Of a stretch of 64,000 nt of DNA, positions 1 to 64,000 are shown one piece after another (the stretch's first letter is position 1; each line of letters starts with the position of its first letter). The position numbers were made by a program, and so were the translations under genes. The stretch is from Bacteroidota bacterium (GTDB taxonomy: Bacteria > Bacteroidota > Bacteroidia > Chitinophagales > Chitinophagaceae). The stretch is from assembly GCA_018267725.1 (NCBI GenBank), contig JAFDXY010000023.1, positions 1 to 64,000 on the forward strand, given 5' to 3'. The notes under the pieces are model-generated. The model ran no database searches, was not told the origin of the DNA, and saw only the letters and a list, made by a program, of their open reading frames with translations.

Positions 1-33
1 AATAAATTTTTGTAGTAATATTTTTAATTTAAA

Positions 34-660
34 ATGAATAAAATAATTGTTGATAATCAGTATTTTGCATGTGTTAATTACTATTTAATTTTGTTTCAAT
101 CAAAATATATTAAAATAGAGCAATGTGATAGATGGGAAAAAGCCAGTTTTCGTAATCGTTGTGTGGTTGCAACAGCAAATGGTATGGTTAATTTATCCGT
201 TCCGGTAGAAAATGGAAGAAATCAAAAAACAGATTTTAAAGAGGTGAAGATTGATTACTCGTATAACTGGCAACAACAACATTGGCGTACTTTAGTATCG
301 GCGTATAATAAATCTCCTTTTTTTGAATACTACCAACAATCGGTTGAAAAACTGCTAACCCAAAAACATAGTTTTTTATTTGATTTAGATTTGGAAATAT
401 TGAATTGGGTTATAAAAATTTTGAAAGTAGAAGTAAATATTTTGCTTACAGAATTGTATGAAAAAGAATATCCTACCAAAGAAATAATTGATTGTAGAAA
501 CAAATGGTTACCCAAAAATTTTCAACAAAAAAGCAATGCAATTCAATACACACAAGTATTTGAAAAGCAAACAGGTTTTATCCCTAATTTAAGCATATTA
601 GATTTACTGTTTAATGAAGGACCAAATGCTGCTAATTTATTTTCAAAACAAATCGGTTAA
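34..660 (+). CDS. WbqC-like family protein
   Basis: A 208-aa soluble protein that resembles the WbqC-like family, whose members are often found near polysaccharide or lipoprotein genes but whose reaction is not firmly known. Family-like stretches are an N-terminal segment with DRWEKASFRNRC, then VNLSVPVENGR, and a central WQQQHWRTLVSAY followed by SPFFEYY. There is no signal peptide or membrane segment. The start at ATG 34 follows an AT-rich leader without a Shine-Dalgarno sequence, as expected in this phylum. Family call by recognition only; function unassigned. Confidence 0.75.
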   Translation: MNKIIVDNQYFACVNYYLILFQSKYIKIEQCDRWEKASFRNRCVVATANGMVNLSVPVENGRNQKTDFKEVKIDYSYNWQQQHWRTLVSAYNKSPFFEYYQQSVEKLLTQKHSFLFDLDLEILNWVIKILKVEVNILLTELYEKEYPTKEIIDCRNKWLPKNFQQKSNAIQYTQVFEKQTGFIPNLSILDLLFNEGPNAANLFSKQIG

Positions 661-755
661 ATAGGTATTTCTTTCAGTAAATTTTAAGCATTAATTATTT
701 TATTGTTAAACCATATCAGTTAAATTGCACTCTTTGTATTTCCCTCAATAAACCA

Positions 756-3700
756 ATGAAACGTAGCTGTCTAGTTATTATACTATTATTAATTCTATCT
801 GTTGCGTATTCGCAAAATTTCTCAAACAAGGGCAGAGATTTTTGGTTGGGATATGGTTATCATGTAAGTATGGCAGGTAACCCAAGTGGCGGAGGCTCAC
901 AAGACATGGTACTTTACTTTACTTCAGACAAAAATGCTAACGTTACAGTTAATATTCCTTCAAACGGTTATACTGCTACATACTCTGTAACTGCTAATCA
1001 AGTTACTGTTAGTAGCCCGTTACCAAAAGCTGGAAGTAGTGATGCAAGAATTTATGATACAGGCTATTTTAACCGAGGCATACATATTACTAGCGATGCA
1101 GATATTGTAGCATATGCTCATATTTATAATCAAAGCGTATCTGGTGCTTCTTTACTTTTTCCTACCAATACATTGGGTAAAGATTATTATGTAATTAGTT
1201 ACAATCAAAGCTCGAATTCAAATAGTGCTAATTCATTTGCTTTTGTGGTGGCTGTTGAAACAGGAATAACACAAGTGGAGATTACGCCTTCTGTTACTAA
1301 TAAAAATGGGAGAGTAGCAGGAGTACCCTTTATTGTTAATTTAACACAAGGGCAAGTTTATAGTTTAATGGGAATAACTTCGGGGCTAACTGGAACAGAT
1401 TTAACGGGTACCAGAATTAGAAGTATAAGTTCGGCTGGAAGTTGTAAGAAAATTGCAGTTTTTTGTGGCACAGGAAAAATTAGTATTGGTGCAAATAGCT
1501 CGGGTGGAAATAATCAGACTGGTTCTGGCGATAATCTTTTTGCACAAGCAGTTCCGGCTACGGCTTGGGGTTTAAGATATTTAACTTCCCCTACAACATC
1601 GCAACCAAGTAATTATTATAGAATTTGTGTTGCAGACCCTACGACTGTTGTAAAAGTGAATGGTTCAGTAATTTCTACTTCATATTTACAAAGAGGTTTT
1701 TTTTACGAGTTAAAAAATTCAACTCCTCTAACAACTCCAGGTAATGGGATTGGGCAAGCAAATACAAGTACAGGAGTATGGAATTTAATTGAAGCAGATA
1801 AACCTATAAATGTTGCACAATTTTGTACAACACAAGCAGATGATGGGAATCCGAATCTTAGCACTGGTGGAGATCCTGAGATGATTTATCTTAGCCCTGT
1901 AGAACAAACAATAAATAGTATTACGCTTTATTCTGCAACAAAATATCAAATTCTTCAAAGTTTTATTAATGTTATTATTAAAAAAGGTGGTATAAATAGC
2001 TTTACTTTAGATGGTGTATCTAAAACATCAAGTTTTCTTCCTCATCCTCAAGATGCAAATTATTATTATGCATCGTTTCCAGTAACAAGCCCCAATTCAC
2101 ATACATTATATTCTGATACAGGTTTTAATGCCATTGCTTATGGTTTTGGGATAGCAGAAAGTTATGGTTACAATGCTGGCACAAATATTAAAAGCTTATA
2201 CACACCTGTGTTTCAAAACCCTTATGCAAGGTTAAGTTTTGCAGCTACTTGTGTTGGAACACCTTTTCAGTTCTCGGTTCCGCTTTCCTATCAACCAACA
2301 AGTTTAACATGGGATTTTGGGAATAATGCTAATTTAACACCTAATGCACAAATTGGACCATTAACTCCGCCAACTTACGATAGTGCTATTGTTATTGGAG
2401 GGCAGAATTTATATTATTACAGCCCAGCAAATGGTGCTGCTGGAGGAAAAACATTCACTTATTTAAATTCAGGGACTGACACTATTAAAATGTATGTTAC
2501 TAACCCAACTCCTGATGGTTGCGGTGCAACTAATGCTGAGTACGACATTCCTGTTTTAATTACCAATGTACCTACGGCAAACTATTCTCTGCCACCTACA
2601 ATTTGTATTTCAGATTCTATCCAATTTAAAGATGCATCGGGCAATTTGGGAACTTCTGCTGTTATAACTGGTTTATGGAATTGGGGAGATGGCTCTTCTG
2701 ACAGCCTTTTTAACCCTAAGCACAAATACCTTCTTCCTAATACCTATAATATACGTTACAGACCTATTACTAATTATGGATGTATTGGAGATACTACCAT
2801 TCCACTAACTATTGATGCAACTGCTATTGCTAAATTTGGTTATAGTGATAGTTGCGTTGGAAGAACAATAATTTTTACTGATTCTTCAACTATTGCTTCG
2901 GGTACTATTGCAAAATGGTATTGGGATTATGGCGATGGAACGAAAGACACGCTTACAACCAATGCCAACCGAACAAAAATATATACTGCAACAGGAACTT
3001 ATAATGTTACGCTAATTGTTGAAAATGCTACTGGCTGCAAAAGCAATCCATATACAATTCCTATTACAATAAGACCTAATGCTGTTGTAAATTTTGGTAT
3101 TCCTTCTGTTGTTTGTTTACCAATTGGTGCAGCACAATTTACAGATTCATCAACCATTGCCGATGGTACTGCTGCTACTTTTAAATATCAATGGAGTTTT
3201 GGAGATGGTGGTATTGATAGTGTAAAAAATCCTATACATAATTATACCGCTACAGGTTCTTACAATGTTAAGCTGATAGTAAAATCGCAATACGGTTGTT
3301 TAAAAGATTCTACTAAACAATTGGTTAACATTTACACTCAACCGCAAGTTGGTTTTACAGTTAGTCCGCAAGTTTGTTTAAGAGATACAACTATTGTTCT
3401 TACAACTCAATTCTCAGAAACGGGACCTTCAGGAGCAACATTAACGCCCGCAAAATATTTCTGGAATTTTGGAGATGGAAGTACCGATACAGTTGCTTAT
3501 CCCAAACATAAATATGTAGCAAAAGGAGTTGATACAATTAAATATTGGGTTATTTCTAATGTAGGTTGTATGAGTGATACAGCTATACAAACAACTATTG
3601 TAAACCCATTGCCAACAGCAAATTTTATAACAACTGCTATAAATAATTATTGCGAAAACAAACCCATAACTTTTACAGATAAAGCAACTGATTCTTCTAT

Positions 3701-6017
3701 AACAACAGGTGTTACAATTAATAATTGGTATTGGAATATGGGCAACGGAACAACGCTTACACTAACAGGAGGTTTCAACACAAACTTCAATCAATATTAT
3801 AATGCTTATGGAATTTATAATGTAAAAATGGCGGTACAAAATAGTATTGGTTGTAAGAGTGATACACTTACGCAAGCTGTTACTGTAAACCCGCAACCAC
3901 ATGTTGGTTTTATTATACCTGATGTTTGTTTGGCAGATGCATTGGCTGTTTTTACAGATACTTCTACTATTGCAAACAGCAATACAATTGTTTCACATTT
4001 GTGGAATTTTAATGCAGGCTCTCCTGCAATAAGTCCGGGCCCAACTTTAACCACACCAACAGCACAAAACGGCTCTGCACATTATAACACAGTAGGTAAT
4101 TATATTGTTTCTTTAAAACTTATTTCAAACAATGGTTGCGATACAACATTAGCACAACCATTTATTGTAAATGGCTCTATACCCAATGCACAGTTTACCA
4201 TTATTAAACCTAATAATTTGTGTAGTAATGATTCTGTAAGAATTATTGATGCTTCAACAGTTGATTTTGGAAACGTAACTAAGAATGAAATTTTTTGGGA
4301 TTTAATTAGTGCTCCTGCCGCAGATAGTATTGATAATAATCCGTCTCCGCAAACAAGTAAACAATATGCTCATTTATACAATAATTTTCAAACGCCAGCA
4401 ACAAAAACTTATTCAGTAAAAATGATTGCACATTCGGGTAATTCATCTGTTTGTCAAAATTCAATTACAAAAATTATTACACTTAATCAAAGCCCTAAAG
4501 TTCAATTCACAACTATTCCCGGTATTTGTAATGATACTACAACAAGATTAATTACTCAAGCCTCTGAAATTGGCGGTGTGCCTGGTTCTTATGCTTTTTA
4601 CGGAACAGGTGTAAGTAGTAATGGAACCTATACTCCGCAAGCTGTTGCTGCAGGAACATATCCAATAAAATATGTTTATACTTCGCCAATTGGTTGTGCA
4701 GATTCTGCAACAAAAAATATTACGGTTTGGCCTTCGCCGGTTGCTAAATGGGGCGTAAGTTCTCCTTTGTGTGAAAAGAATGCAGTTGCTTTTACTGATT
4801 CATCTATTGCAAATTATAGTAATATAATAAATCGTTATTGGAGTTTTGGAGATAATAATACTGCTGTTTATTCAAACACAACTTTATTTAATTATACTTA
4901 TGCAAATGCTGCATCTTATACAGCAAGTTTAAGAGTTGTTACAGATAGTGGTTGCCGAAGTACCTACAATACTCAAGTTTTAAAAATAAATTATTTACCC
5001 GTAGTGAATTTTGGTTTGCCAAGTATTTGTTTACCCGATGGGAGAGGAACGTTTACAGATTCATCAACCATTGGTGATGGAACACAAGCGTTGTTTAGTT
5101 ATATGTGGAATTTTGGTGATGTGAACGATGCTACTCCTTCAACATTAAAAAATCCAACACATAAATATATTGCGTTGGGGCCTTACACTGTTCAGCTAAA
5201 AGTTACCACCAGTGCAGGTTGTATAGATTCTATTACAAAACAATTAACAACTGTTTATCCGCAACCTAAGGCATCATTTACTGCAACACCCGATACAATT
5301 TGTTATGGAAGCATCATTCAGTTTACAGATAATAGCAACGGTATAACAAGTGCTGCACAAAAATGGTATTGGGATTTATCTGGCGGAACAACTTCAAACT
5401 TGCAAACACCAAATAAAAAATTTGTTGATACAGGAATGTTTAATATTAGCTTATACATTTATAATGCTCAGAATTGTGTGAGCGATACAGCCGTAAAACA
5501 AGTTGTTGTTTACCCTTACCCGGTTTTAAATATTGGGCCAAGTTTATTTGTATTGCAAGGTGGAACTGTTACTATTAAACCGCCTTACATATATGGACAT
5601 AATTTACAATATGTATGGACGCCCAATAATTTTTTAGATAGCCCAACTATTGCCAACCCGCATGCAACACCAACAGATGATATTACTTATAAACTTACTT
5701 TAACCGGCGATGGAGGTTGTGCCGTAAATGATAATGTATTTATTAAAGTTTTAAAAGCACCAACTGTGCCTAATGCGTTTTCTCCTAACGGAGATGGTAT
5801 TAACGATACTTGGGTAATTAAATATTTAGAAAGTTACCCTGGTGCAACGGTTGATGTATATGACAGATCAGGGCAACCTGTTTTTCACGCAAGCGGAACT
5901 GTGCAGTGGGACGGGACTTTAAATGGTAAGCCTTTGCCTGTTGGCACTTATTATTATATTGTTGATCCTAAAAATGGCAGAGCAAAAATTTCAGGTTCTG
6001 TAACCATTATTAGATAA
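756..6017 (+). CDS. Giant T9SS type B secreted PKD-repeat protein with IgGFc-binding-like N-terminus
   Basis: A 1753-aa cell-surface protein predicted to be exported by Sec and then by type IX secretion. An N-terminal signal peptide ends near YSQ. It is followed by a region starting GRDFWLGYGYH that resembles the IgGFc-binding N-terminal domain, with DADIVAYAH and YYVISYNQ. From about residue 520 onward there are roughly ten PKD-like repeats with WxFGDG-type cores (WNWGDG, WDYGDG, WSFGDG, WNFGDG). The C-terminus carries VPNAFSPNGDGINDTW, the hallmark of the gliding-motility-associated type B sorting domain. The next gene encodes a PorP/SprF-like protein, the usual partner of type B cargo. An adhesin or surface-matrix role is inferred. 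Confidence 0.88.
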   Translation: MKRSCLVIILLLILSVAYSQNFSNKGRDFWLGYGYHVSMAGNPSGGGSQDMVLYFTSDKNANVTVNIPSNGYTATYSVTANQVTVSSPLPKAGSSDARIYDTGYFNRGIHITSDADIVAYAHIYNQSVSGASLLFPTNTLGKDYYVISYNQSSNSNSANSFAFVVAVETGITQVEITPSVTNKNGRVAGVPFIVNLTQGQVYSLMGITSGLTGTDLTGTRIRSISSAGSCKKIAVFCGTGKISIGANSSGGNNQTGSGDNLFAQAVPATAWGLRYLTSPTTSQPSNYYRICVADPTTVVKVNGSVISTSYLQRGFFYELKNSTPLTTPGNGIGQANTSTGVWNLIEADKPINVAQFCTTQADDGNPNLSTGGDPEMIYLSPVEQTINSITLYSATKYQILQSFINVIIKKGGINSFTLDGVSKTSSFLPHPQDANYYYASFPVTSPNSHTLYSDTGFNAIAYGFGIAESYGYNAGTNIKSLYTPVFQNPYARLSFAATCVGTPFQFSVPLSYQPTSLTWDFGNNANLTPNAQIGPLTPPTYDSAIVIGGQNLYYYSPANGAAGGKTFTYLNSGTDTIKMYVTNPTPDGCGATNAEYDIPVLITNVPTANYSLPPTICISDSIQFKDASGNLGTSAVITGLWNWGDGSSDSLFNPKHKYLLPNTYNIRYRPITNYGCIGDTTIPLTIDATAIAKFGYSDSCVGRTIIFTDSSTIASGTIAKWYWDYGDGTKDTLTTNANRTKIYTATGTYNVTLIVENATGCKSNPYTIPITIRPNAVVNFGIPSVVCLPIGAAQFTDSSTIADGTAATFKYQWSFGDGGIDSVKNPIHNYTATGSYNVKLIVKSQYGCLKDSTKQLVNIYTQPQVGFTVSPQVCLRDTTIVLTTQFSETGPSGATLTPAKYFWNFGDGSTDTVAYPKHKYVAKGVDTIKYWVISNVGCMSDTAIQTTIVNPLPTANFITTAINNYCENKPITFTDKATDSSITTGVTINNWYWNMGNGTTLTLTGGFNTNFNQYYNAYGIYNVKMAVQNSIGCKSDTLTQAVTVNPQPHVGFIIPDVCLADALAVFTDTSTIANSNTIVSHLWNFNAGSPAISPGPTLTTPTAQNGSAHYNTVGNYIVSLKLISNNGCDTTLAQPFIVNGSIPNAQFTIIKPNNLCSNDSVRIIDASTVDFGNVTKNEIFWDLISAPAADSIDNNPSPQTSKQYAHLYNNFQTPATKTYSVKMIAHSGNSSVCQNSITKIITLNQSPKVQFTTIPGICNDTTTRLITQASEIGGVPGSYAFYGTGVSSNGTYTPQAVAAGTYPIKYVYTSPIGCADSATKNITVWPSPVAKWGVSSPLCEKNAVAFTDSSIANYSNIINRYWSFGDNNTAVYSNTTLFNYTYANAASYTASLRVVTDSGCRSTYNTQVLKINYLPVVNFGLPSICLPDGRGTFTDSSTIGDGTQALFSYMWNFGDVNDATPSTLKNPTHKYIALGPYTVQLKVTTSAGCIDSITKQLTTVYPQPKASFTATPDTICYGSIIQFTDNSNGITSAAQKWYWDLSGGTTSNLQTPNKKFVDTGMFNISLYIYNAQNCVSDTAVKQVVVYPYPVLNIGPSLFVLQGGTVTIKPPYIYGHNLQYVWTPNNFLDSPTIANPHATPTDDITYKLTLTGDGGCAVNDNVFIKVLKAPTVPNAFSPNGDGINDTWVIKYLESYPGATVDVYDRSGQPVFHASGTVQWDGTLNGKPLPVGTYYYIVDPKNGRAKISGSVTIIR

Positions 6018-6104
6018 TATTATATGTATTATGAATAATTTATAAAAGCATCAATTTATTATGAAAAATTTTGTAACAGGTTTTAAATTATTTTTAGTCT
6101 CTCA

Positions 6105-7127
6105 ATGAAGCGTTTTTTTTCAATCATAATTTTTATTGTAATTGGTATTATTGGTTACACGCAGCAAAGACCTTATTACACACAATATATTCTTAACAAC
6201 TATATTATAAATCCTGCAGTTGCCGGCATTGAAAATTATACCGATGTAAAAATAAGCCACCGCATGCAATGGGTAGGTTTACAAGATGCACCGGTAACAA
6301 CCTATTTAACCATTCAAGGACCTTTAAAGAAAAGTGCATACGATGATAGAGAAACAGCAACTTCTTTTCATGCAAGAGGTTTTAATCCAAGAGGACAAGC
6401 ATATTGGCAAGAATATCAAGCACCCGAACCACATCAAGGAATTGGTTTAACAATATTAAATGATGCAACGGGGCCACTAAATCGTTTTGCTGCTTATGGT
6501 ACTTATGCTTATCATTTTGGTATTGCTCCACAAACAAGTTTATCTTTCGGTGTTTCGGCAGGTATAACACAATTAAGTTTAAATGCAGATAAATTAAATT
6601 TTGCAACACCTGTTGATCCTGCTGTTAACGGAAGCGGAATTTTAAATACCATTAAACCCGATATTAGTGCAGGTATATGGTTGTATTCTAAAAATTATTT
6701 TGTTGGGTTAAGTGCCCAACAAATTGTTCCGCAGCAAGTAGCATTTTCAAATAATACAGTTGCTTTACAAAATGGTAAATTAATTCCACATTTATTTTTA
6801 ACAGCAGGTTTTAGAACTATGCTAAGTGAAGATGTAAGTATGTTGCCTTCAATTATGTTACGTTATGTAAACCCTTTGCCATTAGGTGTTGATACGAATA
6901 TAAAATTTCAATATCAAGATATTTTATGGAGTGGAATTTCTTATAGATTGAATGATGGTTTTGCGGCAATGGTGGGCGTGAATCTTAATCATACTTTAAA
7001 TATTGGTTATTCTTACGATGTTACCACTTCTCAATTAGGCACGGTAAGTAAAGGCACACACGAAATTCTTGTTGGCTTTTTATTAGGGAATAAATATGGA
7101 GATTGGTGTCCGCGTAATCTTTGGTAA
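6105..7127 (+). CDS. PorP/SprF family type IX secretion system membrane protein
   Basis: A 340-aa outer-membrane protein with a signal peptide (start MKRFFSII, cleavage near YTQ) followed by RPYYTQYILNNYIINPAVAG, the classic start of PorP/SprF-like proteins. The rest reads as alternating amphipathic beta-strands, with GVSAGITQLSLNADKLNF and a C-terminal strand leading to GNKYGD. Members help type B T9SS cargo to be exported or anchored on the cell surface. It lies 87 bp behind such a cargo gene in the same direction, so it is probably the dedicated partner of that protein. Confidence 0.9.
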   Translation: MKRFFSIIIFIVIGIIGYTQQRPYYTQYILNNYIINPAVAGIENYTDVKISHRMQWVGLQDAPVTTYLTIQGPLKKSAYDDRETATSFHARGFNPRGQAYWQEYQAPEPHQGIGLTILNDATGPLNRFAAYGTYAYHFGIAPQTSLSFGVSAGITQLSLNADKLNFATPVDPAVNGSGILNTIKPDISAGIWLYSKNYFVGLSAQQIVPQQVAFSNNTVALQNGKLIPHLFLTAGFRTMLSEDVSMLPSIMLRYVNPLPLGVDTNIKFQYQDILWSGISYRLNDGFAAMVGVNLNHTLNIGYSYDVTTSQLGTVSKGTHEILVGFLLGNKYGDWCPRNLW

Positions 7128-7169
7128 AATTTATGGTAAGAAAAAAATAAACACTGTAAATTTTGTTTA

Positions 7170-7544
7170 TTATTCAACATAACTACAAGTCCAACGGTTA
7201 TCGGGGTTTGAAGGGAAAGTTAAAAAAAATTTATTAGGTCTGTCTATTTTTTCTGCAATTCCACCGTTAAAATAACCTTCTTTAAAATGAAGATTACCTT
7301 TTGTATCTACCGTAAATTTTCCTAAACTTTGTTTTTGAAATCCTGAGTAAGAATAAGTACCAGTTTTGGTAATAGTAAAAAAGCCACGAGGTATATACTC
7401 AACACTTCCACCTTTATATTTAGAAGCAGTGCAACCATATTTTCCATATTTAATTGCTGGTAGAGTTGTTGTTTGGGCTTTTAATATTTGTGTGAATCCG
7501 AGAATAAAAAAAATAATAACTATTCTAATAATTGCTCTTTGCAT
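7170..7544 (-). CDS. Small secreted protein of unknown function
   Basis: A 124-aa product with a clear N-terminal signal peptide (hydrophobic IVIIFFILGFTQIL, cleavage near KAQ). The mature part has two Cys residues (YGCTASKY and WTCSYVE) that could form a disulfide, and short beta-type stretches such as GTYSYSGF and GNLHFKEGYF, which could make a small lipocalin-like or META-like beta-barrel. I do not recognise a family. It is convergent with the porP-like gene and appears to be monocistronic. Confidence 0.6.
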   Translation of the reverse strand: MQRAIIRIVIIFFILGFTQILKAQTTTLPAIKYGKYGCTASKYKGGSVEYIPRGFFTITKTGTYSYSGFQKQSLGKFTVDTKGNLHFKEGYFNGGIAEKIDRPNKFFLTFPSNPDNRWTCSYVE

Positions 7545-7699
7545 TTACAAAAAATTTAATAACGCCTAAAATACAGTTAATACATATAACATCCAACTCA
7601 AAATAAATTATAACTTATAAAAATGCACTAAGAAATATTATAAAAATAAGAATGATAAACCGGTTATAAATATTCAACCAAACCACTTAACAAACTTAC

Positions 7700-7707
7700 T
7701 ATATTTG
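7700..7707 (+). promoter_or_regulatory. Candidate -7 element (TATATTTG) upstream of the small membrane protein
   Basis: TATATTTG fits the Bacteroidota -7 consensus TAnnTTTG and lies 18 bp before the ATG at 7725. No TTG is present at the expected -33 position, so this is only a partial promoter match. Confidence 0.4.
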
Positions 7708-7724
7708 CAGCCTTATTTAATGCA

Positions 7725-8129
7725 ATGAAATATTCTCAAACAATTGGTATTATTGCCGTTTTAGCTTTATTGGTTAGTTGTTTCTTTCCTTGGATAGAAG
7801 TAATTAGTTTGCATAAAACTTTTAGTGGTATTGATGGAAAAGTGAACGATAATTTAACCTTTGGAAAACAAATTATTGGCCATACATTTTTTGCTATATT
7901 TTTAATTGCGTTTTTTTTAGTTCAAAAAATTTGGGCAAAAAGAGCCAATATACTTTTTGGTTTAATGAATTTAGGATGGGCAATAAAAAACTATATTTTA
8001 TTTTCAATGTGCCGCCAGGGAGATTGTCCCAAAGTATTGCCTGCCTTATATTTTGTGGTGTTATTGGCTTTTGTAATTCAAGTAATGGTATTAATTCCTA
8101 AGATGGCAATTAAGAATAATGCCAACTAA
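7725..8129 (+). CDS. Small four-helix membrane protein, unknown function
   Basis: A 134-aa integral membrane protein with four predicted hydrophobic helices: IGIIAVLALLVSCFFPW, HTFFAIFLIAFFLVQ, ANILFGLMNLGWAIKNYIL and ALYFVVLLAFVIQVMVL. Between helices 3 and 4 is a short polar loop with Cys residues (MCRQGDCPK). No catalytic motif was seen and I do not recognise a family. It is monocistronic and convergent with the VIT1/CCC1-type transporter gene. A partial promoter match lies just upstream. Confidence 0.6.
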   Translation: MKYSQTIGIIAVLALLVSCFFPWIEVISLHKTFSGIDGKVNDNLTFGKQIIGHTFFAIFLIAFFLVQKIWAKRANILFGLMNLGWAIKNYILFSMCRQGDCPKVLPALYFVVLLAFVIQVMVLIPKMAIKNNAN

Positions 8130-8153
8130 TTTTATTCAATAACAAATTGAAAT

Positions 8154-8855
8154 TTAACCTTCAATCAACTTAGCAATGCCAAAAGCTGCACCTGCAGCCA
8201 AAGCACCTATTAGCATTACTTTTAAACCACCTATCCATGCATTTACGCCGGTTAGTTTGCTTTTAAAGAAACCAAATATGTATAAACAGATTAATGTAAT
8301 GATTACAGAAAATTTTAATGCATTATAAGATTCTTGAATAAAAAAGTATGGCGATAGGGGGATGATACCTCCAACAATATAAGACACACCAATATTAAAT
8401 GCACTTTTTCTTGCTCTTTTAGGATCGGGTTTTTCTAAACCCAATTCATGTTTCATCATAAATGCAACCCAACGGTCTTTATCTTTTATAATTTCATTGG
8501 TTGCTTGTGTTTGCACTTCTTTACTTAAACCCCAATTGGCAAATACATTTCTTACTTCTTCTATTTCAATAGCTGTTTTATTATCAACTTCCCAATATTC
8601 ATTTTTTTCTTCGCTGGCATAATGGTCTTGTTCTGTTTTACCTGCTAAATATCCGCCAAGCCCCATGGCAATTGAGCCTGCTGCAATTTCGGCAATGCCT
8701 GCAATTACAATAACATTGGTTGAGCTTACTGCACCGCTTAAACCTGCTGCTAATGCAAAAGGTACGGTTAATCCATCGCTCATACCAATTACAATATCTT
8801 TTAATATGTCTGAACTTTGTAAATGAATTTCAGGATGCAAATGTGTATCAATCAT
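8154..8855 (-). CDS. VIT1/CCC1 family iron/manganese transporter
   Basis: A 233-aa membrane protein of the VIT1/CCC1 family, which moves Fe2+ or Mn2+ out of the cytoplasm. The first helix carries SDGLTVPFALAAGLSGA and the second AGIAEIAAGSIAMGLGGYLAGKTE, both strongly family-typical. The cytosolic segment after it is acidic and His/Glu-rich (EQDHYASEEKNEYWEVDNKTAIEIEEVR), as in metal-binding domains of this family. A third helix pair begins SYIVGGIIPLSPYF, and the C-terminal helix is rich in Gly and Ala. Length is normal. It lies 30 bp downstream of the ornithine aminotransferase gene and may be co-transcribed with it. Confidence 0.88.
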   Translation of the reverse strand: MIDTHLHPEIHLQSSDILKDIVIGMSDGLTVPFALAAGLSGAVSSTNVIVIAGIAEIAAGSIAMGLGGYLAGKTEQDHYASEEKNEYWEVDNKTAIEIEEVRNVFANWGLSKEVQTQATNEIIKDKDRWVAFMMKHELGLEKPDPKRARKSAFNIGVSYIVGGIIPLSPYFFIQESYNALKFSVIITLICLYIFGFFKSKLTGVNAWIGGLKVMLIGALAAGAAFGIAKLIEG

Positions 8856-8885
8856 ATTAATTTAATATTTAATGCATAAATAAAG

Positions 8886-10118
8886 TTACTCCAATGTTTT
8901 TAATGATTGCTGAATAATACCAACACATTCTTTAATTTGTTCTGCATTAATAATTAAGGGTGGTGCAAATCTAATTTTATCTCCATGTGTTGGTTTGGCT
9001 AATAAACCATTTTCTTTTAATGCTAAACATAATTGCCATGCAGCATCTTTATTTTCGTGCTCAATAACAATAGCATTTAATAAACCTTTGCCTCTAATAA
9101 TTTTTATAAATGGAGATTGAATTTTTGCTAATTCACTTCTTAATAAATTTCCCATTGTTGTTGCATTCTCTGCCATTTTTTCTTCTTGCAAAACTTCTAA
9201 AGATGTTATAGCTACTGCACATGCTAATGGGTTTCCGCCGTAGGTGCTGCCATGCTCTCCGGGTTTTATGTTTAGCATTATTTCATCATCACACAATACA
9301 CAACTAATAGGCATTGTACCACCACTTAAAGCTTTACCTAAAATTAAAATATGGGGGCGAACATTTTCATAATCACATGCTAATAGTTTTCCTGTTCTGC
9401 ATAAACCTGTTTGAATTTCATCTGCAATAAATAATACATTATATTTATTACATAAATTTTTAATGTTTGATAAATAACCATTATCTGGAACTACTACACC
9501 TGCTTCTCCTTGTATAGGTTCTATTAAAATTGCCGCAACATTTTTATCGTGAAATGCTTCTTCAACAACTTGTAAATTATTATAATCAACAATTTCAAAT
9601 CCGGGCATATACGGACCAAATTTTTCGTATGATGTTGGGTCTGTACTAAAAGAAATTACAGTACTTGTTCTTCCATGAAAATTATTAGTACAAACAATAA
9701 TCTTGGCTTTGTTTTCTGCAATGCCTTTATTTACATAACCCCAACGCCTTGCTAACTTAATTGCTGTTTCAACTGCTTCTACACCTGTATTCATTGGCAG
9801 CACTTTGTTGTAGCCAAAATAGTTGGTAATATATTCTGCAAACTTGCCAAACAAATTATTATGAAATGCTCTTGAAGTAAGTGTTAATTTTTGAGCTTGC
9901 GTTATAAATGTTTCAATAATTTTTGGATGACAATGACCTTGATTAACGGCAGAATATCCACTTAAAAAATCGAAATATTTTTTGCCATCAACATCATATA
10001 CAAAAACTCCTTTGCCTTTTTCTAAAACCACAGGCAGCGGATGGTAATTATGAGCACTGTATTTTTCTTCTAATAAAAGGTACTGAGCAGAACGCTCACT
10101 TAAAGTATGCGTAAACAT
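8886..10118 (-). CDS. rocD: Ornithine aminotransferase
   Basis: A 410-aa PLP-dependent class III aminotransferase that converts ornithine and 2-oxoglutarate to glutamate semialdehyde and glutamate. Seen in order: [21 protein letters not shown] at the N-terminus (typical of ornithine aminotransferases), [65 protein letters not shown], the cofactor aspartate in [13 protein letters not shown], and the PLP lysine in [16 protein letters not shown]. Length is normal and no truncation was seen. It reads leftwards ahead of the VIT1/CCC1-type gene; no functional link between the two is obvious. Confidence 0.93.
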
Positions 10119-10397
10119 TATAATAAATTGGATGAATTGAAAAAATAGAATTGGGGAGCTAAGCGGTATAAAAATTAATTAGTACCCAACGGGATGGTTG
10201 AGGAAATCTAAATTTTTATGTAAAAAATATACGCTCATGTAAATTTGTAGTTGCAAGTTAAAAATTTGTTTGAAATGGAGTAATATAAATTTTCTTTTTC
10301 AATAAATAGATTTGTGGATAAATGCGGCTTTTTATATTTTGAGCATTAAGTTTTTAAGCCCTTGTGAATATTTTCTTTAAAAAACTACATTTTTCTC
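10119..10397. other. AT-rich intergenic stretch without a visible gene
   Basis: The gap between the divergent rocD and rpmB genes. No ORF of convincing coding character and no strong hairpin was seen. The right end runs into the rpmB promoter; the rocD promoter must lie at the left end, but no clean TAnnTTTG match was found for it. Confidence 0.5.
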
Positions 10398-10427
10398 TTG
10401 CAAGTTAGTTACTAACCCTTACCTTTG
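10398..10427 (+). promoter_or_regulatory. Bacteroidota-type promoter of the rpmB operon
   Basis: TTG at 10398-10400 and TACCTTTG at 10420-10427 are separated by exactly 19 nt, matching the phylum's primary-sigma consensus. Transcription should begin around 10433, giving a leader of roughly 15-20 nt before rpmB. Confidence 0.8.
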
Positions 10428-10449
10428 CCGTCCCGAAAAATTAAGAGTC

Positions 10450-10686
10450 ATGGCAAGAGTATGTACAGTTACAGGTAAAAAACCAATGGTTGGTAATAGT
10501 GTTTCTCATTCAAACATTAAAACAAAACGTCGTTTTCTACCCAATTTGCAAACAAAACGTTTCTTTTTTGCAGAAGAAGACAGATGGGTAACTTTGAAGG
10601 TTTCTTCAGAAGCTATCCGTACCATTAATAAAAATGGTTTATCAACTGTTATTAAGCAATTAAGAGCTAAAGGCGAAAAAATCTAA
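10450..10686 (+). CDS. rpmB: 50S ribosomal protein L28
   Basis: A 78-aa basic protein with the L28 pattern [20 protein letters not shown], then [18 protein letters not shown] and a C-terminal segment ending LRAKGEKI. It is the zinc-independent form: only one Cys is present, so there is no zinc knuckle. It is first in a compact operon with rpmG, a DUF4295 gene and probably ftsY, and has a near-consensus promoter directly upstream. Confidence 0.96.
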
Positions 10687-10711
10687 CTAACAAAGTAAAT
10701 TACCTAATACA

Positions 10712-10894
10712 ATGGCAAAGAAAGGAAACAGAGTTCAGGTGATTATGGAATGTACAGAGCATAAAACAAGTGGTATGCCAGGTACAAGCCGCTACATCAC
10801 TGTTAAGAACAAAAAAAATACTCCTGAACGTATGGAGTTAAAAAAGTACAATCCAATTTTGAAAAAAGTAACCGTTCATAAAGAAATTAAATAA
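10712..10894 (+). CDS. rpmG: 50S ribosomal protein L33
   Basis: A 60-aa basic protein, typical L33: [18 protein letters not shown] followed by [23 protein letters not shown]. Only one Cys is present, so it is the zinc-free type. It lies 25 bp after rpmB and 2 bp before the next small gene, clearly one transcription unit. Confidence 0.96.
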
Positions 10895-10896
10895 TC

Positions 10897-11067
10897 ATGG
10901 CAAAAGCAGCTTCAAAAAACGCTAAAGTAAAAGATTTAAAAGCTTCTGCAGAGGCAAAAAACTGGACAAAAGTTATTCGTGCCGTGCGTAGTTCTAAAAC
11001 AGGTGCTTATACTTTTAAAGAAGCAATCGTTCACAAAGACAAAGTGAAAGATTTCTTAGCAAAATAA
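10897..11067 (+). CDS. DUF4295 family small basic protein
   Basis: A 56-aa Lys-rich protein starting MAKAASKNAKVKDLKASAEA, with a central WTKVIRAVRSSKTGAYTFKE and ending KDKVKDFLAK. It matches the DUF4295 family, which in Bacteroidota usually follows rpmB and rpmG. Only two bases separate it from the rpmG stop. Its size, charge and position suggest a ribosome-associated role, but this is inference. A rho-independent terminator follows at 11090. Confidence 0.88.
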   Translation: MAKAASKNAKVKDLKASAEAKNWTKVIRAVRSSKTGAYTFKEAIVHKDKVKDFLAK

Positions 11068-11089
11068 TTTAAATGTATTTATACATGCA

Positions 11090-11120
11090 AAGCTATCTCA
11101 TAACAAGAGGTGGCTTTTTT
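11090..11120 (+). terminator. Rho-independent terminator after the rpmB-rpmG-DUF4295 genes
   Basis: AAGCTATCTC at 11090-11099 can pair with GAGGTGGCTT at 11107-11116 (two G-U pairs, 7-nt loop), followed by a run of T. It would end, or partly attenuate, transcription before ftsY. Confidence 0.75.
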
Positions 11121-11224
11121 AGTTTTTGTTACAAGCAATAATATATCATTCATCGTTCCTTGCGTCGCACACTTGTACAACATAACTTTACGCAGCAAAT
11201 ATTTAAAAATAAATTACATATAAA

Positions 11225-12187
11225 ATGGGTTTCTTTAATAAACTATTTGGTAAAAAAGAAAAAGAAAATTTAGACCAAGGTTTGCAAAAAACCAAAGAAG
11301 GTTTCTTTTCAAAAATAACCAAAGCCATTGCAGGCAAAACAACTGTAGATGAAGAAGTGTTAGATAATTTAGAAGAAGCCTTAGTAAGTGCCGATGTAGG
11401 TATAGATACCACCGTTAAAATTATTGAGAGAATTGAACAACGTGTAAAACAAGATAAATACATTAACACCTCTGAACTAAACAAACTTTTACAAGAAGAA
11501 ATTGAAAATGTATTGGTAGATGCAGATGATATTTCTTACAAAAATTTTGAAATACCCCAAGGCAAAAAACCTTATGTAATTTTAGTAGTAGGCGTAAACG
11601 GCGTAGGCAAAACCACAACTATTGGAAAGTTAGCACACAACTATACCAAAGCAGGACATAAAGTAATGTTAGGTGCAGCCGATACTTTTAGAGCCGCAGC
11701 AGTTGATCAATTAACTATTTGGAGTGAAAGGGTAGGTGTACCCATTGTAAAACAAAGTATGGGCAGCGATCCCAGTGCTGTTGCATTTGATACCGTAAAA
11801 AGTGCTGTTGCAAAAGATATTGATATTGTAATTATTGATACTGCCGGAAGGTTGCACAACAAAGTACATTTAATGGATGAGTTAAGTAAAATAAAACGTG
11901 TAATTCAAAAAGTAATTCCAACAGCACCACATGAAGTAATGTTAATATTAGATGGAAGCACAGGTCAAAATGCTTTAGAGCAAGCCAAACATTTTACAGC
12001 AACAACCGATGTAACTTCATTAACCATTACTAAGTTAGATGGTACTGCAAAAGGCGGTGTTGTTTTAGCTATTGCCAATCAATTTAAAATTCCGGTAAAA
12101 TTTATTGGTGTAGGAGAAAAAATTGATGATTTATTAATTTTTGATAAACACGAATTTGTAGATAGTTTGTTTAAATTGCAATCCTAA
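11225..12187 (+). CDS. ftsY: Signal recognition particle receptor FtsY
   Basis: A 320-aa SRP-receptor GTPase that docks SRP-ribosome complexes at the membrane. A short charged A-like region (residues 1-30) is followed by the N domain and then the G domain: P-loop GVNGVGKTT (about 123-131), DTFRAAAVDQL, DTAGRLHNK and TKLDGTAKGG near the end. The C-terminal KFIGVGEKIDDLLIFD is conserved in FtsY. The acidic A region is much shorter than in E. coli, as usual in this phylum. It sits behind rpmB-rpmG-DUF4295, a common Bacteroidota order, but a terminator lies between. Confidence 0.95.
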   Translation: MGFFNKLFGKKEKENLDQGLQKTKEGFFSKITKAIAGKTTVDEEVLDNLEEALVSADVGIDTTVKIIERIEQRVKQDKYINTSELNKLLQEEIENVLVDADDISYKNFEIPQGKKPYVILVVGVNGVGKTTTIGKLAHNYTKAGHKVMLGAADTFRAAAVDQLTIWSERVGVPIVKQSMGSDPSAVAFDTVKSAVAKDIDIVIIDTAGRLHNKVHLMDELSKIKRVIQKVIPTAPHEVMLILDGSTGQNALEQAKHFTATTDVTSLTITKLDGTAKGGVVLAIANQFKIPVKFIGVGEKIDDLLIFDKHEFVDSLFKLQS

Positions 12188-12211
12188 TTTTTTAAAAGAA
12201 GATTTATTATT

Positions 12212-12619
12212 ATGAAAAAAATGATTATACTTTTTGTTGCTGTAATTTGTTTTAAAATCTCTGCTAATGCTCAAATAAATAATGTATTAGATAAAACTAA
12301 AACAATAGCAAATGCAACAGGGCTTAATGTAACTAAAGTAACAAGCAGTATAATGAGTACATTAACAGCCAAACTTAATTTATCAACTGCACAAGTGTCT
12401 AAAGTTTCAGGTGCAGTATCTACTTTTTTACAAGCAAAATCTCAAATAATACCTTTATTAAAAACTAATAAAACAGAATACGAGCAAAAGCAAAAAGGGC
12501 TATTCAATAGCTTAAAAACTAACTTAGCAACTACTTTAGCAAAAGAGCAAATGAATAAATTTTTGGCTCTAAAACCAACTACTACCAACCCGAATGTGCT
12601 TTCAAATTTGTTTTATTAA
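12212..12619 (+). CDS. Secreted helical protein, unknown function
   Basis: A 135-aa protein with a signal peptide (MKKMIILFVAVICFKISANAQ). The mature part is Ser/Thr/Lys-rich and reads as amphipathic helices: NVLDKTKTIANATGLNVTKV and TAKLNLSTAQVSKVSGAVST, then a KQKGLFNSLKTNLATTLAKEQM segment resembling small periplasmic helical proteins of the LTxxQ type. The family is not recognised with confidence. It follows ftsY by 24 bp in the same direction, so it may be read through from it. Confidence 0.6.
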   Translation: MKKMIILFVAVICFKISANAQINNVLDKTKTIANATGLNVTKVTSSIMSTLTAKLNLSTAQVSKVSGAVSTFLQAKSQIIPLLKTNKTEYEQKQKGLFNSLKTNLATTLAKEQMNKFLALKPTTTNPNVLSNLFY

Positions 12620-12678
12620 ATGAAATAATATTTTACCATCTTTCTTTTATGTAATTTTTTTAAACTATAATAAACAGT

Positions 12679-13101
12679 GTGAAGAAAGATTTATTTAAAC
12701 AGCAATTACTTAAAGAGTTAGTTTATAATACTTACGTTCAACTAAAACCATCTGGCATACACGGCATTGGTGTTTTTGCTATGATAAATATTCCTAAAGG
12801 CTGTACCACAATGTTTGAAAAAGAAATGGGAGAGTGGGTTGAATTATCTTTTGAAGAAGTTGCCTTGCTTCCTGCACACAGTAAAGCGTTAGTTGAAAAT
12901 TTTTGTTTGTTTGATGATAAAAAATATTTTGTTCCGGCTAAAGGGTTTAAACAAATTGATTTATCACTTTTTCTCAATCATTCCAATAAGCCTAATTTAA
13001 TTTCTGTTAATGATGGCGAATATTTTAAAGCAATTAAAAACATTAAAGCAGGCGAGGAGCTGTTTATTGATTACGGAACTATTGTACACAGCGAAGAATA
13101 A
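12679..13101 (+). CDS. SET domain protein (putative lysine methyltransferase)
   Basis: A 140-aa protein that is essentially one SET domain. It shows KPSGIHGIGVFAMINIPKG (the GxG SAM-binding segment), FLNHSNKPN (the NHS motif) and EELFIDYG (the catalytic FIDYG motif). SET proteins transfer a methyl group from SAM to lysine; bacterial targets are mostly unknown. The start is GTG at 12679, chosen because translation from there gives a Lys-rich start and the domain begins about 20 residues later. The next genes, rpmI-rplT, have their own promoter, so any functional link to ribosomal proteins is speculative. Confidence 0.85.
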   Translation: MKKDLFKQQLLKELVYNTYVQLKPSGIHGIGVFAMINIPKGCTTMFEKEMGEWVELSFEEVALLPAHSKALVENFCLFDDKKYFVPAKGFKQIDLSLFLNHSNKPNLISVNDGEYFKAIKNIKAGEELFIDYGTIVHSEE

Positions 13102-13110
13102 AGAAAAATA

Positions 13111-13140
13111 TTGATTTTTGGTATAATCTCCCTACTTTTG
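13111..13140 (+). promoter_or_regulatory. Bacteroidota-type promoter of rpmI-rplT
   Basis: TTG at 13111-13113 and TACTTTTG at 13133-13140 are separated by exactly 19 nt. Transcription should start about 13146 and yield an 80-nt leader that contains the hairpin at 13175-13192. Confidence 0.8.
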
Positions 13141-13174
13141 CAACCCAAATTTTTCCCGTAAGGTTTAAACAAGT

Positions 13175-13203
13175 TCACGCCCTGTGGCGTGACACCAGCA
13201 GGG
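13175..13203 (+). promoter_or_regulatory. Candidate structured leader of rpmI-rplT (hairpin with possible pseudoknot)
   Basis: TCACGCC (13175-13181) and GGCGTGA (13186-13192) form a perfect 7-bp stem with a CTGT loop. CCCTG (13180-13184), spanning the stem end and loop, is complementary to CAGGG (13199-13203) just downstream, giving either a pseudoknot or an alternative pairing. The position, directly ahead of rpmI in an 80-nt leader, fits autogenous control by a ribosomal protein such as L20. The regulatory role is inferred. Confidence 0.5.
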
Positions 13204-13225
13204 AGTAATCGTAAAGATTATTATA

Positions 13226-13423
13226 ATGCCAAAAGTAAAAACAAATTCAAGTGCCAAAAAAAGGTTTAAAGTAACCGGCACCGGCGAAATTACTTTCCAA
13301 AAAGCTTTTAAACGCCACATTCTTACCAAAAAATCTACTAAACGCAAACGTGCCCTTCGCCAAAAAGGCTTAGTGGGTGCAGCTAATAAAGATTTTGTAA
13401 TGCGTTTATTAAGATTAAAATAG
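13226..13423 (+). CDS. rpmI: 50S ribosomal protein L35
   Basis: A 65-aa, very basic protein with the L35 signature [20 protein letters not shown] and [15 protein letters not shown]. infC, which commonly precedes rpmI-rplT in bacteria, is not upstream here; the neighbour is a SET-domain gene. A near-consensus promoter and a structured leader precede it. rplT follows after 92 bp. Confidence 0.96.
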
Positions 13424-13515
13424 TTGAAAATTTTCAACTTAATAAAGTAAATAAAATTTAATTCATCATTTCATTTGAAAACAAAATTTCAAATTAGAAA
13501 TTAAAATAATTTAAA

Positions 13516-13860
13516 ATGCCACGTTCAGTAAATGCAGTAGCTTCAAGAGCTCGCCGCAAAAGAATATTAAAAGCAGCTAAAGGCTTTTATGGAAAACGTA
13601 AAAACGTTTATACCGTTGCCAAAAATATTGTTGAAAAAGGACAAACCTACAGTTTTGTTGGTCGTAAATTAAAGAAACGCGAATACCGTCAATTATGGAT
13701 TGCACGTATTAATGCAGCCGTAAGAGAAGAAGGTTTAACCTATAGCCAGTTTATACATAAATTAGCTGTTAAAGGAATTGAGTTAAACAGAAAAGTATTA
13801 GCAGATTTAGCAATGAACAATCCTGAAAGTTTTAAAGCTTTAGTTGCTTCTGTAAAATAG
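13516..13860 (+). CDS. rplT: 50S ribosomal protein L20
   Basis: A 114-aa protein with the L20 pattern [42 protein letters not shown] shortened here to its start and [21 protein letters not shown]20 helps early assembly of the 50S subunit and in other bacteria represses its own operon through the leader RNA. It is the last gene of the rpmI-rplT unit; a strong terminator follows within 20 bp. Confidence 0.96.
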
Positions 13861-13878
13861 TTGTTTAAATATTTATAT

Positions 13879-13909
13879 AAGCCGAAGTATAAAAAGCTTC
13901 GGCTTTTTT
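13879..13909 (+). terminator. Rho-independent terminator after rplT
   Basis: AAGCCGAAG (13879-13887) pairs perfectly with CTTCGGCTT (13897-13905), loop of 9 nt, followed by a T run. Confidence 0.88.
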
Positions 13910-13987
13910 ATGCTCAATATTTATCAAACAGTTATTTTTGTTCTCCAATTTTAAAAATATCATTCCACGTTTAACTAGCCTGTAAGA

Positions 13988-15415
13988 ATGAACAATAGCT
14001 ACACTTCGTTAGTAAATCAAACGTTTCACTTTCCGCAAGAAGGTTTTGATGTAAACGAAAACGATTATCTTGAATTTAATGGTGTTGATTTAAAGCCTTT
14101 AATTGAAAAGTACGGCACACCTTTAAAGCTTACTTATTTACCAAAAATTGGTATGCAAATATCAAAGGCAAAAAAAATGTTTGCCAACGCATTTAAAAAA
14201 CATAAATACGAAGGCACATACAATTATTGCTACTGTACTAAAAGTTCGCATTTTTCTTTTATAGTTGAAGAAGCTTTAAAACATGAAATTCATTTAGAAA
14301 CTTCGTATGCTTATGATATTGAAATAGTTAATCAATTATATAAACGCAGAAAAATTAATAAAGACACATTTATTATTTGCAACGGCTTTAAACAAAGAAG
14401 TTATACATCACGCATTGCTAAATTAATAAATTCAGGGTTTAAAAATGTAGTTCCTATTTTAGATAATAAAGAAGAATTAAAAGCATATAAAAAATCTGTT
14501 AAAGAACCTTTTAAAGTAGGAATAAGAGTTGCAGCTGAAGAAGAACCAACTTTTCCTTTCTACACTTCTCGTTTAGGAATAAGAGCAAAAGATATTTTAG
14601 AATTTTATGTTGATGAAATAGAAGGATATGAAGAAAAATTTCAACTTAAAATGCTGCATATATTTTTAAACAAAGGCATTAAAGACGATATTTATTATTG
14701 GAGTGAATTAAACAAAATTATTAATCTGTATTGCCAGTTAAAAAAGATTTGCCCCGAGTTAGATTCTATAAATATTGGCGGTGGTTTCCCTATAAAACAT
14801 TCATTAGGTTTTGAATATGATTATCAATTCATGATTAATGAAATTGTTGGTAATATTAAAAAAGCTTGTAAAAAAGCAAAAGTGCCAATGCCCAATATTT
14901 TTACCGAATTTGGCAGCTTTACAGTAGGAGAAAGTATGGCACATATTTACAGTGTGTTATCTGAAAAACGCCAGAATGATAGAGAAACTTGGTACATGAT
15001 TGATTCATCTTTTATAACAACATTGCCAGATACTTGGGGAATTGGTGAGAAGTTTTTAATGCTGCCCATTAATAAATGGGATAACGAATATCAAAGAGTT
15101 GTTTTAGGCGGTATTACTTGCGATAGCCACGATTATTACGATAGTGAAGAACATATTAACGAAGTGTTTTTGCCAAAAATAAAAGCCGCAGATGTTAATG
15201 ATGTTGATAATAAAACACCATTGTATGTTGGCTTTTTTCATACAGGAGCTTATCAAGATCAGATAAGTGGTTATGGCGGAATAAAACATTGTTTAATTCC
15301 ATCTCCCAAACATATTATTATTGAACATGATAAAAACGGAAAGCTAATTGATTGGGTTTATGCCAAAGAACAATCTGCCGCAAGCATGTTGAAAATTTTA
15401 GGTTATTTACGTTAG
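13988..15415 (+). CDS. speA: Arginine decarboxylase (PLP-dependent, SpeA-like)
   Basis: A 475-aa fold-III PLP decarboxylase that converts arginine to agmatine, the first step of one polyamine route. The barrel domain starts EKYGTPLKLTYLPKIG; the likely PLP lysine is K85 in NYCYCTKSSHF. Later stretches are INIGGGFPIKHSLGFEYDY, FTEFGSFTVGESMAHIY, and the second-site motif GGITCDSHDYYDSEE with GFFHTGAYQDQISGYGG. It is shorter than E. coli SpeA, as expected for the Bacteroidota form. No agmatinase or agmatine deiminase gene adjoins it. Substrate preference is inferred from family resemblance. Confidence 0.85.
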   Translation: MNNSYTSLVNQTFHFPQEGFDVNENDYLEFNGVDLKPLIEKYGTPLKLTYLPKIGMQISKAKKMFANAFKKHKYEGTYNYCYCTKSSHFSFIVEEALKHEIHLETSYAYDIEIVNQLYKRRKINKDTFIICNGFKQRSYTSRIAKLINSGFKNVVPILDNKEELKAYKKSVKEPFKVGIRVAAEEEPTFPFYTSRLGIRAKDILEFYVDEIEGYEEKFQLKMLHIFLNKGIKDDIYYWSELNKIINLYCQLKKICPELDSINIGGGFPIKHSLGFEYDYQFMINEIVGNIKKACKKAKVPMPNIFTEFGSFTVGESMAHIYSVLSEKRQNDRETWYMIDSSFITTLPDTWGIGEKFLMLPINKWDNEYQRVVLGGITCDSHDYYDSEEHINEVFLPKIKAADVNDVDNKTPLYVGFFHTGAYQDQISGYGGIKHCLIPSPKHIIIEHDKNGKLIDWVYAKEQSAASMLKILGYLR

Positions 15416-15445
15416 AGAATACTTTTAAAGCCTCTTATTTTATTT

Positions 15446-15472
15446 AAAGCAATCGTTCAGATTGCTTTTTTG
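15446..15472 (+). terminator. Rho-independent terminator after the arginine decarboxylase gene
   Basis: AAAGCAATC (15446-15454) and GATTGCTTT (15460-15468) form a perfect 9-bp stem with a 5-nt loop and a T-rich tail. Confidence 0.85.
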
Positions 15473-15520
15473 TTTTATCCCTTAACTAAGGGGGAAAATG
15501 AAAAAAAGATAAAAAAATAT

Positions 15521-15549
15521 TTGGCATATTAAAAAATGTTGTTATTTTG
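15521..15549 (+). promoter_or_regulatory. Candidate promoter upstream of the 54-aa ORF
   Basis: TTG at 15521-15523, a spacer of 19 nt, then TATTTTG at 15543-15549, close to TAnnTTTG but one base shorter in the variable part. It could serve the 54-aa ORF at 15603 or the longer PKD gene beyond. Confidence 0.4.
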
Positions 15550-15602
15550 TAACCGATTTACTACTTAACGTAGTGAATTAAACAAATTAAAACCAATATT
15601 CT

Positions 15603-15767
15603 ATGCCAGTTATTACTTCAGGTAATTACTACTTTATATTAAAGTTTATTGCCCAATTACAACTTGCAGGGTTAAAGCAAAATTCAAACAACAAATTTTC
15701 AGTAACTAATTTGCCTCAAACAAAATATTGTTTGCAGCAATATGCTATTCCTAAACAAAAGGAGTAA
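15603..15767 (+). CDS. Possible 54-aa small protein
   Basis: ATG at 15603 opens 54 codons ending TAA at 15765-15767. The product starts MPVITSGNYYFILKFIAQLQ, an amphipathic, mildly hydrophobic helix, then a polar Asn/Lys/Gln tail. It lies in the 420-bp gap between two larger genes, behind a terminator and a plausible promoter, which favours a real transcript. I know no family for it. Coding status is uncertain; conservation in relatives would decide. Confidence 0.4.
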   Translation: MPVITSGNYYFILKFIAQLQLAGLKQNSNNKFSVTNLPQTKYCLQQYAIPKQKE

Positions 15768-15835
15768 CGTTTAACAATATTAAAAATCCAATATCCAGAT
15801 AAAACCATCCAACATCCATCCTAACTACATTTTCT

Positions 15836-18079
15836 ATGAAAAACTTTTACAAAATTCTCAGCAAAAGCGTATGCGTTATAGCGTGCAGCTTGTTTGTTTG
15901 CGAGTTTTCATTTGCACAAAATGCAATTTCAGGTTCGGCAAATAACTTAAATGAAGCTATGCAAACCGTAACTGCATCTTTTTCTGTTAATGCAGAAAAA
16001 CAGTGTATTACGGGAAATAGTTTTGTTATATCAAACACATCATCGGCAAGTGCAGGTACAAACTATTTTTGGGATTTTGGTGATGGAACAACTTCTACAG
16101 AAACAGCCCCAACAAAAATTTATAATCGTTCAGGTAATTTTAGAATTCATTTAGAAGTTAGAAACGGTAACGATTTTGCTTTTGTAGAAAAATTTATTAA
16201 TGTAATGCCTAAACCCAATGTTAGTTTTAATACTTTAACAGGCACTTTAAATGGTAAAAGTTTTACATATATAAGTTCTTCAACTATTGAAAGCGGGTCA
16301 ATGTACTATTATTGGGATTTAGGAAATGGAACTAATTCAACTTTAATTAACCCTACTGTAACTTATGCTACACCGGGCAATTACAATGTGAAATTGATTG
16401 TTACCAGTGATTTTGGATGTAGAGACAGCATTGCACAAGTTATAAATAACGGAACTTCTAATTGCATTACACCAACAGCAGCATTTACTGTAAATAATGA
16501 AAGCCAATGTAAAAACGGAAATAAATTTGTGTTTACAAATGCATCAAATGTTAGTTCGGGTAATTTAAATTATACATGGAATTTTGGTGATGGAACTACT
16601 TCTACAGAAACTAACCCTACAAAAAATTTTAGTGCGGTAGGAGATTATACAGTAACACTTTCAGTTATTAATAACTCAAACGGAACATGTTCTACCACAG
16701 TTTCAAAAACTGTTAGTGTTGTAGGAACTGTTGCTGCATTTGTTGCCAATCCTGTTTCAGAACAATGTTTTAAAAATAATTTTTTCAACTTTACAAATGA
16801 ATCTTCTTCAAGTACCAGCGGACTTACTTATAAATGGAATTTAGGAGATGGAACTACTTCAACAGAAACTAATCCTACACACAGTTATGCAAATGCAGGA
16901 ACATATACTGCCACATTAATTGCTACAACACCCGGAAATTCTTGTGCAGATACAATTTCATGGCCAATAAAAGTATACGCTTCTCCTATTGCATCGTTTA
17001 GTGTTGCAAATGCACAACAATGTAAAAATAAAAATTTCAGTTTTACTAATACATCAACTATTAATAGCGGTGGTATTAATTATAGTTGGTTTTTTGGAGA
17101 TGGAAATAGTTCTATAGAACTTAATCCTTCTCATTTATACGGAACATTAGGTACACATACTGTTACATTAATTGCAACAAGTAACAACGGTTGTAGTGAT
17201 ACAACAACAAAACAAATTGCTACTAATGAAATTGAAGCTGCATTTGTAATTAATCCTGTTTCGGTACAATGTTTTAAAAACAATGCGTTTGTATTTACCA
17301 ATGAATCTCATGCCTCTACAAGTGGGTTACAATATGATTGGGATTTAAGTGGTGGCGTTACTGCAACAAATACAAATCCATCTCGTTCTTACAATACACC
17401 AGGTACTTATAATATTCGTTTAATTGCAAAAACACCATCAAACGGATGTGCTGATACTATTTTTCATTCATTAACAATTCATCCATCTCCAACTGTTGAT
17501 TTTAATTCAAACATGATAAGTTATACCAATAATACTTTAACGGTTAATTTAAACAGCAATGCTGCCGTATCATCTGGTACAATTAATTATGCATGGAATT
17601 TTGGAGATGGAGAAAGTTCTATTCAAGCAAACCCAACACATGTGTTTTCAAATAATGTTGCTACAAGAATAGTTAGTTTAAAAGTAGGAACCAATAATGG
17701 TTGTTACGAAACTATTACAAAAACTATTTCAATGGTTAATGGCGTAGCAACAGTAAATTCTTCAAATAATTCATTTGTAAATCCAAATAATCCTTCAAAT
17801 AATGGAGATATAGGTGGAATAAACGTTTACCCAAATCCTGCACAAAACTTTGTGCAAATGAGTGTGCGTAATAATCAACCAAATAATAATACTGTTTCAG
17901 TTAAAATAGTAGATTTTTCGGGAAGAATTGTATCGCAAACAACACAAAGTGCAGCTTCTGGAAATGCAACTGTTGTTACTATGAATGTTCAAAATTTAGT
18001 GAACGGAAATTATTTTGTTGAAGCAGTAGATGCAAACGGAAGAAGAATAGCAACAAATACTTTGGTTAAAGTAAAATAA
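15836..18079 (+). CDS. T9SS type A secreted PKD-repeat protein (7 PKD units)
   Basis: A 747-aa exported protein. The signal peptide has its hydrophobic core at VCVIACSLFVCEFSF and is cleaved near FAQ. Seven PKD repeats follow, each with a core of WDFGDG type (YFWDFGDG, YYWDLGNG, YTWNFGDG, YKWNLGDG, YSWFFGDG, YDWDLSGG, YAWNFGDG). Several repeats start with a Gln-Cys pair (KQCITG, SQCKNG, EQCFKN, QQCKNK, VQCFKN), suggesting disulfides. The C-terminus is a type A sorting domain: INVYPNPAQNFVQM, a sheet region, and a final LVNGNYFVEAVDANGR before a basic end. A surface adhesin or matrix role is likely. It is related in repeat style to the 1294-aa protein at 35807. Confidence 0.87.
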   Translation: MKNFYKILSKSVCVIACSLFVCEFSFAQNAISGSANNLNEAMQTVTASFSVNAEKQCITGNSFVISNTSSASAGTNYFWDFGDGTTSTETAPTKIYNRSGNFRIHLEVRNGNDFAFVEKFINVMPKPNVSFNTLTGTLNGKSFTYISSSTIESGSMYYYWDLGNGTNSTLINPTVTYATPGNYNVKLIVTSDFGCRDSIAQVINNGTSNCITPTAAFTVNNESQCKNGNKFVFTNASNVSSGNLNYTWNFGDGTTSTETNPTKNFSAVGDYTVTLSVINNSNGTCSTTVSKTVSVVGTVAAFVANPVSEQCFKNNFFNFTNESSSSTSGLTYKWNLGDGTTSTETNPTHSYANAGTYTATLIATTPGNSCADTISWPIKVYASPIASFSVANAQQCKNKNFSFTNTSTINSGGINYSWFFGDGNSSIELNPSHLYGTLGTHTVTLIATSNNGCSDTTTKQIATNEIEAAFVINPVSVQCFKNNAFVFTNESHASTSGLQYDWDLSGGVTATNTNPSRSYNTPGTYNIRLIAKTPSNGCADTIFHSLTIHPSPTVDFNSNMISYTNNTLTVNLNSNAAVSSGTINYAWNFGDGESSIQANPTHVFSNNVATRIVSLKVGTNNGCYETITKTISMVNGVATVNSSNNSFVNPNNPSNNGDIGGINVYPNPAQNFVQMSVRNNQPNNNTVSVKIVDFSGRIVSQTTQSAASGNATVVTMNVQNLVNGNYFVEAVDANGRRIATNTLVKVK

Positions 18080-18103
18080 TTCTCACAGGCTGTTTGGTTT
18101 TGT

Positions 18104-18131
18104 AAAAGCAGATAAATATTTATCTGCTTTT
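18104..18131. terminator. Bidirectional hairpin between convergent genes
   Basis: A perfect 14+14 palindrome, each arm beginning or ending AAAAGCAGATAAAT or its complement, lies between the PKD gene and the TraB/GumN gene, which converge here. It can serve as a terminator on both strands. Confidence 0.7.
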
Positions 18132-18155
18132 GCTATTTATACATTAAAATAAAAA

Positions 18156-19019
18156 TTAATACAAAATTGGTGTAACGGTGTAGCCTGCTTCTTGTAGTAA
18201 ATTTAATACACCGTTTTTGCCACCCAAATGCCCTGCACCTACAGCAAAAAAAGTAGATGCATCTTTAATTTGTTTAGTTATAATAGGAATCCAATTTGCA
18301 TTACGTTTTTTTAATAATACATCTTCATACTTTCCAAATTCAGGTTCATCGGCTACTTCTTTTTGCATTTTAGCAATATCTTTTGTTTTATAAACATTTA
18401 CTAATTCTTTTAATTCATTTACCGATTTATCAAAGTTCAATAAATTTTTTTCTAACATTTTTGATTGAATATTATAAGGTATATCATCAAAAACTTTTAA
18501 TTGAAAATCAACTGTTTCTAAGCCGTTTATGGGCAAAGAATCTTTTTTGGCAATTTTCATAATTTCTGTTTCGCAACTAACAGGGGTGCAGCCTAACATT
18601 GCAGGATATAATAATGATGAAAGTATAAAAGGTTTGTATTTGCTTACAGCTGTTAATGGTAATTTGGTTTTGTGTAAGAATATGGCTGCAACAGAATCGT
18701 AATTTTCTTTTGAAATATATTCTTTTATATCGTGTCCGTCTTTCATCATAATGCTTTGCATCATTTTCATGTTTAAAGTTGGGTCATCTAACTTCAATTC
18801 AAAATAAACTTGCTTTGTTTTATGCAATAATGCAACTAAAGTATCGGGCAATAAAAAATCGTTGGCACATAACAAATGAAAAGTTCCGTATATATAAGAT
18901 GGTTGTTTTATCTCTTTTCCGCTTATCTTCCATAATAATGTTTTTTCTGTTGGTGCTTGCTGTGCATTAATATTTTTTACAAGTAGAAAAACAAAAAAAA
19001 TAGTAACTAAATGTTTCAT
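18156..19019 (-). CDS. TraB/GumN family protein (putative secreted metal-dependent protease-like)
   Basis: A 287-aa protein with a signal peptide (MKHLVTIFFVFLLVKNINAQ). The mature part has the two family signatures: SYIYGTFHLLCAND near the N-terminus and FFAVGAGHLGGKNGVLNLLQEAGYTV at the C-terminus, with the conserved Gly-x-x-His pairs thought to build a metal site in this EreA/ChaN-like superfamily. A third family-typical stretch is LPINGLETVDFQL. Length is normal. The cellular role is not established. Confidence 0.85.
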   Translation of the reverse strand: MKHLVTIFFVFLLVKNINAQQAPTEKTLLWKISGKEIKQPSYIYGTFHLLCANDFLLPDTLVALLHKTKQVYFELKLDDPTLNMKMMQSIMMKDGHDIKEYISKENYDSVAAIFLHKTKLPLTAVSKYKPFILSSLLYPAMLGCTPVSCETEIMKIAKKDSLPINGLETVDFQLKVFDDIPYNIQSKMLEKNLLNFDKSVNELKELVNVYKTKDIAKMQKEVADEPEFGKYEDVLLKKRNANWIPIITKQIKDASTFFAVGAGHLGGKNGVLNLLQEAGYTVTPILY

Positions 19020-19061
19020 GTGTTTTATTTGATTGTAAACAAATAAAGTAAAATATTGCCA

Positions 19062-19091
19062 ATAAAAAAGCCCCGTATAAAAATACAGGGC
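19062..19091 (-). terminator. Rho-independent terminator after hsp20
   Basis: On the minus strand GCCCTGTAT pairs with ATACGGGGC (one mismatch) around a TTTT loop at 19070-19091 and is followed by a run of T (A's at 19064-19069 on the plus strand). Confidence 0.75.
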
Positions 19092-19139
19092 GGTTAACCA
19101 AAACCAACTGCTTATGAAACAAGCAATTTTATATTTAAA

Positions 19140-19568
19140 TTATTGCACATTAATTTGTTTAGGTGCAATTTTTACTTCTTGTTTTTTAGGTACAAATAAT
19201 TTTAAAATACCATTTTCATATTTAGCTTGAATGTTAGTTGTATCAATTGAATTATCATCTAACGAAAAACTTCTTTTAAAACTGTTGTAACTAAATTCTT
19301 TGCGAATGGTTTTATAATCTTTTTGTTCGCTTTCTTCTTTCTTCTCAAAACTTATGGTTAATAAACCGTTTTCAACATTAATTTTAAAATCTTCTTTATT
19401 TCTTCCGGGCGTGTTTAATTCAACATGAAATCCATCGTTGGTTTCATGAATATTTGCAGCCGGAACATTCCAATTTTGATGAAAATTATTATTCCAATTT
19501 GGAGAGAAATTAAAAATGTCATCAAAAAAATTAGTCAAATCTTTTGTGTTGTGTTTTACAAGTGTCAT
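19140..19568 (-). CDS. Hsp20/alpha-crystallin small heat-shock protein
   Basis: A 142-aa ATP-independent chaperone that holds unfolding proteins. The N-terminal arm has NFFDDIFNFSPNW; the alpha-crystallin domain starts AANIHETNDGFHVELNTPG and ends with YENGILKLFVPKK, the family's typical ENGxLxxxxPK motif. I chose the ATG at 19568 (MTLVKHN) rather than an in-frame ATG at 19598, because family members begin that way and the extra ten residues are not typical. Upstream lie three phased repeats (19632-19708) that are candidate regulatory sites. Confidence 0.92.
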   Translation of the reverse strand: MTLVKHNTKDLTNFFDDIFNFSPNWNNNFHQNWNVPAANIHETNDGFHVELNTPGRNKEDFKINVENGLLTISFEKKEESEQKDYKTIRKEFSYNSFKRSFSLDDNSIDTTNIQAKYENGILKLFVPKKQEVKIAPKQINVQ

Positions 19569-19631
19569 AGTATTTATTTTAAAAGTTTTATTTATCAAGT
19601 TCGTTCAAAATGTATTCCTATTGTATTTTAT

Positions 19632-19708
19632 AGTCATTTTATCATTATTTGAAAATAGAACAAGTCATTTTGTCATTTTCGACACACGAAAAAAGTCATC
19701 ATGTCTTA
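19632..19708. promoter_or_regulatory. Three 31-bp-phased direct repeats between hsp20 and the bacilliredoxin gene
   Basis: AGTCATTTTATCATT starts at 19632, AGTCATTTTGTCATT at 19663 and AGTCATCATGTCTTA at 19694: exactly 31 bp, about three helical turns, between starts. Two copies differ at one base, the third is weaker. The array sits in the divergent hsp20/bacilliredoxin intergenic region and is a plausible stress-regulator binding array. Confidence 0.55.
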
Positions 19709-19740
19709 TTTATTTAGTTTTTAGTTTAAGTTTTGAATTT

Positions 19741-19748
19741 TAATTTTG
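19741..19748 (+). promoter_or_regulatory. Candidate -7 element of the bacilliredoxin gene
   Basis: TAATTTTG fits TAnnTTTG and lies 17 bp before the ATG at 19766. No TTG was found at the matching -33 distance. Confidence 0.45.
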
Positions 19749-19765
19749 CCGAAACTTTATAAATT

Positions 19766-20182
19766 ATGTATCCAGCAGAAATAGTAATGCCCATGAAGGC
19801 AGAATTAACAGAAAGCGGTTTTGAAGAAATGCTAACTGCTAATGAGGTTGAAAATTCATTAAAAAAGAAAGGAACAGCATTGGTTGTAATTAACTCTGTT
19901 TGCGGTTGTGCTGCAGGTGCTTGCAGACCCGGAGTGGTTATGGCCGTGCATAACACAACAAAAAAACCTGATAATTTGCTTACGAGTTTTGCTGGTTTTG
20001 ATGTTGAAGCGGTACAAAAAGTAAGAGAATATATGTTGCCTTATCCGCCATCATCTCCGTCTGTTGCTCTTTTTAAAGATGGGGAGTTGGTAAGTATGTT
20101 AGAACGCCACCAAATTGAAGGCAAACCTGCACAAGTTATTGCACAACATTTAATTAGCGAGTTTGATAAATATTGCAATTAA
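19766..20182 (+). CDS. BrxA/BrxB family bacilliredoxin
   Basis: A 138-aa thioredoxin-like protein of the BrxA/BrxB (YphP/YqiW) family, which removes bacillithiol from S-bacillithiolated proteins. It begins MYPAEIVMPMKAELTESGFEE and carries the diagnostic active site NSVCGCAAGACRPG (Cys-Gly-Cys), then YPPSSPSVALFKDGELV. Length is normal. It is divergent from hsp20, sharing an intergenic region with phased repeats, which fits a common stress response. Some Bacteroidota make bacillithiol; whether this organism does cannot be seen here. Confidence 0.92.
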   Translation: MYPAEIVMPMKAELTESGFEEMLTANEVENSLKKKGTALVVINSVCGCAAGACRPGVVMAVHNTTKKPDNLLTSFAGFDVEAVQKVREYMLPYPPSSPSVALFKDGELVSMLERHQIEGKPAQVIAQHLISEFDKYCN

Positions 20183-20207
20183 TTAAACTTTGTATTGATG
20201 GGTAAGT

Positions 20208-20240
20208 AAAAAAGAGGTTCTGTAAAAAGAGCCTCTTTTT
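20208..20240 (+). terminator. Rho-independent terminator after the bacilliredoxin gene
   Basis: AAAAAGAGGTTC pairs with GAGCCTCTTTTT (one T-G pair) around an 8-nt loop, followed by further T-rich sequence. Confidence 0.82.
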
Positions 20241-20245
20241 ATTTT

Positions 20246-20276
20246 TTGAACGCTGTGTTATTTTCTGCTAACATTG
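20246..20276 (+). promoter_or_regulatory. Candidate promoter of lgt
   Basis: TTG at 20246-20248, a spacer of 20 nt and TAACATTG at 20269-20276 (one mismatch to TAnnTTTG). It lies 21 bp ahead of the ATG at 20298. Confidence 0.5.
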
Positions 20277-20297
20277 CAAACTCAATTGTAATAAAAC

Positions 20298-21605
20298 ATG
20301 TATCCCAATTTATACTACTTTTTTAAAGATTTATTTGGAGTTGAATGGAATGCTTTTAAATTAATAAACTCGTTTGGTTTTTTTGTAGCACTCTCTTTTA
20401 TTGCGGCTGCTTATGTTTTATCAAACGAATTAAAAAGAAAACAAAAAGAAGGTTTATTAAGCTATACAGAACAAACAATTACAGTAGGTGCTGCTGCCTC
20501 TACCTCAGAGTTAATAATTAATTTTTTATTAGGTTTTGTTTTAGGATTTAAAATTATTGGTGCTTTTTTAATGCCCGATGCGTTAAGCAACCCTCAAGCA
20601 TTTTTACTCTCTATGCAAGGCAATTGGTTAATAGGAATTGTTTTAGGAGGATTTTTTTGTTTTTTAAAATGGAAAGAAAAAAATAAACACAAACTATCTA
20701 AACCCGAAAAAAGAACACTAAGAATTTGGTCACACGATAGAGTAGGAGATTTAGTTATAAAAGCAGCCATATATGGTTTTTTAGGTGCAAAATTTTTTGA
20801 TATTTTAGAAGCTCCCGCAAGCTTTTTAAATGCAATAGCTGCTATAAAAGAAGGAAAAGAAAGCCCTGCTGCATTACTTTTTAGCGGATTAACTTTTTAT
20901 GGAGGTTTAATTTGTGCAGCATTGGCAATTTTCTTCTATGCAAAAAAACACCGCATTACGTTTATTCATTTATGCGATGCCGCTGCTCCGGCTTTAATGT
21001 TGGCTTATGCAATTGGCAGAATTGGTTGCCAAGTGGCAGGAGATGGCGATTGGGGCATTTTAAATAGTGCTTTTATTAGTGATGCAAACGGAAATATTAT
21101 TCATGCTACCAATACCCAATTCCAAACGGTATTAAATACAAATACAGCTTATTACATTGCACAGTTTGGAGATTTAAGTAAGGTACAGCATTTAGCTGTA
21201 CAACCATTTTGGGGCTTACCCAATTGGATGTTTGGTTATAACTACCTGCACAATGTAAATGATGCAGGCATAGCTTTAGCAGGTTGCACGGGCAATTATT
21301 GTACTTATTTACCTGTAAGTGTGTTTCCTACGCCATTTTATGAAACTGTAATGAGCCTAATTTTGTTTGCAGGCTTATGGTTTTTTAGAAAGAAATTTAC
21401 AACCGCCGGAAGATTGTTTGCAGTTTATTTATTTGTGAACGGTTTAGAACGTTTTTTAATAGAGAAAATACGCGTGAATGCTACTTACAGCCTATTTGGT
21501 TTTCATCCTACACAGGCCGAAATAATATCTTTTTTACTAATGATTAGTGGTGCTATTTTATATTTTAAAGCTCCTAAGTTTTTTAAGAAAGTAGCTAAAG
21601 CGTAG
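20298..21605 (+). CDS. lgt: Prolipoprotein diacylglyceryl transferase
   Basis: A 435-aa membrane enzyme that moves diacylglycerol from phosphatidylglycerol to the lipobox Cys of prolipoproteins. It has about seven to eight hydrophobic segments. Family motifs: SGLTFYGGLICAALA (E. coli has His where Tyr stands in FYGG), the signature DAAAPALMLAYAIGRIGCQVAGDGDWG shortened here to its GRIGCQVAGDGDWG part, and a C-terminal NGLERFLIEKIRVN. At 435 residues it is much longer than E. coli Lgt (about 290) because of extra loops, seen in Bacteroidota forms. No operon partner is evident. Confidence 0.9.
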   Translation: MYPNLYYFFKDLFGVEWNAFKLINSFGFFVALSFIAAAYVLSNELKRKQKEGLLSYTEQTITVGAAASTSELIINFLLGFVLGFKIIGAFLMPDALSNPQAFLLSMQGNWLIGIVLGGFFCFLKWKEKNKHKLSKPEKRTLRIWSHDRVGDLVIKAAIYGFLGAKFFDILEAPASFLNAIAAIKEGKESPAALLFSGLTFYGGLICAALAIFFYAKKHRITFIHLCDAAAPALMLAYAIGRIGCQVAGDGDWGILNSAFISDANGNIIHATNTQFQTVLNTNTAYYIAQFGDLSKVQHLAVQPFWGLPNWMFGYNYLHNVNDAGIALAGCTGNYCTYLPVSVFPTPFYETVMSLILFAGLWFFRKKFTTAGRLFAVYLFVNGLERFLIEKIRVNATYSLFGFHPTQAEIISFLLMISGAILYFKAPKFFKKVAKA

Positions 21606-21736
21606 TAATTATTTACTTTATTTTTTGCCTTTTACCATTTTTATAAGCCGTTCATGTTAAAAGCATGTACTGTGCAAAACATACTACTTAGTTTTATTCT
21701 GTAATCATTTAAAAGACCAAATAAAACTAAAGTAAA

Positions 21737-24199
21737 ATGAAATCAATACTATCTGTGCTAATTCCTGCATTATTAATAGTAGGTAAAAGCTTTTCGCAAG
21801 AAAAAAATACAGCTTTTCGGGTTTTGGGCAATGTATCGTTCAACCAAAAACCGGTTGAAAGTGCAACGGTAGCTTTATTAAAAGCAAAAGATTCTTCTGT
21901 TGTAAAAATTTCTGCAACTCTTAAAGATGGCAATTTTGAAATTCTTACTAATCAATTAGGTAATTTTCTTATTTCAATTCAAGCATTAGGCTTTAATAAA
22001 TATTATAGTAAAGTTTTTTATTTATCTGATAATCAGGGAAGTGTAAAATTTGAAAATATTGCTTTAACACAAGCAGTAAAGAACTTAGAAACAGTAACTG
22101 TTTCAAGTAAAAAACCTTTAATTGAACAAAAAATTGATAAAACCATTTTAAATGTTGAAGCTTCGGTAACCAATGTTGGGGCAACGGCTTTAGAAGTTTT
22201 AGAAAAAGCACCGGGCGTAACGGTAGATAAAGATGGAAATATTAGCTTGAAAGGTAAAGCTGGTGTTCAAATTTTTATTGACGGTAAACCTGCTTATGTT
22301 TCAGGGCAAGATTTAACTAACTTGCTTACTAATATGCAGAGCAGTCAGCTTGACCAAATTGAAATTATGACTAATCCACCTGCAAAATACGAAGCAGCAG
22401 GAAACGCAGGCATTATTAATATTAAAACTAAAAAAACAAAAGCTTTTGGTTTTAATGGTTCGGTTGGTGTTAATTACTCACAAGGTTTTTACGGAAGAGG
22501 AGGAGAGAATGTAAATTTAAACTATCGTGAAAATAAGTTTAATGTTTTTGGAAGTTTAAGTCATAACTATAGAAAAAATTATCAGAATTTATATGTAGAT
22601 AGAAAATTTATTGATGCAACAAGTAAAAACGTATTGTCAATATTTAATCAAGTCAATCATTTATTCAATCAAGGAGAAGCTTACAGAGCAAAAGCAGGAG
22701 CAGATTGGTTTGTTTCACCAAAAACTACTATTGGTGTTGTAGTAAATGCATCAAGTAATCCCAATACTTTTACAAGTAATGGAGTAATAAATATTTCAGA
22801 TCCTAATGCAGTATTGCAAAGCAAAACTTTAGCTGCTGCATCTAATCCAGATAATCCGAAAGATTTTAGTACAAATTTAAATTTTCGTAGAGTACTTGGA
22901 AAGAAAGGTCAAGAAATTACGGCAGACTTAGATTATATAAATTACAATTCAACTGCTAGCCAAAATCTTAATAATAAATATTATGATAGTTATGGCAACC
23001 CAACATTTAAACCAGATACTTTACTTGGTTCTTTACCACAAACTATAAATATATATAGTGCAAAAATTGATTATACCATGCCATTGAAAAATGAAGTAAA
23101 ATTTGAGGCTGGTATTAAAACAAGTTATGTAAAAACAGATGCAAATGCCAGTTACGATAGTGTTATAAACGGAAACCTTGTACATGATTATAACAGAAGT
23201 AATCATTTTATATATGAAGAAAATGTAAATGCTGCGTATGTAAATTTTAGTAAACCTTTTTCTAAAAAAATAACTGCACAATTGGGTTTACGGTTAGAGC
23301 ATACTGTTTCAAAAGGCAATCAAATAACAACCAATATTCAATTCAATAAAAATTATGTACAGTTATTTCCAACTGCATACGTTCAATACATTTTAAACGA
23401 TAAAAATACTTTTGTATTGAATTATGGAAGAAGAATACGCAGACCAGATTATGAAAGTTTAAATCCTTTTATAGAGTTTATAGATAAATATACTTATCAG
23501 CAAGGCAACCCTAATTTACAACCGCAATTCAGTCATAATATTGAACTTTCTCATACCTATAAAAATTTCTTAACAACAACTTTAAACTATACCAATACAA
23601 CAGATATTATACAACAAGTATTAGAGCAAAATACTGCAACCAACCAAACCTATGTAAAGCAAGCCAATATTGCCAAACAACATCAATTTGGAATTGCAAT
23701 AAATGCTGCTACACAATTTACCAAATGGTGGTCAAGCAATTTTTACGTGAATGTTTATAATAATTTATTTTCAGGAATTATAAATAATGCATATGAAGAA
23801 ATTGGTGCAACAAGTGCAGTTTTTAATGTAAGTGAACAGTTAAAATTTAATAAAGGTTGGAGTGCTGAAGTAAGCGGATTTTACAGAACAAAAGCTGTTG
23901 AAAGTGTTTTTACCATAAACCCGTTTGGGCAAATGAGTGTTGGAGTAAGTAAACAATTATTGAAAAACAAAGCTACCATTCGTTTAGCAGTTTCAGACAT
24001 ACTTTACACACAAAAAGTAAGTGGTTATAATAAATTAGGAAATATTGATGCATCATTTAAACAAGATAGAGATAGCCGACAAGTTAGCCTTGCTTTTACT
24101 TACAGATTTAATAAAACAAAAGGTAAAGTAGCCAATGTACAAAAAAGAAAAACAGGCGGTGCAGATGATGAAGAAAGTAGAATTAATAAGAGTAATTAA
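21737..24199 (+). CDS. Outer-membrane beta-barrel receptor (TonB-dependent receptor-like, OMP_b-brl_3 type)
   Basis: An 820-aa outer-membrane protein. A signal peptide (start MKSILSVLIPALLIVGKSF) is followed by a carboxypeptidase-regulatory-like domain (FRVLGNVSFNQKPVESATVALL), then a plug-like domain (KPLIEQKIDKTILNVEASV, LEKAPGVTVDKDGNISLKG, INIKTKKTKAFGFNGSVGVN) and a long barrel. The barrel holds RRPDYESLNPFIEFIDKYTYQQGNPNLQP, shown here by its key RRPDYESLNPF, which is typical of this TonB-linked subfamily. The last residues are polar rather than a terminal aromatic strand. Ligand unknown; no SusD-like partner adjoins, so it is not a classic SusC. Confidence 0.88.
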   Translation: MKSILSVLIPALLIVGKSFSQEKNTAFRVLGNVSFNQKPVESATVALLKAKDSSVVKISATLKDGNFEILTNQLGNFLISIQALGFNKYYSKVFYLSDNQGSVKFENIALTQAVKNLETVTVSSKKPLIEQKIDKTILNVEASVTNVGATALEVLEKAPGVTVDKDGNISLKGKAGVQIFIDGKPAYVSGQDLTNLLTNMQSSQLDQIEIMTNPPAKYEAAGNAGIINIKTKKTKAFGFNGSVGVNYSQGFYGRGGENVNLNYRENKFNVFGSLSHNYRKNYQNLYVDRKFIDATSKNVLSIFNQVNHLFNQGEAYRAKAGADWFVSPKTTIGVVVNASSNPNTFTSNGVINISDPNAVLQSKTLAAASNPDNPKDFSTNLNFRRVLGKKGQEITADLDYINYNSTASQNLNNKYYDSYGNPTFKPDTLLGSLPQTINIYSAKIDYTMPLKNEVKFEAGIKTSYVKTDANASYDSVINGNLVHDYNRSNHFIYEENVNAAYVNFSKPFSKKITAQLGLRLEHTVSKGNQITTNIQFNKNYVQLFPTAYVQYILNDKNTFVLNYGRRIRRPDYESLNPFIEFIDKYTYQQGNPNLQPQFSHNIELSHTYKNFLTTTLNYTNTTDIIQQVLEQNTATNQTYVKQANIAKQHQFGIAINAATQFTKWWSSNFYVNVYNNLFSGIINNAYEEIGATSAVFNVSEQLKFNKGWSAEVSGFYRTKAVESVFTINPFGQMSVGVSKQLLKNKATIRLAVSDILYTQKVSGYNKLGNIDASFKQDRDSRQVSLAFTYRFNKTKGKVANVQKRKTGGADDEESRINKSN

Positions 24200-24222
24200 T
24201 TAAGGTTATTTATAAACAGTTT

Positions 24223-24270
24223 AAACTCTACAAAGCAATTTCAAACGAAAAAGTTTTGTAGAGTTTTTTT
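24223..24270 (+). terminator. Rho-independent terminator after the outer-membrane receptor gene
   Basis: AAACTCTACAAA (24223-24234) pairs perfectly with TTTGTAGAGTTT (24255-24266) and is followed by a long T run. Confidence 0.88.
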
Positions 24271-24286
24271 TATTGAGTAAAAGAAA

Positions 24287-26479
24287 TTAATAATTAACTG
24301 CTATGCCAATGCCAAAACCCATATCACTATCGTAATGTGTACGAATTTTAATGTTTCTATTTAAAATATATCTAAAATCTGCCATGTATTCTTTATCAGT
24401 ATTTATCATAAAACCTGCTCTTAATTTTTTTGAAATAGGAATGTCTTCTCGCATTAATTGAAGCCTTACAATTCCATCATGAAACATTTCTGTTTGAAAT
24501 ATAACCAACATTGGCAATGTATAATTAAAACCTATGCTTAATGCTTTTCTGTTATCTTTTTCATTTTTTTGACCGAAAATATTTTCGTGTTGTTCATCAA
24601 TTCCCATTTTTCTATAACGCCAATCAAAACCAATAAAAGGCATAAACCATTGCATTTTTCCTATATATCTTCCAATATGTGTTTCTGTTTCATAACCATG
24701 CATATCATTGTAGCCCAACCGCCATTCTGTTCCTAAACTCCATCTTGCATTTTGCAACATTAATTCCCCATCATTACCATTATTGGAGAAATCATTTTGT
24801 GCCATAAAATGTGGCATATTACTTTCGCGTTGCAACATTTTGTAGGCTTTTTCTTTGTTGGGTAGATATGGATTTTTATAATCATCAACAGCAAAAACTC
24901 TATTCATTCCAGCCATCATATGGTAAAGAATATGACAATGAAAAAACCAATCTCCTTCTGTATTAGCAAGAAATTCAATGGTGTCTGTTTCCATTGGCAT
25001 GATATCAATAATATTTTTTAATGGAGCATTATTGCCGTACTTATTTAACAATCTAAAATCAAAACCATGCAAATGAATTGGATGCCTCATCATTGAATTA
25101 TTATGTATAGTTATGCGTAAAATTTCTCCTTTTTTTACAGGGATTTTATCGCTTTCAGAAAGTACTTTATTATCCATACTCCATACATAACGATTCATGT
25201 TTCCGGTAAGCGTGAATTTTATTTCTTTTATTGGGGCATTTGGTGGGAGTGAAGTGTTGTTGGGAGATTTAAGCATTGAGTAATTAAGTGTAACAATTTT
25301 TCTTTTAGAAATTTCAGGATACATTACTGTATTCATATCCATTTGGTTTAGGCTCATACTCATTCCCATATCATCTAAATCGCCATTCATTTTCATCATA
25401 TCATTCATCATTTTCATTCCTTCAAAATATTTCAACCTCGGCATTTCTCCAACATATTGTTTTACACCATTACCTAAAAAATAACTGGTAGATTGAGTTC
25501 TATCTTCAGTAGTTGCCATAAATTCAAATGCTTTTCCATCTTCAGGAATAGTTACAATTACATCATAAGTTTCAGATACGGCAATAATTAATCTATCTAC
25601 TTCAACAGGTTCTATATCATTTCCATCGCTGGCAACAACCGTAATTTTTCCGCCAGCATACCTAAGCCAAAAATAGGAGGAAGCACCACCGTTGGAAATA
25701 CGTAAACGAATTTTATCTCCTGCCTTTAATGGTTTATTCTCAATATTTTTAATTTCAGAAATATTTTTTCCATTCATTAAAACCTTATCATAATATACAT
25801 CACTCACATCCATTGCCAGCATACGTTTCCATTCGTTTGTCAATTTAGTTTTTAAATAACCTTCTCTAATTGCTTCGGCATAACTTTGTGTTGCACCTTT
25901 TTTTATAGCAAACCAATCGCTTGCATTATGTAACATGCGATGTACATTATCTGGATTTAAATTAGTCCACTCACTAAGTATTATTGGAATGGTTGGTATA
26001 TCGTCAATGCCTTTTCTAAATGTTTTATCATCTGCTTTTTTATGCATAATGAAATTGCCATACATACCTATTTGCTCCTGCAATCCCGAATGTGAGTGAT
26101 ACCAATGTGTTCCGTTTTGAATAATTGGGAAACGATAAGTGTATATTGTACCCGGCTTAATTGGCATTTGCGTTAAATAAGGAACACCATCTTCTTTATT
26201 AGGAAGAAATACGCCATGCCAATGCAATGATGTATTTTCTTTTAGCTGGTTATGAACAACAATTTCTGCAGTATCACCTTCAGTAAATTCAAGCGTTGGC
26301 ATAGGGATTTGTCCGTTTACAGCAATGGCTCTTTTTTCTTTCCCTGCATAGTTTACAATCGTGTCTTTTACATACAAATCATAATGAACTACTTTTTGGG
26401 CAAAAGAAATTTTTGAAGTTATTACTACCAATATTGTAAGCAATATTTTGGTTAGAAAAAAACTATTATTCAATTTCAT
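24287..26479 (-). CDS. Multicopper oxidase fused to a C-terminal barrel-like domain
   Basis: A 730-aa exported protein, most likely a periplasmic cuprous oxidase for copper tolerance. The signal peptide is cleaved near FAQ. All four copper-binding segments are seen: HWHG (86-89), HWYHSH (125-130), HPIHLHG (466-472) and HCHILYH (514-520, with a later Met). Residues 355-386 are Met-rich (MKMMNDMMKM, MGMSMSLNQM), as in CueO/CopA-type enzymes. Residues about 570-730 are unlike an oxidase: they are rich in aromatic beta-strands (WSLGTEWRLGYNDMHGYETE, FIGFDWRYRKMG, LRAGFMINTD) resembling CopB outer-membrane domains. It is the last gene of the copper cluster, 33 bp after the CopZ-like gene. Confidence 0.92.
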   Translation of the reverse strand: MKLNNSFFLTKILLTILVVITSKISFAQKVVHYDLYVKDTIVNYAGKEKRAIAVNGQIPMPTLEFTEGDTAEIVVHNQLKENTSLHWHGVFLPNKEDGVPYLTQMPIKPGTIYTYRFPIIQNGTHWYHSHSGLQEQIGMYGNFIMHKKADDKTFRKGIDDIPTIPIILSEWTNLNPDNVHRMLHNASDWFAIKKGATQSYAEAIREGYLKTKLTNEWKRMLAMDVSDVYYDKVLMNGKNISEIKNIENKPLKAGDKIRLRISNGGASSYFWLRYAGGKITVVASDGNDIEPVEVDRLIIAVSETYDVIVTIPEDGKAFEFMATTEDRTQSTSYFLGNGVKQYVGEMPRLKYFEGMKMMNDMMKMNGDLDDMGMSMSLNQMDMNTVMYPEISKRKIVTLNYSMLKSPNNTSLPPNAPIKEIKFTLTGNMNRYVWSMDNKVLSESDKIPVKKGEILRITIHNNSMMRHPIHLHGFDFRLLNKYGNNAPLKNIIDIMPMETDTIEFLANTEGDWFFHCHILYHMMAGMNRVFAVDDYKNPYLPNKEKAYKMLQRESNMPHFMAQNDFSNNGNDGELMLQNARWSLGTEWRLGYNDMHGYETETHIGRYIGKMQWFMPFIGFDWRYRKMGIDEQHENIFGQKNEKDNRKALSIGFNYTLPMLVIFQTEMFHDGIVRLQLMREDIPISKKLRAGFMINTDKEYMADFRYILNRNIKIRTHYDSDMGFGIGIAVNY

Positions 26480-26512
26480 TTATAATGTTTATTTTAAAAC
26501 TATACGATAAAA

Positions 26513-26734
26513 TTAATCGTTTGTTGATTGTGCATTAAAGCCTTTACTTTTAATGAGGGTTATTACTTCTTCTTTCGTAATCCCTTTTGAGCTTACGGTA
26601 AGAATTTTATCGGCATTGTCTGTGTCTACATTCCAATGACAAATTCCTTCTGCATTATCTAAAACTGATTTTATTTTTGATACACAACCTCCACAATTAA
26701 GGTTTGTTTTGAATTGAAAATTTTTATTTTCCAT
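26513..26734 (-). CDS. CopZ-like heavy-metal-associated (HMA) copper chaperone
   Basis: A 73-aa HMA-domain protein with ferredoxin-like fold, predicted to bind Cu(I) in the cytoplasm and pass it to the P-type ATPase. It shows FKTNLNCGGCVSKIKSVLD with the metal-binding pair C14 and C17, and ends with the family-typical LIKSKGFNAQ. The MxCxxC Met is replaced (NLNCGGC). It precedes the multicopper oxidase gene and follows copA. Its upstream region shares a motif with the copA upstream region at fixed spacing (26762-26829), so both units are likely controlled together. Confidence 0.88.
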   Translation of the reverse strand: MENKNFQFKTNLNCGGCVSKIKSVLDNAEGICHWNVDTDNADKILTVSSKGITKEEVITLIKSKGFNAQSTND

Positions 26735-26761
26735 TTTTTTAAATTTTAGTTGTTATTTAAT

Positions 26762-26829
26762 ACTGCAAATTTCAGCACATTATACTTCTGCATTGTTGTG
26801 TTATTTCTTGTTTGATTTGTGAGATTTAC
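26762..26829 (-). promoter_or_regulatory. Promoter/operator region of copZ-multicopper oxidase
   Basis: Read on the minus strand: GTAAATCTCACAAATCAA (plus-strand 26812-26829), then about 40 nt, then GAAATTTGCAGT covering a -7-like element that ends at 26762. The same two blocks, 68 bp end to end, occur ahead of copA at 29273-29340. The upstream block holds two AAATC half-sites 9 bp apart, suitable for an AraC-type activator. Confidence 0.6.
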
Positions 26830-26833
26830 GGAT

Positions 26834-29251
26834 TTACTTTTTCCATTTCAATCTTAAACTGTTACTTACCACACTTACGCTACTCAATGCCATTGCTGCA
26901 CCTGCAATCATTGGGTTAAGTAAAAATCCATTTATCGGATGTAAAATACCTGCTGCAATAGGAATACCAATAAGATTATAGATAAATGCCCAAAACAAAT
27001 TTTGCTTAATGGTGGCTACGGTTTGTTTTGAAAGCCTTATTGCCTGCGGTATTTTGGTAAGGTCTGATGAAATGATTGTCATCTTGGCTACGTCCATAGC
27101 TATATCCGAACCTTTCCCCATTGCGATACTGACATCGGCTGTTGCCAATGCGGTACTGTCATTGATACCGTCCCCAACCATTGCAACGGTTTTGCCTTGT
27201 TGTTGCAATTCTTTCACAAAATCTGCTTTGTGCTGTGGCAATACTTCGGCTTTGTAATGTCTGATGCCTGTCTGCTCGGCAATGGCTTTTGCTGTGGCTC
27301 CGTTGTCGCCTGTAAGCATATACAAATCAATACCCATTTCCTGCATTTCTTTGATTGCCTGAACCGATGTTTCTTTTATCTTATCGGATATTGCAATTAC
27401 GGAAAGGGCTTGTTTGCTATCTGAAAACCAAATAACGGTTTTGGATTGTTTGCCCCATTCATCGGCTTGTGTTTGCAGTTGTTCGGGAATGCTGATGTTG
27501 TTTTCTGCCAATAGTTTTTTGTTGCCTACAAAATAGGTTTCGTTATTGTAATTGGCTTTTGCTCCTTTACCAGTGATGCTGTCGAAGTCTGATAATTGGG
27601 TAGCTGTAACACCGTCCAAATGTTTTACTACGGCTTCTGCCAATGGGTGTTCGGATTGTTTTTCGATACTCAAAAGAATATCTTTTGCGGTATCGTCATT
27701 GTTGAGCCACCCGATACCTGTTACCTGTGGTCTGCCCTCTGTAATTGTTCCTGTTTTGTCTAATATGATTGCATCTACTTTTTTTGCTAATTCAAGGCTT
27801 TTAGCATCTTTTATTAAAATACCTTTTTCAGCACCTTTGCCAACGCCTACCATAATTGCCGTAGGTGTAGCCAATCCCAACGCACAAGGACAAGCAATAA
27901 CCAATACTGTAACGGCTGCCAATAATCCTTGTACCACTCCGTTGTCGCCACCTAAAAAGAGCCATAATATAAATGTGAGAATGGCAATGCCGATAACTAC
28001 GGAAACAAAGATACCCGCAATCTTATCTACCAATTTCTGTACAGGTGCTTTACTTCCTTGTGCATCTTGTACCATTTTGATAATTTGGGCAAGCATTGTT
28101 TCTTTTCCAACCTTAACGGCTTCAAACTGAAAGCTGCCTTTTTGGTTTATCGTTCCTGCAAATACTTTTTCGTTTTCTTTTTTCAATACAGGTACAGGTT
28201 CGCCACTCAACATACTTTCATCAACATAGGAACTACCCGAAGTAACCATACCGTCCACTGCGATTTTTTCGCCCGGCTTTACAAGGATAATATCGCCTGT
28301 GCTCACATCTTCAATAGCGGTCTGTTTTTCTGTTCCGTCTGCCTGTATTACGATAACGGTTTTGGGTTGTAATCCCATTAGCTTTTTAATGGCTGATGAT
28401 GTATTGCCTTTGGCTTTTTCTTCCAATAATTTACCCAAAAGAATAAATGCTATAATAACGGCTGCTGCTTCAAAATAAACGTGGGCGTGTAATCCTCTCT
28501 GATGCCAAAAGTCGGCAAACAACATATTGAACACGCTAAAAATGTAGGCGATACCTGTACTCAATGCGACAAGTGTATCCATATTTGCAGAGCGGTGTTT
28601 GGTTTGTTTCCACGCATTTACAAAGAAATCCCGACCTAACCACAATACAACAGGTGTAGAGAATGCCCACATTATCGGGTCGGCATAAGGCATATTCATA
28701 AAGAACATTCCGATTACTACAACAGGTAAGGATAATATAACTGCCCAAATTGTTTTTGTTTTTAGCTTTTGGAATTTTTGAGCGTGGATAGCTTCTAATG
28801 TTTCTTGTTGTGTAGTTTCATTTTCTATCAACAAATCATAACCGATAGACTGTACCGCTTTTTGTAGTTTGGTGGCATCAGTCATATTGGGCAGGTATTC
28901 AACGGTTAGGTTTCCTGTTGCAAAGTTTACGGAAGCATTTACAACGCCCTCCTGATACTTTACAATACTTTCGGCACTTCCTGCACAAGATGCACAAGTC
29001 ATACCCAAAACAGGAAATGAATTTTTTACAGTGGAAACCCCATAACCCAACTCTTTTATAGCTTTAACCGCTTCGCCTACTGCTTCGGTATCTGCTACTG
29101 TTATAGCTGTTCTGCGGTTGTTTAGTTCTACTTTGTGGGTTTCTACTCCCTTAACCTGTGCCAATCCTTTTTCAACGATTAAAGCACAATGTTCGCTTTC
29201 GACATCTTCTAACGGAAGATAGATGATTTCTTTATTATTATTTGTTGCCAT
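26834..29251 (-). CDS. copA: Copper-translocating P1B-type ATPase
   Basis: An 805-aa Cu(I) exporter. A first, degenerate HMA-like domain (residues 8-75) keeps only one Cys (SEHCAL), and a second has GMTCASC (C86, C89). Then come membrane helices, the TGE loop (LSGEPVP), the CPC metal site (454-456), the phosphorylation motif DKTGT (498-502), SEHPLAE (H535), GDGINDS (692-698), and the Cu-specific YN and MALSSVSVVSNSLRLKW in the last helices. Base composition is clearly richer in GC (a sampled line near 27121 is about half GC) than neighbouring genes, suggesting later arrival. It lies between the regulator gene and the CopZ-like gene and has its own promoter region. Confidence 0.95.
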   Translation of the reverse strand: MATNNNKEIIYLPLEDVESEHCALIVEKGLAQVKGVETHKVELNNRRTAITVADTEAVGEAVKAIKELGYGVSTVKNSFPVLGMTCASCAGSAESIVKYQEGVVNASVNFATGNLTVEYLPNMTDATKLQKAVQSIGYDLLIENETTQQETLEAIHAQKFQKLKTKTIWAVILSLPVVVIGMFFMNMPYADPIMWAFSTPVVLWLGRDFFVNAWKQTKHRSANMDTLVALSTGIAYIFSVFNMLFADFWHQRGLHAHVYFEAAAVIIAFILLGKLLEEKAKGNTSSAIKKLMGLQPKTVIVIQADGTEKQTAIEDVSTGDIILVKPGEKIAVDGMVTSGSSYVDESMLSGEPVPVLKKENEKVFAGTINQKGSFQFEAVKVGKETMLAQIIKMVQDAQGSKAPVQKLVDKIAGIFVSVVIGIAILTFILWLFLGGDNGVVQGLLAAVTVLVIACPCALGLATPTAIMVGVGKGAEKGILIKDAKSLELAKKVDAIILDKTGTITEGRPQVTGIGWLNNDDTAKDILLSIEKQSEHPLAEAVVKHLDGVTATQLSDFDSITGKGAKANYNNETYFVGNKKLLAENNISIPEQLQTQADEWGKQSKTVIWFSDSKQALSVIAISDKIKETSVQAIKEMQEMGIDLYMLTGDNGATAKAIAEQTGIRHYKAEVLPQHKADFVKELQQQGKTVAMVGDGINDSTALATADVSIAMGKGSDIAMDVAKMTIISSDLTKIPQAIRLSKQTVATIKQNLFWAFIYNLIGIPIAAGILHPINGFLLNPMIAGAAMALSSVSVVSNSLRLKWKK

Positions 29252-29272
29252 TTTGCGATTGTTTTAATTAAC

Positions 29273-29340
29273 ACTGCAAAGTTGGCAATTATAATAGTGG
29301 TGGCTATTGTGGAATTTTGGAATTGATTTGTAAGATTTAC
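29273..29340 (-). promoter_or_regulatory. Promoter/operator region of copA
   Basis: Read on the minus strand: GTAAATCTTACAAATCAA (plus-strand 29323-29340), then about 40 nt, then CAACTTTGCAGT at a -7-like element. The upstream block differs at one base from the one ahead of copZ and sits at identical distance. It overlaps the stop codon of the upstream regulator gene. Confidence 0.6.
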
Positions 29341-29900
29341 AAACTGTCTAACGACTTCCTTTTATCTACCTTTAGTTGTTTGAAATGGCTTGGTGTTAAT
29401 CCTGTTACTTTTTTGAATTGATTGCTTAAATACGCCACACTCGAATAGTTCAGACGAAAGGCAATTTCACTCAAAGACAATTCATCATATACCAATAGTT
29501 CTTTTACCTTTTCTATCTTCTGGGCAATAAAATATTTTTCAATGGTTGTTCCCTCTACCTGCGAAAACAGGTTGGATAAATAATTATAATCGTGGTATAA
29601 CTTACTGCTTAATATATCTGAAAGATTGGTTTTAATATCGTTGTCCTGATGATGTACCAAGTCAATAATTATATTCTTTATCTGCTCAATGATACGGCTT
29701 TTTTTATCGTCAATGATTTCAAAACCTAATGGAATTAAAACCTTATCTAAATTGATTTTTTCTTCGGGTGTGGGTTCTTTGGCAAGCATAACTTCCCCTA
29801 ATTTGATATTCTTTACATCAAATCCCAATTTATCCAATTCATTTTGCACCACCATAATACAACGGTTGCAAACCATATTTTTTATAAACATTTTGCTCAT
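29337..29900 (-). CDS. AraC-family regulator with N-terminal HMA-like CxxC domain
   Basis: A 187-aa DNA-binding protein. The N-terminus (about residues 1-65) looks like a small HMA/ferredoxin-like domain, MFIKNMVCNRCIMVVQNEL, with a possible metal site C11/C14, and is followed by a linker. The C-terminus is an AraC helix-turn-helix: EYFIAQKIEKVKELLVYDEL, then SLSEIAFRLNYSSVAYLSNQ and FKKVTGLTPSHFK. It lacks the usual sugar-binding N-domain of AraC. Position directly upstream of copA, in the same direction, fits a copper-responsive regulator of the cluster. Metal sensing is inferred from the motif and context. Confidence 0.85.
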   Translation of the reverse strand: MSKMFIKNMVCNRCIMVVQNELDKLGFDVKNIKLGEVMLAKEPTPEEKINLDKVLIPLGFEIIDDKKSRIIEQIKNIIIDLVHHQDNDIKTNLSDILSSKLYHDYNYLSNLFSQVEGTTIEKYFIAQKIEKVKELLVYDELSLSEIAFRLNYSSVAYLSNQFKKVTGLTPSHFKQLKVDKRKSLDSL

Positions 29901-29920
29901 ATCTAATAAGTATTTCGCTA

Positions 29921-29928
29921 CAAATATA
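29921..29928 (-). promoter_or_regulatory. Candidate -7 element of the AraC-type copper regulator gene
   Basis: On the minus strand TATATTTG fits TAnnTTTG and lies about 20 bp ahead of the ATG. No TTG was found at -33, so the call is partial. Confidence 0.4.
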
Positions 29929-30054
29929 ATTTAGGATGTAAAGGGAAAACATTGGGTGTCATCTTTCAGCATAATTACCCTATAATTTATATTATGTTAA
30001 GTTACATAAATTTAAAAACTACCCTCTTTTCTTTATTGATAGACACAATAATAA

Positions 30055-30076
30055 AGCCCTGCACTGCTGCAAGGCT
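30055..30076. terminator. Hairpin downstream of the TPR protein gene
   Basis: AGCCCTGCA (30055-30063) can pair with TGCAAGGCT (30068-30076) with one G-T pair. It lies just past the end of the minus-strand TPR gene; the T-rich tail is better on the plus strand. Confidence 0.55.
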
Positions 30077-30103
30077 TTTTATTTTGTGAAATACAAAAAA
30101 ACG

Positions 30104-31477
30104 TTACTGATGTAGTCCATCGTACAATTTATATTTTGCATCGTAAGCATCGTATGCTTTTTGGTCTTTACCTTTTACTTTATTTCTTTTGTATTCAAAT
30201 AAAATTGCTAAATGATCAACTGCTTTATTTGTAAGATTTTTTTCGTTACCTGTTTTATTAGCTTTATCTTTTAAAATTCCGTAAGCTTTTTCAAACCACT
30301 CTACGGCAGTATCTACATAGGTATTAGCTTTTTTGTCTAAATCTAATGTTTCAACTTTAATTGCATCAACAGCCGGTTTGTTTTTTGCATCAATAGCAGC
30401 TTTTTTCTTCGGGTCTTTTTCGCTATCTTTTAAACTATTTAAATCTCTTAGTTTTTTAATATTTTCTCTAATAGTTTCATCTACCGCATCAAACTCTAAA
30501 TAGTTTACTAATGCAATATTGAATGCTGCTAAATACATGGTGTTATCTTTTGCAAAAGCTTTTTTAAATGCATCTATTGCTTTTAATTTAAAGTTTGCAA
30601 GTTTTGCACTATCTAATTTTTCTTTCTCTTCTTTAGGAATATTATAGAATTCTGAGCCATAGTTTATATAATCTTCTGCGGTTAGTTTTCCTTCTGCATC
30701 TTGCTTATCGTAAAAATCTGCTTTGTCTTGTAAAGTAAAATTTTTAGAAACATATTCAGCTTCAAATGCTGCCCAGTTTTCTTTTGGATATAACTCTTTT
30801 GCAGTTTTTAGGTATTCATCAAATTCTGTTTTGTTTTTTTTATCTACGGCATGTAGTAGTAAAAATTTATATGTTAAAACATAATCTTCATTTCCTCCTA
30901 CTTTTTTATCGGCTAAACGTTTATAATATTTGTAAGCTATATCGTCTTTTTTAGCTTGTTGGTATGAGTATGCAGTAAAAAATATCATTGAGGTATCAAA
31001 CGCAATATTTGCTGTAGTAAATTTATTGGCAATAATTACATCTATATATTCTGTTGCTTTGGCAAAAGATTCTGCAGCTTCGCTATATTTTTTTGCTGTA
31101 AATGCATCATTCCCTATTGTTCTTTCATGATTGTATAACGTAAAGAAAATATCTGAACCGTTATTATCTTTCAATATTTTTAAAGAAGGATCTGCCTGCA
31201 CATATTTATTAAATGCATCTTGAGCATCTGCTAAAGCGTTAGGGTATTTATCTTTTAATCTTTCATCTTTATATAAACTATTGTACAAATACATTTTCCA
31301 GAAATATGTTTCAGGCTTTGTAGCTGCTGCGGGGTTTGCAGCTATTTGTTTGTCTAACTCGTTTTTGGCATCTTCTACTTTTTTTAGAACTGCCAGTGTT
31401 TGCACTTTTTTATAATCTTGTGCTTTTGAAACAAGCACCATTGAGCCAATTGCAGCAAGCAATAATAAACGCTTCAT
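30104..31477 (-). CDS. Exported TPR-type repeat protein, unknown function
   Basis: A 457-aa protein with a signal peptide (MKRLLLLAAIGSMVLVSKAQ), then a helical, Lys/Ala-rich repeat region typical of tetratricopeptide folds: ALADAQDAFNKYVQADPSLK, FTAKKYSEAAESFAKATEYI, KAIDAFKKAFAKDNTMYLAAFNIALVN shown by its start, and VEWFEKAYGILKDKANKTG. No enzyme motif was seen. It begins 10 bp after the gyrA stop, so it is likely co-transcribed with gyrA. Function in the periplasm or outer membrane is unknown. Confidence 0.75.
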   Translation of the reverse strand: MKRLLLLAAIGSMVLVSKAQDYKKVQTLAVLKKVEDAKNELDKQIAANPAAATKPETYFWKMYLYNSLYKDERLKDKYPNALADAQDAFNKYVQADPSLKILKDNNGSDIFFTLYNHERTIGNDAFTAKKYSEAAESFAKATEYIDVIIANKFTTANIAFDTSMIFFTAYSYQQAKKDDIAYKYYKRLADKKVGGNEDYVLTYKFLLLHAVDKKNKTEFDEYLKTAKELYPKENWAAFEAEYVSKNFTLQDKADFYDKQDAEGKLTAEDYINYGSEFYNIPKEEKEKLDSAKLANFKLKAIDAFKKAFAKDNTMYLAAFNIALVNYLEFDAVDETIRENIKKLRDLNSLKDSEKDPKKKAAIDAKNKPAVDAIKVETLDLDKKANTYVDTAVEWFEKAYGILKDKANKTGNEKNLTNKAVDHLAILFEYKRNKVKGKDQKAYDAYDAKYKLYDGLHQ

Positions 31478-31487
31478 AAAATTGATT

Positions 31488-34163
31488 TTAATTATTATCT
31501 GTTAATGGATTTTCTGTTGATTGATTATTTTCTTCATTATTATTTTCGCCTTCGGCAGAAGATTGCTGTTCTTCTGGTTGCTCTTGCTCTTCTATTTTTG
31601 ATATAGCTGCAATGGCATCTCCTTCATCTAACCTTATTAATATTACACCTTGTGTTGCACGCCCTGCTTGTTTAATTGAAGCAATTGGTGTGCGTAGTGT
31701 AATACCCGATTGGCAAGTTATGATTAAATCTTCTGTTTCGCTTACATCTAATATTCCTACTAAGGTTCCGGTTTTTTCTGTTACGTTTATAGTTTTTACG
31801 CCTTTACCTCCACGGTTGGTAATGCGGTAAACATCTTCTCCCTCTTCATCAATTAATGGAGTTCTTTTTCCAAAACCTTTTTCACTAACTACTAAAACAG
31901 TTTTTGAAGTATCGGCTTTGTTAATGCAAATCATGCCAACTACTTCATCATTTAATTCATCAACTTCAATACCTGTTACGCCAATAGCTCCTCGCCCTGT
32001 GGCTCTTACTTTTTCTTCAGGAAAACGAATGGCTCTTCCGCTTTTAATTGCCATCATTATTTCGCAGTTGCCATCGGTAAGTTTTGCTTCTAACAATTCA
32101 TCTCCTTCTACTATTGTAATTGCATTAATTCCGTTTGCTCTTGGGCGTGAAAAATCTTCTAAATCTGTTTTTTTAATGATGCCTTTTTTGGTACATAATA
32201 CAATATATTTTCCTTCAATAGCTTCTTTTTTATCTAAATTTTTTATATCTATTATTGCTCTTACTTTATCATCTTGAGGTATTTGTATTAGGTTTTGAAT
32301 GGCTCTGCCTTTGCTTTGTTTTTCTCCTTCAGGAATTTCATAAACTTTAAGCCAGTAACATTTTCCTTTTTCTGTAAAGAAGAGCATTGTATCGTGTGTG
32401 GAGGCTACAAATAAATGTTCTACATAATCTTCTTCTCTTGTTTTTGAACCGATGGCTCCTCTTCCTCCACGGCGTTGTTGGCGATAATCGGCTCCGCTGG
32501 TTCTTTTTATATAACCTAAATGAGATATGGTAATTACAACATCTTCTTCTTTCACAAAATCTAACATGTTTACTTCATCGGCTAAAAATTGAATTTCGCT
32601 TTTTCTGGCAACACCAAATTTTGCTTTTACTTCTTCTAATTCTGTTTTAATTAAATCGTAACGTAATTCTTCGCTTGCCAATAAATCTTTTAGTCTTGCA
32701 ATAACAACCATTAATTCATTAAATTCTTCAATAATTTTTTCGCGTTCCATTCCTGTTAAACGTTGTAAACGTAATTCAAGAATGGCTTGTGCTTGTTTTT
32801 CACTTAAGCCAATGCCTTGCTGGTAGTGCTTTTGAGCTAATTCTGTAAATAAACTTTGTGGTAAATGCCAATTATCTGCAACGCTTTTTTCTATTAAACC
32901 TTTTTTGGCTTCATCGGGTGTTGCACTGTTTCTTATAATTGAAATGGCTGCATCTAAATGGTCTTTATCTCCAATAACTTTTAAATAGCCTTCTAATAAA
33001 TGGGCTCTTTCTTCTGCTTTGCGAAGTTCGAATTTGCTGCGACGAATTATCACTTCCATTCTAAACTCAACAAATTCAGCTATTAATTCTCGTATATTAA
33101 AAACTTTTGGCCTGCCTTTGCTTATGGCTACATTATTAATACCAAAACTTGTTTGTAGTTCTGTGAATTTATAAAGTTGATTGATAATGATGTTTGCAAC
33201 TGCATCGCGTTTTAAATCAATTACAATTCTTGTTCCTTCACGTTTATTGCTTTCATTATTTACGTGTGCAATGCCTTCAATAGTTTTATCGGTTACTAAT
33301 TGCCCTATCTTATCTGTTAAAGCATCTAACCCAACTTGATAAGGAACTTCGGTAATAACAATTTGTTCTCTTCCGCTTGGTTTAGTATCAATATGGCATT
33401 TACCGCGAACCACTACCCTGCCACGCCCGGTAAGCATTCCTTGCTTTACACCTTCCATGCCGTAAATTATTCCGCCTGTTGGAAAATCTGGAGCTTTTAC
33501 ATATTGTAATAAATCTTCAACTGTTATTGTTTTATTATTTATGTAGGCAATGCATCCATCTATTACTTCGCTTAAATTATGTGGCATCATGTTAGTTGCC
33601 ATACCAACGGCAATACCGCTGCTACCATTAACTAATAATTGCGGAATACGTGTAGGTAATACACTTGGTTCTTCTAAGCTATCATCAAAATTTGGTTGAA
33701 AATCTACCGTATCTTTTTCAATATCTTCTAACATTGCTTCGGCAAATTTTTGCAATCTAACTTCGGTGTAACGCATAGCTGCAGGCGGGTCTCCATCTTG
33801 TGTACCAAAGTTACCTTGGCCATCTACCATTGTATGCCCCATTGTAAAACTTTGAGCCATACGAACCAATGTATCATAAATTGAAACATCTCCGTGTGGG
33901 TGATATTTACCCATTACTTCACCTACAATACGGGCAGCTTTTTTATAAGGTTTATTGCTGTTGTTGCCTAACTCGCTCATGCCAAATAATACGCGGCGAT
34001 GAACGGGTTTAAAACCATCTCTTACATCGGGAAGGGCACGACCAACAATTACAGACATTGAATAATCAATGTATGCCGTTTTCATTTGCTCTTCAATATT
34101 TACCTGTATTATTCTATCGTTATCGTTGGTTTGTTCAGGTTGTAAATGCTCGTTATTATCCAT
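31488..34163 (-). CDS. gyrA: DNA gyrase subunit A
   Basis: An 891-aa type II topoisomerase subunit that breaks and rejoins DNA while GyrB supplies ATP-driven supercoiling. Near the N-terminus are GRALPDVRDGFKPVHRRVLF and the quinolone region KYHPHGDVSIYDTLVRMAQSF, in which Val93 stands where E. coli has Ser83 and Asp97 matches E. coli Asp87. The catalytic tyrosine is Y132 in AAMRYTEVRL. The C-terminal pinwheel contains QRRGGRG, the GyrA box, which separates it from ParC. An acidic Gln/Asn-rich tail ends the protein. A TPR gene follows after 10 bp. Confidence 0.97.
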   Translation of the reverse strand: MDNNEHLQPEQTNDNDRIIQVNIEEQMKTAYIDYSMSVIVGRALPDVRDGFKPVHRRVLFGMSELGNNSNKPYKKAARIVGEVMGKYHPHGDVSIYDTLVRMAQSFTMGHTMVDGQGNFGTQDGDPPAAMRYTEVRLQKFAEAMLEDIEKDTVDFQPNFDDSLEEPSVLPTRIPQLLVNGSSGIAVGMATNMMPHNLSEVIDGCIAYINNKTITVEDLLQYVKAPDFPTGGIIYGMEGVKQGMLTGRGRVVVRGKCHIDTKPSGREQIVITEVPYQVGLDALTDKIGQLVTDKTIEGIAHVNNESNKREGTRIVIDLKRDAVANIIINQLYKFTELQTSFGINNVAISKGRPKVFNIRELIAEFVEFRMEVIIRRSKFELRKAEERAHLLEGYLKVIGDKDHLDAAISIIRNSATPDEAKKGLIEKSVADNWHLPQSLFTELAQKHYQQGIGLSEKQAQAILELRLQRLTGMEREKIIEEFNELMVVIARLKDLLASEELRYDLIKTELEEVKAKFGVARKSEIQFLADEVNMLDFVKEEDVVITISHLGYIKRTSGADYRQQRRGGRGAIGSKTREEDYVEHLFVASTHDTMLFFTEKGKCYWLKVYEIPEGEKQSKGRAIQNLIQIPQDDKVRAIIDIKNLDKKEAIEGKYIVLCTKKGIIKKTDLEDFSRPRANGINAITIVEGDELLEAKLTDGNCEIMMAIKSGRAIRFPEEKVRATGRGAIGVTGIEVDELNDEVVGMICINKADTSKTVLVVSEKGFGKRTPLIDEEGEDVYRITNRGGKGVKTINVTEKTGTLVGILDVSETEDLIITCQSGITLRTPIASIKQAGRATQGVILIRLDEGDAIAAISKIEEQEQPEEQQSSAEGENNNEENNQSTENPLTDNN

Positions 34164-34322
34164 TAATTAAAAAAAATTAAAACTTTTAAATTCAGTGGTT
34201 GGCGAAGATAATTTTTAGGTATTGAAAAACCTTATAAAATATGTGTTATTTCAAGAGTTTTTTACACATTTTATTTGATTGGTGTTGAGAATGAAGAATA
34301 AATTTTAGAATGAAATAGAAAA

Positions 34323-34685
34323 GCTACAAACCTCATAAGCCGGATTCTGTTTTTACACTATCATTTATCTGGTTGTAACATTACTGTTACAATCTTGCTG
34401 CCTACCCTGAAACCTTTTCTTTTCAGAAATTGAACGAGCAGTTCTCAAAGGCTTCTATATGTGGCATTACAGCACCTAAGGTTTACCCGTTGCAACAATT
34501 ACTTGCTGTAACTGTGAGCTCTTACCTCACATTTTCACCTTTGCTCTTTTTTAAAAGAGTAGTTATTTTCTGTGGCACTTTCTTTTCAAAAATAAATTTG
34601 AATCCGGGAGTTACCCGGTAGGTTGCTCTGTGCTGTCCGGACTTTCCTTCCCGTTTATAACGGAACGATAGTTCGGGTTTGTAGC
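34323..34685 (-). ncRNA. rnpB: RNase P RNA (bacterial class A)
   Basis: The catalytic RNA of RNase P, which trims tRNA 5' ends. Read on the minus strand, the 5' end forms P1 with the 3' end: GCTACAAACC at the start (34676-34685) pairs with GGTTTGTAGC at the end (34323-34332). The conserved 5' core GGAAAGTCCGGACAGCACAG lies soon after, and the 3' core ACAGAATCCGGCTTAT near the end. About 363 nt, a normal length. A -7 element is directly upstream. A spurious 63-codon reading frame on the other strand at 34430-34621 was ignored. Confidence 0.95.
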
Positions 34686-34690
34686 CAATG

Positions 34691-34698
34691 CAAAAGTA
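34691..34698 (-). promoter_or_regulatory. -7 element of the rnpB promoter
   Basis: On the minus strand TACTTTTG (TAnnTTTG) ends 6 nt before the first P1 base, so the predicted start point matches the RNA's 5' end. TTA rather than TTG lies 19 nt upstream. Confidence 0.65.
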
Positions 34699-34745
34699 AT
34701 TATTATGAGCTAAGAATTAAGAGTTATAAATTATGAATTGCTTTT

Positions 34746-35771
34746 CTAATATTGAAAGAAAATTTCTGTAGCTCCGTAACCAAACCTATGGTCGTATTGA
34801 TTTATAAAATAACGTACTTCTTTTTTTGTTTTAAGTATATCGTGAATTTCATCTTTTAACTTTCCGCTTCCTACACCATGTATAACAATAAGGTTTTGGC
34901 GTTGATGTGCAATTGCCAATTCGTACCATTTATTAAATTCTGTTAATTGCATATTTAGTATTTCAAAATTGCTCATGTGTTGCCAATTATCTGATAACTT
35001 TTCCATGTGCAAATCAACTACTTCTCTTGCCGGCGGAAGGTTTTGTTTTATTTTATTGGCTTCATAAACTTTATAACCTTTTGCTACTAAACTGCTTACT
35101 TCAAATTTATCTTCAATAATTTTATCGGGATATTTTTCAAACAATAAAAATTGAATAGCAGGCTCATTTTTTTCTTTCATTTCTTCAATACGTTTGAAGA
35201 GTTGTTTTCCTTTTAATTTTACATTGGCTTCATAAAAAGATGCTTTGTTTTTTTCTTCTTTAAGTAATGAAAAAGTGAAGTGAAATGAAGGGCTATCATT
35301 CATTTCAGCAAAAGAAATATCATGTAAATAAAAATCGTGAAACGATAATATTTCGTTTTTTATTTCGAACTCAGTAGTACTAAAAAATTGTTGTTGATAA
35401 ACAAAATGAAAAGAATTGTGTGTTCTGTTTATAAGATGAATTTTAAAAAGTTCTACTACTTCATCATTAAATTCATCTAAAGTAAATTTTGGTATTAATG
35501 AAAGCCAAACTCCGTCTGCAATTTTTGTGTTTGTTTTATTTATTTTTTCTTTTGGTACATTATCAATAAAAACTTTGACGGGCTTTTTTTCTTCAACAGT
35601 TTTCTTTTTGGTAAAGCGAAAAAAATAAGGGAAGTCAATTTGATCTAAATAAGCAGGAAACCTCACTCCCTTTACTTCAATTAAAACCATTTTATCGTTA
35701 ATAATTTCTATTACTTTTCCTTCTTTACTGGTGTGTAGTACAATAATTTCATCTCCTACCTGATACTTCAT
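34746..35771 (-). CDS. Smr domain protein with DUF2027-like N-terminus
   Basis: A 341-aa protein. The N-terminus starts MKYQVGDEIIVLHTSKEGKV, an SH3-like barrel typical of DUF2027 proteins, and is followed by a variable linker and a beta-rich middle (NSFHFVYQQQFFSTTEFEI). The C-terminus is an Smr (small MutS-related) domain: VVDLHMEKL (DLH motif), then LIVIHGVGSGKLKDEIHDIL and a final YGATEIFF. Smr domains are nicking or RNA-cleaving nucleases in several systems; the exact substrate here is unknown. Length and order match the Bacteroidota family. Confidence 0.87.
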   Translation of the reverse strand: MKYQVGDEIIVLHTSKEGKVIEIINDKMVLIEVKGVRFPAYLDQIDFPYFFRFTKKKTVEEKKPVKVFIDNVPKEKINKTNTKIADGVWLSLIPKFTLDEFNDEVVELFKIHLINRTHNSFHFVYQQQFFSTTEFEIKNEILSFHDFYLHDISFAEMNDSPSFHFTFSLLKEEKNKASFYEANVKLKGKQLFKRIEEMKEKNEPAIQFLLFEKYPDKIIEDKFEVSSLVAKGYKVYEANKIKQNLPPAREVVDLHMEKLSDNWQHMSNFEILNMQLTEFNKWYELAIAHQRQNLIVIHGVGSGKLKDEIHDILKTKKEVRYFINQYDHRFGYGATEIFFQY

Positions 35772-35806
35772 TTATAAAAAATTTACCGCAAATGTAATTG
35801 CCTATA

Positions 35807-38800
35807 TTATTTTTTCTGTAGTTTTTGTGTGCCTATATGTTTGCCTTCTGAATTGTAGATTACAATGTAGTAGCCATCTTTAGCTATATCTGTCATATTT
35901 ATATTTATTGAAGTGGAAACGTTGGCAATAACATTAGCCGTTTGTGTTTTTACTACTTGTCCCCATTGGCTTACCAATTTTATATTTACATTACCTGTTA
36001 TGGGCGAAGTAAATGTAACAGATGCATTATCTACAACAGGATTTGGGTAAACCGTAATAGGTGTTACAATTATTGCATTATTTGCAACTGAAATTACATT
36101 AACTGCTTTGGTTACACTATCCTTACAACCACTGCTTCCGGTAACAACTAATTTAACATTATAAATTCCTGTTGCTGTATATGTTTTTGTTGGATTGATT
36201 AAAGAAGATGTTGTTCCATCACCTAAATCCCAAGCGTAGGTCATCCAACCGCTATTAATGGTTGATGTGCTGATGAATGTATAACTGTTACCGTTTGCTG
36301 TGTTAGAAATAATATTAAAATCTGCATGTGGTTGTGCTCCGCCTTGCGATTGAATGGTTACAGATTTTGTTGAACTATTATTGTTAGCATCGGTTGCTGT
36401 TAATGTAATAGTATAGTTATTAGGATATAAATAATAGTGTGTTGGATTTTTTGCAGTTGATGTTGCACCGTCTCCAAAATTCCATAAATAATTTACAGTT
36501 GGTGCTCCGCCTGTTGTTGTGTTGGTAAATATAAATGCTTCGGCAGAATTAGTGCATCCGTTACGTGAGAATGTGAAGTCTGCAACCGGTGCTGCTGCTA
36601 CATTTACTACTTGTGTTGCAGTATCTTTACAAGTGCCTCTTCCGCTTACAACTAATTTTACATTATATGTTCCGCCATTTAAACTAATGGTTGGGTTACT
36701 TAAATTAGATGTTGTTCCGTTTCCAAAATCCCAAGCATAAGCAATTGGTCCTAATACAACAGTTGATGTACTTAAGAATGTATATTGCTGCCCGCTGCCT
36801 GTGTTAGTTAAAATATTAAACGAGGCATGAGGTTTATCTCCAATATATAATTGCCTTACTGTTTCAGAACTATTGCCATTGCAATCGGTAATTTTTAATA
36901 CTACATCATATTCTCCAAACTGAGTATATATTTTTTGTGCATCTCTTGTATAAGCATAAGTGCCATCTCCAAAATTCCATTGATAAGTTAATGCACAGCC
37001 ATTACATGCCGTAGTTGTATTGGTAAATATATAATTGTTATCTGTAATACATTGGCTGCTATCATTAACCGTAAAACTTGGCGTAGTGCATATTCCACCA
37101 CCGCCAGGTATAGTTATGGTAATAGTTTTGGTAATTGTGTCTTTACAGCCGCCATCACTAACTGCAGTTAATTTTACTGTATAAGTTCCGGGTGTAGAAT
37201 AAGTTTTGGTTGGATTGATATTTGAAGAAACTGTTCCATCTCCAAAATTCCACCAATAACTTGTTATATTACCCGATGCAATAGTTGACGTATTATTAAA
37301 AGTATAATTGTAAGTTGAATTAGCAACAGCATTAAAACCTGCAACAGGCTTAGCTCCTACAATTAATATTCTGGTAACGGTTGCCGAAACATTGTTTGCA
37401 TTTTTTACGGTTAAAGTTACATTGTATTGCCCCGGAGTATTGTATATTTTTTTAGGATATTCTGAACTTGAAGTTGTTCCATCTCCAAAATTCCATGTGT
37501 AAGTATAAGGCCCAACACTACCACCGGATTGATTGGTAAAAATAAAATTGTTAGCCGTAACACATTGGCAGAAATTATTAATATCAAAAGATGCAAACAA
37601 ACTATCTTTTATAATAATGTTTTGCGTAATACTATCCTTGCAACCATATACACTACCAATAGCTACTAATTTAACAGGATAAGTTCCATTGTTTGTAAAT
37701 AAATGGTTGGATTGAATATTGGTTGAAGTTGCACCATCTCCGTAACTCCATACATAACTTAAGGTGTCTGCTATAACATGGCTTGCATTTTCAAACGAAA
37801 TATTTTTATAATTATTTCTATCTGCACCATACACAAAACTTGCAGTAGGTGCAGGTTTTACGGTTACATTGTGTGTAACAGCATTAGTACAACCGTTATT
37901 TAATGTAACCACTAAAGTAACCGGATAAATATTAGCCGAATTGTAAACAGTAGTAGCGTTTTGATTGCTAACAAAATTTCCGTTACCCATATCCCACATA
38001 TAAGTGGCACTATTACTAACTGGTATAATTGAAGTATTGTTGAATGAAAATAAATTATTGGCAGATAAACAATATTCGGTTGAAGGGCTAACTGTAAATT
38101 GTGCTGTTGGAGATGCTAATACATGCACAGTTGTTGTGCTACTATCTTTATCTCCTTGGTTTGATGTTACAATTAATTTCACTGTATAATCTCCAATTGC
38201 AGTATAAGATTTTATTGGGTTAGCATCTGTTGAAGTTGTACCATCTCCAAAATTCCATAAATAACTTAAAGTACTTCCTGTTTTACCAATGCTGTTATTA
38301 GAGAATGTAAATTTATTTCCATTAAAACATTGTGTTGTTGGGCCTACACCAAAACCTACACCAAATACATTAGTACCAATGGTTATAGTTTTTGTTATAC
38401 TATCTGTACAACCTTTATTACTACTTGCTACAAGTGTTACATTATACACTCCATTTTTAGAATAAGTATTTGTTGGATTAAGATCTACCGCAGAATTATT
38501 ATCTCCAAAAAACCAATTATAATTTAATGTACCACTGCTAATGGTTGTACTATTGGTAAAATTTATTTTTTTGTTATTAATAGAATCGGTTGCAAATGAA
38601 AAATTTGCAGCTGGCATTGGGTTTACAACAATTTGTTTGCTAATAACAGCCGGACAAACATCATTAAATGTTCCTCTTAAAGTTACTGTATAATTGCCGG
38701 GTGCTAAATAACTTATAGATGGGTTTGTTTCGGTTGATGTAACGCCATTTCCAAAATCCCAAGTATATTTTAAACCACTAAATGCACCGTTTGATGTGTT

Positions 38801-39691
38801 GGTGAAATTAAATTTATTCCCTTTAAAACATTGCTCACTTGTAGGGTTTGCCGTAAAATTTACATTAGGAGAATTAACAACAAATACATGATAAGAAACA
38901 GAGTCTTGTTGATGGTCTTTATCTGTAATTACTAATTTAACTATATACTCTCCTGCAGTTGCGTAAGTTTTTGTAGGGTTAGTTTCTGTTGAAGTTGTTC
39001 CATCTCCAAAATTCCACAAATAAGTTAAACAACCACATTTTGATATAGAAATATTTGTGAAATGAAATAGGTTGTTAGTTATACATTGATTATCGTTATC
39101 AACAGTAAATCCGGGAATTATAGTAGTAGGCACTACCGGCGTTGTTGTTACGGTAACATTTGCTGTTGCTGTAGTTGAACAACCGTTGGCATTAGAAATA
39201 TTTAAATTAACTTGATAAGAACCTTGTGCAGCATAAGTTTTAGTAGGGCTAACTGTTGTTGAGGTTGTAGCATCTCCAAAATTCCAATTAAAAGAATTGC
39301 CTGTTGTACTTCCTGTATAAGTAAATATAAAATTATTGCCACTTAACTGTTGGGCATTGTTGTTAATGGTAAAAGTATTGGCAGGCACATCATTTACTGT
39401 TACGGTTGCGTTTTGTGTAGTTGTACCTGAGCCATTTGTTACTGCATAAGAAATAATTACATTGCCTGCTGCTATACCGCTTACCAACCCATTATTAGAA
39501 ACAGTTGCAATATTTGTGTTTGATGAACTCCAAACACCGCCTTGTGTTGCATCGGCTAATTGAGTGGTTGAATTTTTACATACAGTAGTTGTGCCTGTTA
39601 TGTTTGCCACTACAGGTACCTGTGCTTTAACAAATAAAACACTTGTTACAAAAAACACTAAGCAATAAAAATGTAAAAATTTTAATCCCAT
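35807..39691 (-). CDS. T9SS type A secreted protein with Big_2-like domain and about 13 PKD repeats
   Basis: A 1294-aa cell-surface protein. Signal peptide at residues 1-24 (cleavage near VKAQ). Next a Big_2-like domain (TQGGVWSSSNTNIATVSNNG, VSGIAAGNVIISY), then about 13 PKD units with cores such as FNWNFGDA, YLWNFGDG, YTWDFGNG, YVWSYGDG, YWWNFGDG and YAWDLGDG. Many units open with a Cys pair (NQCITNN, EQCFKGN, TQCFNGN, CQCVTAN, SQCITDN), so disulfides are likely. The C-terminus is a type A sorting domain starting ITVYPNPVVDNASVTF and ending in a short basic tail. It is probably an adhesin or surface-matrix component; the unit style matches the 747-aa protein at 15836. Confidence 0.88.
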   Translation of the reverse strand: MGLKFLHFYCLVFFVTSVLFVKAQVPVVANITGTTTVCKNSTTQLADATQGGVWSSSNTNIATVSNNGLVSGIAAGNVIISYAVTNGSGTTTQNATVTVNDVPANTFTINNNAQQLSGNNFIFTYTGSTTGNSFNWNFGDATTSTTVSPTKTYAAQGSYQVNLNISNANGCSTTATANVTVTTTPVVPTTIIPGFTVDNDNQCITNNLFHFTNISISKCGCLTYLWNFGDGTTSTETNPTKTYATAGEYIVKLVITDKDHQQDSVSYHVFVVNSPNVNFTANPTSEQCFKGNKFNFTNTSNGAFSGLKYTWDFGNGVTSTETNPSISYLAPGNYTVTLRGTFNDVCPAVISKQIVVNPMPAANFSFATDSINNKKINFTNSTTISSGTLNYNWFFGDNNSAVDLNPTNTYSKNGVYNVTLVASSNKGCTDSITKTITIGTNVFGVGFGVGPTTQCFNGNKFTFSNNSIGKTGSTLSYLWNFGDGTTSTDANPIKSYTAIGDYTVKLIVTSNQGDKDSSTTTVHVLASPTAQFTVSPSTEYCLSANNLFSFNNTSIIPVSNSATYMWDMGNGNFVSNQNATTVYNSANIYPVTLVVTLNNGCTNAVTHNVTVKPAPTASFVYGADRNNYKNISFENASHVIADTLSYVWSYGDGATSTNIQSNHLFTNNGTYPVKLVAIGSVYGCKDSITQNIIIKDSLFASFDINNFCQCVTANNFIFTNQSGGSVGPYTYTWNFGDGTTSSSEYPKKIYNTPGQYNVTLTVKNANNVSATVTRILIVGAKPVAGFNAVANSTYNYTFNNTSTIASGNITSYWWNFGDGTVSSNINPTKTYSTPGTYTVKLTAVSDGGCKDTITKTITITIPGGGGICTTPSFTVNDSSQCITDNNYIFTNTTTACNGCALTYQWNFGDGTYAYTRDAQKIYTQFGEYDVVLKITDCNGNSSETVRQLYIGDKPHASFNILTNTGSGQQYTFLSTSTVVLGPIAYAWDFGNGTTSNLSNPTISLNGGTYNVKLVVSGRGTCKDTATQVVNVAAAPVADFTFSRNGCTNSAEAFIFTNTTTGGAPTVNYLWNFGDGATSTAKNPTHYYLYPNNYTITLTATDANNNSSTKSVTIQSQGGAQPHADFNIISNTANGNSYTFISTSTINSGWMTYAWDLGDGTTSSLINPTKTYTATGIYNVKLVVTGSSGCKDSVTKAVNVISVANNAIIVTPITVYPNPVVDNASVTFTSPITGNVNIKLVSQWGQVVKTQTANVIANVSTSININMTDIAKDGYYIVIYNSEGKHIGTQKLQKK

Positions 39692-39758
39692 TTGAAAATT
39701 TGATACGGCTTAAAATGGGATATTGAAGATTAAGTAAGAGAACCCAAGTGATAACTGC

Positions 39759-39766
39759 CAAATGTA
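39759..39766 (-). promoter_or_regulatory. Candidate -7 element of the 1294-aa PKD protein gene
   Basis: On the minus strand TACATTTG matches TAnnTTTG; no TTG at -33. It lies about 70 bp before the start codon, with a palindrome at 39799-39820 upstream of it. Confidence 0.4.
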
Positions 39767-39798
39767 AAACGATTTTTTTAGAAATAACGTATATCTCT

Positions 39799-39820
39799 GT
39801 TTCATTTTATAAAATGAAAC
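39799..39820. other. 22-bp perfect palindrome (operator or hairpin)
   Basis: GTTTCATTTTA followed directly by its complement TAAAATGAAAC. It lies 15 bp after the stop of the AraC-type gene and about 45 bp upstream of the candidate -7 element of the next gene. There is no T run on the minus strand, which makes a plain terminator less likely than an operator. Confidence 0.45.
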
Positions 39821-39834
39821 ATTCTATTCAGAAA

Positions 39835-41109
39835 TTATTCAGATTTTGAAAACTTTTTAAGATAATCTGAAGGTGTTTGCCCCGTAAATTTTGTAAATGC
39901 TCTAAAAAATGTGGCTCTTGAACTAAAGCCCGCTTCTTTTGCTAAACCATCTAAAGTAAGTTGCTGACTTTCGGGCGTCAGCATTTTTTCTTTTAAATAT
40001 TCAACCCTGTAACGGTTAATAAAATCATTAAAGTTTACTCTGTATTCTGTGTTTATGATAATTGAAAGATGATGACGAGGAATATTTATGGCATTGGCAA
40101 CATCTTTTAAATTACAACCGTGGGTTAAAAAAATCATTTTTTCTGCCATTAAGGTTTCAAGTTTTTGTTTGTATTCAAAAACTTTTTCTGGCGTAAGTGA
40201 AAATATTTTAGTTTCATCTTCAACCTCTTCTCCCCCGTTTTCTTCTAAAGTTAATGCTTGAGCAATTTCTTTTGTTGGTGCAATTTCTTGGGCAAATATT
40301 TGTTGCACATTAATGGTTGTTGAAATAGTATTTTTTTGTTTATCAAGTGTATAAAAAACAATATTCCCCATCATTCCAAATAATATTTTGGGATGAAAAA
40401 ATAAGTATAAGAGAATGGTAAGAAACGATAAACACAAACCATATTCTGCAATTAGTATAATATTATTAATTGAAACATTTGTTATAAAAATTGATAATAT
40501 GTTTGCAAACACATAACAAGCAATAAAAGCAGTTATAAGTATGGTAAACGTTTTAAGCCAACCAAAAATATCTTTATAAACATTAGGTGCAGTAACTATT
40601 TCTATAAGCCATTCTTTTATTAAACGCCATTGTGCAATAAGATAAAATATTACCAAAATAATTTTAAGTGTTGTTAAAACATATAATGGCAAAAGCATAT
40701 CTGTTTCTGCAAAATGATATGAGAAATTTACATTGGCATTGTTTATAGAAACAAGTTTGTTATTTGCATTTGTAATAAAATATTTTAAGTAGCATAAAAT
40801 GCTTAGCACAAACGGAATAAAATGAATCCAATCTTTTGTTCTGAAACGAACATTCCCTTTTAAAAAACTTCTTACATATAAATAAGCTGTGGGTGCAATT
40901 AAATATTGAAAAGGTAAAAACAACGCATATAATACAGGAAACTTTAAAAACAAATGTGCATTTAAGCCTGCTAAATGAAGTAAAAACAAAGCACTGCTTA
41001 ATAAACAAACAGCTAACAGTTTATTAGCTTTTTTTTGATGTTTATTTATAAAAGCTAAAGTAAAAAAAAATAAAAGTCCTAAAAACGCACAAGCAAAAAA
41101 AAGTTTCAT
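39835..41109 (-). CDS. Membrane-bound AraC-family transcriptional regulator
   Basis: A 424-aa regulator. The first about 240 residues form roughly seven hydrophobic helices (for example FFACAFLGLLFFFTLAFI, LFLKFPVLYALFLPFQYL, WIHFIPFVLSILCYLKYF, LIAEYGLCLSFLTILLYLFF). A linker with EENGGEEVEDETKIFSL leads to a C-terminal AraC helix-turn-helix: NLKDVANAINIPRHHLSIII, then DGLAKEAGFSSRATFFRAF and FTKFTGQTPSDYLKKF. It likely senses a membrane or external signal. It begins 11 bp after the amino-acid permease stop, so the two should be co-transcribed. Confidence 0.87.
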   Translation of the reverse strand: MKLFFACAFLGLLFFFTLAFINKHQKKANKLLAVCLLSSALFLLHLAGLNAHLFLKFPVLYALFLPFQYLIAPTAYLYVRSFLKGNVRFRTKDWIHFIPFVLSILCYLKYFITNANNKLVSINNANVNFSYHFAETDMLLPLYVLTTLKIILVIFYLIAQWRLIKEWLIEIVTAPNVYKDIFGWLKTFTILITAFIACYVFANILSIFITNVSINNIILIAEYGLCLSFLTILLYLFFHPKILFGMMGNIVFYTLDKQKNTISTTINVQQIFAQEIAPTKEIAQALTLEENGGEEVEDETKIFSLTPEKVFEYKQKLETLMAEKMIFLTHGCNLKDVANAINIPRHHLSIIINTEYRVNFNDFINRYRVEYLKEKMLTPESQQLTLDGLAKEAGFSSRATFFRAFTKFTGQTPSDYLKKFSKSE

Positions 41110-41120
41110 GCAGGCAAATT

Positions 41121-42788
41121 TTATTGCATATTTAATTTACTGTTTCTTTTTCCGTAAAGAAAATAAATAATAAGTCCTACTGCCATCCAACCAAAAAATA
41201 CCATCCAACTTTTTGATGGAATTTCTATCATTAAATACAAACAACATAATACACCTAAAATGGGTATTAATGAATGTTTTTTTATAAATGTGTAAATAGA
41301 AATAATAACAGCCAATACAATAAAAATAAGGAACAATATTTCTTGTTGATTTTCTTTGCCCATATTATTTACAGCATCTACAATTCTTTGTTTAGATAAA
41401 TAAATAAAAAGTGTGGTAAGTGTTGGTATAATCCATTTCCCGTTTATAAATGGTATGCGAAATTTGTTTCCATTTGCTGCTAATTTAGGTAAGAATAAAA
41501 CACCACCGCAAACCAATACAAATGCAAATAAAGTTCCTATGCTTGTTAAATCGGTCATTAATTTATCATCAACAAATAAAACAGGTATTCCAACAATAAA
41601 ACCGGTTATAATAGTTGCAAAACCCGGTGTTAAAAATTTAGGATGTACGGTACTGAATTTTTTAGGAAGTAAACCATCTCTGCCCATACTCATCCAAATT
41701 CTTGGTTGCCCAATTTGAAACACCAATAATACACTTGTTGCAGCAATAACGGCACTTACTGAAATTATAAACCCAATTTTATGCATATTAATTTTATTAA
41801 ATACATAAGCAAGCGGGTCTGCAACGCCATCAAACTCTTTATAATTTACCATTCCGGTTATTACCAATGTTGTAACTACATAAATAACTGTACAAATAAG
41901 TAGTGAATAAATCATTCCTCTTGGCAAATCTCTTTGCGGATTTTTACATTCTTCTGCCGTTGTAGAAATAGCATCAAAACCAATGTAGGCAAAGAATACA
42001 GATGATACACCTTTTAAAACTCCCGACATTCCGTTAGGTAAAAACGGACTCCAATTACTAAAAGTATCTTTAGAAAAAATAACCCAACAACCAATGGCTG
42101 CAATAAAAACAAGTACCACAATTTTTAAGCCTACCATAAAATTGGCACTGCGTTTACTTTCACTAATCCCTACATAAGCAAGCATGGTAATTAAACCAAC
42201 AATAATAAATGCAGGAAGATTAATAATAAATTTAAAACCTAAAAAATCGGGTGCATGTGTGTAAACCAAATCGGTTAAAGGCTTGCCGTTTGCAACAGCA
42301 TCGGTATAAGCAATTTTTGCAGTTTGATAACCAATGGTAAGCCAATCGGGTAAATTAATATTTATTGCTTTTAAAATATTATTAAAGTAGGCACTCCAAG
42401 ATATACCAACAACCACGTTGCCAATGGCATATTCTAAAATTAAAGCCCAGCCAATAACCCATGCAACAATTTCTCCGAATGTAACATACGAGTACGTGTA
42501 TGCACTACCCGAAACAGGTACACGGCTTGCAAATTCTGCATAACATAAAGCCGTAAAACCACAAGTAATAGCTGTTATTAAAAAAAGAAAAATTACACCC
42601 GGTCCTCCATTAAATGCTGCAGTACCTATGGTAGAAAAAATGCCTGCTCCTATTACCGCTGCAATGCCCATAAAAGTAAGGTCTTTAACACCTAATACTT
42701 TTTTTAAATGTGTACCATGTCCATCGGTTAAACCAGCTTCGGCTTCTGCAACAATTTTATCTAAAGATTTTTTTCGGAAAAGCGACAT
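41121..42788 (-). CDS. APC-superfamily amino-acid permease
   Basis: A 555-aa inner-membrane transporter with about 12-14 helices. The soluble N-terminus ends KVLGVKDLTFMGIAAVIGAGIFSTIG, whose GIGAVIGAGIF-like turn is the APC signature. Further family stretches are YAEFASRVPVSGSAYTYSY, FGEIVAWVIGWALILEYAIG, and FFAYIGFDAISTTAEECKNP. It most resembles cationic or broad amino-acid permeases (YfnA/CAT group). Substrate is not decidable from sequence. It lies between the polyprenyl synthase and the membrane-bound AraC-type gene in a probable operon. Confidence 0.9.
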   Translation of the reverse strand: MSLFRKKSLDKIVAEAEAGLTDGHGTHLKKVLGVKDLTFMGIAAVIGAGIFSTIGTAAFNGGPGVIFLFLITAITCGFTALCYAEFASRVPVSGSAYTYSYVTFGEIVAWVIGWALILEYAIGNVVVGISWSAYFNNILKAININLPDWLTIGYQTAKIAYTDAVANGKPLTDLVYTHAPDFLGFKFIINLPAFIIVGLITMLAYVGISESKRSANFMVGLKIVVLVFIAAIGCWVIFSKDTFSNWSPFLPNGMSGVLKGVSSVFFAYIGFDAISTTAEECKNPQRDLPRGMIYSLLICTVIYVVTTLVITGMVNYKEFDGVADPLAYVFNKINMHKIGFIISVSAVIAATSVLLVFQIGQPRIWMSMGRDGLLPKKFSTVHPKFLTPGFATIITGFIVGIPVLFVDDKLMTDLTSIGTLFAFVLVCGGVLFLPKLAANGNKFRIPFINGKWIIPTLTTLFIYLSKQRIVDAVNNMGKENQQEILFLIFIVLAVIISIYTFIKKHSLIPILGVLCCLYLMIEIPSKSWMVFFGWMAVGLIIYFLYGKRNSKLNMQ

Positions 42789-42827
42789 GCAATTTATTTT
42801 GGTTATGATTGGAAGATAAATAATTTA

Positions 42828-43793
42828 TTAATAATCGCGTTGAATTAAAAATTCTGCTAATTCTAATAACGGTTTTTTACGCACTGAAACTACGGCAATA
42901 TCATGCAAATGTTTTAATGCTATTTGAAAATATTTTTCTTTCAACTCATTTGCCCATGCATCAACATTACAATCTTTATATATTTTCAAAACTTTTTCAA
43001 CTTTATTTTCAGCATTATTTTTTATTAAGAATTGAAGTTCTTGTTTTTGCTGATTGTTGGCGGTTGCCAATGCATACAATAACAAAAAAGTTTTTTTATT
43101 TTGACGAATATCTCCACCAACATCTTTCCCGAATTTTTCAGGGTTTCCAAATGCATCTAAATAATCATCTTGTATTTGAAAAGCTATACCAAGGTTTTTT
43201 CCAAACTCATACAAATGCTTGCAATTGCCCTCACTTGCACCACCAATTATTGCACCCATTTCTAGACTTGCAGCCAACAGCACCGATGTTTTTAAAGAAA
43301 TCATATTTATATAATCATCCAATAAAACATTTTCTTCTTTTTCAAAATCCATATCTAATTGTTGTCCTTCGCAAACTTCTCTTGCTGTTTTATTAAATAA
43401 TTGTAAAATGTGTGGAAGATAGTTATTGCTTATTTTATTAATATGTTCATAACAATAAATTAGTAATACATCTCCACTTAATAAAGCGGTATTGGCTCCG
43501 TATTTTTTATGTACTGTTTCTAAACCTCGGCGTAAACTTGCAGCATCCATTATATCATCGTGTATTAAAGAAAAGTTGTGAAAATATTCAATTGCCATTG
43601 CTGCATGATAGGCGTTATTGGTTATATCATCAAACAACTCATTTCCCATTAAACATAGTACAGGCCTTATTCTTTTACCACTACTTGCTAAAAAATAATT
43701 TAATGGCTCGTATAGCGATGCAGGTTTATTATTAAATATATAATTTGAAAAATGGTGGTTGAATTTTTCTGTAAGCTCTTTAAACGATTGCAT
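42828..43793 (-). CDS. Polyprenyl (geranylgeranyl-type) diphosphate synthase
   Basis: A 321-aa trans-isoprenyl diphosphate synthase that extends allylic diphosphates with IPP. GKRIRPVLCLM comes first; the first Asp-rich motif is HDDIMDAA (DDxxD at 79-83), followed by LRRGLETVHKKYG. The second Asp-rich motif is IQDDYLDAFGNPEKFGKDVGGDI. Product chain length cannot be told from sequence alone; GGPP-, octaprenyl- and farnesyl-type are all possible. It is the first gene of a leftward unit with the permease (39 bp apart). Confidence 0.9.
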   Translation of the reverse strand: MQSFKELTEKFNHHFSNYIFNNKPASLYEPLNYFLASSGKRIRPVLCLMGNELFDDITNNAYHAAMAIEYFHNFSLIHDDIMDAASLRRGLETVHKKYGANTALLSGDVLLIYCYEHINKISNNYLPHILQLFNKTAREVCEGQQLDMDFEKEENVLLDDYINMISLKTSVLLAASLEMGAIIGGASEGNCKHLYEFGKNLGIAFQIQDDYLDAFGNPEKFGKDVGGDIRQNKKTFLLLYALATANNQQKQELQFLIKNNAENKVEKVLKIYKDCNVDAWANELKEKYFQIALKHLHDIAVVSVRKKPLLELAEFLIQRDY

Positions 43794-43884
43794 AAAACAA
43801 ACATAAACAGAAATGATAACACTATAATATTTTTATAACAAAAATTGGCATAGTTTTACTTTGTATCAATGCTAAATTTAACTT

Positions 43885-44352
43885 ATGAAGAAAATAATTT
43901 TTATTGCTGCTTGCTTTTTAATTTTTACTACTGCTTTAAATGCTCAAAGTATTAATACGGGCAGCTCTTACAAAACTGCTGTTGGTGTTAAAGTTTTTGA
44001 TGGCGGTGGAGTTTCAGTAAAAACATTTGTAAAAAACAATACTGCTATTGAAGGCTTATTGTATTTCTGGAATAAGGGTACAAGAATTACAGGTTTATAT
44101 GAAATTCATGGAGATATTAACGGAGCCGAAGGTTTAAAATGGTATGTTGGACCCGGTGCACATTTGGCATTTTATAATACAAGTTATGGCGGCGGTGCCG
44201 TAATTGGTGTAGATGGTGTATTAGGATTAGATTATAAAATAAATGGAGTGCCTTTAAATATTTCTTTTGATTGGAATCCGAATATAGATTTTGGCAGCAC
44301 CAATGGTTTTAATGCAGGTGCAGGTGGTTTGGGAATACGTTATACTTTTTAA
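43885..44352 (+). CDS. Small outer-membrane beta-barrel-like protein
   Basis: A 155-aa exported protein. Signal peptide MKKIIFIAACFLIFTTALNAQ; the rest alternates small and aromatic residues (FVKNNTAIEGLLYFWNK, GLKWYVGPGAHLAFYNTSYG, PLNISFDWNPNIDFGSTNG) and ends in GGLGIRYTF, a final aromatic typical of outer-membrane barrels. It resembles small Bacteroidota beta-barrel proteins of unknown role. It is divergent from the polyprenyl synthase and followed by the repeat region. Confidence 0.7.
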   Translation: MKKIIFIAACFLIFTTALNAQSINTGSSYKTAVGVKVFDGGGVSVKTFVKNNTAIEGLLYFWNKGTRITGLYEIHGDINGAEGLKWYVGPGAHLAFYNTSYGGGAVIGVDGVLGLDYKINGVPLNISFDWNPNIDFGSTNGFNAGAGGLGIRYTF

Positions 44353-44381
44353 AATATTTTTTATTTTTATTTTGATTATAC

Positions 44382-44648
44382 TCTCGTCATTGCGAGGAGC
44401 GAATGCGACGTGGCAATCTGTTTTTTATAAGAACGTTTTTTCGAGGAAGTGAGATGTTTTATTTCTGCTTATTACTTGCATTATGAGATGTCTCGACAAG
44501 CTCGACATGACAGAATCGTCTTTTCGAGCGGAGCTCCGAATATCGGAGTGAAACGAGAAATCTGTTGAATTTATTTAAGGAGATTTCTCTACCGCCAAAG
44601 CGGTATCGAAATGACGGAAAAACTGAAATAACTTATCTTATTCACAAA
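44382..44648. repeat. Composite repeat, copy A (about 267 bp)
   Basis: Starts TCTCGTCATTGCGAGGAGCG and ends in CTTATTCACAAAA next to a terminator stem. It contains several palindromic blocks such as TACCGC-n4-GCGGTA and CTCGACAAGCTCGACATGAC. A near-identical direct copy lies at 47885-48154. It fills most of the gap between the small barrel gene and the PID-CTERM gene. Confidence 0.9.
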
Positions 44649-44653
44649 ACAAA

Positions 44654-44685
44654 ACATCCCGAAAGTTGTTAAACCTTCGGGATGT
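44654..44685 (-). terminator. Rho-independent terminator after the PID-CTERM gene
   Basis: ACATCCCGAA (44654-44663) and TTCGGGATGT (44676-44685) form a perfect 10-bp stem; on the minus strand it is followed by TTTGTTTTG, so it ends the minus-strand PID-CTERM transcript. Confidence 0.8.
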
Positions 44686-44700
44686 TGTACTTTATATACC

Positions 44701-44756
44701 CTAATTACTAACTACTAATTACTAATTACTAACTACTAACTACTAACTACTAATTA
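44701..44756. repeat. Heptanucleotide array (8 units of CTAAYTA)
   Basis: Eight contiguous 7-bp units, CTAATTA or CTAACTA. The last unit supplies the stop codon of the PID-CTERM gene (TTA at 44754-44756). Confidence 0.92.
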
Positions 44757-44972
44757 CTCCCCACTCTTCTTCCTCATTTCTCTAACTTTCTTTACACCAT
44801 AACCTGCTCCGGCTGCAATTAATAAACTTAATCCGCCATCTATCGGTGCATCAGAATCTATACCTCCTGGTATTCCAGGATCATCCGCATGTGCCAAATT
44901 GGTTAATATCAACATAAAAACCAATAAAGTAATTATTTTTTCTGTTTGAGTTATATTGAATATTTTTTTCAT
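44754..44972 (-). CDS. PID-CTERM protein (sorting-signal mini-protein)
   Basis: A 72-aa protein consisting of an N-terminal signal segment (KIITLLVFMLILTNLAHA), a short Asp/Pro/Gly linker (DDPGIPGGIDSDAP) and a C-terminal PID-CTERM tail: PIDGGLSLLIAAGAGYGVKK plus a basic end. This tripartite tail resembles exosortase-type sorting signals found in Bacteroidota; the processing enzyme is not in the window. The start was placed at MKKIFN (44972); an in-frame ATG at 45020 would read through a heptamer repeat and is unlikely. The gene follows a T9SS cargo gene in the same direction, 102 bp apart. Confidence 0.8.
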   Translation of the reverse strand: MKKIFNITQTEKIITLLVFMLILTNLAHADDPGIPGGIDSDAPIDGGLSLLIAAGAGYGVKKVREMRKKSGE

Positions 44973-45001
44973 ATTTTGTTTTGTTTGAGTGTTTGTAATT
45001 T

Positions 45002-45027
45002 GTGAATCGTGAATCGTCAATCGTGAG
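45002..45027. repeat. Heptanucleotide array (GAATCGT-type units)
   Basis: GAATCGT, GAATCGT, CAATCGT and a partial unit, upstream of the PID-CTERM start. Related 7-bp units flank the four-helix-bundle gene at 61 kb. Confidence 0.75.
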
Positions 45028-45034
45028 TTTTTTA

Positions 45035-45069
45035 CTATCTACTAACTACTAACTACTATCTACTATCTA
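45035..45069. repeat. Heptanucleotide array (5 units of CTAWCTA type)
   Basis: CTATCTA, CTAACTA, CTAACTA, CTATCTA, CTATCTA just past the stop codon of the T9SS cargo gene; same unit family as 44701-44756. Confidence 0.9.
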
Positions 45070-45073
45070 CTCA

Positions 45074-47536
45074 TCATTGCTTAATCACTTTATCAGTTAC
45101 AATATTGTTACCGTCTGTTGTTTGTACTATATACATGCCTAAACTTGCTCTACTTACATTAATGGTATTTAATCCATTTACTGCAGCTTGTGTGGCTATG
45201 GCTCTGCCGTTTATATCTTTTACTTGTATTACTGCATTGGCACTTGCGTTTTGTACTTGTACTTGTATTGGTTGGTTATTGGTAATTACATTACCTAACA
45301 GTTTAGCTGTAAAACTTCCACTTGTAGTAGCAGGTAAAGTAGCTATGGCTTTGTTTATAAATAGTAACTCAAATCTGCCTTCGCCTTTGGTTTTGCTATC
45401 ACTTGTAACTTCAAAGCCATAACTCATACCTGCTTCTATTTTTACCATATCTCCAGTATATATATCATGCAAATACAGTTCACCATTAGCAGATGGCAGG
45501 TTTACGTTACTCGCTTTTACAATAAAACTTCTTTGTTGATTAGTGTTTAATCCTAATGATATTTTATCAGTTGATGCTTGTAATGCTGGGCGGTTATTCA
45601 CCGCTAATTTAACTTTATCTGAACTGATACTGTAAAAATCTAAATTAATATTGCTAAACTTTTCTAAATCTGTTTTATCGGTGGCGGCTGCAACTGTACT
45701 GTTGCTATAATTGATGCTTAGTTTATCCCAATAAGTATTATTATTGTCTTCTATTATTAAATCAAAACCTTCTTTAATCGTGTTTACTCCTAATAATGAC
45801 ATAGGAGTACCGGTATTTTTATTACTTTCCGTAAAATTGATAGTTTGGTCTGCTCCACTGGTATTTTTAATAAAGAATGCTCCGTAAGTAGGTATAATAA
45901 TACTGCTGCCCAATGTATAATAATCGTATCCGCCGCTTGCTGCTCCGCTGCCAGTACTGCCTTTGGTAGCATTCCATACGTATATACTTGCTCCACTGCC
46001 GCCTGGTGCAGTAATATTACCTATACTATTTACATCTATTGCCGATGGATAAGGATTTCCAATTGCATTCCAACCTGTTGCAGAGCCATTTGAAAATGAA
46101 CCTGCCGCCTTTACCGTATAATTAATATTTCCAGTATTTACAGAACCCGATAAAGAAATGGTTGGAGCAGTTGGAGAATAACTTCCATCAGTTACATTTA
46201 TTCCTTGTCCTGGTGTACCTCTTACAAATAGCAATAAGGCTTCATTTTTATTCCATGTATCAGTATTGTTTACATAAGCACTCCATACGCCTGTAGTGTA
46301 ATTATAAGCTGAAGGATTGCCGCTTGTTAAACCTATGCCCGACCCCGTAATATCTACATAAGGCTGCAAACCGCTTAACGCTATATTACCGCTAAACGGA
46401 TGACCTAATAACCTGTACGCTCGTTGGGCAGTTAAATAGCGTTGTACCGCAAAAGCACCCCCCGCACCGTATGAAATAGCACCGGTGCCAATTGCTGCAA
46501 TACTTGCTGATGAAGTGGGTGAAGTAGATGTAAGCGTACAAGTAAAAGTGCTTATTCCTAAAGTAGTACCGTCTCCTATAGTTAGTGTACCCACAACCGA
46601 TGTATTACTTGAAAGCGTTTTTGTGCCTGAACCTGAAATTGTCAAATTATTATAAGTTGGAGTAGCACCACTATTAGCCGCCACTAAAAGTACTTGAGCT
46701 CCAGCACGATTATACTCAACAGTACCGTTAAAAGCTATAGATGCTGCGGCTATTTGAGGAGCAGCACCCCCTAATTGAATAGTTGCTCCAGGTGCTAATG
46801 TAACAGATGCAACAGTTGAACTTCCTGTTCTCTGAAATAGGTTATTGCTCCCCGTTACAGTTGATTTTAAAAGAAACCCATTAGTAATATTAACAGTACC
46901 ACCCGTGGTACCATTATCAGCAGACATTACTCGAGTGTTTGCATCCAAAATCCCGCTTGTCATTGTCCAGTTCTTTGCCTTAAAATTTGTATTCAAAGTA
47001 CCAGTTTGGCCAGAACTTAATGCTATTTCTACTTCGCCTCCTGTTAAGGTTGCACCCCATTCTCCAGTATTAGTAATGTTTCTGGTATTTCCCACAAAAC
47101 TTACTTTTCCTCCAGTTCCTGTAGTAATTGAATTCGCCCCAGGATTTGTGCTACTTACTTGCCCAGAATAAAAAGTACCATCAGCACCAATAGTAGTCAC
47201 AACCGTGCCAGTATATGCTCTTATTTTTCCGTTAACTTGAATAACATTCGTTCCCACAGCTAGAACTCCACTTGTATGAACATGCAAATCACTACTTTGA
47301 GCAGTTGCAATATCAACTGTTACTGTGTGTCCGTTTTGTATATAAACATTATTTGTTGATGTTGGCGGAGTTACAGCTGCTGCCCATGAACTTGAACTCC
47401 TAACCTGCCAAGTAGAATTGCTACTCCAATTACCAGTTGCGGCACTTCTATAATCTCCATCTGTTGCAGTTTGTGCATGAACATGGTTCATTAATAAAGC
47501 AATAAATAGAAAAAGTAAAACTTTTTTCATAAGCAT
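45074..47536 (-). CDS. T9SS type A secreted protein, adhesin-like
   Basis: An 820-aa exported protein. Signal peptide (KKVLLFLFIALLMNHVHAQ); an alternative ATG two codons in is equally good. The mature N-terminus, GDYRSAATGNWSSNSTWQVR followed by PTSTNNVYIQNGHTVTVD, is the G8-like or beta-helix start common in large Bacteroidota surface proteins, and leads into long Ser/Thr/Gly-rich beta repeats. The C-terminus is a type A sorting domain with VIQVKDINGRAIATQAAV and ends SLGMYIVQTTDGNNIV plus a basic tail. It pairs with the downstream PID-CTERM gene, and the two are bracketed by direct repeats. Confidence 0.82.
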   Translation of the reverse strand: MLMKKVLLFLFIALLMNHVHAQTATDGDYRSAATGNWSSNSTWQVRSSSSWAAAVTPPTSTNNVYIQNGHTVTVDIATAQSSDLHVHTSGVLAVGTNVIQVNGKIRAYTGTVVTTIGADGTFYSGQVSSTNPGANSITTGTGGKVSFVGNTRNITNTGEWGATLTGGEVEIALSSGQTGTLNTNFKAKNWTMTSGILDANTRVMSADNGTTGGTVNITNGFLLKSTVTGSNNLFQRTGSSTVASVTLAPGATIQLGGAAPQIAAASIAFNGTVEYNRAGAQVLLVAANSGATPTYNNLTISGSGTKTLSSNTSVVGTLTIGDGTTLGISTFTCTLTSTSPTSSASIAAIGTGAISYGAGGAFAVQRYLTAQRAYRLLGHPFSGNIALSGLQPYVDITGSGIGLTSGNPSAYNYTTGVWSAYVNNTDTWNKNEALLLFVRGTPGQGINVTDGSYSPTAPTISLSGSVNTGNINYTVKAAGSFSNGSATGWNAIGNPYPSAIDVNSIGNITAPGGSGASIYVWNATKGSTGSGAASGGYDYYTLGSSIIIPTYGAFFIKNTSGADQTINFTESNKNTGTPMSLLGVNTIKEGFDLIIEDNNNTYWDKLSINYSNSTVAAATDKTDLEKFSNINLDFYSISSDKVKLAVNNRPALQASTDKISLGLNTNQQRSFIVKASNVNLPSANGELYLHDIYTGDMVKIEAGMSYGFEVTSDSKTKGEGRFELLFINKAIATLPATTSGSFTAKLLGNVITNNQPIQVQVQNASANAVIQVKDINGRAIATQAAVNGLNTINVSRASLGMYIVQTTDGNNIVTDKVIKQ

Positions 47537-47703
47537 GTTTTGTAGTTTTTAAAAAATAATATTAAAACAATATATGTTTTAAGGCAAGCAGTTTTGGTTG
47601 TGTAGTAATTGCCGTATTACAAAAGTTTTAATACTTAATAAAGAAACGAATTTTACTTTAATAACCAAAAAAATCTTTCATTATTTCTACGTTATATTTT
47701 GGG

Positions 47704-47869
47704 GAGATGTTTTATTGCTGCTTATTACTTGCTTTATGAGATGTCTCGACAAGCTCGACATGACAGAATTGTTTTTTCGAGTGGAGCTCTGAATATCGAA
47801 GCGAAACGAGCAATCTGTAGAAATTGTTTGAGGAGATTTCTCTACCGCTAATGCGGTATCGAAATGACG
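47704..47869. repeat. Composite repeat, truncated copy C (about 166 bp)
   Basis: Begins GAGATGTTTTATTGCTGCTT and ends TATCGAAATGACG; corresponds to the last two thirds of copies A and B, lacking the first block. It lies 15 bp before copy B in the same orientation. Confidence 0.87.
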
Positions 47870-47884
47870 TAAAAACCATAATGT

Positions 47885-48154
47885 TCTCGTCATTGCGAGG
47901 AGCGAATGCGACGTGGCAATCTGTTTTTTTATAAGAACGTTTTTTCGAGGAAGTGAGATGTTTTATTGCTGCTTATTACTTGCTTTATGAGATGTCTCGA
48001 CAAGCTCGACATGACAGAATTGTTTTTTCGAGTGGAGCTCTGAATATCGGAGCGAAACGAGCAATCTGTTGAAATTATTTAAGGAGATTTCTCTACCGCT
48101 AAAGCGGTATCGAAATGACGGGAAGAATGAAATAACTTATCTTATTCACAAAAA
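47885..48154. repeat. Composite repeat, copy B (about 270 bp)
   Basis: Same order of blocks and same orientation as copy A at 44382-44648, with only scattered differences; it also ends in CTTATTCACAAAA beside a terminator stem. Copies A and B bracket the T9SS cargo and PID-CTERM genes. With copy C, this explains the 705-bp gene-free region 47537-48241; the remaining left part (47537-47703) is AT-rich with no clear feature. Confidence 0.9.
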
Positions 48155-48157
48155 CAA

Positions 48158-48186
48158 AAAATCCCTCACAAAATATGAGGGATTTT
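48158..48186 (-). terminator. Rho-independent terminator after dnaK
   Basis: AAAATCCCTCA pairs perfectly with TGAGGGATTTT; on the minus strand it is followed by TTGTTTTTG. It lies 56 bp past the dnaK stop codon. Confidence 0.82.
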
Positions 48187-48241
48187 ACATATATACTATT
48201 TATTGAAACACACTTCGACAAGCTCAGTGTAACAGTAAATA

Positions 48242-50149
48242 TTATTTCACTTCTTCAAACTGAGCATCTTCAACATGGTCGCCGGTGTTTTGTTGGCTGC
48301 CTGTTTGTTGTGCTTGTTCTGCATTGGGTTGTGTACCGCCTGCAGCAGCTTGAGCTTTGTAAAGTTCTTCGCTGGCTGCTGTCCATGCAGTATTCATTTC
48401 AGCCATAGCTGTATCAATTGCACTAATATCTTGTGCTTTATGTGCTTCTTTTAATTTGGCTAAAGCATTTTCAATAGGTGCTTTTTTATCGGCAGGTACT
48501 TTATCTCCAAATTCTTTTAATTGTTTTTCTGTTTGAAAAATCATACTATCTGCCTGATTAATTTTTTCTACTTTTTCTTTTGCTACTTTATCTTCTGCTT
48601 CGTGTGCTTTGGCTTCTGCTTTCATTTTTTCAACTTCTTCTTTGCTTAACCCGCTTCCACCTTGTATGGTAATTTTTTGTTCTTTTCCGGTGCCTTTATC
48701 TTTTGCGGTAACGTGTAAAATGCCGTTGGCATCAATATCAAAAGTTACTTCAATTTGCGGAACGCCACGTGGTGCAGGTGGAATGCCATCTAAATTAAAC
48801 ACACCTAAACTTTTATTTTGTGCAGCCATTGGTCTTTCGCCTTGCAATACATGTATTTGTACGCCGGGTTGGTTATCGCTGGCTGTTGAATATACTTCTG
48901 TTTTTTTGGTAGGAATGGTTGTGTTAGATGAAATCATGGTTGTCATTACACCGCCCATTGTTTCAATTCCTAAACTTAAAGGAGTAACATCTAATAACAA
49001 TACATCTTTTACTTCTCCTGTTAATACAGCACCTTGTATAGCAGCACCAATAGCAACTACTTCATCGGGGTTTACGCTTCTATTTGGTTTTTTACCAAAG
49101 AATTTTTCTACAATTTCTTGTACTTTAGGAATACGTGTACTACCTCCTACTAAAATAACTTCATCTATTTGGCTTGCATTGTAGCCTGCATCTTTTAATG
49201 CAGCTTCGCAAGGTTTTAAACAACGTTCAAATAATTTATCGGCAATTTGTTCAAATTTTGCACGAGTTAATTTTTTTACTAAGTGTTTAGGTACACCATC
49301 AATTGCTGTAATGTATGGTAAATTAATTTCTGTTTCTGAAGAAGATGATAATTCTATTTTAGCTTTTTCGGCAGCTTCTTTTAAGCGTTGTAAGGCCATG
49401 GGGTCTTTGCGTAAATCAATTGCTTCTTCGGTTTTAAATTCTTCGGCTAACCAATCCATAATAATTTTATCAAAATCATCTCCACCTAAGTGTGTATCTC
49501 CGTTGGTTGATTTTACTTCAAACACACCATCTCCTAATTCTAAAACAGAAATATCAAAAGTACCGCCACCAAGGTCAAACACAGCAATTTTTTGGTCGGC
49601 ATGTTTTTTATCTAAACCGTAAGCTAAAGCCGCAGCAGTAGGTTCGTTTACAATTCTGCGAACGTTTAATCCTGCAATTTCTCCGGCTTCTTTTGTTGCT
49701 TGGCGTTGAGCATCGTTAAAATAAGCAGGAACAGTAATAACAGCTTCTGTTACTTCTTGCCCTAAATAATCTTCGGCAGTTTTCTTCATTTTTTGAAGAA
49801 CCATTGCAGAAATTTCTTGCGGTGTATATTGTCTTCCATCAATATCAACACGTACGGTATTATTGTCGCCTTTTACAACTTTATAACTCCAATGGCTTAT
49901 TTCTTCTGTTACTTCGTCATATCTTCTACCCATAAAACGTTTAACACTTGCAATAGTGTTGTGTGGGTTTGTAATAGCTTGACGTTTGGCAGGATCTCCT
50001 ACTTTACGTTCTCCGTTCTTTAAAAAACCAACTACCGAAGGGGTTGTACGTCTTCCTTCTTCGTTGGCAATAACAACTGGTTCGTTGCCTTCCATAACTG
50101 CAACGCAACTGTTGGTTGTTCCTAAATCTATTCCAATAATTTTTCCCAT
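48242..50149 (-). CDS. dnaK: Molecular chaperone DnaK (Hsp70)
   Basis: A 635-aa ATP-dependent chaperone. ATPase domain: [39 protein letters not shown], and [13 protein letters not shown]. Substrate-binding domain: [20 protein letters not shown] and [21 protein letters not shown]; then a helical lid and a Gln/Asn-rich tail ending AQFEEVK. The start is set at MGKIIG (50149); the in-frame ATG ten codons upstream is not family-like. dnaJ and grpE are not adjacent. Length and motifs are normal. No CIRCE-like inverted repeat was seen upstream. Confidence 0.97.
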
Positions 50150-50289
50150 ATTTTTAATTTTACGGAGTTTGGATTTCAATGATTATGCCATTGCGTATTG
50201 AAATGTAAAAATGACAGTATTTTTTGTTTTACTGAATACATTTCATTTAAATTGCACACACAAACTAATTATACCTGACGAGTTAGTAA

Positions 50290-52824
50290 ATGCATGAAAA
50301 AGTTTTTTTTATTACTGTTTGTAAACATTTAGTTTACAGTATTGCAATCGCTTTTTTGTCAATACAGTTTTCGTATGCACAGAGTATAACAATTAAAGGA
50401 AAAGTAATTAATCATTTTACTAATGAGGTTATGCCTTTTGCCAGTGTAAAATGGAAACTTGCAGGCAATGGTGTTTTAACAGATAGTGTAGGACATTTTG
50501 TTATTAAAAAAGCTAATCTGCATGCTGATACATTGGTGGTTTCTTATGTTGGTTTTGAAGATGTTTATCATCATGTAAATCCTAAAAAAGATACCGGAGA
50601 AATTATTATTACAATTCCGCAACTTAAACTATCTGGCGGGGTGATAGTAAAAGCAAAGTTTAATAAAGGATTACGTTGGTGGAAAACAATTGTTTCTCAT
50701 AAAAAAGAAAACAATCCTTATCAATTTTCTAATTATTATTATGAGTTATACAATAAACTTGAACTGGATATTAATAATATAAAACGTGAAAGTTTTGAGC
50801 ATAAAAAAATATTAAAACCTTTTGCTTTTGTTTTAGATAATATTGATAGCACCAGCGAGGCAAAACCTTTTCTGCCTGTATTTCTTACAGAATCATTATC
50901 AGATTATTATTACAGCACTAATCCAACAAAAGTTAGAGAAGAAATTAAAGCAGTACAAACTAACGGAATAAAGAATGAAACCGTTATGCAGTTTTTAGGT
51001 GGTGTAAGCCAAAAAGTAAATATTTATGAAGATTATATAACTGTATTTGGTAAAGAATTTATTAGCCCAATTAGTGCAGTTGGAGATAAATATTATAACT
51101 ATAAAGGAGCAGACACACAAACTATTGGTGGGCAAAAATTTTATCATTTATTTTTCTCTCCCAAACATGATGGTAGCAATACTTTTATAGGAGATTTGTG
51201 GATACATAGTATTTCTTGGGCTATTCAAAAAGTTACGCTAAACATATCGGCAACGGCAAATATTAATTTTGTTCATCAATTAAGTATTATACAAGAATTT
51301 TCAAAAAACAATACAGATAAATGGGTATTTGCAAAAGATAAATTTGTGGCAGATATTTCGCCACTTAAAAAAGATAAATTCAGTTTTATTGGAAGAAAAA
51401 CTTCAACATACCGAAACGTGCAGGTTAATGTTCCGTTTATTACAGAAAAACTTTCAGCCAATAAATTAAAAGAGGAAGTAATTATTTTGCCCGGTGCAAA
51501 AAATAAAAAATTTGATACACTTAGGCATGAACCTTTAAGCCTTAATGAAAACAAGGTTTATGCAATGATTGATACTTTAAAACACATGCCTTTGTTTCAA
51601 AAATACAGCAACACATTACAATTTATTTTTGATGGGCATAAACAATTAGGTAAAATAGAAATAGGTCCTTGGTTTAAATGGCTTAGCGGCAACCAATTAG
51701 AAAAAGTTAGAATGCGTTTTGATATAGGAACTACCAGTAAATTCAGCGAGCATTTACGTTTGTCCGGTTATTTGGCTTACGGATTTAAAGATAATAGACT
51801 TAAACAAAAATTATCGGTTGATTATAAAATAAATCATCATGAATCTTGGAGAATTAATGCAACATATTTAAACGATTTAGATAATGGCCGTATTAAGTAT
51901 GATGAAGATGATGATGCTACTACCGATAATCTTTTCAGCCAATTAATTCGTAGAAACGGCATTAGGCAAAAATTTATTGGTGAAGAGCAAATTAAATTTA
52001 GTGTTGAGAAAAAAATAAATCCAATTTTTTCTATACGAGCAGGTATTTCAAACATTGCATACCAAACATATAGCCCTTTACCATCGCAAGCATTTTTAAG
52101 TCGGTTGCCCAATGGTAAAGTAATTAATTCAGAAGCCAATATTAAATTTAGGTATGCACCCGGCGAAAAAGAAATTGAAAGAAGAAGAAATAAATCTATA
52201 AGAATAAAAAGTAATTTACCCGTATTTGAATTAAAATACAGTTACGCATTTCCTAATTTATTCAGAAGCCAATATCAATATCATAAACTTACTGCATCTG
52301 TTTCTCAATCTTTCAGAATACCACGTTGGGGCAAAGTAGATTATATGGTTTATGGTGGAAAATATTTTGGAGATAGTATTCCATTTATGTTGTTAGAAGT
52401 TCATCCCGGCAACGAAATTTATTATTACAACAAACAATCATTTAACTTAATGAATCGGTTTGAATATGTAAGTGATGCTTATGCCGGATTTAATATAGAA
52501 TACAATTTTGAAAAAAAATTAATGAACTTAATTCCGTTTTTACGCAAAGCAAAAGCAAGGCAATTCATAAACATAAAAACAGTTGTTGGAGATTTAAACA
52601 CAGCCGACAGAAGGTTTAACAGGCTTGGTTTTGGAAGCTATCGTTTAAAAAGATTAGGTGGAGAAGATTACACAGAAATAGGAACAGGTATTGATAATTT
52701 ATTTAAATTTTTTAGAATAGATTTAGTGTGGAGGTTAGACCCATCATACATTGTTGTACCTGCTACACTTCCGGCAGCACCACAAAAGTTTGGTATATTC
52801 GGAAGCTTTAAATTGCAATTTTAA
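50290..52824 (+). CDS. DUF5686 / carboxypeptidase-regulatory-like outer-membrane protein
   Basis: An 844-aa exported protein. After the signal peptide (cleavage near YAQS) comes a carboxypeptidase-regulatory-like domain (ITIKGKVINHFTNEVMPFAS, DTLVVSYVGFEDVYH). The rest matches the DUF5686 pattern: GLRWWKTIVSHKKENNPYQF, the middle LWIHSISWAIQKVTLNISAT, and a C-terminal barrel-like part (RFEYVSDAYAGFNIEYNFEK, LFKFFRIDLVWRLDPSY) with a final aromatic, FKLQF. Role unknown; the family is common in Bacteroidota. It is divergent from dnaK and convergent with the GtrA gene. Confidence 0.85.
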   Translation: MHEKVFFITVCKHLVYSIAIAFLSIQFSYAQSITIKGKVINHFTNEVMPFASVKWKLAGNGVLTDSVGHFVIKKANLHADTLVVSYVGFEDVYHHVNPKKDTGEIIITIPQLKLSGGVIVKAKFNKGLRWWKTIVSHKKENNPYQFSNYYYELYNKLELDINNIKRESFEHKKILKPFAFVLDNIDSTSEAKPFLPVFLTESLSDYYYSTNPTKVREEIKAVQTNGIKNETVMQFLGGVSQKVNIYEDYITVFGKEFISPISAVGDKYYNYKGADTQTIGGQKFYHLFFSPKHDGSNTFIGDLWIHSISWAIQKVTLNISATANINFVHQLSIIQEFSKNNTDKWVFAKDKFVADISPLKKDKFSFIGRKTSTYRNVQVNVPFITEKLSANKLKEEVIILPGAKNKKFDTLRHEPLSLNENKVYAMIDTLKHMPLFQKYSNTLQFIFDGHKQLGKIEIGPWFKWLSGNQLEKVRMRFDIGTTSKFSEHLRLSGYLAYGFKDNRLKQKLSVDYKINHHESWRINATYLNDLDNGRIKYDEDDDATTDNLFSQLIRRNGIRQKFIGEEQIKFSVEKKINPIFSIRAGISNIAYQTYSPLPSQAFLSRLPNGKVINSEANIKFRYAPGEKEIERRRNKSIRIKSNLPVFELKYSYAFPNLFRSQYQYHKLTASVSQSFRIPRWGKVDYMVYGGKYFGDSIPFMLLEVHPGNEIYYYNKQSFNLMNRFEYVSDAYAGFNIEYNFEKKLMNLIPFLRKAKARQFINIKTVVGDLNTADRRFNRLGFGSYRLKRLGGEDYTEIGTGIDNLFKFFRIDLVWRLDPSYIVVPATLPAAPQKFGIFGSFKLQF

Positions 52825-52839
52825 TTAATGTATTTGCTG

Positions 52840-53346
52840 TTAAGTAACCGGTGCTTTAAACGTAAAATTGCGTTGAGATAAATAACTAAATACAACCACA
52901 AATGCTGTTGTTAATATTTTTGAAACAATAAATTTCCATTTAAAAACTTCAATAAAAAATTTCAAAAAACCATAATTCAATACTACGCAAAACATTACTA
53001 CCAATATATATTTTACCAACTGAGCAGATTTTTTTGCACTGGTTTCTTGAAAAACAACATACCTGCTTAAATAAAAACCAATAGGAATGGTAACACACAA
53101 ACCACAAATTAATGCAGCAATATATTGGGTTACAACTAAATGAATAGAAGGGAAATAAAAATTGATATTATTATTCACAAAATAATTAAAGCAAATAGTA
53201 GAAACACAAATATCTAACACGGTATTGCCTCCGCCGCAAGCTGCATACCTAAAGGTTTGCAAAGGCATTAATTTTTTAAACCAAGGGTAAAAAAAATCAA
53301 TAACGGTTAAAATAAATTTATTAATTGCATTGTGTAACTGCCGCAT
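52840..53346 (-). CDS. GtrA-like family membrane protein
   Basis: A 168-aa protein with four hydrophobic helices (DICVSTICFNYFV, YIAALICGLCVTIPIGFYL, KYILVVMFCVVLNYGFLKFF, ILTTAFVVVFSYLSQR). It contains FRYAACGGGNTVLDI, VTIPIGFYLSRYVVF and SYLSQRNFTF, the marks of the GtrA family, whose members are linked to bactoprenol-linked sugar transfer across the membrane. No glycosyltransferase gene is adjacent. It is divergent from argS, 59 bp away. Confidence 0.87.
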   Translation of the reverse strand: MRQLHNAINKFILTVIDFFYPWFKKLMPLQTFRYAACGGGNTVLDICVSTICFNYFVNNNINFYFPSIHLVVTQYIAALICGLCVTIPIGFYLSRYVVFQETSAKKSAQLVKYILVVMFCVVLNYGFLKFFIEVFKWKFIVSKILTTAFVVVFSYLSQRNFTFKAPVT

Positions 53347-53377
53347 AACTTGGCGGCGAAGGTAGAAGATAATCTGT

Positions 53378-53385
53378 TAGATTTG
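53378..53385 (+). promoter_or_regulatory. Candidate -7 element of argS
   Basis: TAGATTTG matches TAnnTTTG 20 bp before the ATG. The nearest TTG upstream (53350-53352) is 25 nt away, longer than usual, so the -33 match is uncertain. Confidence 0.45.
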
Positions 53386-53405
53386 CAACCCAAATATTTA
53401 GGATA

Positions 53406-55205
53406 ATGAGTGTAGCACAACAAATAAAAAAAGTTACGGCTAAAGCAATAACATCTTTATACAACATTGAATTACCGCAAGAAAGCATTTTAATAAACGC
53501 CACCAAACCAGAGTTTGAAGGAGATTATACTATTGTATTATTTGCTTTTGTAAAACAATTAAAAAAAAATCCGGAACAGTTAGGCAATGAATTGGGAGAA
53601 TATTTAGTTAAAGAAAATTCTGAATTATTTACTTCATTCAATGTTATAAAAGGGTTTTTAAATCTTACGGTAAGTAATAATTATTGGTTACATTTTCTTT
53701 CAACAAATTATAACAATATAAATTTTGGTATTAAAGAAAAAACGAATGCAAAAGTAATGGTTGAGTACTCCTCTCCCAACACCAACAAACCCTTGCATTT
53801 GGGGCATTTAAGAAATAATTTTTTAGGATGGAGTATTGCCGAAATTTTAAAAGCCAACGGAAATGCTATTGTAAAAACTTGTGTGGTAAATGATAGAGGC
53901 ATACACATTTGTAAAAGCATGATTGCATGGAAATTATTTGGAAATAATGAAACACCCGAAACAACACATACCAAAGGAGATCATTTAGTGGGAGGTTTTT
54001 ATGTGAAGTTTAATGATGCTTACAAAAAAGAAATTGAAGAAATTATTAATACAGGAAAAACAAAAGAGCAAGCCGAAAAAGAAGCTCCTATTATGTTGGC
54101 TGCACAACAAATGTTGGTTGATTGGGAAGCCGGAAAGCCTGATGTGATTGAATTGTGGAAGCAAATGAACAATTGGGTTTACAAAGGTTTTGATGAAACC
54201 TATAAAAAAATAGGAAGCAATTTTGATAAAATTTATTACGAAAGCAATACTTATTTATTAGGAAAAAATTTAGTAAAACAAGGGCTTGATAAAAACGTTT
54301 TTTATAAAAAAGATGATGGCAGTGTTTGGATTGATTTAACGAAAGATGGTTTAGACGAAAAAGTAGTACAACGTAAAGATGGCACATCTGTTTACATAAC
54401 TCAAGATATTGGTTTGGCAGAACAAAGACAAAAAGAATACAATGCACAACAAAGTATTTATGTGGTGGGCGATGAACAGAATTATCATTTTAAAGTATTA
54501 AAATTAATTTGTAAAAAATTAGGCTTGCCTTCGGCAGATGGTATTTACCATTTAAGTTACGGCATGGTTGAATTGCCAACAGGTAAAATGAAAAGCAGAG
54601 AAGGAACTGTTGTAGATGCAGATGATTTAGTTGCCGAAATGATAAACATTGCCAAACATAAAACCGAAGAGTTAGGCAAGGTTAAAGATTTTGCAGAAGA
54701 TGAATTAACAGAACTATATAACACAATTGGTTTAGGTGCATTAAAGTTTTTCTTACTGCGTGTAGATCCTAAAAAGAAAATGATTTTTAACCCGGAAGAA
54801 AGTATAGATTTCCATGGGTTTACAGGCCCATTCATTCAATACACACATGCAAGAATTAAAAGTATTTTAAGAAAGGCAATGGTCAATGGTCAATGGTCAA
54901 TAGAAAATAATTCACCACTCACTATTCAGCATTCTCTTCTTCCATTAGAAAAGCAATTAGCTGTTCAATTAGAAATATTTCCTGCAATTATTGAAGAAGC
55001 TGCAACCGAACACGACCCAAGCAAATTGGCAATTTATATTTTCAATATTGCTCAAACATTTAATTCATTCTATTCGCAACATTCTATTAGTAATGCAGAA
55101 AATGAAGAAAAAAAATTATTACGTTTACAATTAGCTACTTTAACAGCACAAATTTTAAAAGCAGGAATGAGTTTATTAGGAATTAATGTTCCTGAAAGAA
55201 TGTAA
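53406..55205 (+). CDS. argS: Arginine--tRNA ligase
   Basis: A 599-aa class I synthetase that charges tRNA-Arg. An N-terminal Arg-specific domain precedes the class I HIGH-like motif in NKPLHLGHLRNN (131-134). The KMSKS counterpart is GKMKSREGT. Other family stretches are DRGIHICKSMIAWKLFGN and FTGPFIQYTHARIKS. Between the last of these and the anticodon-binding helix, residues about 489-512 (MVNGQWSIENNSPLTI and neighbours) are an extra segment encoded by 7-bp tandem repeats, in frame. No other oddity; length is normal for the family plus this insert. A tRNA-Leu gene follows. Confidence 0.96.
   Translation: MSVAQQIKKVTAKAITSLYNIELPQESILINATKPEFEGDYTIVLFAFVKQLKKNPEQLGNELGEYLVKENSELFTSFNVIKGFLNLTVSNNYWLHFLSTNYNNINFGIKEKTNAKVMVEYSSPNTNKPLHLGHLRNNFLGWSIAEILKANGNAIVKTCVVNDRGIHICKSMIAWKLFGNNETPETTHTKGDHLVGGFYVKFNDAYKKEIEEIINTGKTKEQAEKEAPIMLAAQQMLVDWEAGKPDVIELWKQMNNWVYKGFDETYKKIGSNFDKIYYESNTYLLGKNLVKQGLDKNVFYKKDDGSVWIDLTKDGLDEKVVQRKDGTSVYITQDIGLAEQRQKEYNAQQSIYVVGDEQNYHFKVLKLICKKLGLPSADGIYHLSYGMVELPTGKMKSREGTVVDADDLVAEMINIAKHKTEELGKVKDFAEDELTELYNTIGLGALKFFLLRVDPKKKMIFNPEESIDFHGFTGPFIQYTHARIKSILRKAMVNGQWSIENNSPLTIQHSLLPLEKQLAVQLEIFPAIIEEAATEHDPSKLAIYIFNIAQTFNSFYSQHSISNAENEEKKLLRLQLATLTAQILKAGMSLLGINVPERM
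54877..54938 (+). repeat. Heptanucleotide repeats inside argS
   Basis: CAATGGT occurs three times in a row from 54877, plus a partial fourth; a second array, TTCACCA, CTCACTA, TTCAGCA, TTCTCTT, follows at 54911-54938. Together they lie inside the coding frame. Confidence 0.85.
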
Positions 55206-55243
55206 TTAATTATTAATAACTAACAATTAATAATTACAATAAA

Positions 55244-55327
55244 GCCCGGGTGTTGAAATTGGTAGACAAGCCACTTTGAGGTGGTGGTGTTCGAAAGAAC
55301 GTGCAAGTTCGAATCTTGTTCCGGGCA
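55244..55327 (+). tRNA. tRNA-Leu (anticodon GAG)
   Basis: An 84-nt class II tRNA. Acceptor stem GCCCGGG/TCCGGGC with one G-T pair; D arm with TTGGTAGACAA; anticodon stem CCACT/GGTGG around loop TTGAGGT (GAG); a long variable arm with GTTCGAAAGAAC; T arm with GTTCGAATC. No CCA is encoded. It reads CUC/CUU leucine codons. It lies 38 bp after argS and ends in a terminator. Confidence 0.95.
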
Positions 55328-55336
55328 CAAAATTTT

Positions 55337-55366
55337 AAAAGAGAATCTTAATGGTTCTCTTTTTTA
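55337..55366 (+). terminator. Rho-independent terminator after tRNA-Leu
   Basis: AAAAGAGAA (55337-55345) pairs with TTCTCTTTT (55355-55363), 9-nt loop, followed by more T's. Confidence 0.82.
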
Positions 55367-55446
55367 TTGCAAAAAATTTCCATCATTAAATAATATTTCA
55401 TGTATTTTAAAATAAAAATAAAAACACATTCATTATATTTAGCCCC

Positions 55447-56976
55447 ATGGCTGCTGTAGAAAAACTTTTAACTAAATTTACAATTATAGGTGGCGGAGCA
55501 TCGGCAAGTTTAACCATTATTAATTTGGTTAAAAAAATTAAACAACAACCTAAACCCTATACCATTACTGTAATTGAGCAAAGCAATGAATTTTGGAAAG
55601 GTATTGCATGGGGTAATAAATCTTCCGTTAATTCATTAATACTAACTTCTGTAAACGAATTTTTAGCTGAACCCGAAAAAGAATTGTTTTGCAATTGGGT
55701 AAAAAAAACTTTGCCTGAATGGTCTGCTTATTACAAACAAAACGGTGGATTGTTGGCAGAAAAATGGCTTGAAAAAAATATTTCTTTAATACAAAATAAC
55801 GATTGGAATAATATTTATATACCACGTTTTTTATTCGGAAACTATTTGCAGCAACAATTAGATAAAGCTTTGCAAGAGGCGGAAAATAATAATATTGTTA
55901 TCTCTAAAATTATTGGCGAAGCAATAAATATTCATACACAAAAAAATAATTCCTATCAAGTATCTGTACAAAAACAAAATGGAGAAATAGTTGAAATTGT
56001 TTCAGAAAAAGTGGTGGTGGCTATTGGTTCTGCTCCACAAAATAAATTGTTTAAAAATGCTTCTGATAAAGCTTTAAACATTAATAATTTATTTCAATAC
56101 AACGTAGATGAAAGCATACAATTACTAAAAAATAAATTAGCAAATCATCAGTTAAAAAATATTTTAGTAGTTGGTACCAATGCAACAGCTTTAGAGTTGG
56201 TTTATCTTTTAAAAAAAAACAAAGAATTAAATAACTTAATTAATAAAATTGTTTTTCTTTCAACAGGTGGTAAATTCCCGTTACTAACATCAAAACAACA
56301 AGTAACAAATTTTTATACTCCGCATCTTTCAAAAATTATTGAAGAAAATAAATACACCATCAATTGTTTGGTAAATGCTGCAAGCAAAGATTTACAATTA
56401 TCTGCAACTAAGCATGTACAAATGGATTATGTACATTATATAATTAAAACAGTTAAACATTTATTATTGAATTTAAGTTGGGAAGATCAGGAAATGTTTA
56501 TGGCTGTGCATGGCAACGAGTTAAGTAAAATTGTTAGACATGCAGGAGAAGAATATTTAACGCCGTTACACAACGGAATAACTAAAAATAAATTTGAAAT
56601 TTTAAAAGGAACTTTTGAACGAATTGATGCAGCAAACAACGCAGCACAACTTGTTTACAAAAATGAAGAAGGTATTTTAACAACACATAATAACTATTTT
56701 TCTGTAGTTATTAATTGCTCAGGCTCGGCCAACTTACAATTTACAGAATCTGCTTTACTGCAAAATTTAATTAGCAAAGGTTTGTGTAAAATAAATTTAT
56801 CAAACAAAGGCATTCACGTAAACAATTGTTTTGAAGCCTCAGCCAACTTATATTTTTTTGGTCCTTTATTAAACGGAAATTATACCTCAAAAATTCCGTA
56901 CTGGCAATTAGAAAGTATAAGCAGAATTATAAAACTTGCACCTGAATTTGTAAACTGTTTATTGCAAGAAAATTAA
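55447..56976 (+). CDS. FAD/NAD(P)-binding protein (NAD_binding_9 type)
   Basis: A 509-aa flavoprotein-like enzyme. The N-terminal Rossmann motif is FTIIGGGASASLTIINLVKK, followed by YTITVIEQSNEFWKGIAWG; an internal motif VVVAIGSAPQN and NILVVGTNATALELVYLLKK suggest a second nucleotide site. This matches the FAD-NAD(P)-binding family of lysine/ornithine-monooxygenase-like proteins, several of which act on amino acids or siderophore precursors, but no pathway genes are near. Reaction unknown. It starts after the tRNA-Leu terminator. Confidence 0.8.
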   Translation: MAAVEKLLTKFTIIGGGASASLTIINLVKKIKQQPKPYTITVIEQSNEFWKGIAWGNKSSVNSLILTSVNEFLAEPEKELFCNWVKKTLPEWSAYYKQNGGLLAEKWLEKNISLIQNNDWNNIYIPRFLFGNYLQQQLDKALQEAENNNIVISKIIGEAINIHTQKNNSYQVSVQKQNGEIVEIVSEKVVVAIGSAPQNKLFKNASDKALNINNLFQYNVDESIQLLKNKLANHQLKNILVVGTNATALELVYLLKKNKELNNLINKIVFLSTGGKFPLLTSKQQVTNFYTPHLSKIIEENKYTINCLVNAASKDLQLSATKHVQMDYVHYIIKTVKHLLLNLSWEDQEMFMAVHGNELSKIVRHAGEEYLTPLHNGITKNKFEILKGTFERIDAANNAAQLVYKNEEGILTTHNNYFSVVINCSGSANLQFTESALLQNLISKGLCKINLSNKGIHVNNCFEASANLYFFGPLLNGNYTSKIPYWQLESISRIIKLAPEFVNCLLQEN

Positions 56977-57039
56977 ACTGCAACAATAATTTCTACTTTA
57001 CTACTTCCGCTTTTTTTATTATTTTTCAAAAAAAATAGT

Positions 57040-57648
57040 TTGCGTAAATCTGTTTTATATAACTGGGGCTTTTGGGCATTGTTAAGCATGAATGGGTATA
57101 TTGTTTATTATTACTCAATGCACCCAAACAGTTATTCAACTATTGTTGCATTGTATTGGGTGCAAAGTGTTTGTATAGGAATTTTTAATTTTCTTTCGTT
57201 AATAACATTCCCTAATACAAATAGTAAAATAACACTTAGCGGAAAAACTATTACAAATAAAGGTTGCTTCTCTATTTTTTTCTTAGTGCATTATGGTATT
57301 TTTCATTTAGTGTATTTGGTTTTTATTTTAATAGATATAGTAAAAATAGACCAACTAAATTGGAGGTTTTTAAAAGCAGCCGTAATAATAATTATTGCAA
57401 GCACAGCTATTAATTTTATTCAAGATAAAATAAAAACGCAGAAACAAGGTGCCAATTACAACACTATGTTTATGATGCCGTATGCAAGAATTGTTCCTAT
57501 GCACTTAATGATTTTATTACCCAAATTTTTTAATATAAGTGCACCATATCTTTTCTTAATTTTAAAAACTTTAGCAGATGTGCTTATGTACTTTGTTTAT
57601 CAAAAATGGTTGTTTAAACAAGGTAACACAAACAATAGTAATTTATAA
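57040..57648 (+). CDS. DUF6498-like multi-pass membrane protein
   Basis: A 202-aa integral membrane protein with about six hydrophobic helices: WGFWALLSMNGYIVYYY, TIVALYWVQSVCIGIFNFL, FFLVHYGIFHLVYLVFIL, AAVIIIIASTAINFI, and near the end YLFLILKTLADVLMYFVYQ. It resembles DUF6498 proteins, whose pattern includes YWVQS and VHYGIFHLV. The start is a TTG at 57040; no better start is in frame. It lies 3 bp before the DUF2130 gene, in a tight three-gene unit. Function unknown. Confidence 0.65.
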   Translation: MRKSVLYNWGFWALLSMNGYIVYYYSMHPNSYSTIVALYWVQSVCIGIFNFLSLITFPNTNSKITLSGKTITNKGCFSIFFLVHYGIFHLVYLVFILIDIVKIDQLNWRFLKAAVIIIIASTAINFIQDKIKTQKQGANYNTMFMMPYARIVPMHLMILLPKFFNISAPYLFLILKTLADVLMYFVYQKWLFKQGNTNNSNL

Positions 57649-57651
57649 ATT

Positions 57652-58893
57652 ATGTCAAATTTTAATATAACCTGTCCTAATTGTGGTAATCATTTTGAGC
57701 CAACAGATGCTTTGCGAGATGAAATTCAAAAAGAACTAAACAACAAAGCAAAAGAGTGGCAAGAAAGAAAAGAAAAAGAGTATAGAGATAAGGAATCTTC
57801 TTTTCAACAACAATTATTAGCAAAAGATGTAGAAGTAAATAAAAAATTAGATGATGAAAAACAAAAGTTAGAAGAAGCATTAAGAAAAAGTATTAGTAAC
57901 GATTTTGAAAATCAATTGAAACTATTGCAACAATCTGATACCGATAAGGAAGAGAAGTTAAAAGAAGCCAGAAAAAAAGAATTAGAATATTTACAAAAAG
58001 AACAAGCATTAAAAACAAAAGAAGAAGAGTTGGATATTACGGTTCAAAAAAAATTACTTACCGAAAGAGAAAAAATAAAAGAGCAATTACAAAAAGAAGA
58101 AAACGAAAAATTAAATTTAAAAGAACAAGAATTTAGTTTACATATTAAAGAATTACAAAAACAGTTAGACGATCAAAAAAAACTAACCGAAGAAATGAAA
58201 CGCAAGCAAGAGCAAGGTTCTATGCAATTGCAAGGCGAAGTGCAAGAGTTAATGTTAGAAGAAATTTTACGCAACACATTTCCGTTTGATAAAGTTGAAG
58301 AAGTTGGCAAAGGTGTGCGTGGTGCAGATTGTATTCAAATTATAAGAAACCAATTTGGTATTGAAGCAGGAAAAATAATTTACGAAAGTAAACGCACTAA
58401 AGATTTTGCTAACGATTGGATTGAAAAATTAAAAACCGATATGCGAACTTTAAATGCAGATGTTGCTGTAATTGTTACACAAGTTTTACCAAAAGACATG
58501 GAACGTTTTGGCGAGAAAGAAGGTGTATATATATGCACGTTTAACGAGGTAAGAAGTGTATCACTTTTACTTCGTAATGCAGTGTTGAAAATTTTTGATG
58601 CCAAAAAAAGTCAAGAAAACAAAGGAGATAAAATGACTATGTTGTACGATTATTTAATTGGAAATGAATTTAATGAACAATGGAAAGCCATTCGTGAAGG
58701 TTTTATGAGCATGAAATTATCTATTCAAAAAGAAAGAGATGCCATGGAAAAATTATGGAAAGCAAGAGAAAAACAATTAGAAAAAGTATTACTTAATGCA
58801 GCACATATTAAAGGCTCTGTAGAAGGCATTGCAGGTGCCGATGCCGTAAATCTTAACTTATTAGAAAATGATGATATTACTTTGATAGATTAA
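57652..58893 (+). CDS. DUF2130 coiled-coil protein with nuclease-like core
   Basis: A 413-aa cytoplasmic protein. An N-terminal CxxC motif sits in ITCPNCGNHFEP (C8, C11), followed by a long Glu/Lys/Gln coiled coil (about 25-200). The core has GKGVRGADCIQIIRNQFGIE and GKIIYESKRTKDFANDW: D226, E245 and K247 make a D...ExK pattern of the PD-(D/E)XK nuclease fold, as seen for DUF2130. Then comes VAVIVTQVLPKDMERFG and a helical end. Enzyme activity is inferred, not known. Three bases separate it from the upstream membrane gene and two from the next gene. Confidence 0.8.
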   Translation: MSNFNITCPNCGNHFEPTDALRDEIQKELNNKAKEWQERKEKEYRDKESSFQQQLLAKDVEVNKKLDDEKQKLEEALRKSISNDFENQLKLLQQSDTDKEEKLKEARKKELEYLQKEQALKTKEEELDITVQKKLLTEREKIKEQLQKEENEKLNLKEQEFSLHIKELQKQLDDQKKLTEEMKRKQEQGSMQLQGEVQELMLEEILRNTFPFDKVEEVGKGVRGADCIQIIRNQFGIEAGKIIYESKRTKDFANDWIEKLKTDMRTLNADVAVIVTQVLPKDMERFGEKEGVYICTFNEVRSVSLLLRNAVLKIFDAKKSQENKGDKMTMLYDYLIGNEFNEQWKAIREGFMSMKLSIQKERDAMEKLWKAREKQLEKVLLNAAHIKGSVEGIAGADAVNLNLLENDDITLID

Positions 58894-58895
58894 TA

Positions 58896-59993
58896 ATGAA
58901 CCAACCCAATACAACAAATAATAACACAGATAAACCAAGCAAAAAAAAACCTATTTTTCCGGTTAATGAAAAACTGCGTAAATATCTTAAACAATACGGA
59001 AGAGAAGTTGCATTGCCTGTTGAGTATAAAGATTTACAAAGATTTATTTACACTGTTCCTTTAAAAGATAAAGCCAATAACAACACATTTTGGGAAACAG
59101 TTAGTTATGATATGAATGAATGGAAATGGCTTCGCGAAAACTTAGTAAAAATTTATGCTATATTAAAAACAGAAGGCGATATGAGTTTTATTAATCACCT
59201 TGATGTAGCTAGAATAGATTTTTGTTATTTCGGAAACAGTCAGCCATTTCGTATTCGCATAAAAAATAAATTGAATGATAATTACGATCATTATTATATA
59301 AAACAAGCCGATGCAAGCCGTGTGTATGGTTTAGAGTTAGAGCATCTCCTCTCTCCTAACCGCATAACATTTTTTACAAACAAAAACACATTAATAGAAG
59401 AACATATTCCGGGCATACCCGGAGATATTTTTATTACAGAATATTTAAACAACAGCAATACCAACTTAATACGTTTGGCAAAAGAATTTGTAAAGTTTAA
59501 TGAACGATGTTTTGTGCAACTGTTAGGCGATATGCGTAGTTATAATTTTGTAGTGAACATTATTCCCGATATTGAAGATTATCAATATAGAATACGTGCC
59601 ATAGATTTTGACCAACAATGTTATGAAGGAAGAAAAAATTTATATCTTCCTCAATTCTTTAAAGAAAACAAAGCTTTTGTAGATGTGGTAAGCAAGCATT
59701 TAGATGCAGAAAGTATTGCACAATATCAAACAGAAGAAAAAACAATGATGACGTTTAGATTAGTATCTGCACGTTACAGAGTAAAAGAACTTTTAGATAT
59801 TATGACGATTGATAAAATTTCAATTACAGAAAAATTAGAACAACTAAAACAAGAACTCTATTTACACTTTAATAAAGCCACAACTTTTTTAAAACCCACC
59901 ACCATGGGACAATTGGTAAAAACACAACTAAAAAAATCTTTACAAAAAAATTTAATGTTAGTACCTAAAACAAAAAGCAAAATAGCCGATTAA
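58896..59993 (+). CDS. Protein with kinase-fold motifs, unknown substrate
   Basis: A 365-aa protein of no family I can name. It holds a kinase-like set of motifs in the right order: YYIKQADASRVYGLELEHLL with K136 and E147 (candidate ATP-binding Lys and its partner Glu), a hinge-like HIPGIPGDIFITEYL, a catalytic-loop-like LLGDMRSYNFVV (D212, N217) and a DFG-like RAIDFDQQ (D237). The N-terminal 25 residues are polar and basic; the C-terminus is helical. It resembles small-molecule or HipA-type kinases more than Ser/Thr kinases. It starts 2 bp after the DUF2130 gene and ends in a terminator. Confidence 0.6.
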   Translation: MNQPNTTNNNTDKPSKKKPIFPVNEKLRKYLKQYGREVALPVEYKDLQRFIYTVPLKDKANNNTFWETVSYDMNEWKWLRENLVKIYAILKTEGDMSFINHLDVARIDFCYFGNSQPFRIRIKNKLNDNYDHYYIKQADASRVYGLELEHLLSPNRITFFTNKNTLIEEHIPGIPGDIFITEYLNNSNTNLIRLAKEFVKFNERCFVQLLGDMRSYNFVVNIIPDIEDYQYRIRAIDFDQQCYEGRKNLYLPQFFKENKAFVDVVSKHLDAESIAQYQTEEKTMMTFRLVSARYRVKELLDIMTIDKISITEKLEQLKQELYLHFNKATTFLKPTTMGQLVKTQLKKSLQKNLMLVPKTKSKIAD

Positions 59994-60002
59994 TAGAAAT
60001 AA

Positions 60003-60032
60003 AAAAGATTATCGTTTGCAGATAATCTTTTT
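60003..60032 (+). terminator. Rho-independent terminator after the kinase-like gene
   Basis: AAAAGATTATC pairs perfectly with GATAATCTTTT, 7-nt loop, then more T. It lies 10 bp after the stop codon. Confidence 0.85.
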
Positions 60033-60042
60033 GTAGAGAGAG

Positions 60043-60113
60043 AGGTCCCGAGCGGATTCGAACCGCTGTAGAAGCTTTTGCAGAGCTCTGCCTAGCCACT
60101 CGGCCACAGGACC
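60043..60113 (-). tRNA. tRNA-Cys (anticodon GCA)
   Basis: A 71-nt tRNA on the minus strand. Acceptor GGTCCTG/CGGGACC with one G-T pair; anticodon loop CTGCAAA (GCA) on a stem GAGCT/AGCTT; T arm with GCGGTTCGAATCCGC. No CCA is encoded. It is alone between two rightward genes. Confidence 0.95.
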
Positions 60114-60214
60114 AATTTATTTTTAGCAGGCTGCGAAAATAAAGCATCGTAACTAATTTCAAAATTCTAATTTTACAAACTATTTAAAATTGTTTACCTA
60201 TAAAAAAACAAATT

Positions 60215-61087
60215 ATGAACAGAATTGCCGAAAGTGAATTAATTATTACTAAAAGAGGTGCTATTTATCATATTGATTTAACACCCGAAGAAGTAGCTGA
60301 TACAATTATTACTGTTGGAGACCCGGGGCGTGTAGCAAAAGTTAGTAAATATTTTGATAACATTGAAGTAAAACAAGAACACAGAGAATTTGTTAGCCAT
60401 ACAGGTTATATAGGTAAAAAAAGAATTACGGTTATATCTACAGGCATTGGCCCAGATAATATTGATATTGCTATTAATGAATTAGATGCATTAAAAAATA
60501 TTGATTTAACAACAAGAACCATTAAAGAAAAACATACACCTTTAACCATCATTCGTTTAGGTACATCGGGTGCTTTGCAAGAACATATTCCGGTAGATAG
60601 TTTAGTGGTTGGTACACATGGTTTAGGCTTAGATAATTTGTTGCATTATTATCAATTAGCCAACAATAATGAAGAGCAAGAAATTTTACAACAGTTTGTT
60701 GCACACACACAATTAACAGGCAATATTCAACCTTATTTAGCAACAGCCGGAGCAAGTGTAATAAAACATTTTGTTGGTGGCTTTCATCATGGTATTACTG
60801 TTACTTGCCCGGGTTTTTATGGCCCACAAGGCAGAGTGTTGCGTTTAGGTTTATCAAACCCTATGTTAGTTGAAAGGCTTACTACATTTAGGTTTGGTAA
60901 TCATTTCATTAGCAATTTTGAAATGGAAACAAGTGCTATTTATGGTTTAGGAAAATTATTAGGCCATAATTGTTTGGCTGTAAATGTTATAGTTGCCAAT
61001 CGTGTAAGAAAAGAATTTAGTAAAGATGGAGATGCTGCCGTAGAAAAATTATTACAAACTTGTTTACCAATTATTGAGAAGATATAG
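60215..61087 (+). CDS. udp: Nucleoside phosphorylase (uridine-phosphorylase-like)
   Basis: A 290-aa phosphorolytic enzyme that splits a nucleoside into base and ribose-1-phosphate. ADTIITVGDPGRVAKVSKYF gives the phosphate-site GDPxR; TIIRLGTSGALQEHIPVDSL gives the second family motif; NFEMETSAIYGLGKLLGH gives the Met-Glu ribose contact. It resembles uridine phosphorylase more than purine phosphorylases, but substrate cannot be fixed from sequence. Length is normal. The region beyond holds heptamer repeats and a four-helix-bundle gene. Confidence 0.85.
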   Translation: MNRIAESELIITKRGAIYHIDLTPEEVADTIITVGDPGRVAKVSKYFDNIEVKQEHREFVSHTGYIGKKRITVISTGIGPDNIDIAINELDALKNIDLTTRTIKEKHTPLTIIRLGTSGALQEHIPVDSLVVGTHGLGLDNLLHYYQLANNNEEQEILQQFVAHTQLTGNIQPYLATAGASVIKHFVGGFHHGITVTCPGFYGPQGRVLRLGLSNPMLVERLTTFRFGNHFISNFEMETSAIYGLGKLLGHNCLAVNVIVANRVRKEFSKDGDAAVEKLLQTCLPIIEKI

Positions 61088-61094
61088 TTGAGGT

Positions 61095-61150
61095 TGTTAA
61101 TTGTTACCTTGTTACCGAAAATCGTTAATCGAAAATTGCGAGTACCGAAT
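61095..61150. repeat. Heptanucleotide array, left flank of the four-helix-bundle gene
   Basis: TTGTTAA, TTGTTAC and CTTGTTA-type units, then CGAAAAT, CGTTAAT, CGAAAAT, TGCGAGT, ACCGAAT. The 21 bp 61116-61136 are an exact inverted copy of 61566-61586 on the right flank. Confidence 0.9.
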
Positions 61151-61193
61151 ATGAAATTAAATTTAAAAATAATTTTAATATTTAATCTGTAAA

Positions 61194-61559
61194 ATGTTGA
61201 ACCTTTCACACAAACAGTTAGATGTTTATCAGCTTTCTCTAAAGCTAGTAGAAGAAATTTATGTTCAAACTAAAAATTTTCCGCAAGAAGAAAAATATGT
61301 TCTAGTAACTCAATTGCGTAGAGCAGCAATTTCAGTGTCTAGTAATATTGCCGAAGGCTTTGCACGGAAATCAAAAGTAGAAAAAGCAAGATTTTTAGAA
61401 GTATCAAGGAGTTCAATTGTTGAAATTGATACACAAATAGAAATAGCTCTAATTTTAAAATATCTACAAATCGATAATATTCAACACATGCAAGTATATC
61501 TTGAACGATGTTTTATGATGTTAAGTAAAATTATTACTTCGTTAAACGGTTCACAATAA
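61194..61559 (+). CDS. Four-helix-bundle protein (23S rRNA IVS-protein/Avd-like family)
   Basis: A 121-aa helical protein. LDVYQLSLKLVEEIYVQTKN forms helix 1; the family signature TQLRRAAISVSSNIAEGFAR follows, then EKARFLEVSRSSIVEIDTQI and a last helix. These proteins were first found in intervening sequences of 23S rRNA and are related to the Avd protein of diversity-generating retroelements; their role outside those is unknown. No reverse transcriptase gene is in the window. Unusually the gene lies between exact 21-bp inverted repeats built of 7-bp units, 429 bp apart. Confidence 0.9.
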   Translation: MLNLSHKQLDVYQLSLKLVEEIYVQTKNFPQEEKYVLVTQLRRAAISVSSNIAEGFARKSKVEKARFLEVSRSSIVEIDTQIEIALILKYLQIDNIQHMQVYLERCFMMLSKIITSLNGSQ

Positions 61560-61563
61560 CTTG

Positions 61564-61592
61564 CTATTTTCGATTAACGATTTTCGACTTTA
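61564..61592. repeat. Heptanucleotide array, right flank of the four-helix-bundle gene
   Basis: ATTTTCG, ATTAACG, ATTTTCG and a degenerate unit; 61566-61586 equals the inverted complement of 61116-61136. Confidence 0.9.
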
Positions 61593-61618
61593 ACTAACTA
61601 TTCCCCAAAACACCAACT

Positions 61619-62398
61619 ATGCATCTTACATTTTATAAATATCAAGGCACAGGAAATGATTTTATTATTTTAGATAATAGAGAAGGAAAAATAACACTTA
61701 CTCCTCAACAAATAAATAAGTTATGCGATAGAAAATTTGGTATTGGTGCAGATGGGTTAATGATGTTGAATGCCAGTAATAAATACGATTTTGAAATGTA
61801 TTATGTAAATGCCGATGGAAAACCAAGTAGTATGTGCGGTAATGGTGGCAGATGTTTAACAAAATTTGCTTACGATATGGGCATGAAAAAACAGTCGTAT
61901 AAATTTATTGCGATAGATGGAGAACACAATGCAATACTGGCAGATAATAATTGGATTAATTTAAAAATGAAAGATGTAAATACAATTGAAAATAAAAACG
62001 GAGATTATATTGTAGATACAGGCTCGCCGCATTTTGTAAAAAATGTAAATGATGTGATGAATGTAAATGTTTACAAAGAAGGACATGAAATACGCTATAG
62101 CAAAGAGTTTGAACAAAATGGCATTAATGTAAATTTTGTAGAAGCAACCGATGAAGATGCCATAACTGTGCGTACATACGAGCGTGGTGTAGAAAATGAA
62201 ACTTTAAGTTGCGGAACCGGAGTTACGGCAAGTGCATTAGTTTATTATCATAACGAAACAGGATTTAACAGAATAGAAATAAAAACTTTAGGCGGTAATT
62301 TGGCTGTAGAATTTAATCGCATTAGCGAAAATGTTTACAATAATATTTGGCTTTGCGGACCCGCCACTTTTGTTTTTAAAGGCGAATTTGAAATATAA
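61619..62398 (+). CDS. dapF: Diaminopimelate epimerase
   Basis: A 259-aa cofactor-independent epimerase that converts LL- to meso-diaminopimelate for peptidoglycan and lysine. YKYQGTGNDFIILDNREG starts the protein. The two catalytic Cys are in SMCGNGGRCL (C73) and TLSCGTGVTASA (C198). Another family stretch is ICDxxFGIGADGL-like LCDRKFGIGADGLMML. Length is normal. No other lysine-pathway genes are adjacent. Confidence 0.95.
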   Translation: MHLTFYKYQGTGNDFIILDNREGKITLTPQQINKLCDRKFGIGADGLMMLNASNKYDFEMYYVNADGKPSSMCGNGGRCLTKFAYDMGMKKQSYKFIAIDGEHNAILADNNWINLKMKDVNTIENKNGDYIVDTGSPHFVKNVNDVMNVNVYKEGHEIRYSKEFEQNGINVNFVEATDEDAITVRTYERGVENETLSCGTGVTASALVYYHNETGFNRIEIKTLGGNLAVEFNRISENVYNNIWLCGPATFVFKGEFEI

Positions 62399-62430
62399 AT
62401 TTTTGCACCCCCTCATTTAAAATAAAACAC

Positions 62431-63189
62431 ATGTTTCAAATACTTCCGGAAGAAAAATGGGAAAAAGTTGAATTCAATTTTAAATACAATAACAATTTTA
62501 TTTTAGAAGTATCAAACCACGGCAACTTAAGAAGCACTCATAAAAATGCAAATAAAAAACCTCTGAAAGGCTCTACCATTAACGGTTATAAAATTGTTAG
62601 AATAAAACTTTTTACAAAAAGAGATAAAGCCACTCAAGAAAAATTTGATGCAGAAAAACAACAACTGTTTAAGCTTGCCCGCAAAATTAAAAGTATGAAA
62701 GCATTAAAAGAAAGCAAGCTAACTATTCAAGAAACAGAAAAACTGTTGTTACACAAAAGAAAAAAACTAACTCAGAAATACAGAAAAGAAACACTTGGTA
62801 GAACTATTAATTATCATGCTTTAATTCACAAATTAGTGGCAGAATATTTTTTACCAAAACCAAAACCTACGCAAACTATAGTTGCACATTTAAACTATAA
62901 TAAACTAAACAATACGGTAATTAATTTACAATGGATGACACCCGAAGAAAACTATGCACACCAACGAAAAAGCCCATACGTTATTAAATACAAAAAACTA
63001 TTAAAAGAAAATATTGTTGTAAGCCCTAATGTTGCTAAGCTTACCGTAACCAAAGTAATGCTTATAAAAAAATTGTTGAATGAAGGCAAAACAGCTCGCA
63101 AACTTGCCAAAACTTTTAAAGTAAGCGATATGCAAATTATAAGAATAAAACGCGGAGAAAACTGGAAAAACATTCCTGCTGCACAATAA
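62431..63189 (+). CDS. NUMOD4/HNH-endonuclease-like protein with C-terminal helix-turn-helix
   Basis: A 252-aa protein. It begins EEKWEKVEFNFKYNNNFILEVSNHGNLRST, a NUMOD4-type start, here cut to its typical VSNHGNLRS. A Lys-rich helical insert (62-125) follows, then an HNH-like region: YHALIHKLVAEYFLPKPKP, VAHLNYNKLNN and VINLQWMTPEENYAH. The usual Asp in NHIDGN is replaced by Asn (AHLNYN), so catalysis is uncertain. The C-terminus is a helix-turn-helix (EGKTARKLAKTFKVSDMQII, RIKRGENW). It could be a freestanding homing endonuclease or a domesticated DNA-binding protein. Confidence 0.75.
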   Translation: MFQILPEEKWEKVEFNFKYNNNFILEVSNHGNLRSTHKNANKKPLKGSTINGYKIVRIKLFTKRDKATQEKFDAEKQQLFKLARKIKSMKALKESKLTIQETEKLLLHKRKKLTQKYRKETLGRTINYHALIHKLVAEYFLPKPKPTQTIVAHLNYNKLNNTVINLQWMTPEENYAHQRKSPYVIKYKKLLKENIVVSPNVAKLTVTKVMLIKKLLNEGKTARKLAKTFKVSDMQIIRIKRGENWKNIPAAQ

Positions 63190-63212
63190 AATAAATTAAC
63201 TGAATTATAAAT

Positions 63213-63704
63213 ATGAATGTTTCAACTAATAAAATAATCCCAACAAAATTTACTATTAGAGTGTACGGTATTTTAATAGATGCAGATAAAAGAATTTTAG
63301 TAAGCGATGAATTTATACGAGGTAATTATTTTACAAAATTTCCCGGCGGCGGTTTAGAAGTTGGAGAAGGCACAAAAGATTGTTTAAAAAGAGAGTTTAA
63401 AGAAGAAACAGGATTAGATATTATTGTTGGAGAACATATTTATACAACCGATTACTATCAGCCTTCTGCATTTAATTTTAATGATCAAATTATTTCTATT
63501 TATTATTATGTAAATGCAAGTAATACCGCTGATTTAAACTTACTTCCTATCAAAACAAAACCGTTTGACTTTTCAGCAGAACAAACTGCTAACTCGCAAG
63601 GGCAAGCAGAAGTTTTGCGTTGGATTGAATGGAATGATTTTAATGAAGAAACTGTTCACTTACCAATTGATAAACTTGTTGTAAAAATGTTGAAGAATAA
63701 CTAA
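63213..63704 (+). CDS. NUDIX hydrolase
   Basis: A 163-aa phosphohydrolase. The NUDIX box is seen as GGLEVGEGTKDCLKREFKEE followed by TGL (residues 46-68), with all catalytic Glu present (REFKEE). The front strand FTIRVYGILIDADKRILVSD and the rear WNDFNEETVHLPIDK are typical. NUDIX enzymes cleave nucleoside diphosphates linked to another moiety; the substrate here is unknown. It lies 23 bp after the HNH-like gene and may be co-transcribed with it. Confidence 0.9.
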   Translation: MNVSTNKIIPTKFTIRVYGILIDADKRILVSDEFIRGNYFTKFPGGGLEVGEGTKDCLKREFKEETGLDIIVGEHIYTTDYYQPSAFNFNDQIISIYYYVNASNTADLNLLPIKTKPFDFSAEQTANSQGQAEVLRWIEWNDFNEETVHLPIDKLVVKMLKNN

Positions 63705-63746
63705 CTTTTACAGCAATAACGATTTTCTTCTTAAACAAATAATTTA

Positions 63747-64000
63747 TTATCCTGCTGTAATAATATTTTCAAACTCACCTTTGCCCATTGCTGCGTGTTT
63801 CATACGTTTGGCAACATCGTGTCCTACATAATTATCAATTCTTTTTTCAGCTAAATAAATTACGGGCGTTAATATAATTGCCATAGTAAACTTGTACGTG
63901 TAATTCATTATGCCGAAAGCTAAAATTTGTTGCCAAGTAAATACGCCACTAAAAGCAATAAATAAAACAATATAACTATCTACTAATTGAGATACAATGG
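63747..64000 (-). CDS. Queuosine precursor transporter, C-terminal part
   Basis: The last 83 codons of a gene whose 5' part lies beyond the window. The translated end reads IVSQLVDSYIVLFIAF, then GVFTWQQILAFGIMNYTYK, a helix with AIILTPVIYLAEK, and a final EFENIITAG. VSQLVDSYI is diagnostic of the VUT/YhhQ family, which imports preQ precursors for tRNA queuosine. Stop codon at 63747-63749. It converges with the NUDIX gene. Confidence 0.85.
   Translation of the reverse strand, partial: IVSQLVDSYIVLFIAFSGVFTWQQILAFGIMNYTYKFTMAIILTPVIYLAEKRIDNYVGHDVAKRMKHAAMGKGEFENIITAG

What the first reader, a model, noticed from the sequence alone, without database searches (positions are those of the whole stretch)
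61116..61586. Four-helix-bundle gene inside perfect 21-bp inverted repeats
Seen: 61116-61136 and 61566-61586 are exact inverted copies; between them lies only the four-helix-bundle gene with its AT-rich leader. The arms are made of 7-bp units. Known: this protein family was first described in intervening sequences of 23S rRNA, where the element folds as a long stem, and is related to Avd of diversity-generating retroelements. Here the same layout, gene within inverted repeats, sits in an ordinary intergenic region between udp and dapF. It could be a mobile or RNA-level element of the same kind.
Basis: partly seen in the sequence, partly recalled or inferred. Interest (0 to 1): 0.57.

Follow-up and report, generated by a model that had tools for sequence, protein, structure and literature searches.

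The report
Mobile gene between matching 7-base repeats
A small gene sits between mirror-image arrays of 7-base repeats, and the same arrangement recurs in very different bacteria with a different 7-base word for each protein lineage, which points to a little-known kind of minimal mobile element.

Summary
Exact 21-nt inverted arms (28 nt at 93%) made of heptads enclose a PF05635/TIGR02436 four-helix-bundle (4HB) gene between udp and dapF. It is no local oddity: 179 of 218 4HB loci from many phyla have such arms, against 11 of 854 shifted windows and 0 of 17 retroelement Avd genes. The arm period is 7; the heptad differs between elements but matches within each, and tracks protein identity. The udp-dapF gap lacks the element in all three other genomes of the genus. 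Plasmid relatives give empty sites without heptads. Elements lie in sense in very short operon gaps. Gene-less copies with the same heptads are scattered in four genomes holding a matching element; a fifth genome breaks that rule. G.U-compatible mismatches are not in excess, so a conserved RNA stem is not supported. Best reading: a minimal mobile element whose 4HB protein recognises its own heptad ends; the enzyme is unknown. In my searches, print has the rRNA form and unexplained heptamers, not the general element.

The parts
61116..61143 (+). left arm: four heptads, inward-reading strand; exact core 61116-61136
   Evidence: period 7 for the set
61144..61193 (+). AT-rich leader between left arm and start codon
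61194..61559 (+). four-helix-bundle gene (PF05635 / TIGR02436), 121 aa
   Evidence: solved relative 2gsc E 3.5e-24
61559..61586 (-). right arm: inverted copy of the left arm; exact core 61566-61586; begins on the last base of the stop codon
60215..61087 (+). upstream neighbour, uridine-phosphorylase-like (PNP_UDP_1); ends 28 bp before the left arm
61619..62398 (+). downstream neighbour dapF; starts 32 bp after the right arm

Best explanation
It is one copy of a widespread minimal mobile DNA element of about 0.4-0.5 kb: a single 4HB gene between terminal inverted arrays of heptads. Shown: the architecture, its recurrence, the match of both arms, the co-variation of heptad and protein, presence or absence at otherwise intact sites, gene-less copies, sense placement in short operon gaps, and purifying selection on the protein. 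Inferred: the 4HB protein, a ring of five in the solved relative, binds its own heptads at both ends, perhaps one unit per protomer, and so marks and pairs the ends. A cutting and joining activity supplied by the host, not identified, then moves the element, and also moves gene-less copies that carry the same ends. Insertions at stop-start junctions of operons are favoured or survive best, and there the gene is transcribed by the host operon.
For: Arms at 179 of 218 loci against 11 of 854 shifted windows and 0 of 17 Avd genes; lag-7 identity 0.52 against 0.31 shuffled, best lag 7 in 136 of 179. Arm similarity rises with protein identity: share of pairs scoring at least 14 is 0.00 at 30-40%, 0.34 at 60-70%, 0.64 at 70-80%, 0.81 at 80-90%; the reversed-orientation control stays low. 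Orthologous insertions L009/L108 (57% protein identity): unit AAGTACG in both arms of one, ATGTACG/ATGTTAG in both arms of the other. Empty sites without heptads. Gene-less pairs with the resident heptad; eight regions examined in one genome show shared ends but no shared interiors. dN/dS 0.07-0.20 in the 11 of 14 pairs where it could be computed. 6 of 26 rows in the genus have stops inside the frame, decay as in mobile elements.
Against: No catalytic domain in the protein and no fixed partner found: 12 of 73 4HB-bearing genomes of the family, the window's own among them, have neither RVT_1 nor Y1_Tnp. Junctions are not uniform: 5-bp duplication at one site, 3 bp plus about 45 extra bases at another, small losses at two. 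Gene-bearing elements are not amplified within a genome: 1 of 148 same-genome pairs have similar arms, 117 of 5957 between genomes. Genome G110 has 15 sites of one heptad type but none of its 12 4HB elements carries it. No binding or movement has been seen. The window copy itself has no exact empty site: its spacer has diverged in the congeners.
Confidence: 0.62

Rival explanations
1. RNA-level element like the 23S rRNA IVS: the arms are kept complementary because they pair in the transcript and are cut by RNase III, so that the operon mRNA loses the insert.
For: The window element folds as a closed stem, z -4.24; both neighbours run in the element's direction in 130 of 158 contexts, both against it in 6; the Coxiella IVS is excised by RNase III (PMC4990558, abstract passage).
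Against: No excess of G.U-compatible over A.C-type mismatches, 146 against 169, p 0.22; by element 54 against 55. A closed stem follows from any inverted repeat.
Confidence: 0.15
2. Pre-existing heptad repeats are the target, and 4HB genes insert between or beside them.
For: Heptad arrays without the gene exist in several genomes; heptamer repeats are known in Xanthomonas and Nostoc (PMC4692102, abstract and passages).
Against: The empty alleles inspected have no heptads; heptad type follows the protein lineage across unrelated sites.
Confidence: 0.08
3. A host-used regulatory cassette: the protein binds the heptads in its own leader, as TRAP does with its triplets (TRAP recalled, not from a call), and controls the operon; mobility is old and incidental.
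For: Purifying selection; placement inside operons; heptads share an order around AGT.
Against: Patchy presence, 0 to 16 copies per genome in 98 family genomes, unrelated neighbours, and a second, inverted array that a leader switch would not need.
Confidence: 0.1
4. Chance inverted repeat.
For: None found.
Confidence: 0.01

Closest known systems
23S rRNA intervening sequence (IVS) with S23p ORF, e.g. Coxiella burnetii
   Same: Same kind of protein, 428 nt, tandem heptamers upstream of the start, inverted repeats discussed (PMC4990558, passages).
   Different: Here in protein operons, not in rRNA; arms matched without an RNA-pairing signature; heptad type specific to protein lineage; gene-less relatives.
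Diversity-generating retroelement Avd (NF033474)
   Same: Related four-helix-bundle protein (weak match, E 3.5e-5).
   Different: 0 of 17 Avd genes over the family cut-off have arms.
Heptamer repeats of Xanthomonas and Nostoc (GGGAATC, GGGGA(C/T)T)
   Same: 7-nt units, mostly four; in Xanthomonas often as inverted pairs; mostly between aligned ORFs close to stop or start codons (PMC4692102, abstract and passages).
   Different: Described there as quadruplex-forming repeats, not tied to 4HB genes in the passages I read; I could not test whether they belong to a 4HB element.
MITEs and REP/RAYT systems (recalled)
   Same: Short non-autonomous inverted-end copies in intergenic spacers.
   Different: No transposase or Y1 protein in the element; ends are arrays of heptads whose sequence varies by lineage.

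Membership tests
PF05635 / TIGR02436 four-helix-bundle protein | profile match over the curated cut-off | tested here: met
   108.3 bits against 33.8; 99.1 against 24
23S rRNA IVS | located inside 23S rRNA | tested here: not met
   between udp and dapF
23S rRNA IVS | gene inside inverted ends | tested here: met
23S rRNA IVS | arms maintained as an RNA stem | tested here: inconclusive
   folds as a stem, but no G.U excess over the set
23S rRNA IVS | excision by RNase III | not testable with these tools
   needs RNA data
DGR Avd | profile match over the NF033474 cut-off | tested here: not met
   24.1 bits against 80
Insertion sequence / transposon | terminal inverted repeats | tested here: met
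Insertion sequence / transposon | encodes a transposase | tested here: not met
   only PF05635 and a weak bAvd match in Pfam
Insertion sequence / transposon | constant target-site duplication | tested here: not met
   5 bp, 3 bp plus extra bases, and small losses at four sites; no exact empty site for the window copy
MITE family of a 4HB element | gene-less copies share ends with a gene-bearing element of the same genome | tested here: inconclusive
   met in G100, G101, G104, G105; not met in G110; none found in the window

The most novel reading that the evidence does not exclude
A new class of transposable element with a variable end code: the only gene encodes a non-catalytic pentameric four-helix-bundle protein that reads a lineage-specific heptad, repeated in inverted arrays at both ends; protein and heptad co-evolve, gene-less satellites spread with the same code, and the rRNA intervening sequences and the orphan heptamer repeats of cyanobacteria and xanthomonads are special cases of it.
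Probability: 0.4. Interest if true: 0.92.

Novelty: new variant of a known kind. Interest (0 to 1): 0.78.

Why it matters
PMC4990558 (passages) states that the S23p proteins have no known function. If each such gene is the sole gene of a heptad-ended mobile element, its function becomes directly testable, orphan heptamer repeats in several phyla get a candidate origin, and a protein-nucleic-acid code with many natural variants is on offer. It would also raise the question of how an element without a nuclease moves.

Tried and rejected
Reverse transcriptase as obligatory partner: no association over 98 genomes (25 of 73 4HB+ and 8 of 25 4HB- have RVT_1; Fisher p 1.0). Y1 transposase: 58 of 73 against 15 of 25, Fisher p 0.066, counts correlate (Spearman 0.43), but 12 of 73 4HB+ genomes have neither Y1 nor RVT_1; the correlation may be general mobile load.

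Universal heptad motif: consensus NWWAGTN from 116 clean elements; total information 2.98 against at most 2.53 in 20 permuted controls, but the prominent G column alone (1.40) is within the control (up to 1.54), so only the order around it is meaningful.

Stop codons in all three frames of the left arm: 67 of 179 against 22 in one shuffle set; suggestive for protecting the upstream gene, not pursued.

Phage and viral hosts: no match in 50,697 phage records; 0 relatives in the viral scan. The three viral stretches with GGGAATC repeats were not followed. Whether the Xanthomonas gene XCC0516 has GGGAATC arms could not be tested with what was held.

Literature searches: PubMed Central open papers only; no listing showed a general 4HB element with heptad ends. 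PMC11270868 (passages) reports IVP ORFs inside 16S and 23S rRNA insertions of CPR bacteria. PMC5524665 (passages) only lists the gene in a table. PMC4679880 (abstract and one section) describes TAACTGA heptamers.

Limits: the 80 loci were found by peptide patterns of the window protein, the family loci are the best-scoring ones, and near-identical rows remain; two near-duplicates (L114, L124) were left out of the pair counts and of later counts but stay and in the other figures. 9 of 227 loci were dropped for short flanks. Gene borders are my own ORF calls; only 158 elements had both neighbours. The gap baseline is one 64-kb window with 43 called genes. The extra genomes overlap earlier loci. 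The 17 Avd controls come largely from one genus; an 18th was dropped for short flank. The heptad patterns were chosen from elements of genomes in the searched panel.

Full report
The observation. The window carries, between a uridine-phosphorylase-like gene (60215-61087) and dapF (61619-62398), an ORF of 121 aa at 61194-61559 framed by inverted arms. The arms are exact over 21 nt and 93% over 28 nt. The left arm is four heptads. The protein is PF05635 and TIGR02436 well over the cut-offs; the only solved relative found by sequence is 2gsc, with five chains in the entry. PMC4990558 (passages) calls the Xanthomonas S23p structure a homopentamer forming a toroid. In the window the pair is the best inverted repeat with a gap up to 800 nt by a wide margin.

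Other copies in the genome. The genome (2.68 Mb, 31 contigs) has 10 PF05635 places. 9 of 10 have an inverted pair that beats 100 shuffles of its own flanks (first seen). Most pairs are built of 7-nt units, but of different units: TTAGTAG, GTTGAAT, AATTAAG, AAGTACG, GTGAGTG and so on. Arms match within an element and not between elements.

How general. I gathered 227 4HB loci: the own genome, its genus, 80 loci of many phyla, 12 plasmid loci and family genomes. Of 218 with enough flank, 179 have arms; by source 9 of 10 own, 10 of 16 genus, 92 of 107 family, 56 of 73 other phyla, 12 of 12 plasmid. Windows shifted by 550 or 700 bp give 11 of 854. Seventeen diversity-generating-retroelement Avd genes, a related fold, give 0. 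The period is 7: identity at lag 7 is 0.52, at 14 0.47, at 21 0.43, about 0.30 in shuffles; the best lag per element is 7 in 136, 8 in 28 of 179. Median arm length is 29 nt. In seven further genomes, some of whose loci were already in the set, 49 of 59 loci tested have arms; 3 more were not recognised by my profile.

Heptad and protein go together. For pairs of elements, arm similarity stays at background while proteins are under 50% identical and rises steeply above 60%. The reversed orientation, as a control, stays low, so the heptads also have a fixed reading direction, inward from both ends. Two insertions at the same place in two species of the genus (L009 and L108, proteins 57% identical) have the unit AAGTACG in both arms of one and ATGTACG or ATGTTAG in both arms of the other: both arms changed in step. 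Common descent of whole elements explains part of this; the coordinated change of the units in both arms asks for recognition or for conversion between arms.

Presence and absence. In the three other genomes of the genus, udp and dapF are neighbours without the element, with spacers of 4, about 81 and about 167 bp. One of them has no PF05635 match, although it is rated 100% complete. In the family 73 of 98 genomes have the gene, with up to 16 copies. The protein tree needs 35 changes of phylum label where 25 is the minimum, the Bacteroidota rows 9; own-genome copies lie in different parts. The tree is poorly resolved, so this is consistent with horizontal spread, not proof.

Exact empty sites come from cyanobacterial plasmids. 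In one, 97%-identical plasmids lack about 428 bp, and GTAAT is found at both ends of the insert. In another, the stop-start overlap TAATG is split so that both codons survive, with about 45 extra bases after the right arm. A third fills a 3-bp gap with loss of a few bases; a fourth lies near the end of a coding sequence, where the element's first codon is a stop, with 7-8 bases lost. Two more, at an integrase stop codon and between cas10 and cmr3, have empty relatives at 77-91% identity and are less exact. The empty alleles printed have no heptads, so arms and gene come together; one plasmid (L123) keeps an arm and a truncated gene at the first site. The junctions do not follow one rule.

Where they sit. 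Of 158 elements with two neighbours I could call, 130 have both genes in the element's own direction, 6 both opposite, 22 mixed. Taking the element out leaves a gap of median 16 bp in the 136 co-directional cases; 77 are 20 bp or less. In the window such gaps hold 0.4% of intergenic bases and are 10% of gaps (crude baseline). Targeting and survival cannot be told apart. Examples: between cas10 and cmr3 and, opposite to them, between nrdB and nrdA.

Gene-less copies. Scanning 773 kb of loci gave 52 further heptad pairs outside the central element, some with the same heptad and no room for the gene. In whole genomes, AGTCCGAAGTCCG occurs 26 and 11 times in the two genomes whose 4HB element has that heptad and 0-1 times in 12 others; among the 25 loci read, the gene is present at two places. 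TAGTCGTTAGTGA occurs 118 and 47 times in two Atribacterota genomes with that type, 15 times in a Planctomycetota genome, 0-1 in 11 others. CGTGAATCGTGAA is weaker: 25 in one matching genome, of which 18 in one array, and 2 in another with that heptad, but also 1-3 in four others. Eight regions of one Atribacterota genome show copies of 146-310 bp with the same ends and unrelated interiors, mostly a few bases from neighbouring ORFs. The Planctomycetota genome was an unplanned test: it should have a 4HB element of that type, and none of its 12 has. I count that against the model, or as loss or an incomplete bin.

DNA or RNA. If the arms were kept as an RNA stem, G.U-compatible mismatches should outnumber A.C-type ones on the sense strand. 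They do not: 146 to 169, p 0.22. The stem of the window copy folds well, but that follows from the repeat. Recognition as DNA ends, or as a DNA hairpin, fits better.

Is the protein used. Synonymous changes far exceed replacements: ratio 0.07-0.20 in the 11 of 14 pairs not saturated. In the genus 6 of 26 rows have in-frame stops. So lineages are under selection while single copies decay, as with mobile elements. Copies with a gene do not multiply inside a genome: 1 of 148 same-genome pairs have similar arms, 117 of 5957 between genomes.

Mechanism. My commitment: the 4HB ring binds its heptads at both ends and brings them together; the chemistry is done by a host activity. Neither a reverse transcriptase nor a Y1 transposase need be in the genome: 12 of 73 4HB-bearing genomes, the window's own with 10 copies among them, match neither profile. 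That five protomers times 7 nt is close to the arm length is a suggestion, not a result.

What is known. The IVS literature has the gene, inverted repeats, the heptamers and the guess of mobility, all inside rRNA (PMC4990558; PMC11270868; passages). Rehm and others (PMC4692102; abstract and passages) describe heptamer repeats, mostly of four units, in Xanthomonas often as inverted pairs, near stop and start codons, and in the passages read make no link to 4HB genes. In six searches of PubMed Central I saw no paper that joins these. I therefore file it as a new variant of the IVS kind, while the evidence allows the bolder reading that the IVS is one special case of a new class.

Noticed in passing
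window 62431-63189 (+): Downstream of dapF lies a protein with an HNH_3 endonuclease domain and a sub-threshold resolvase-type helix-turn-helix; possibly a free-standing homing endonuclease.
   Followed up: no
G000:C31:177541-177575 (L275, L283): A single heptad array (CGAAAAA, CGTGAAT types) without partner or 4HB gene stands just before a start codon in the own genome.
   Followed up: partly
G104 and G105 (genomes of L015, L024): Two Atribacterota genomes carry 118 and 47 exact sites of one 13-mer of two heptads, a very high load for 2.0 and 1.3 Mb.
   Followed up: partly
L280 1493-1664: The left arm of one element has grown to a 172-bp array of CGTGAAT units while the right array is about 50 bp.
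   Followed up: no
L242 and L112, Nostoc plasmids: Two different 4HB elements sit in two neighbouring gaps of the same plasmid operon in different plasmids, apparently independent insertions.
   Followed up: partly
G110: Fifteen TAGTCGTTAGTGA sites without a 4HB element of that type among 12; unexplained.
   Followed up: partly
L123 about 1490-1640: A Nostoc sp. C052 plasmid keeps a left arm and a truncated gene at the site that is occupied in L116 and empty in L121.
   Followed up: no
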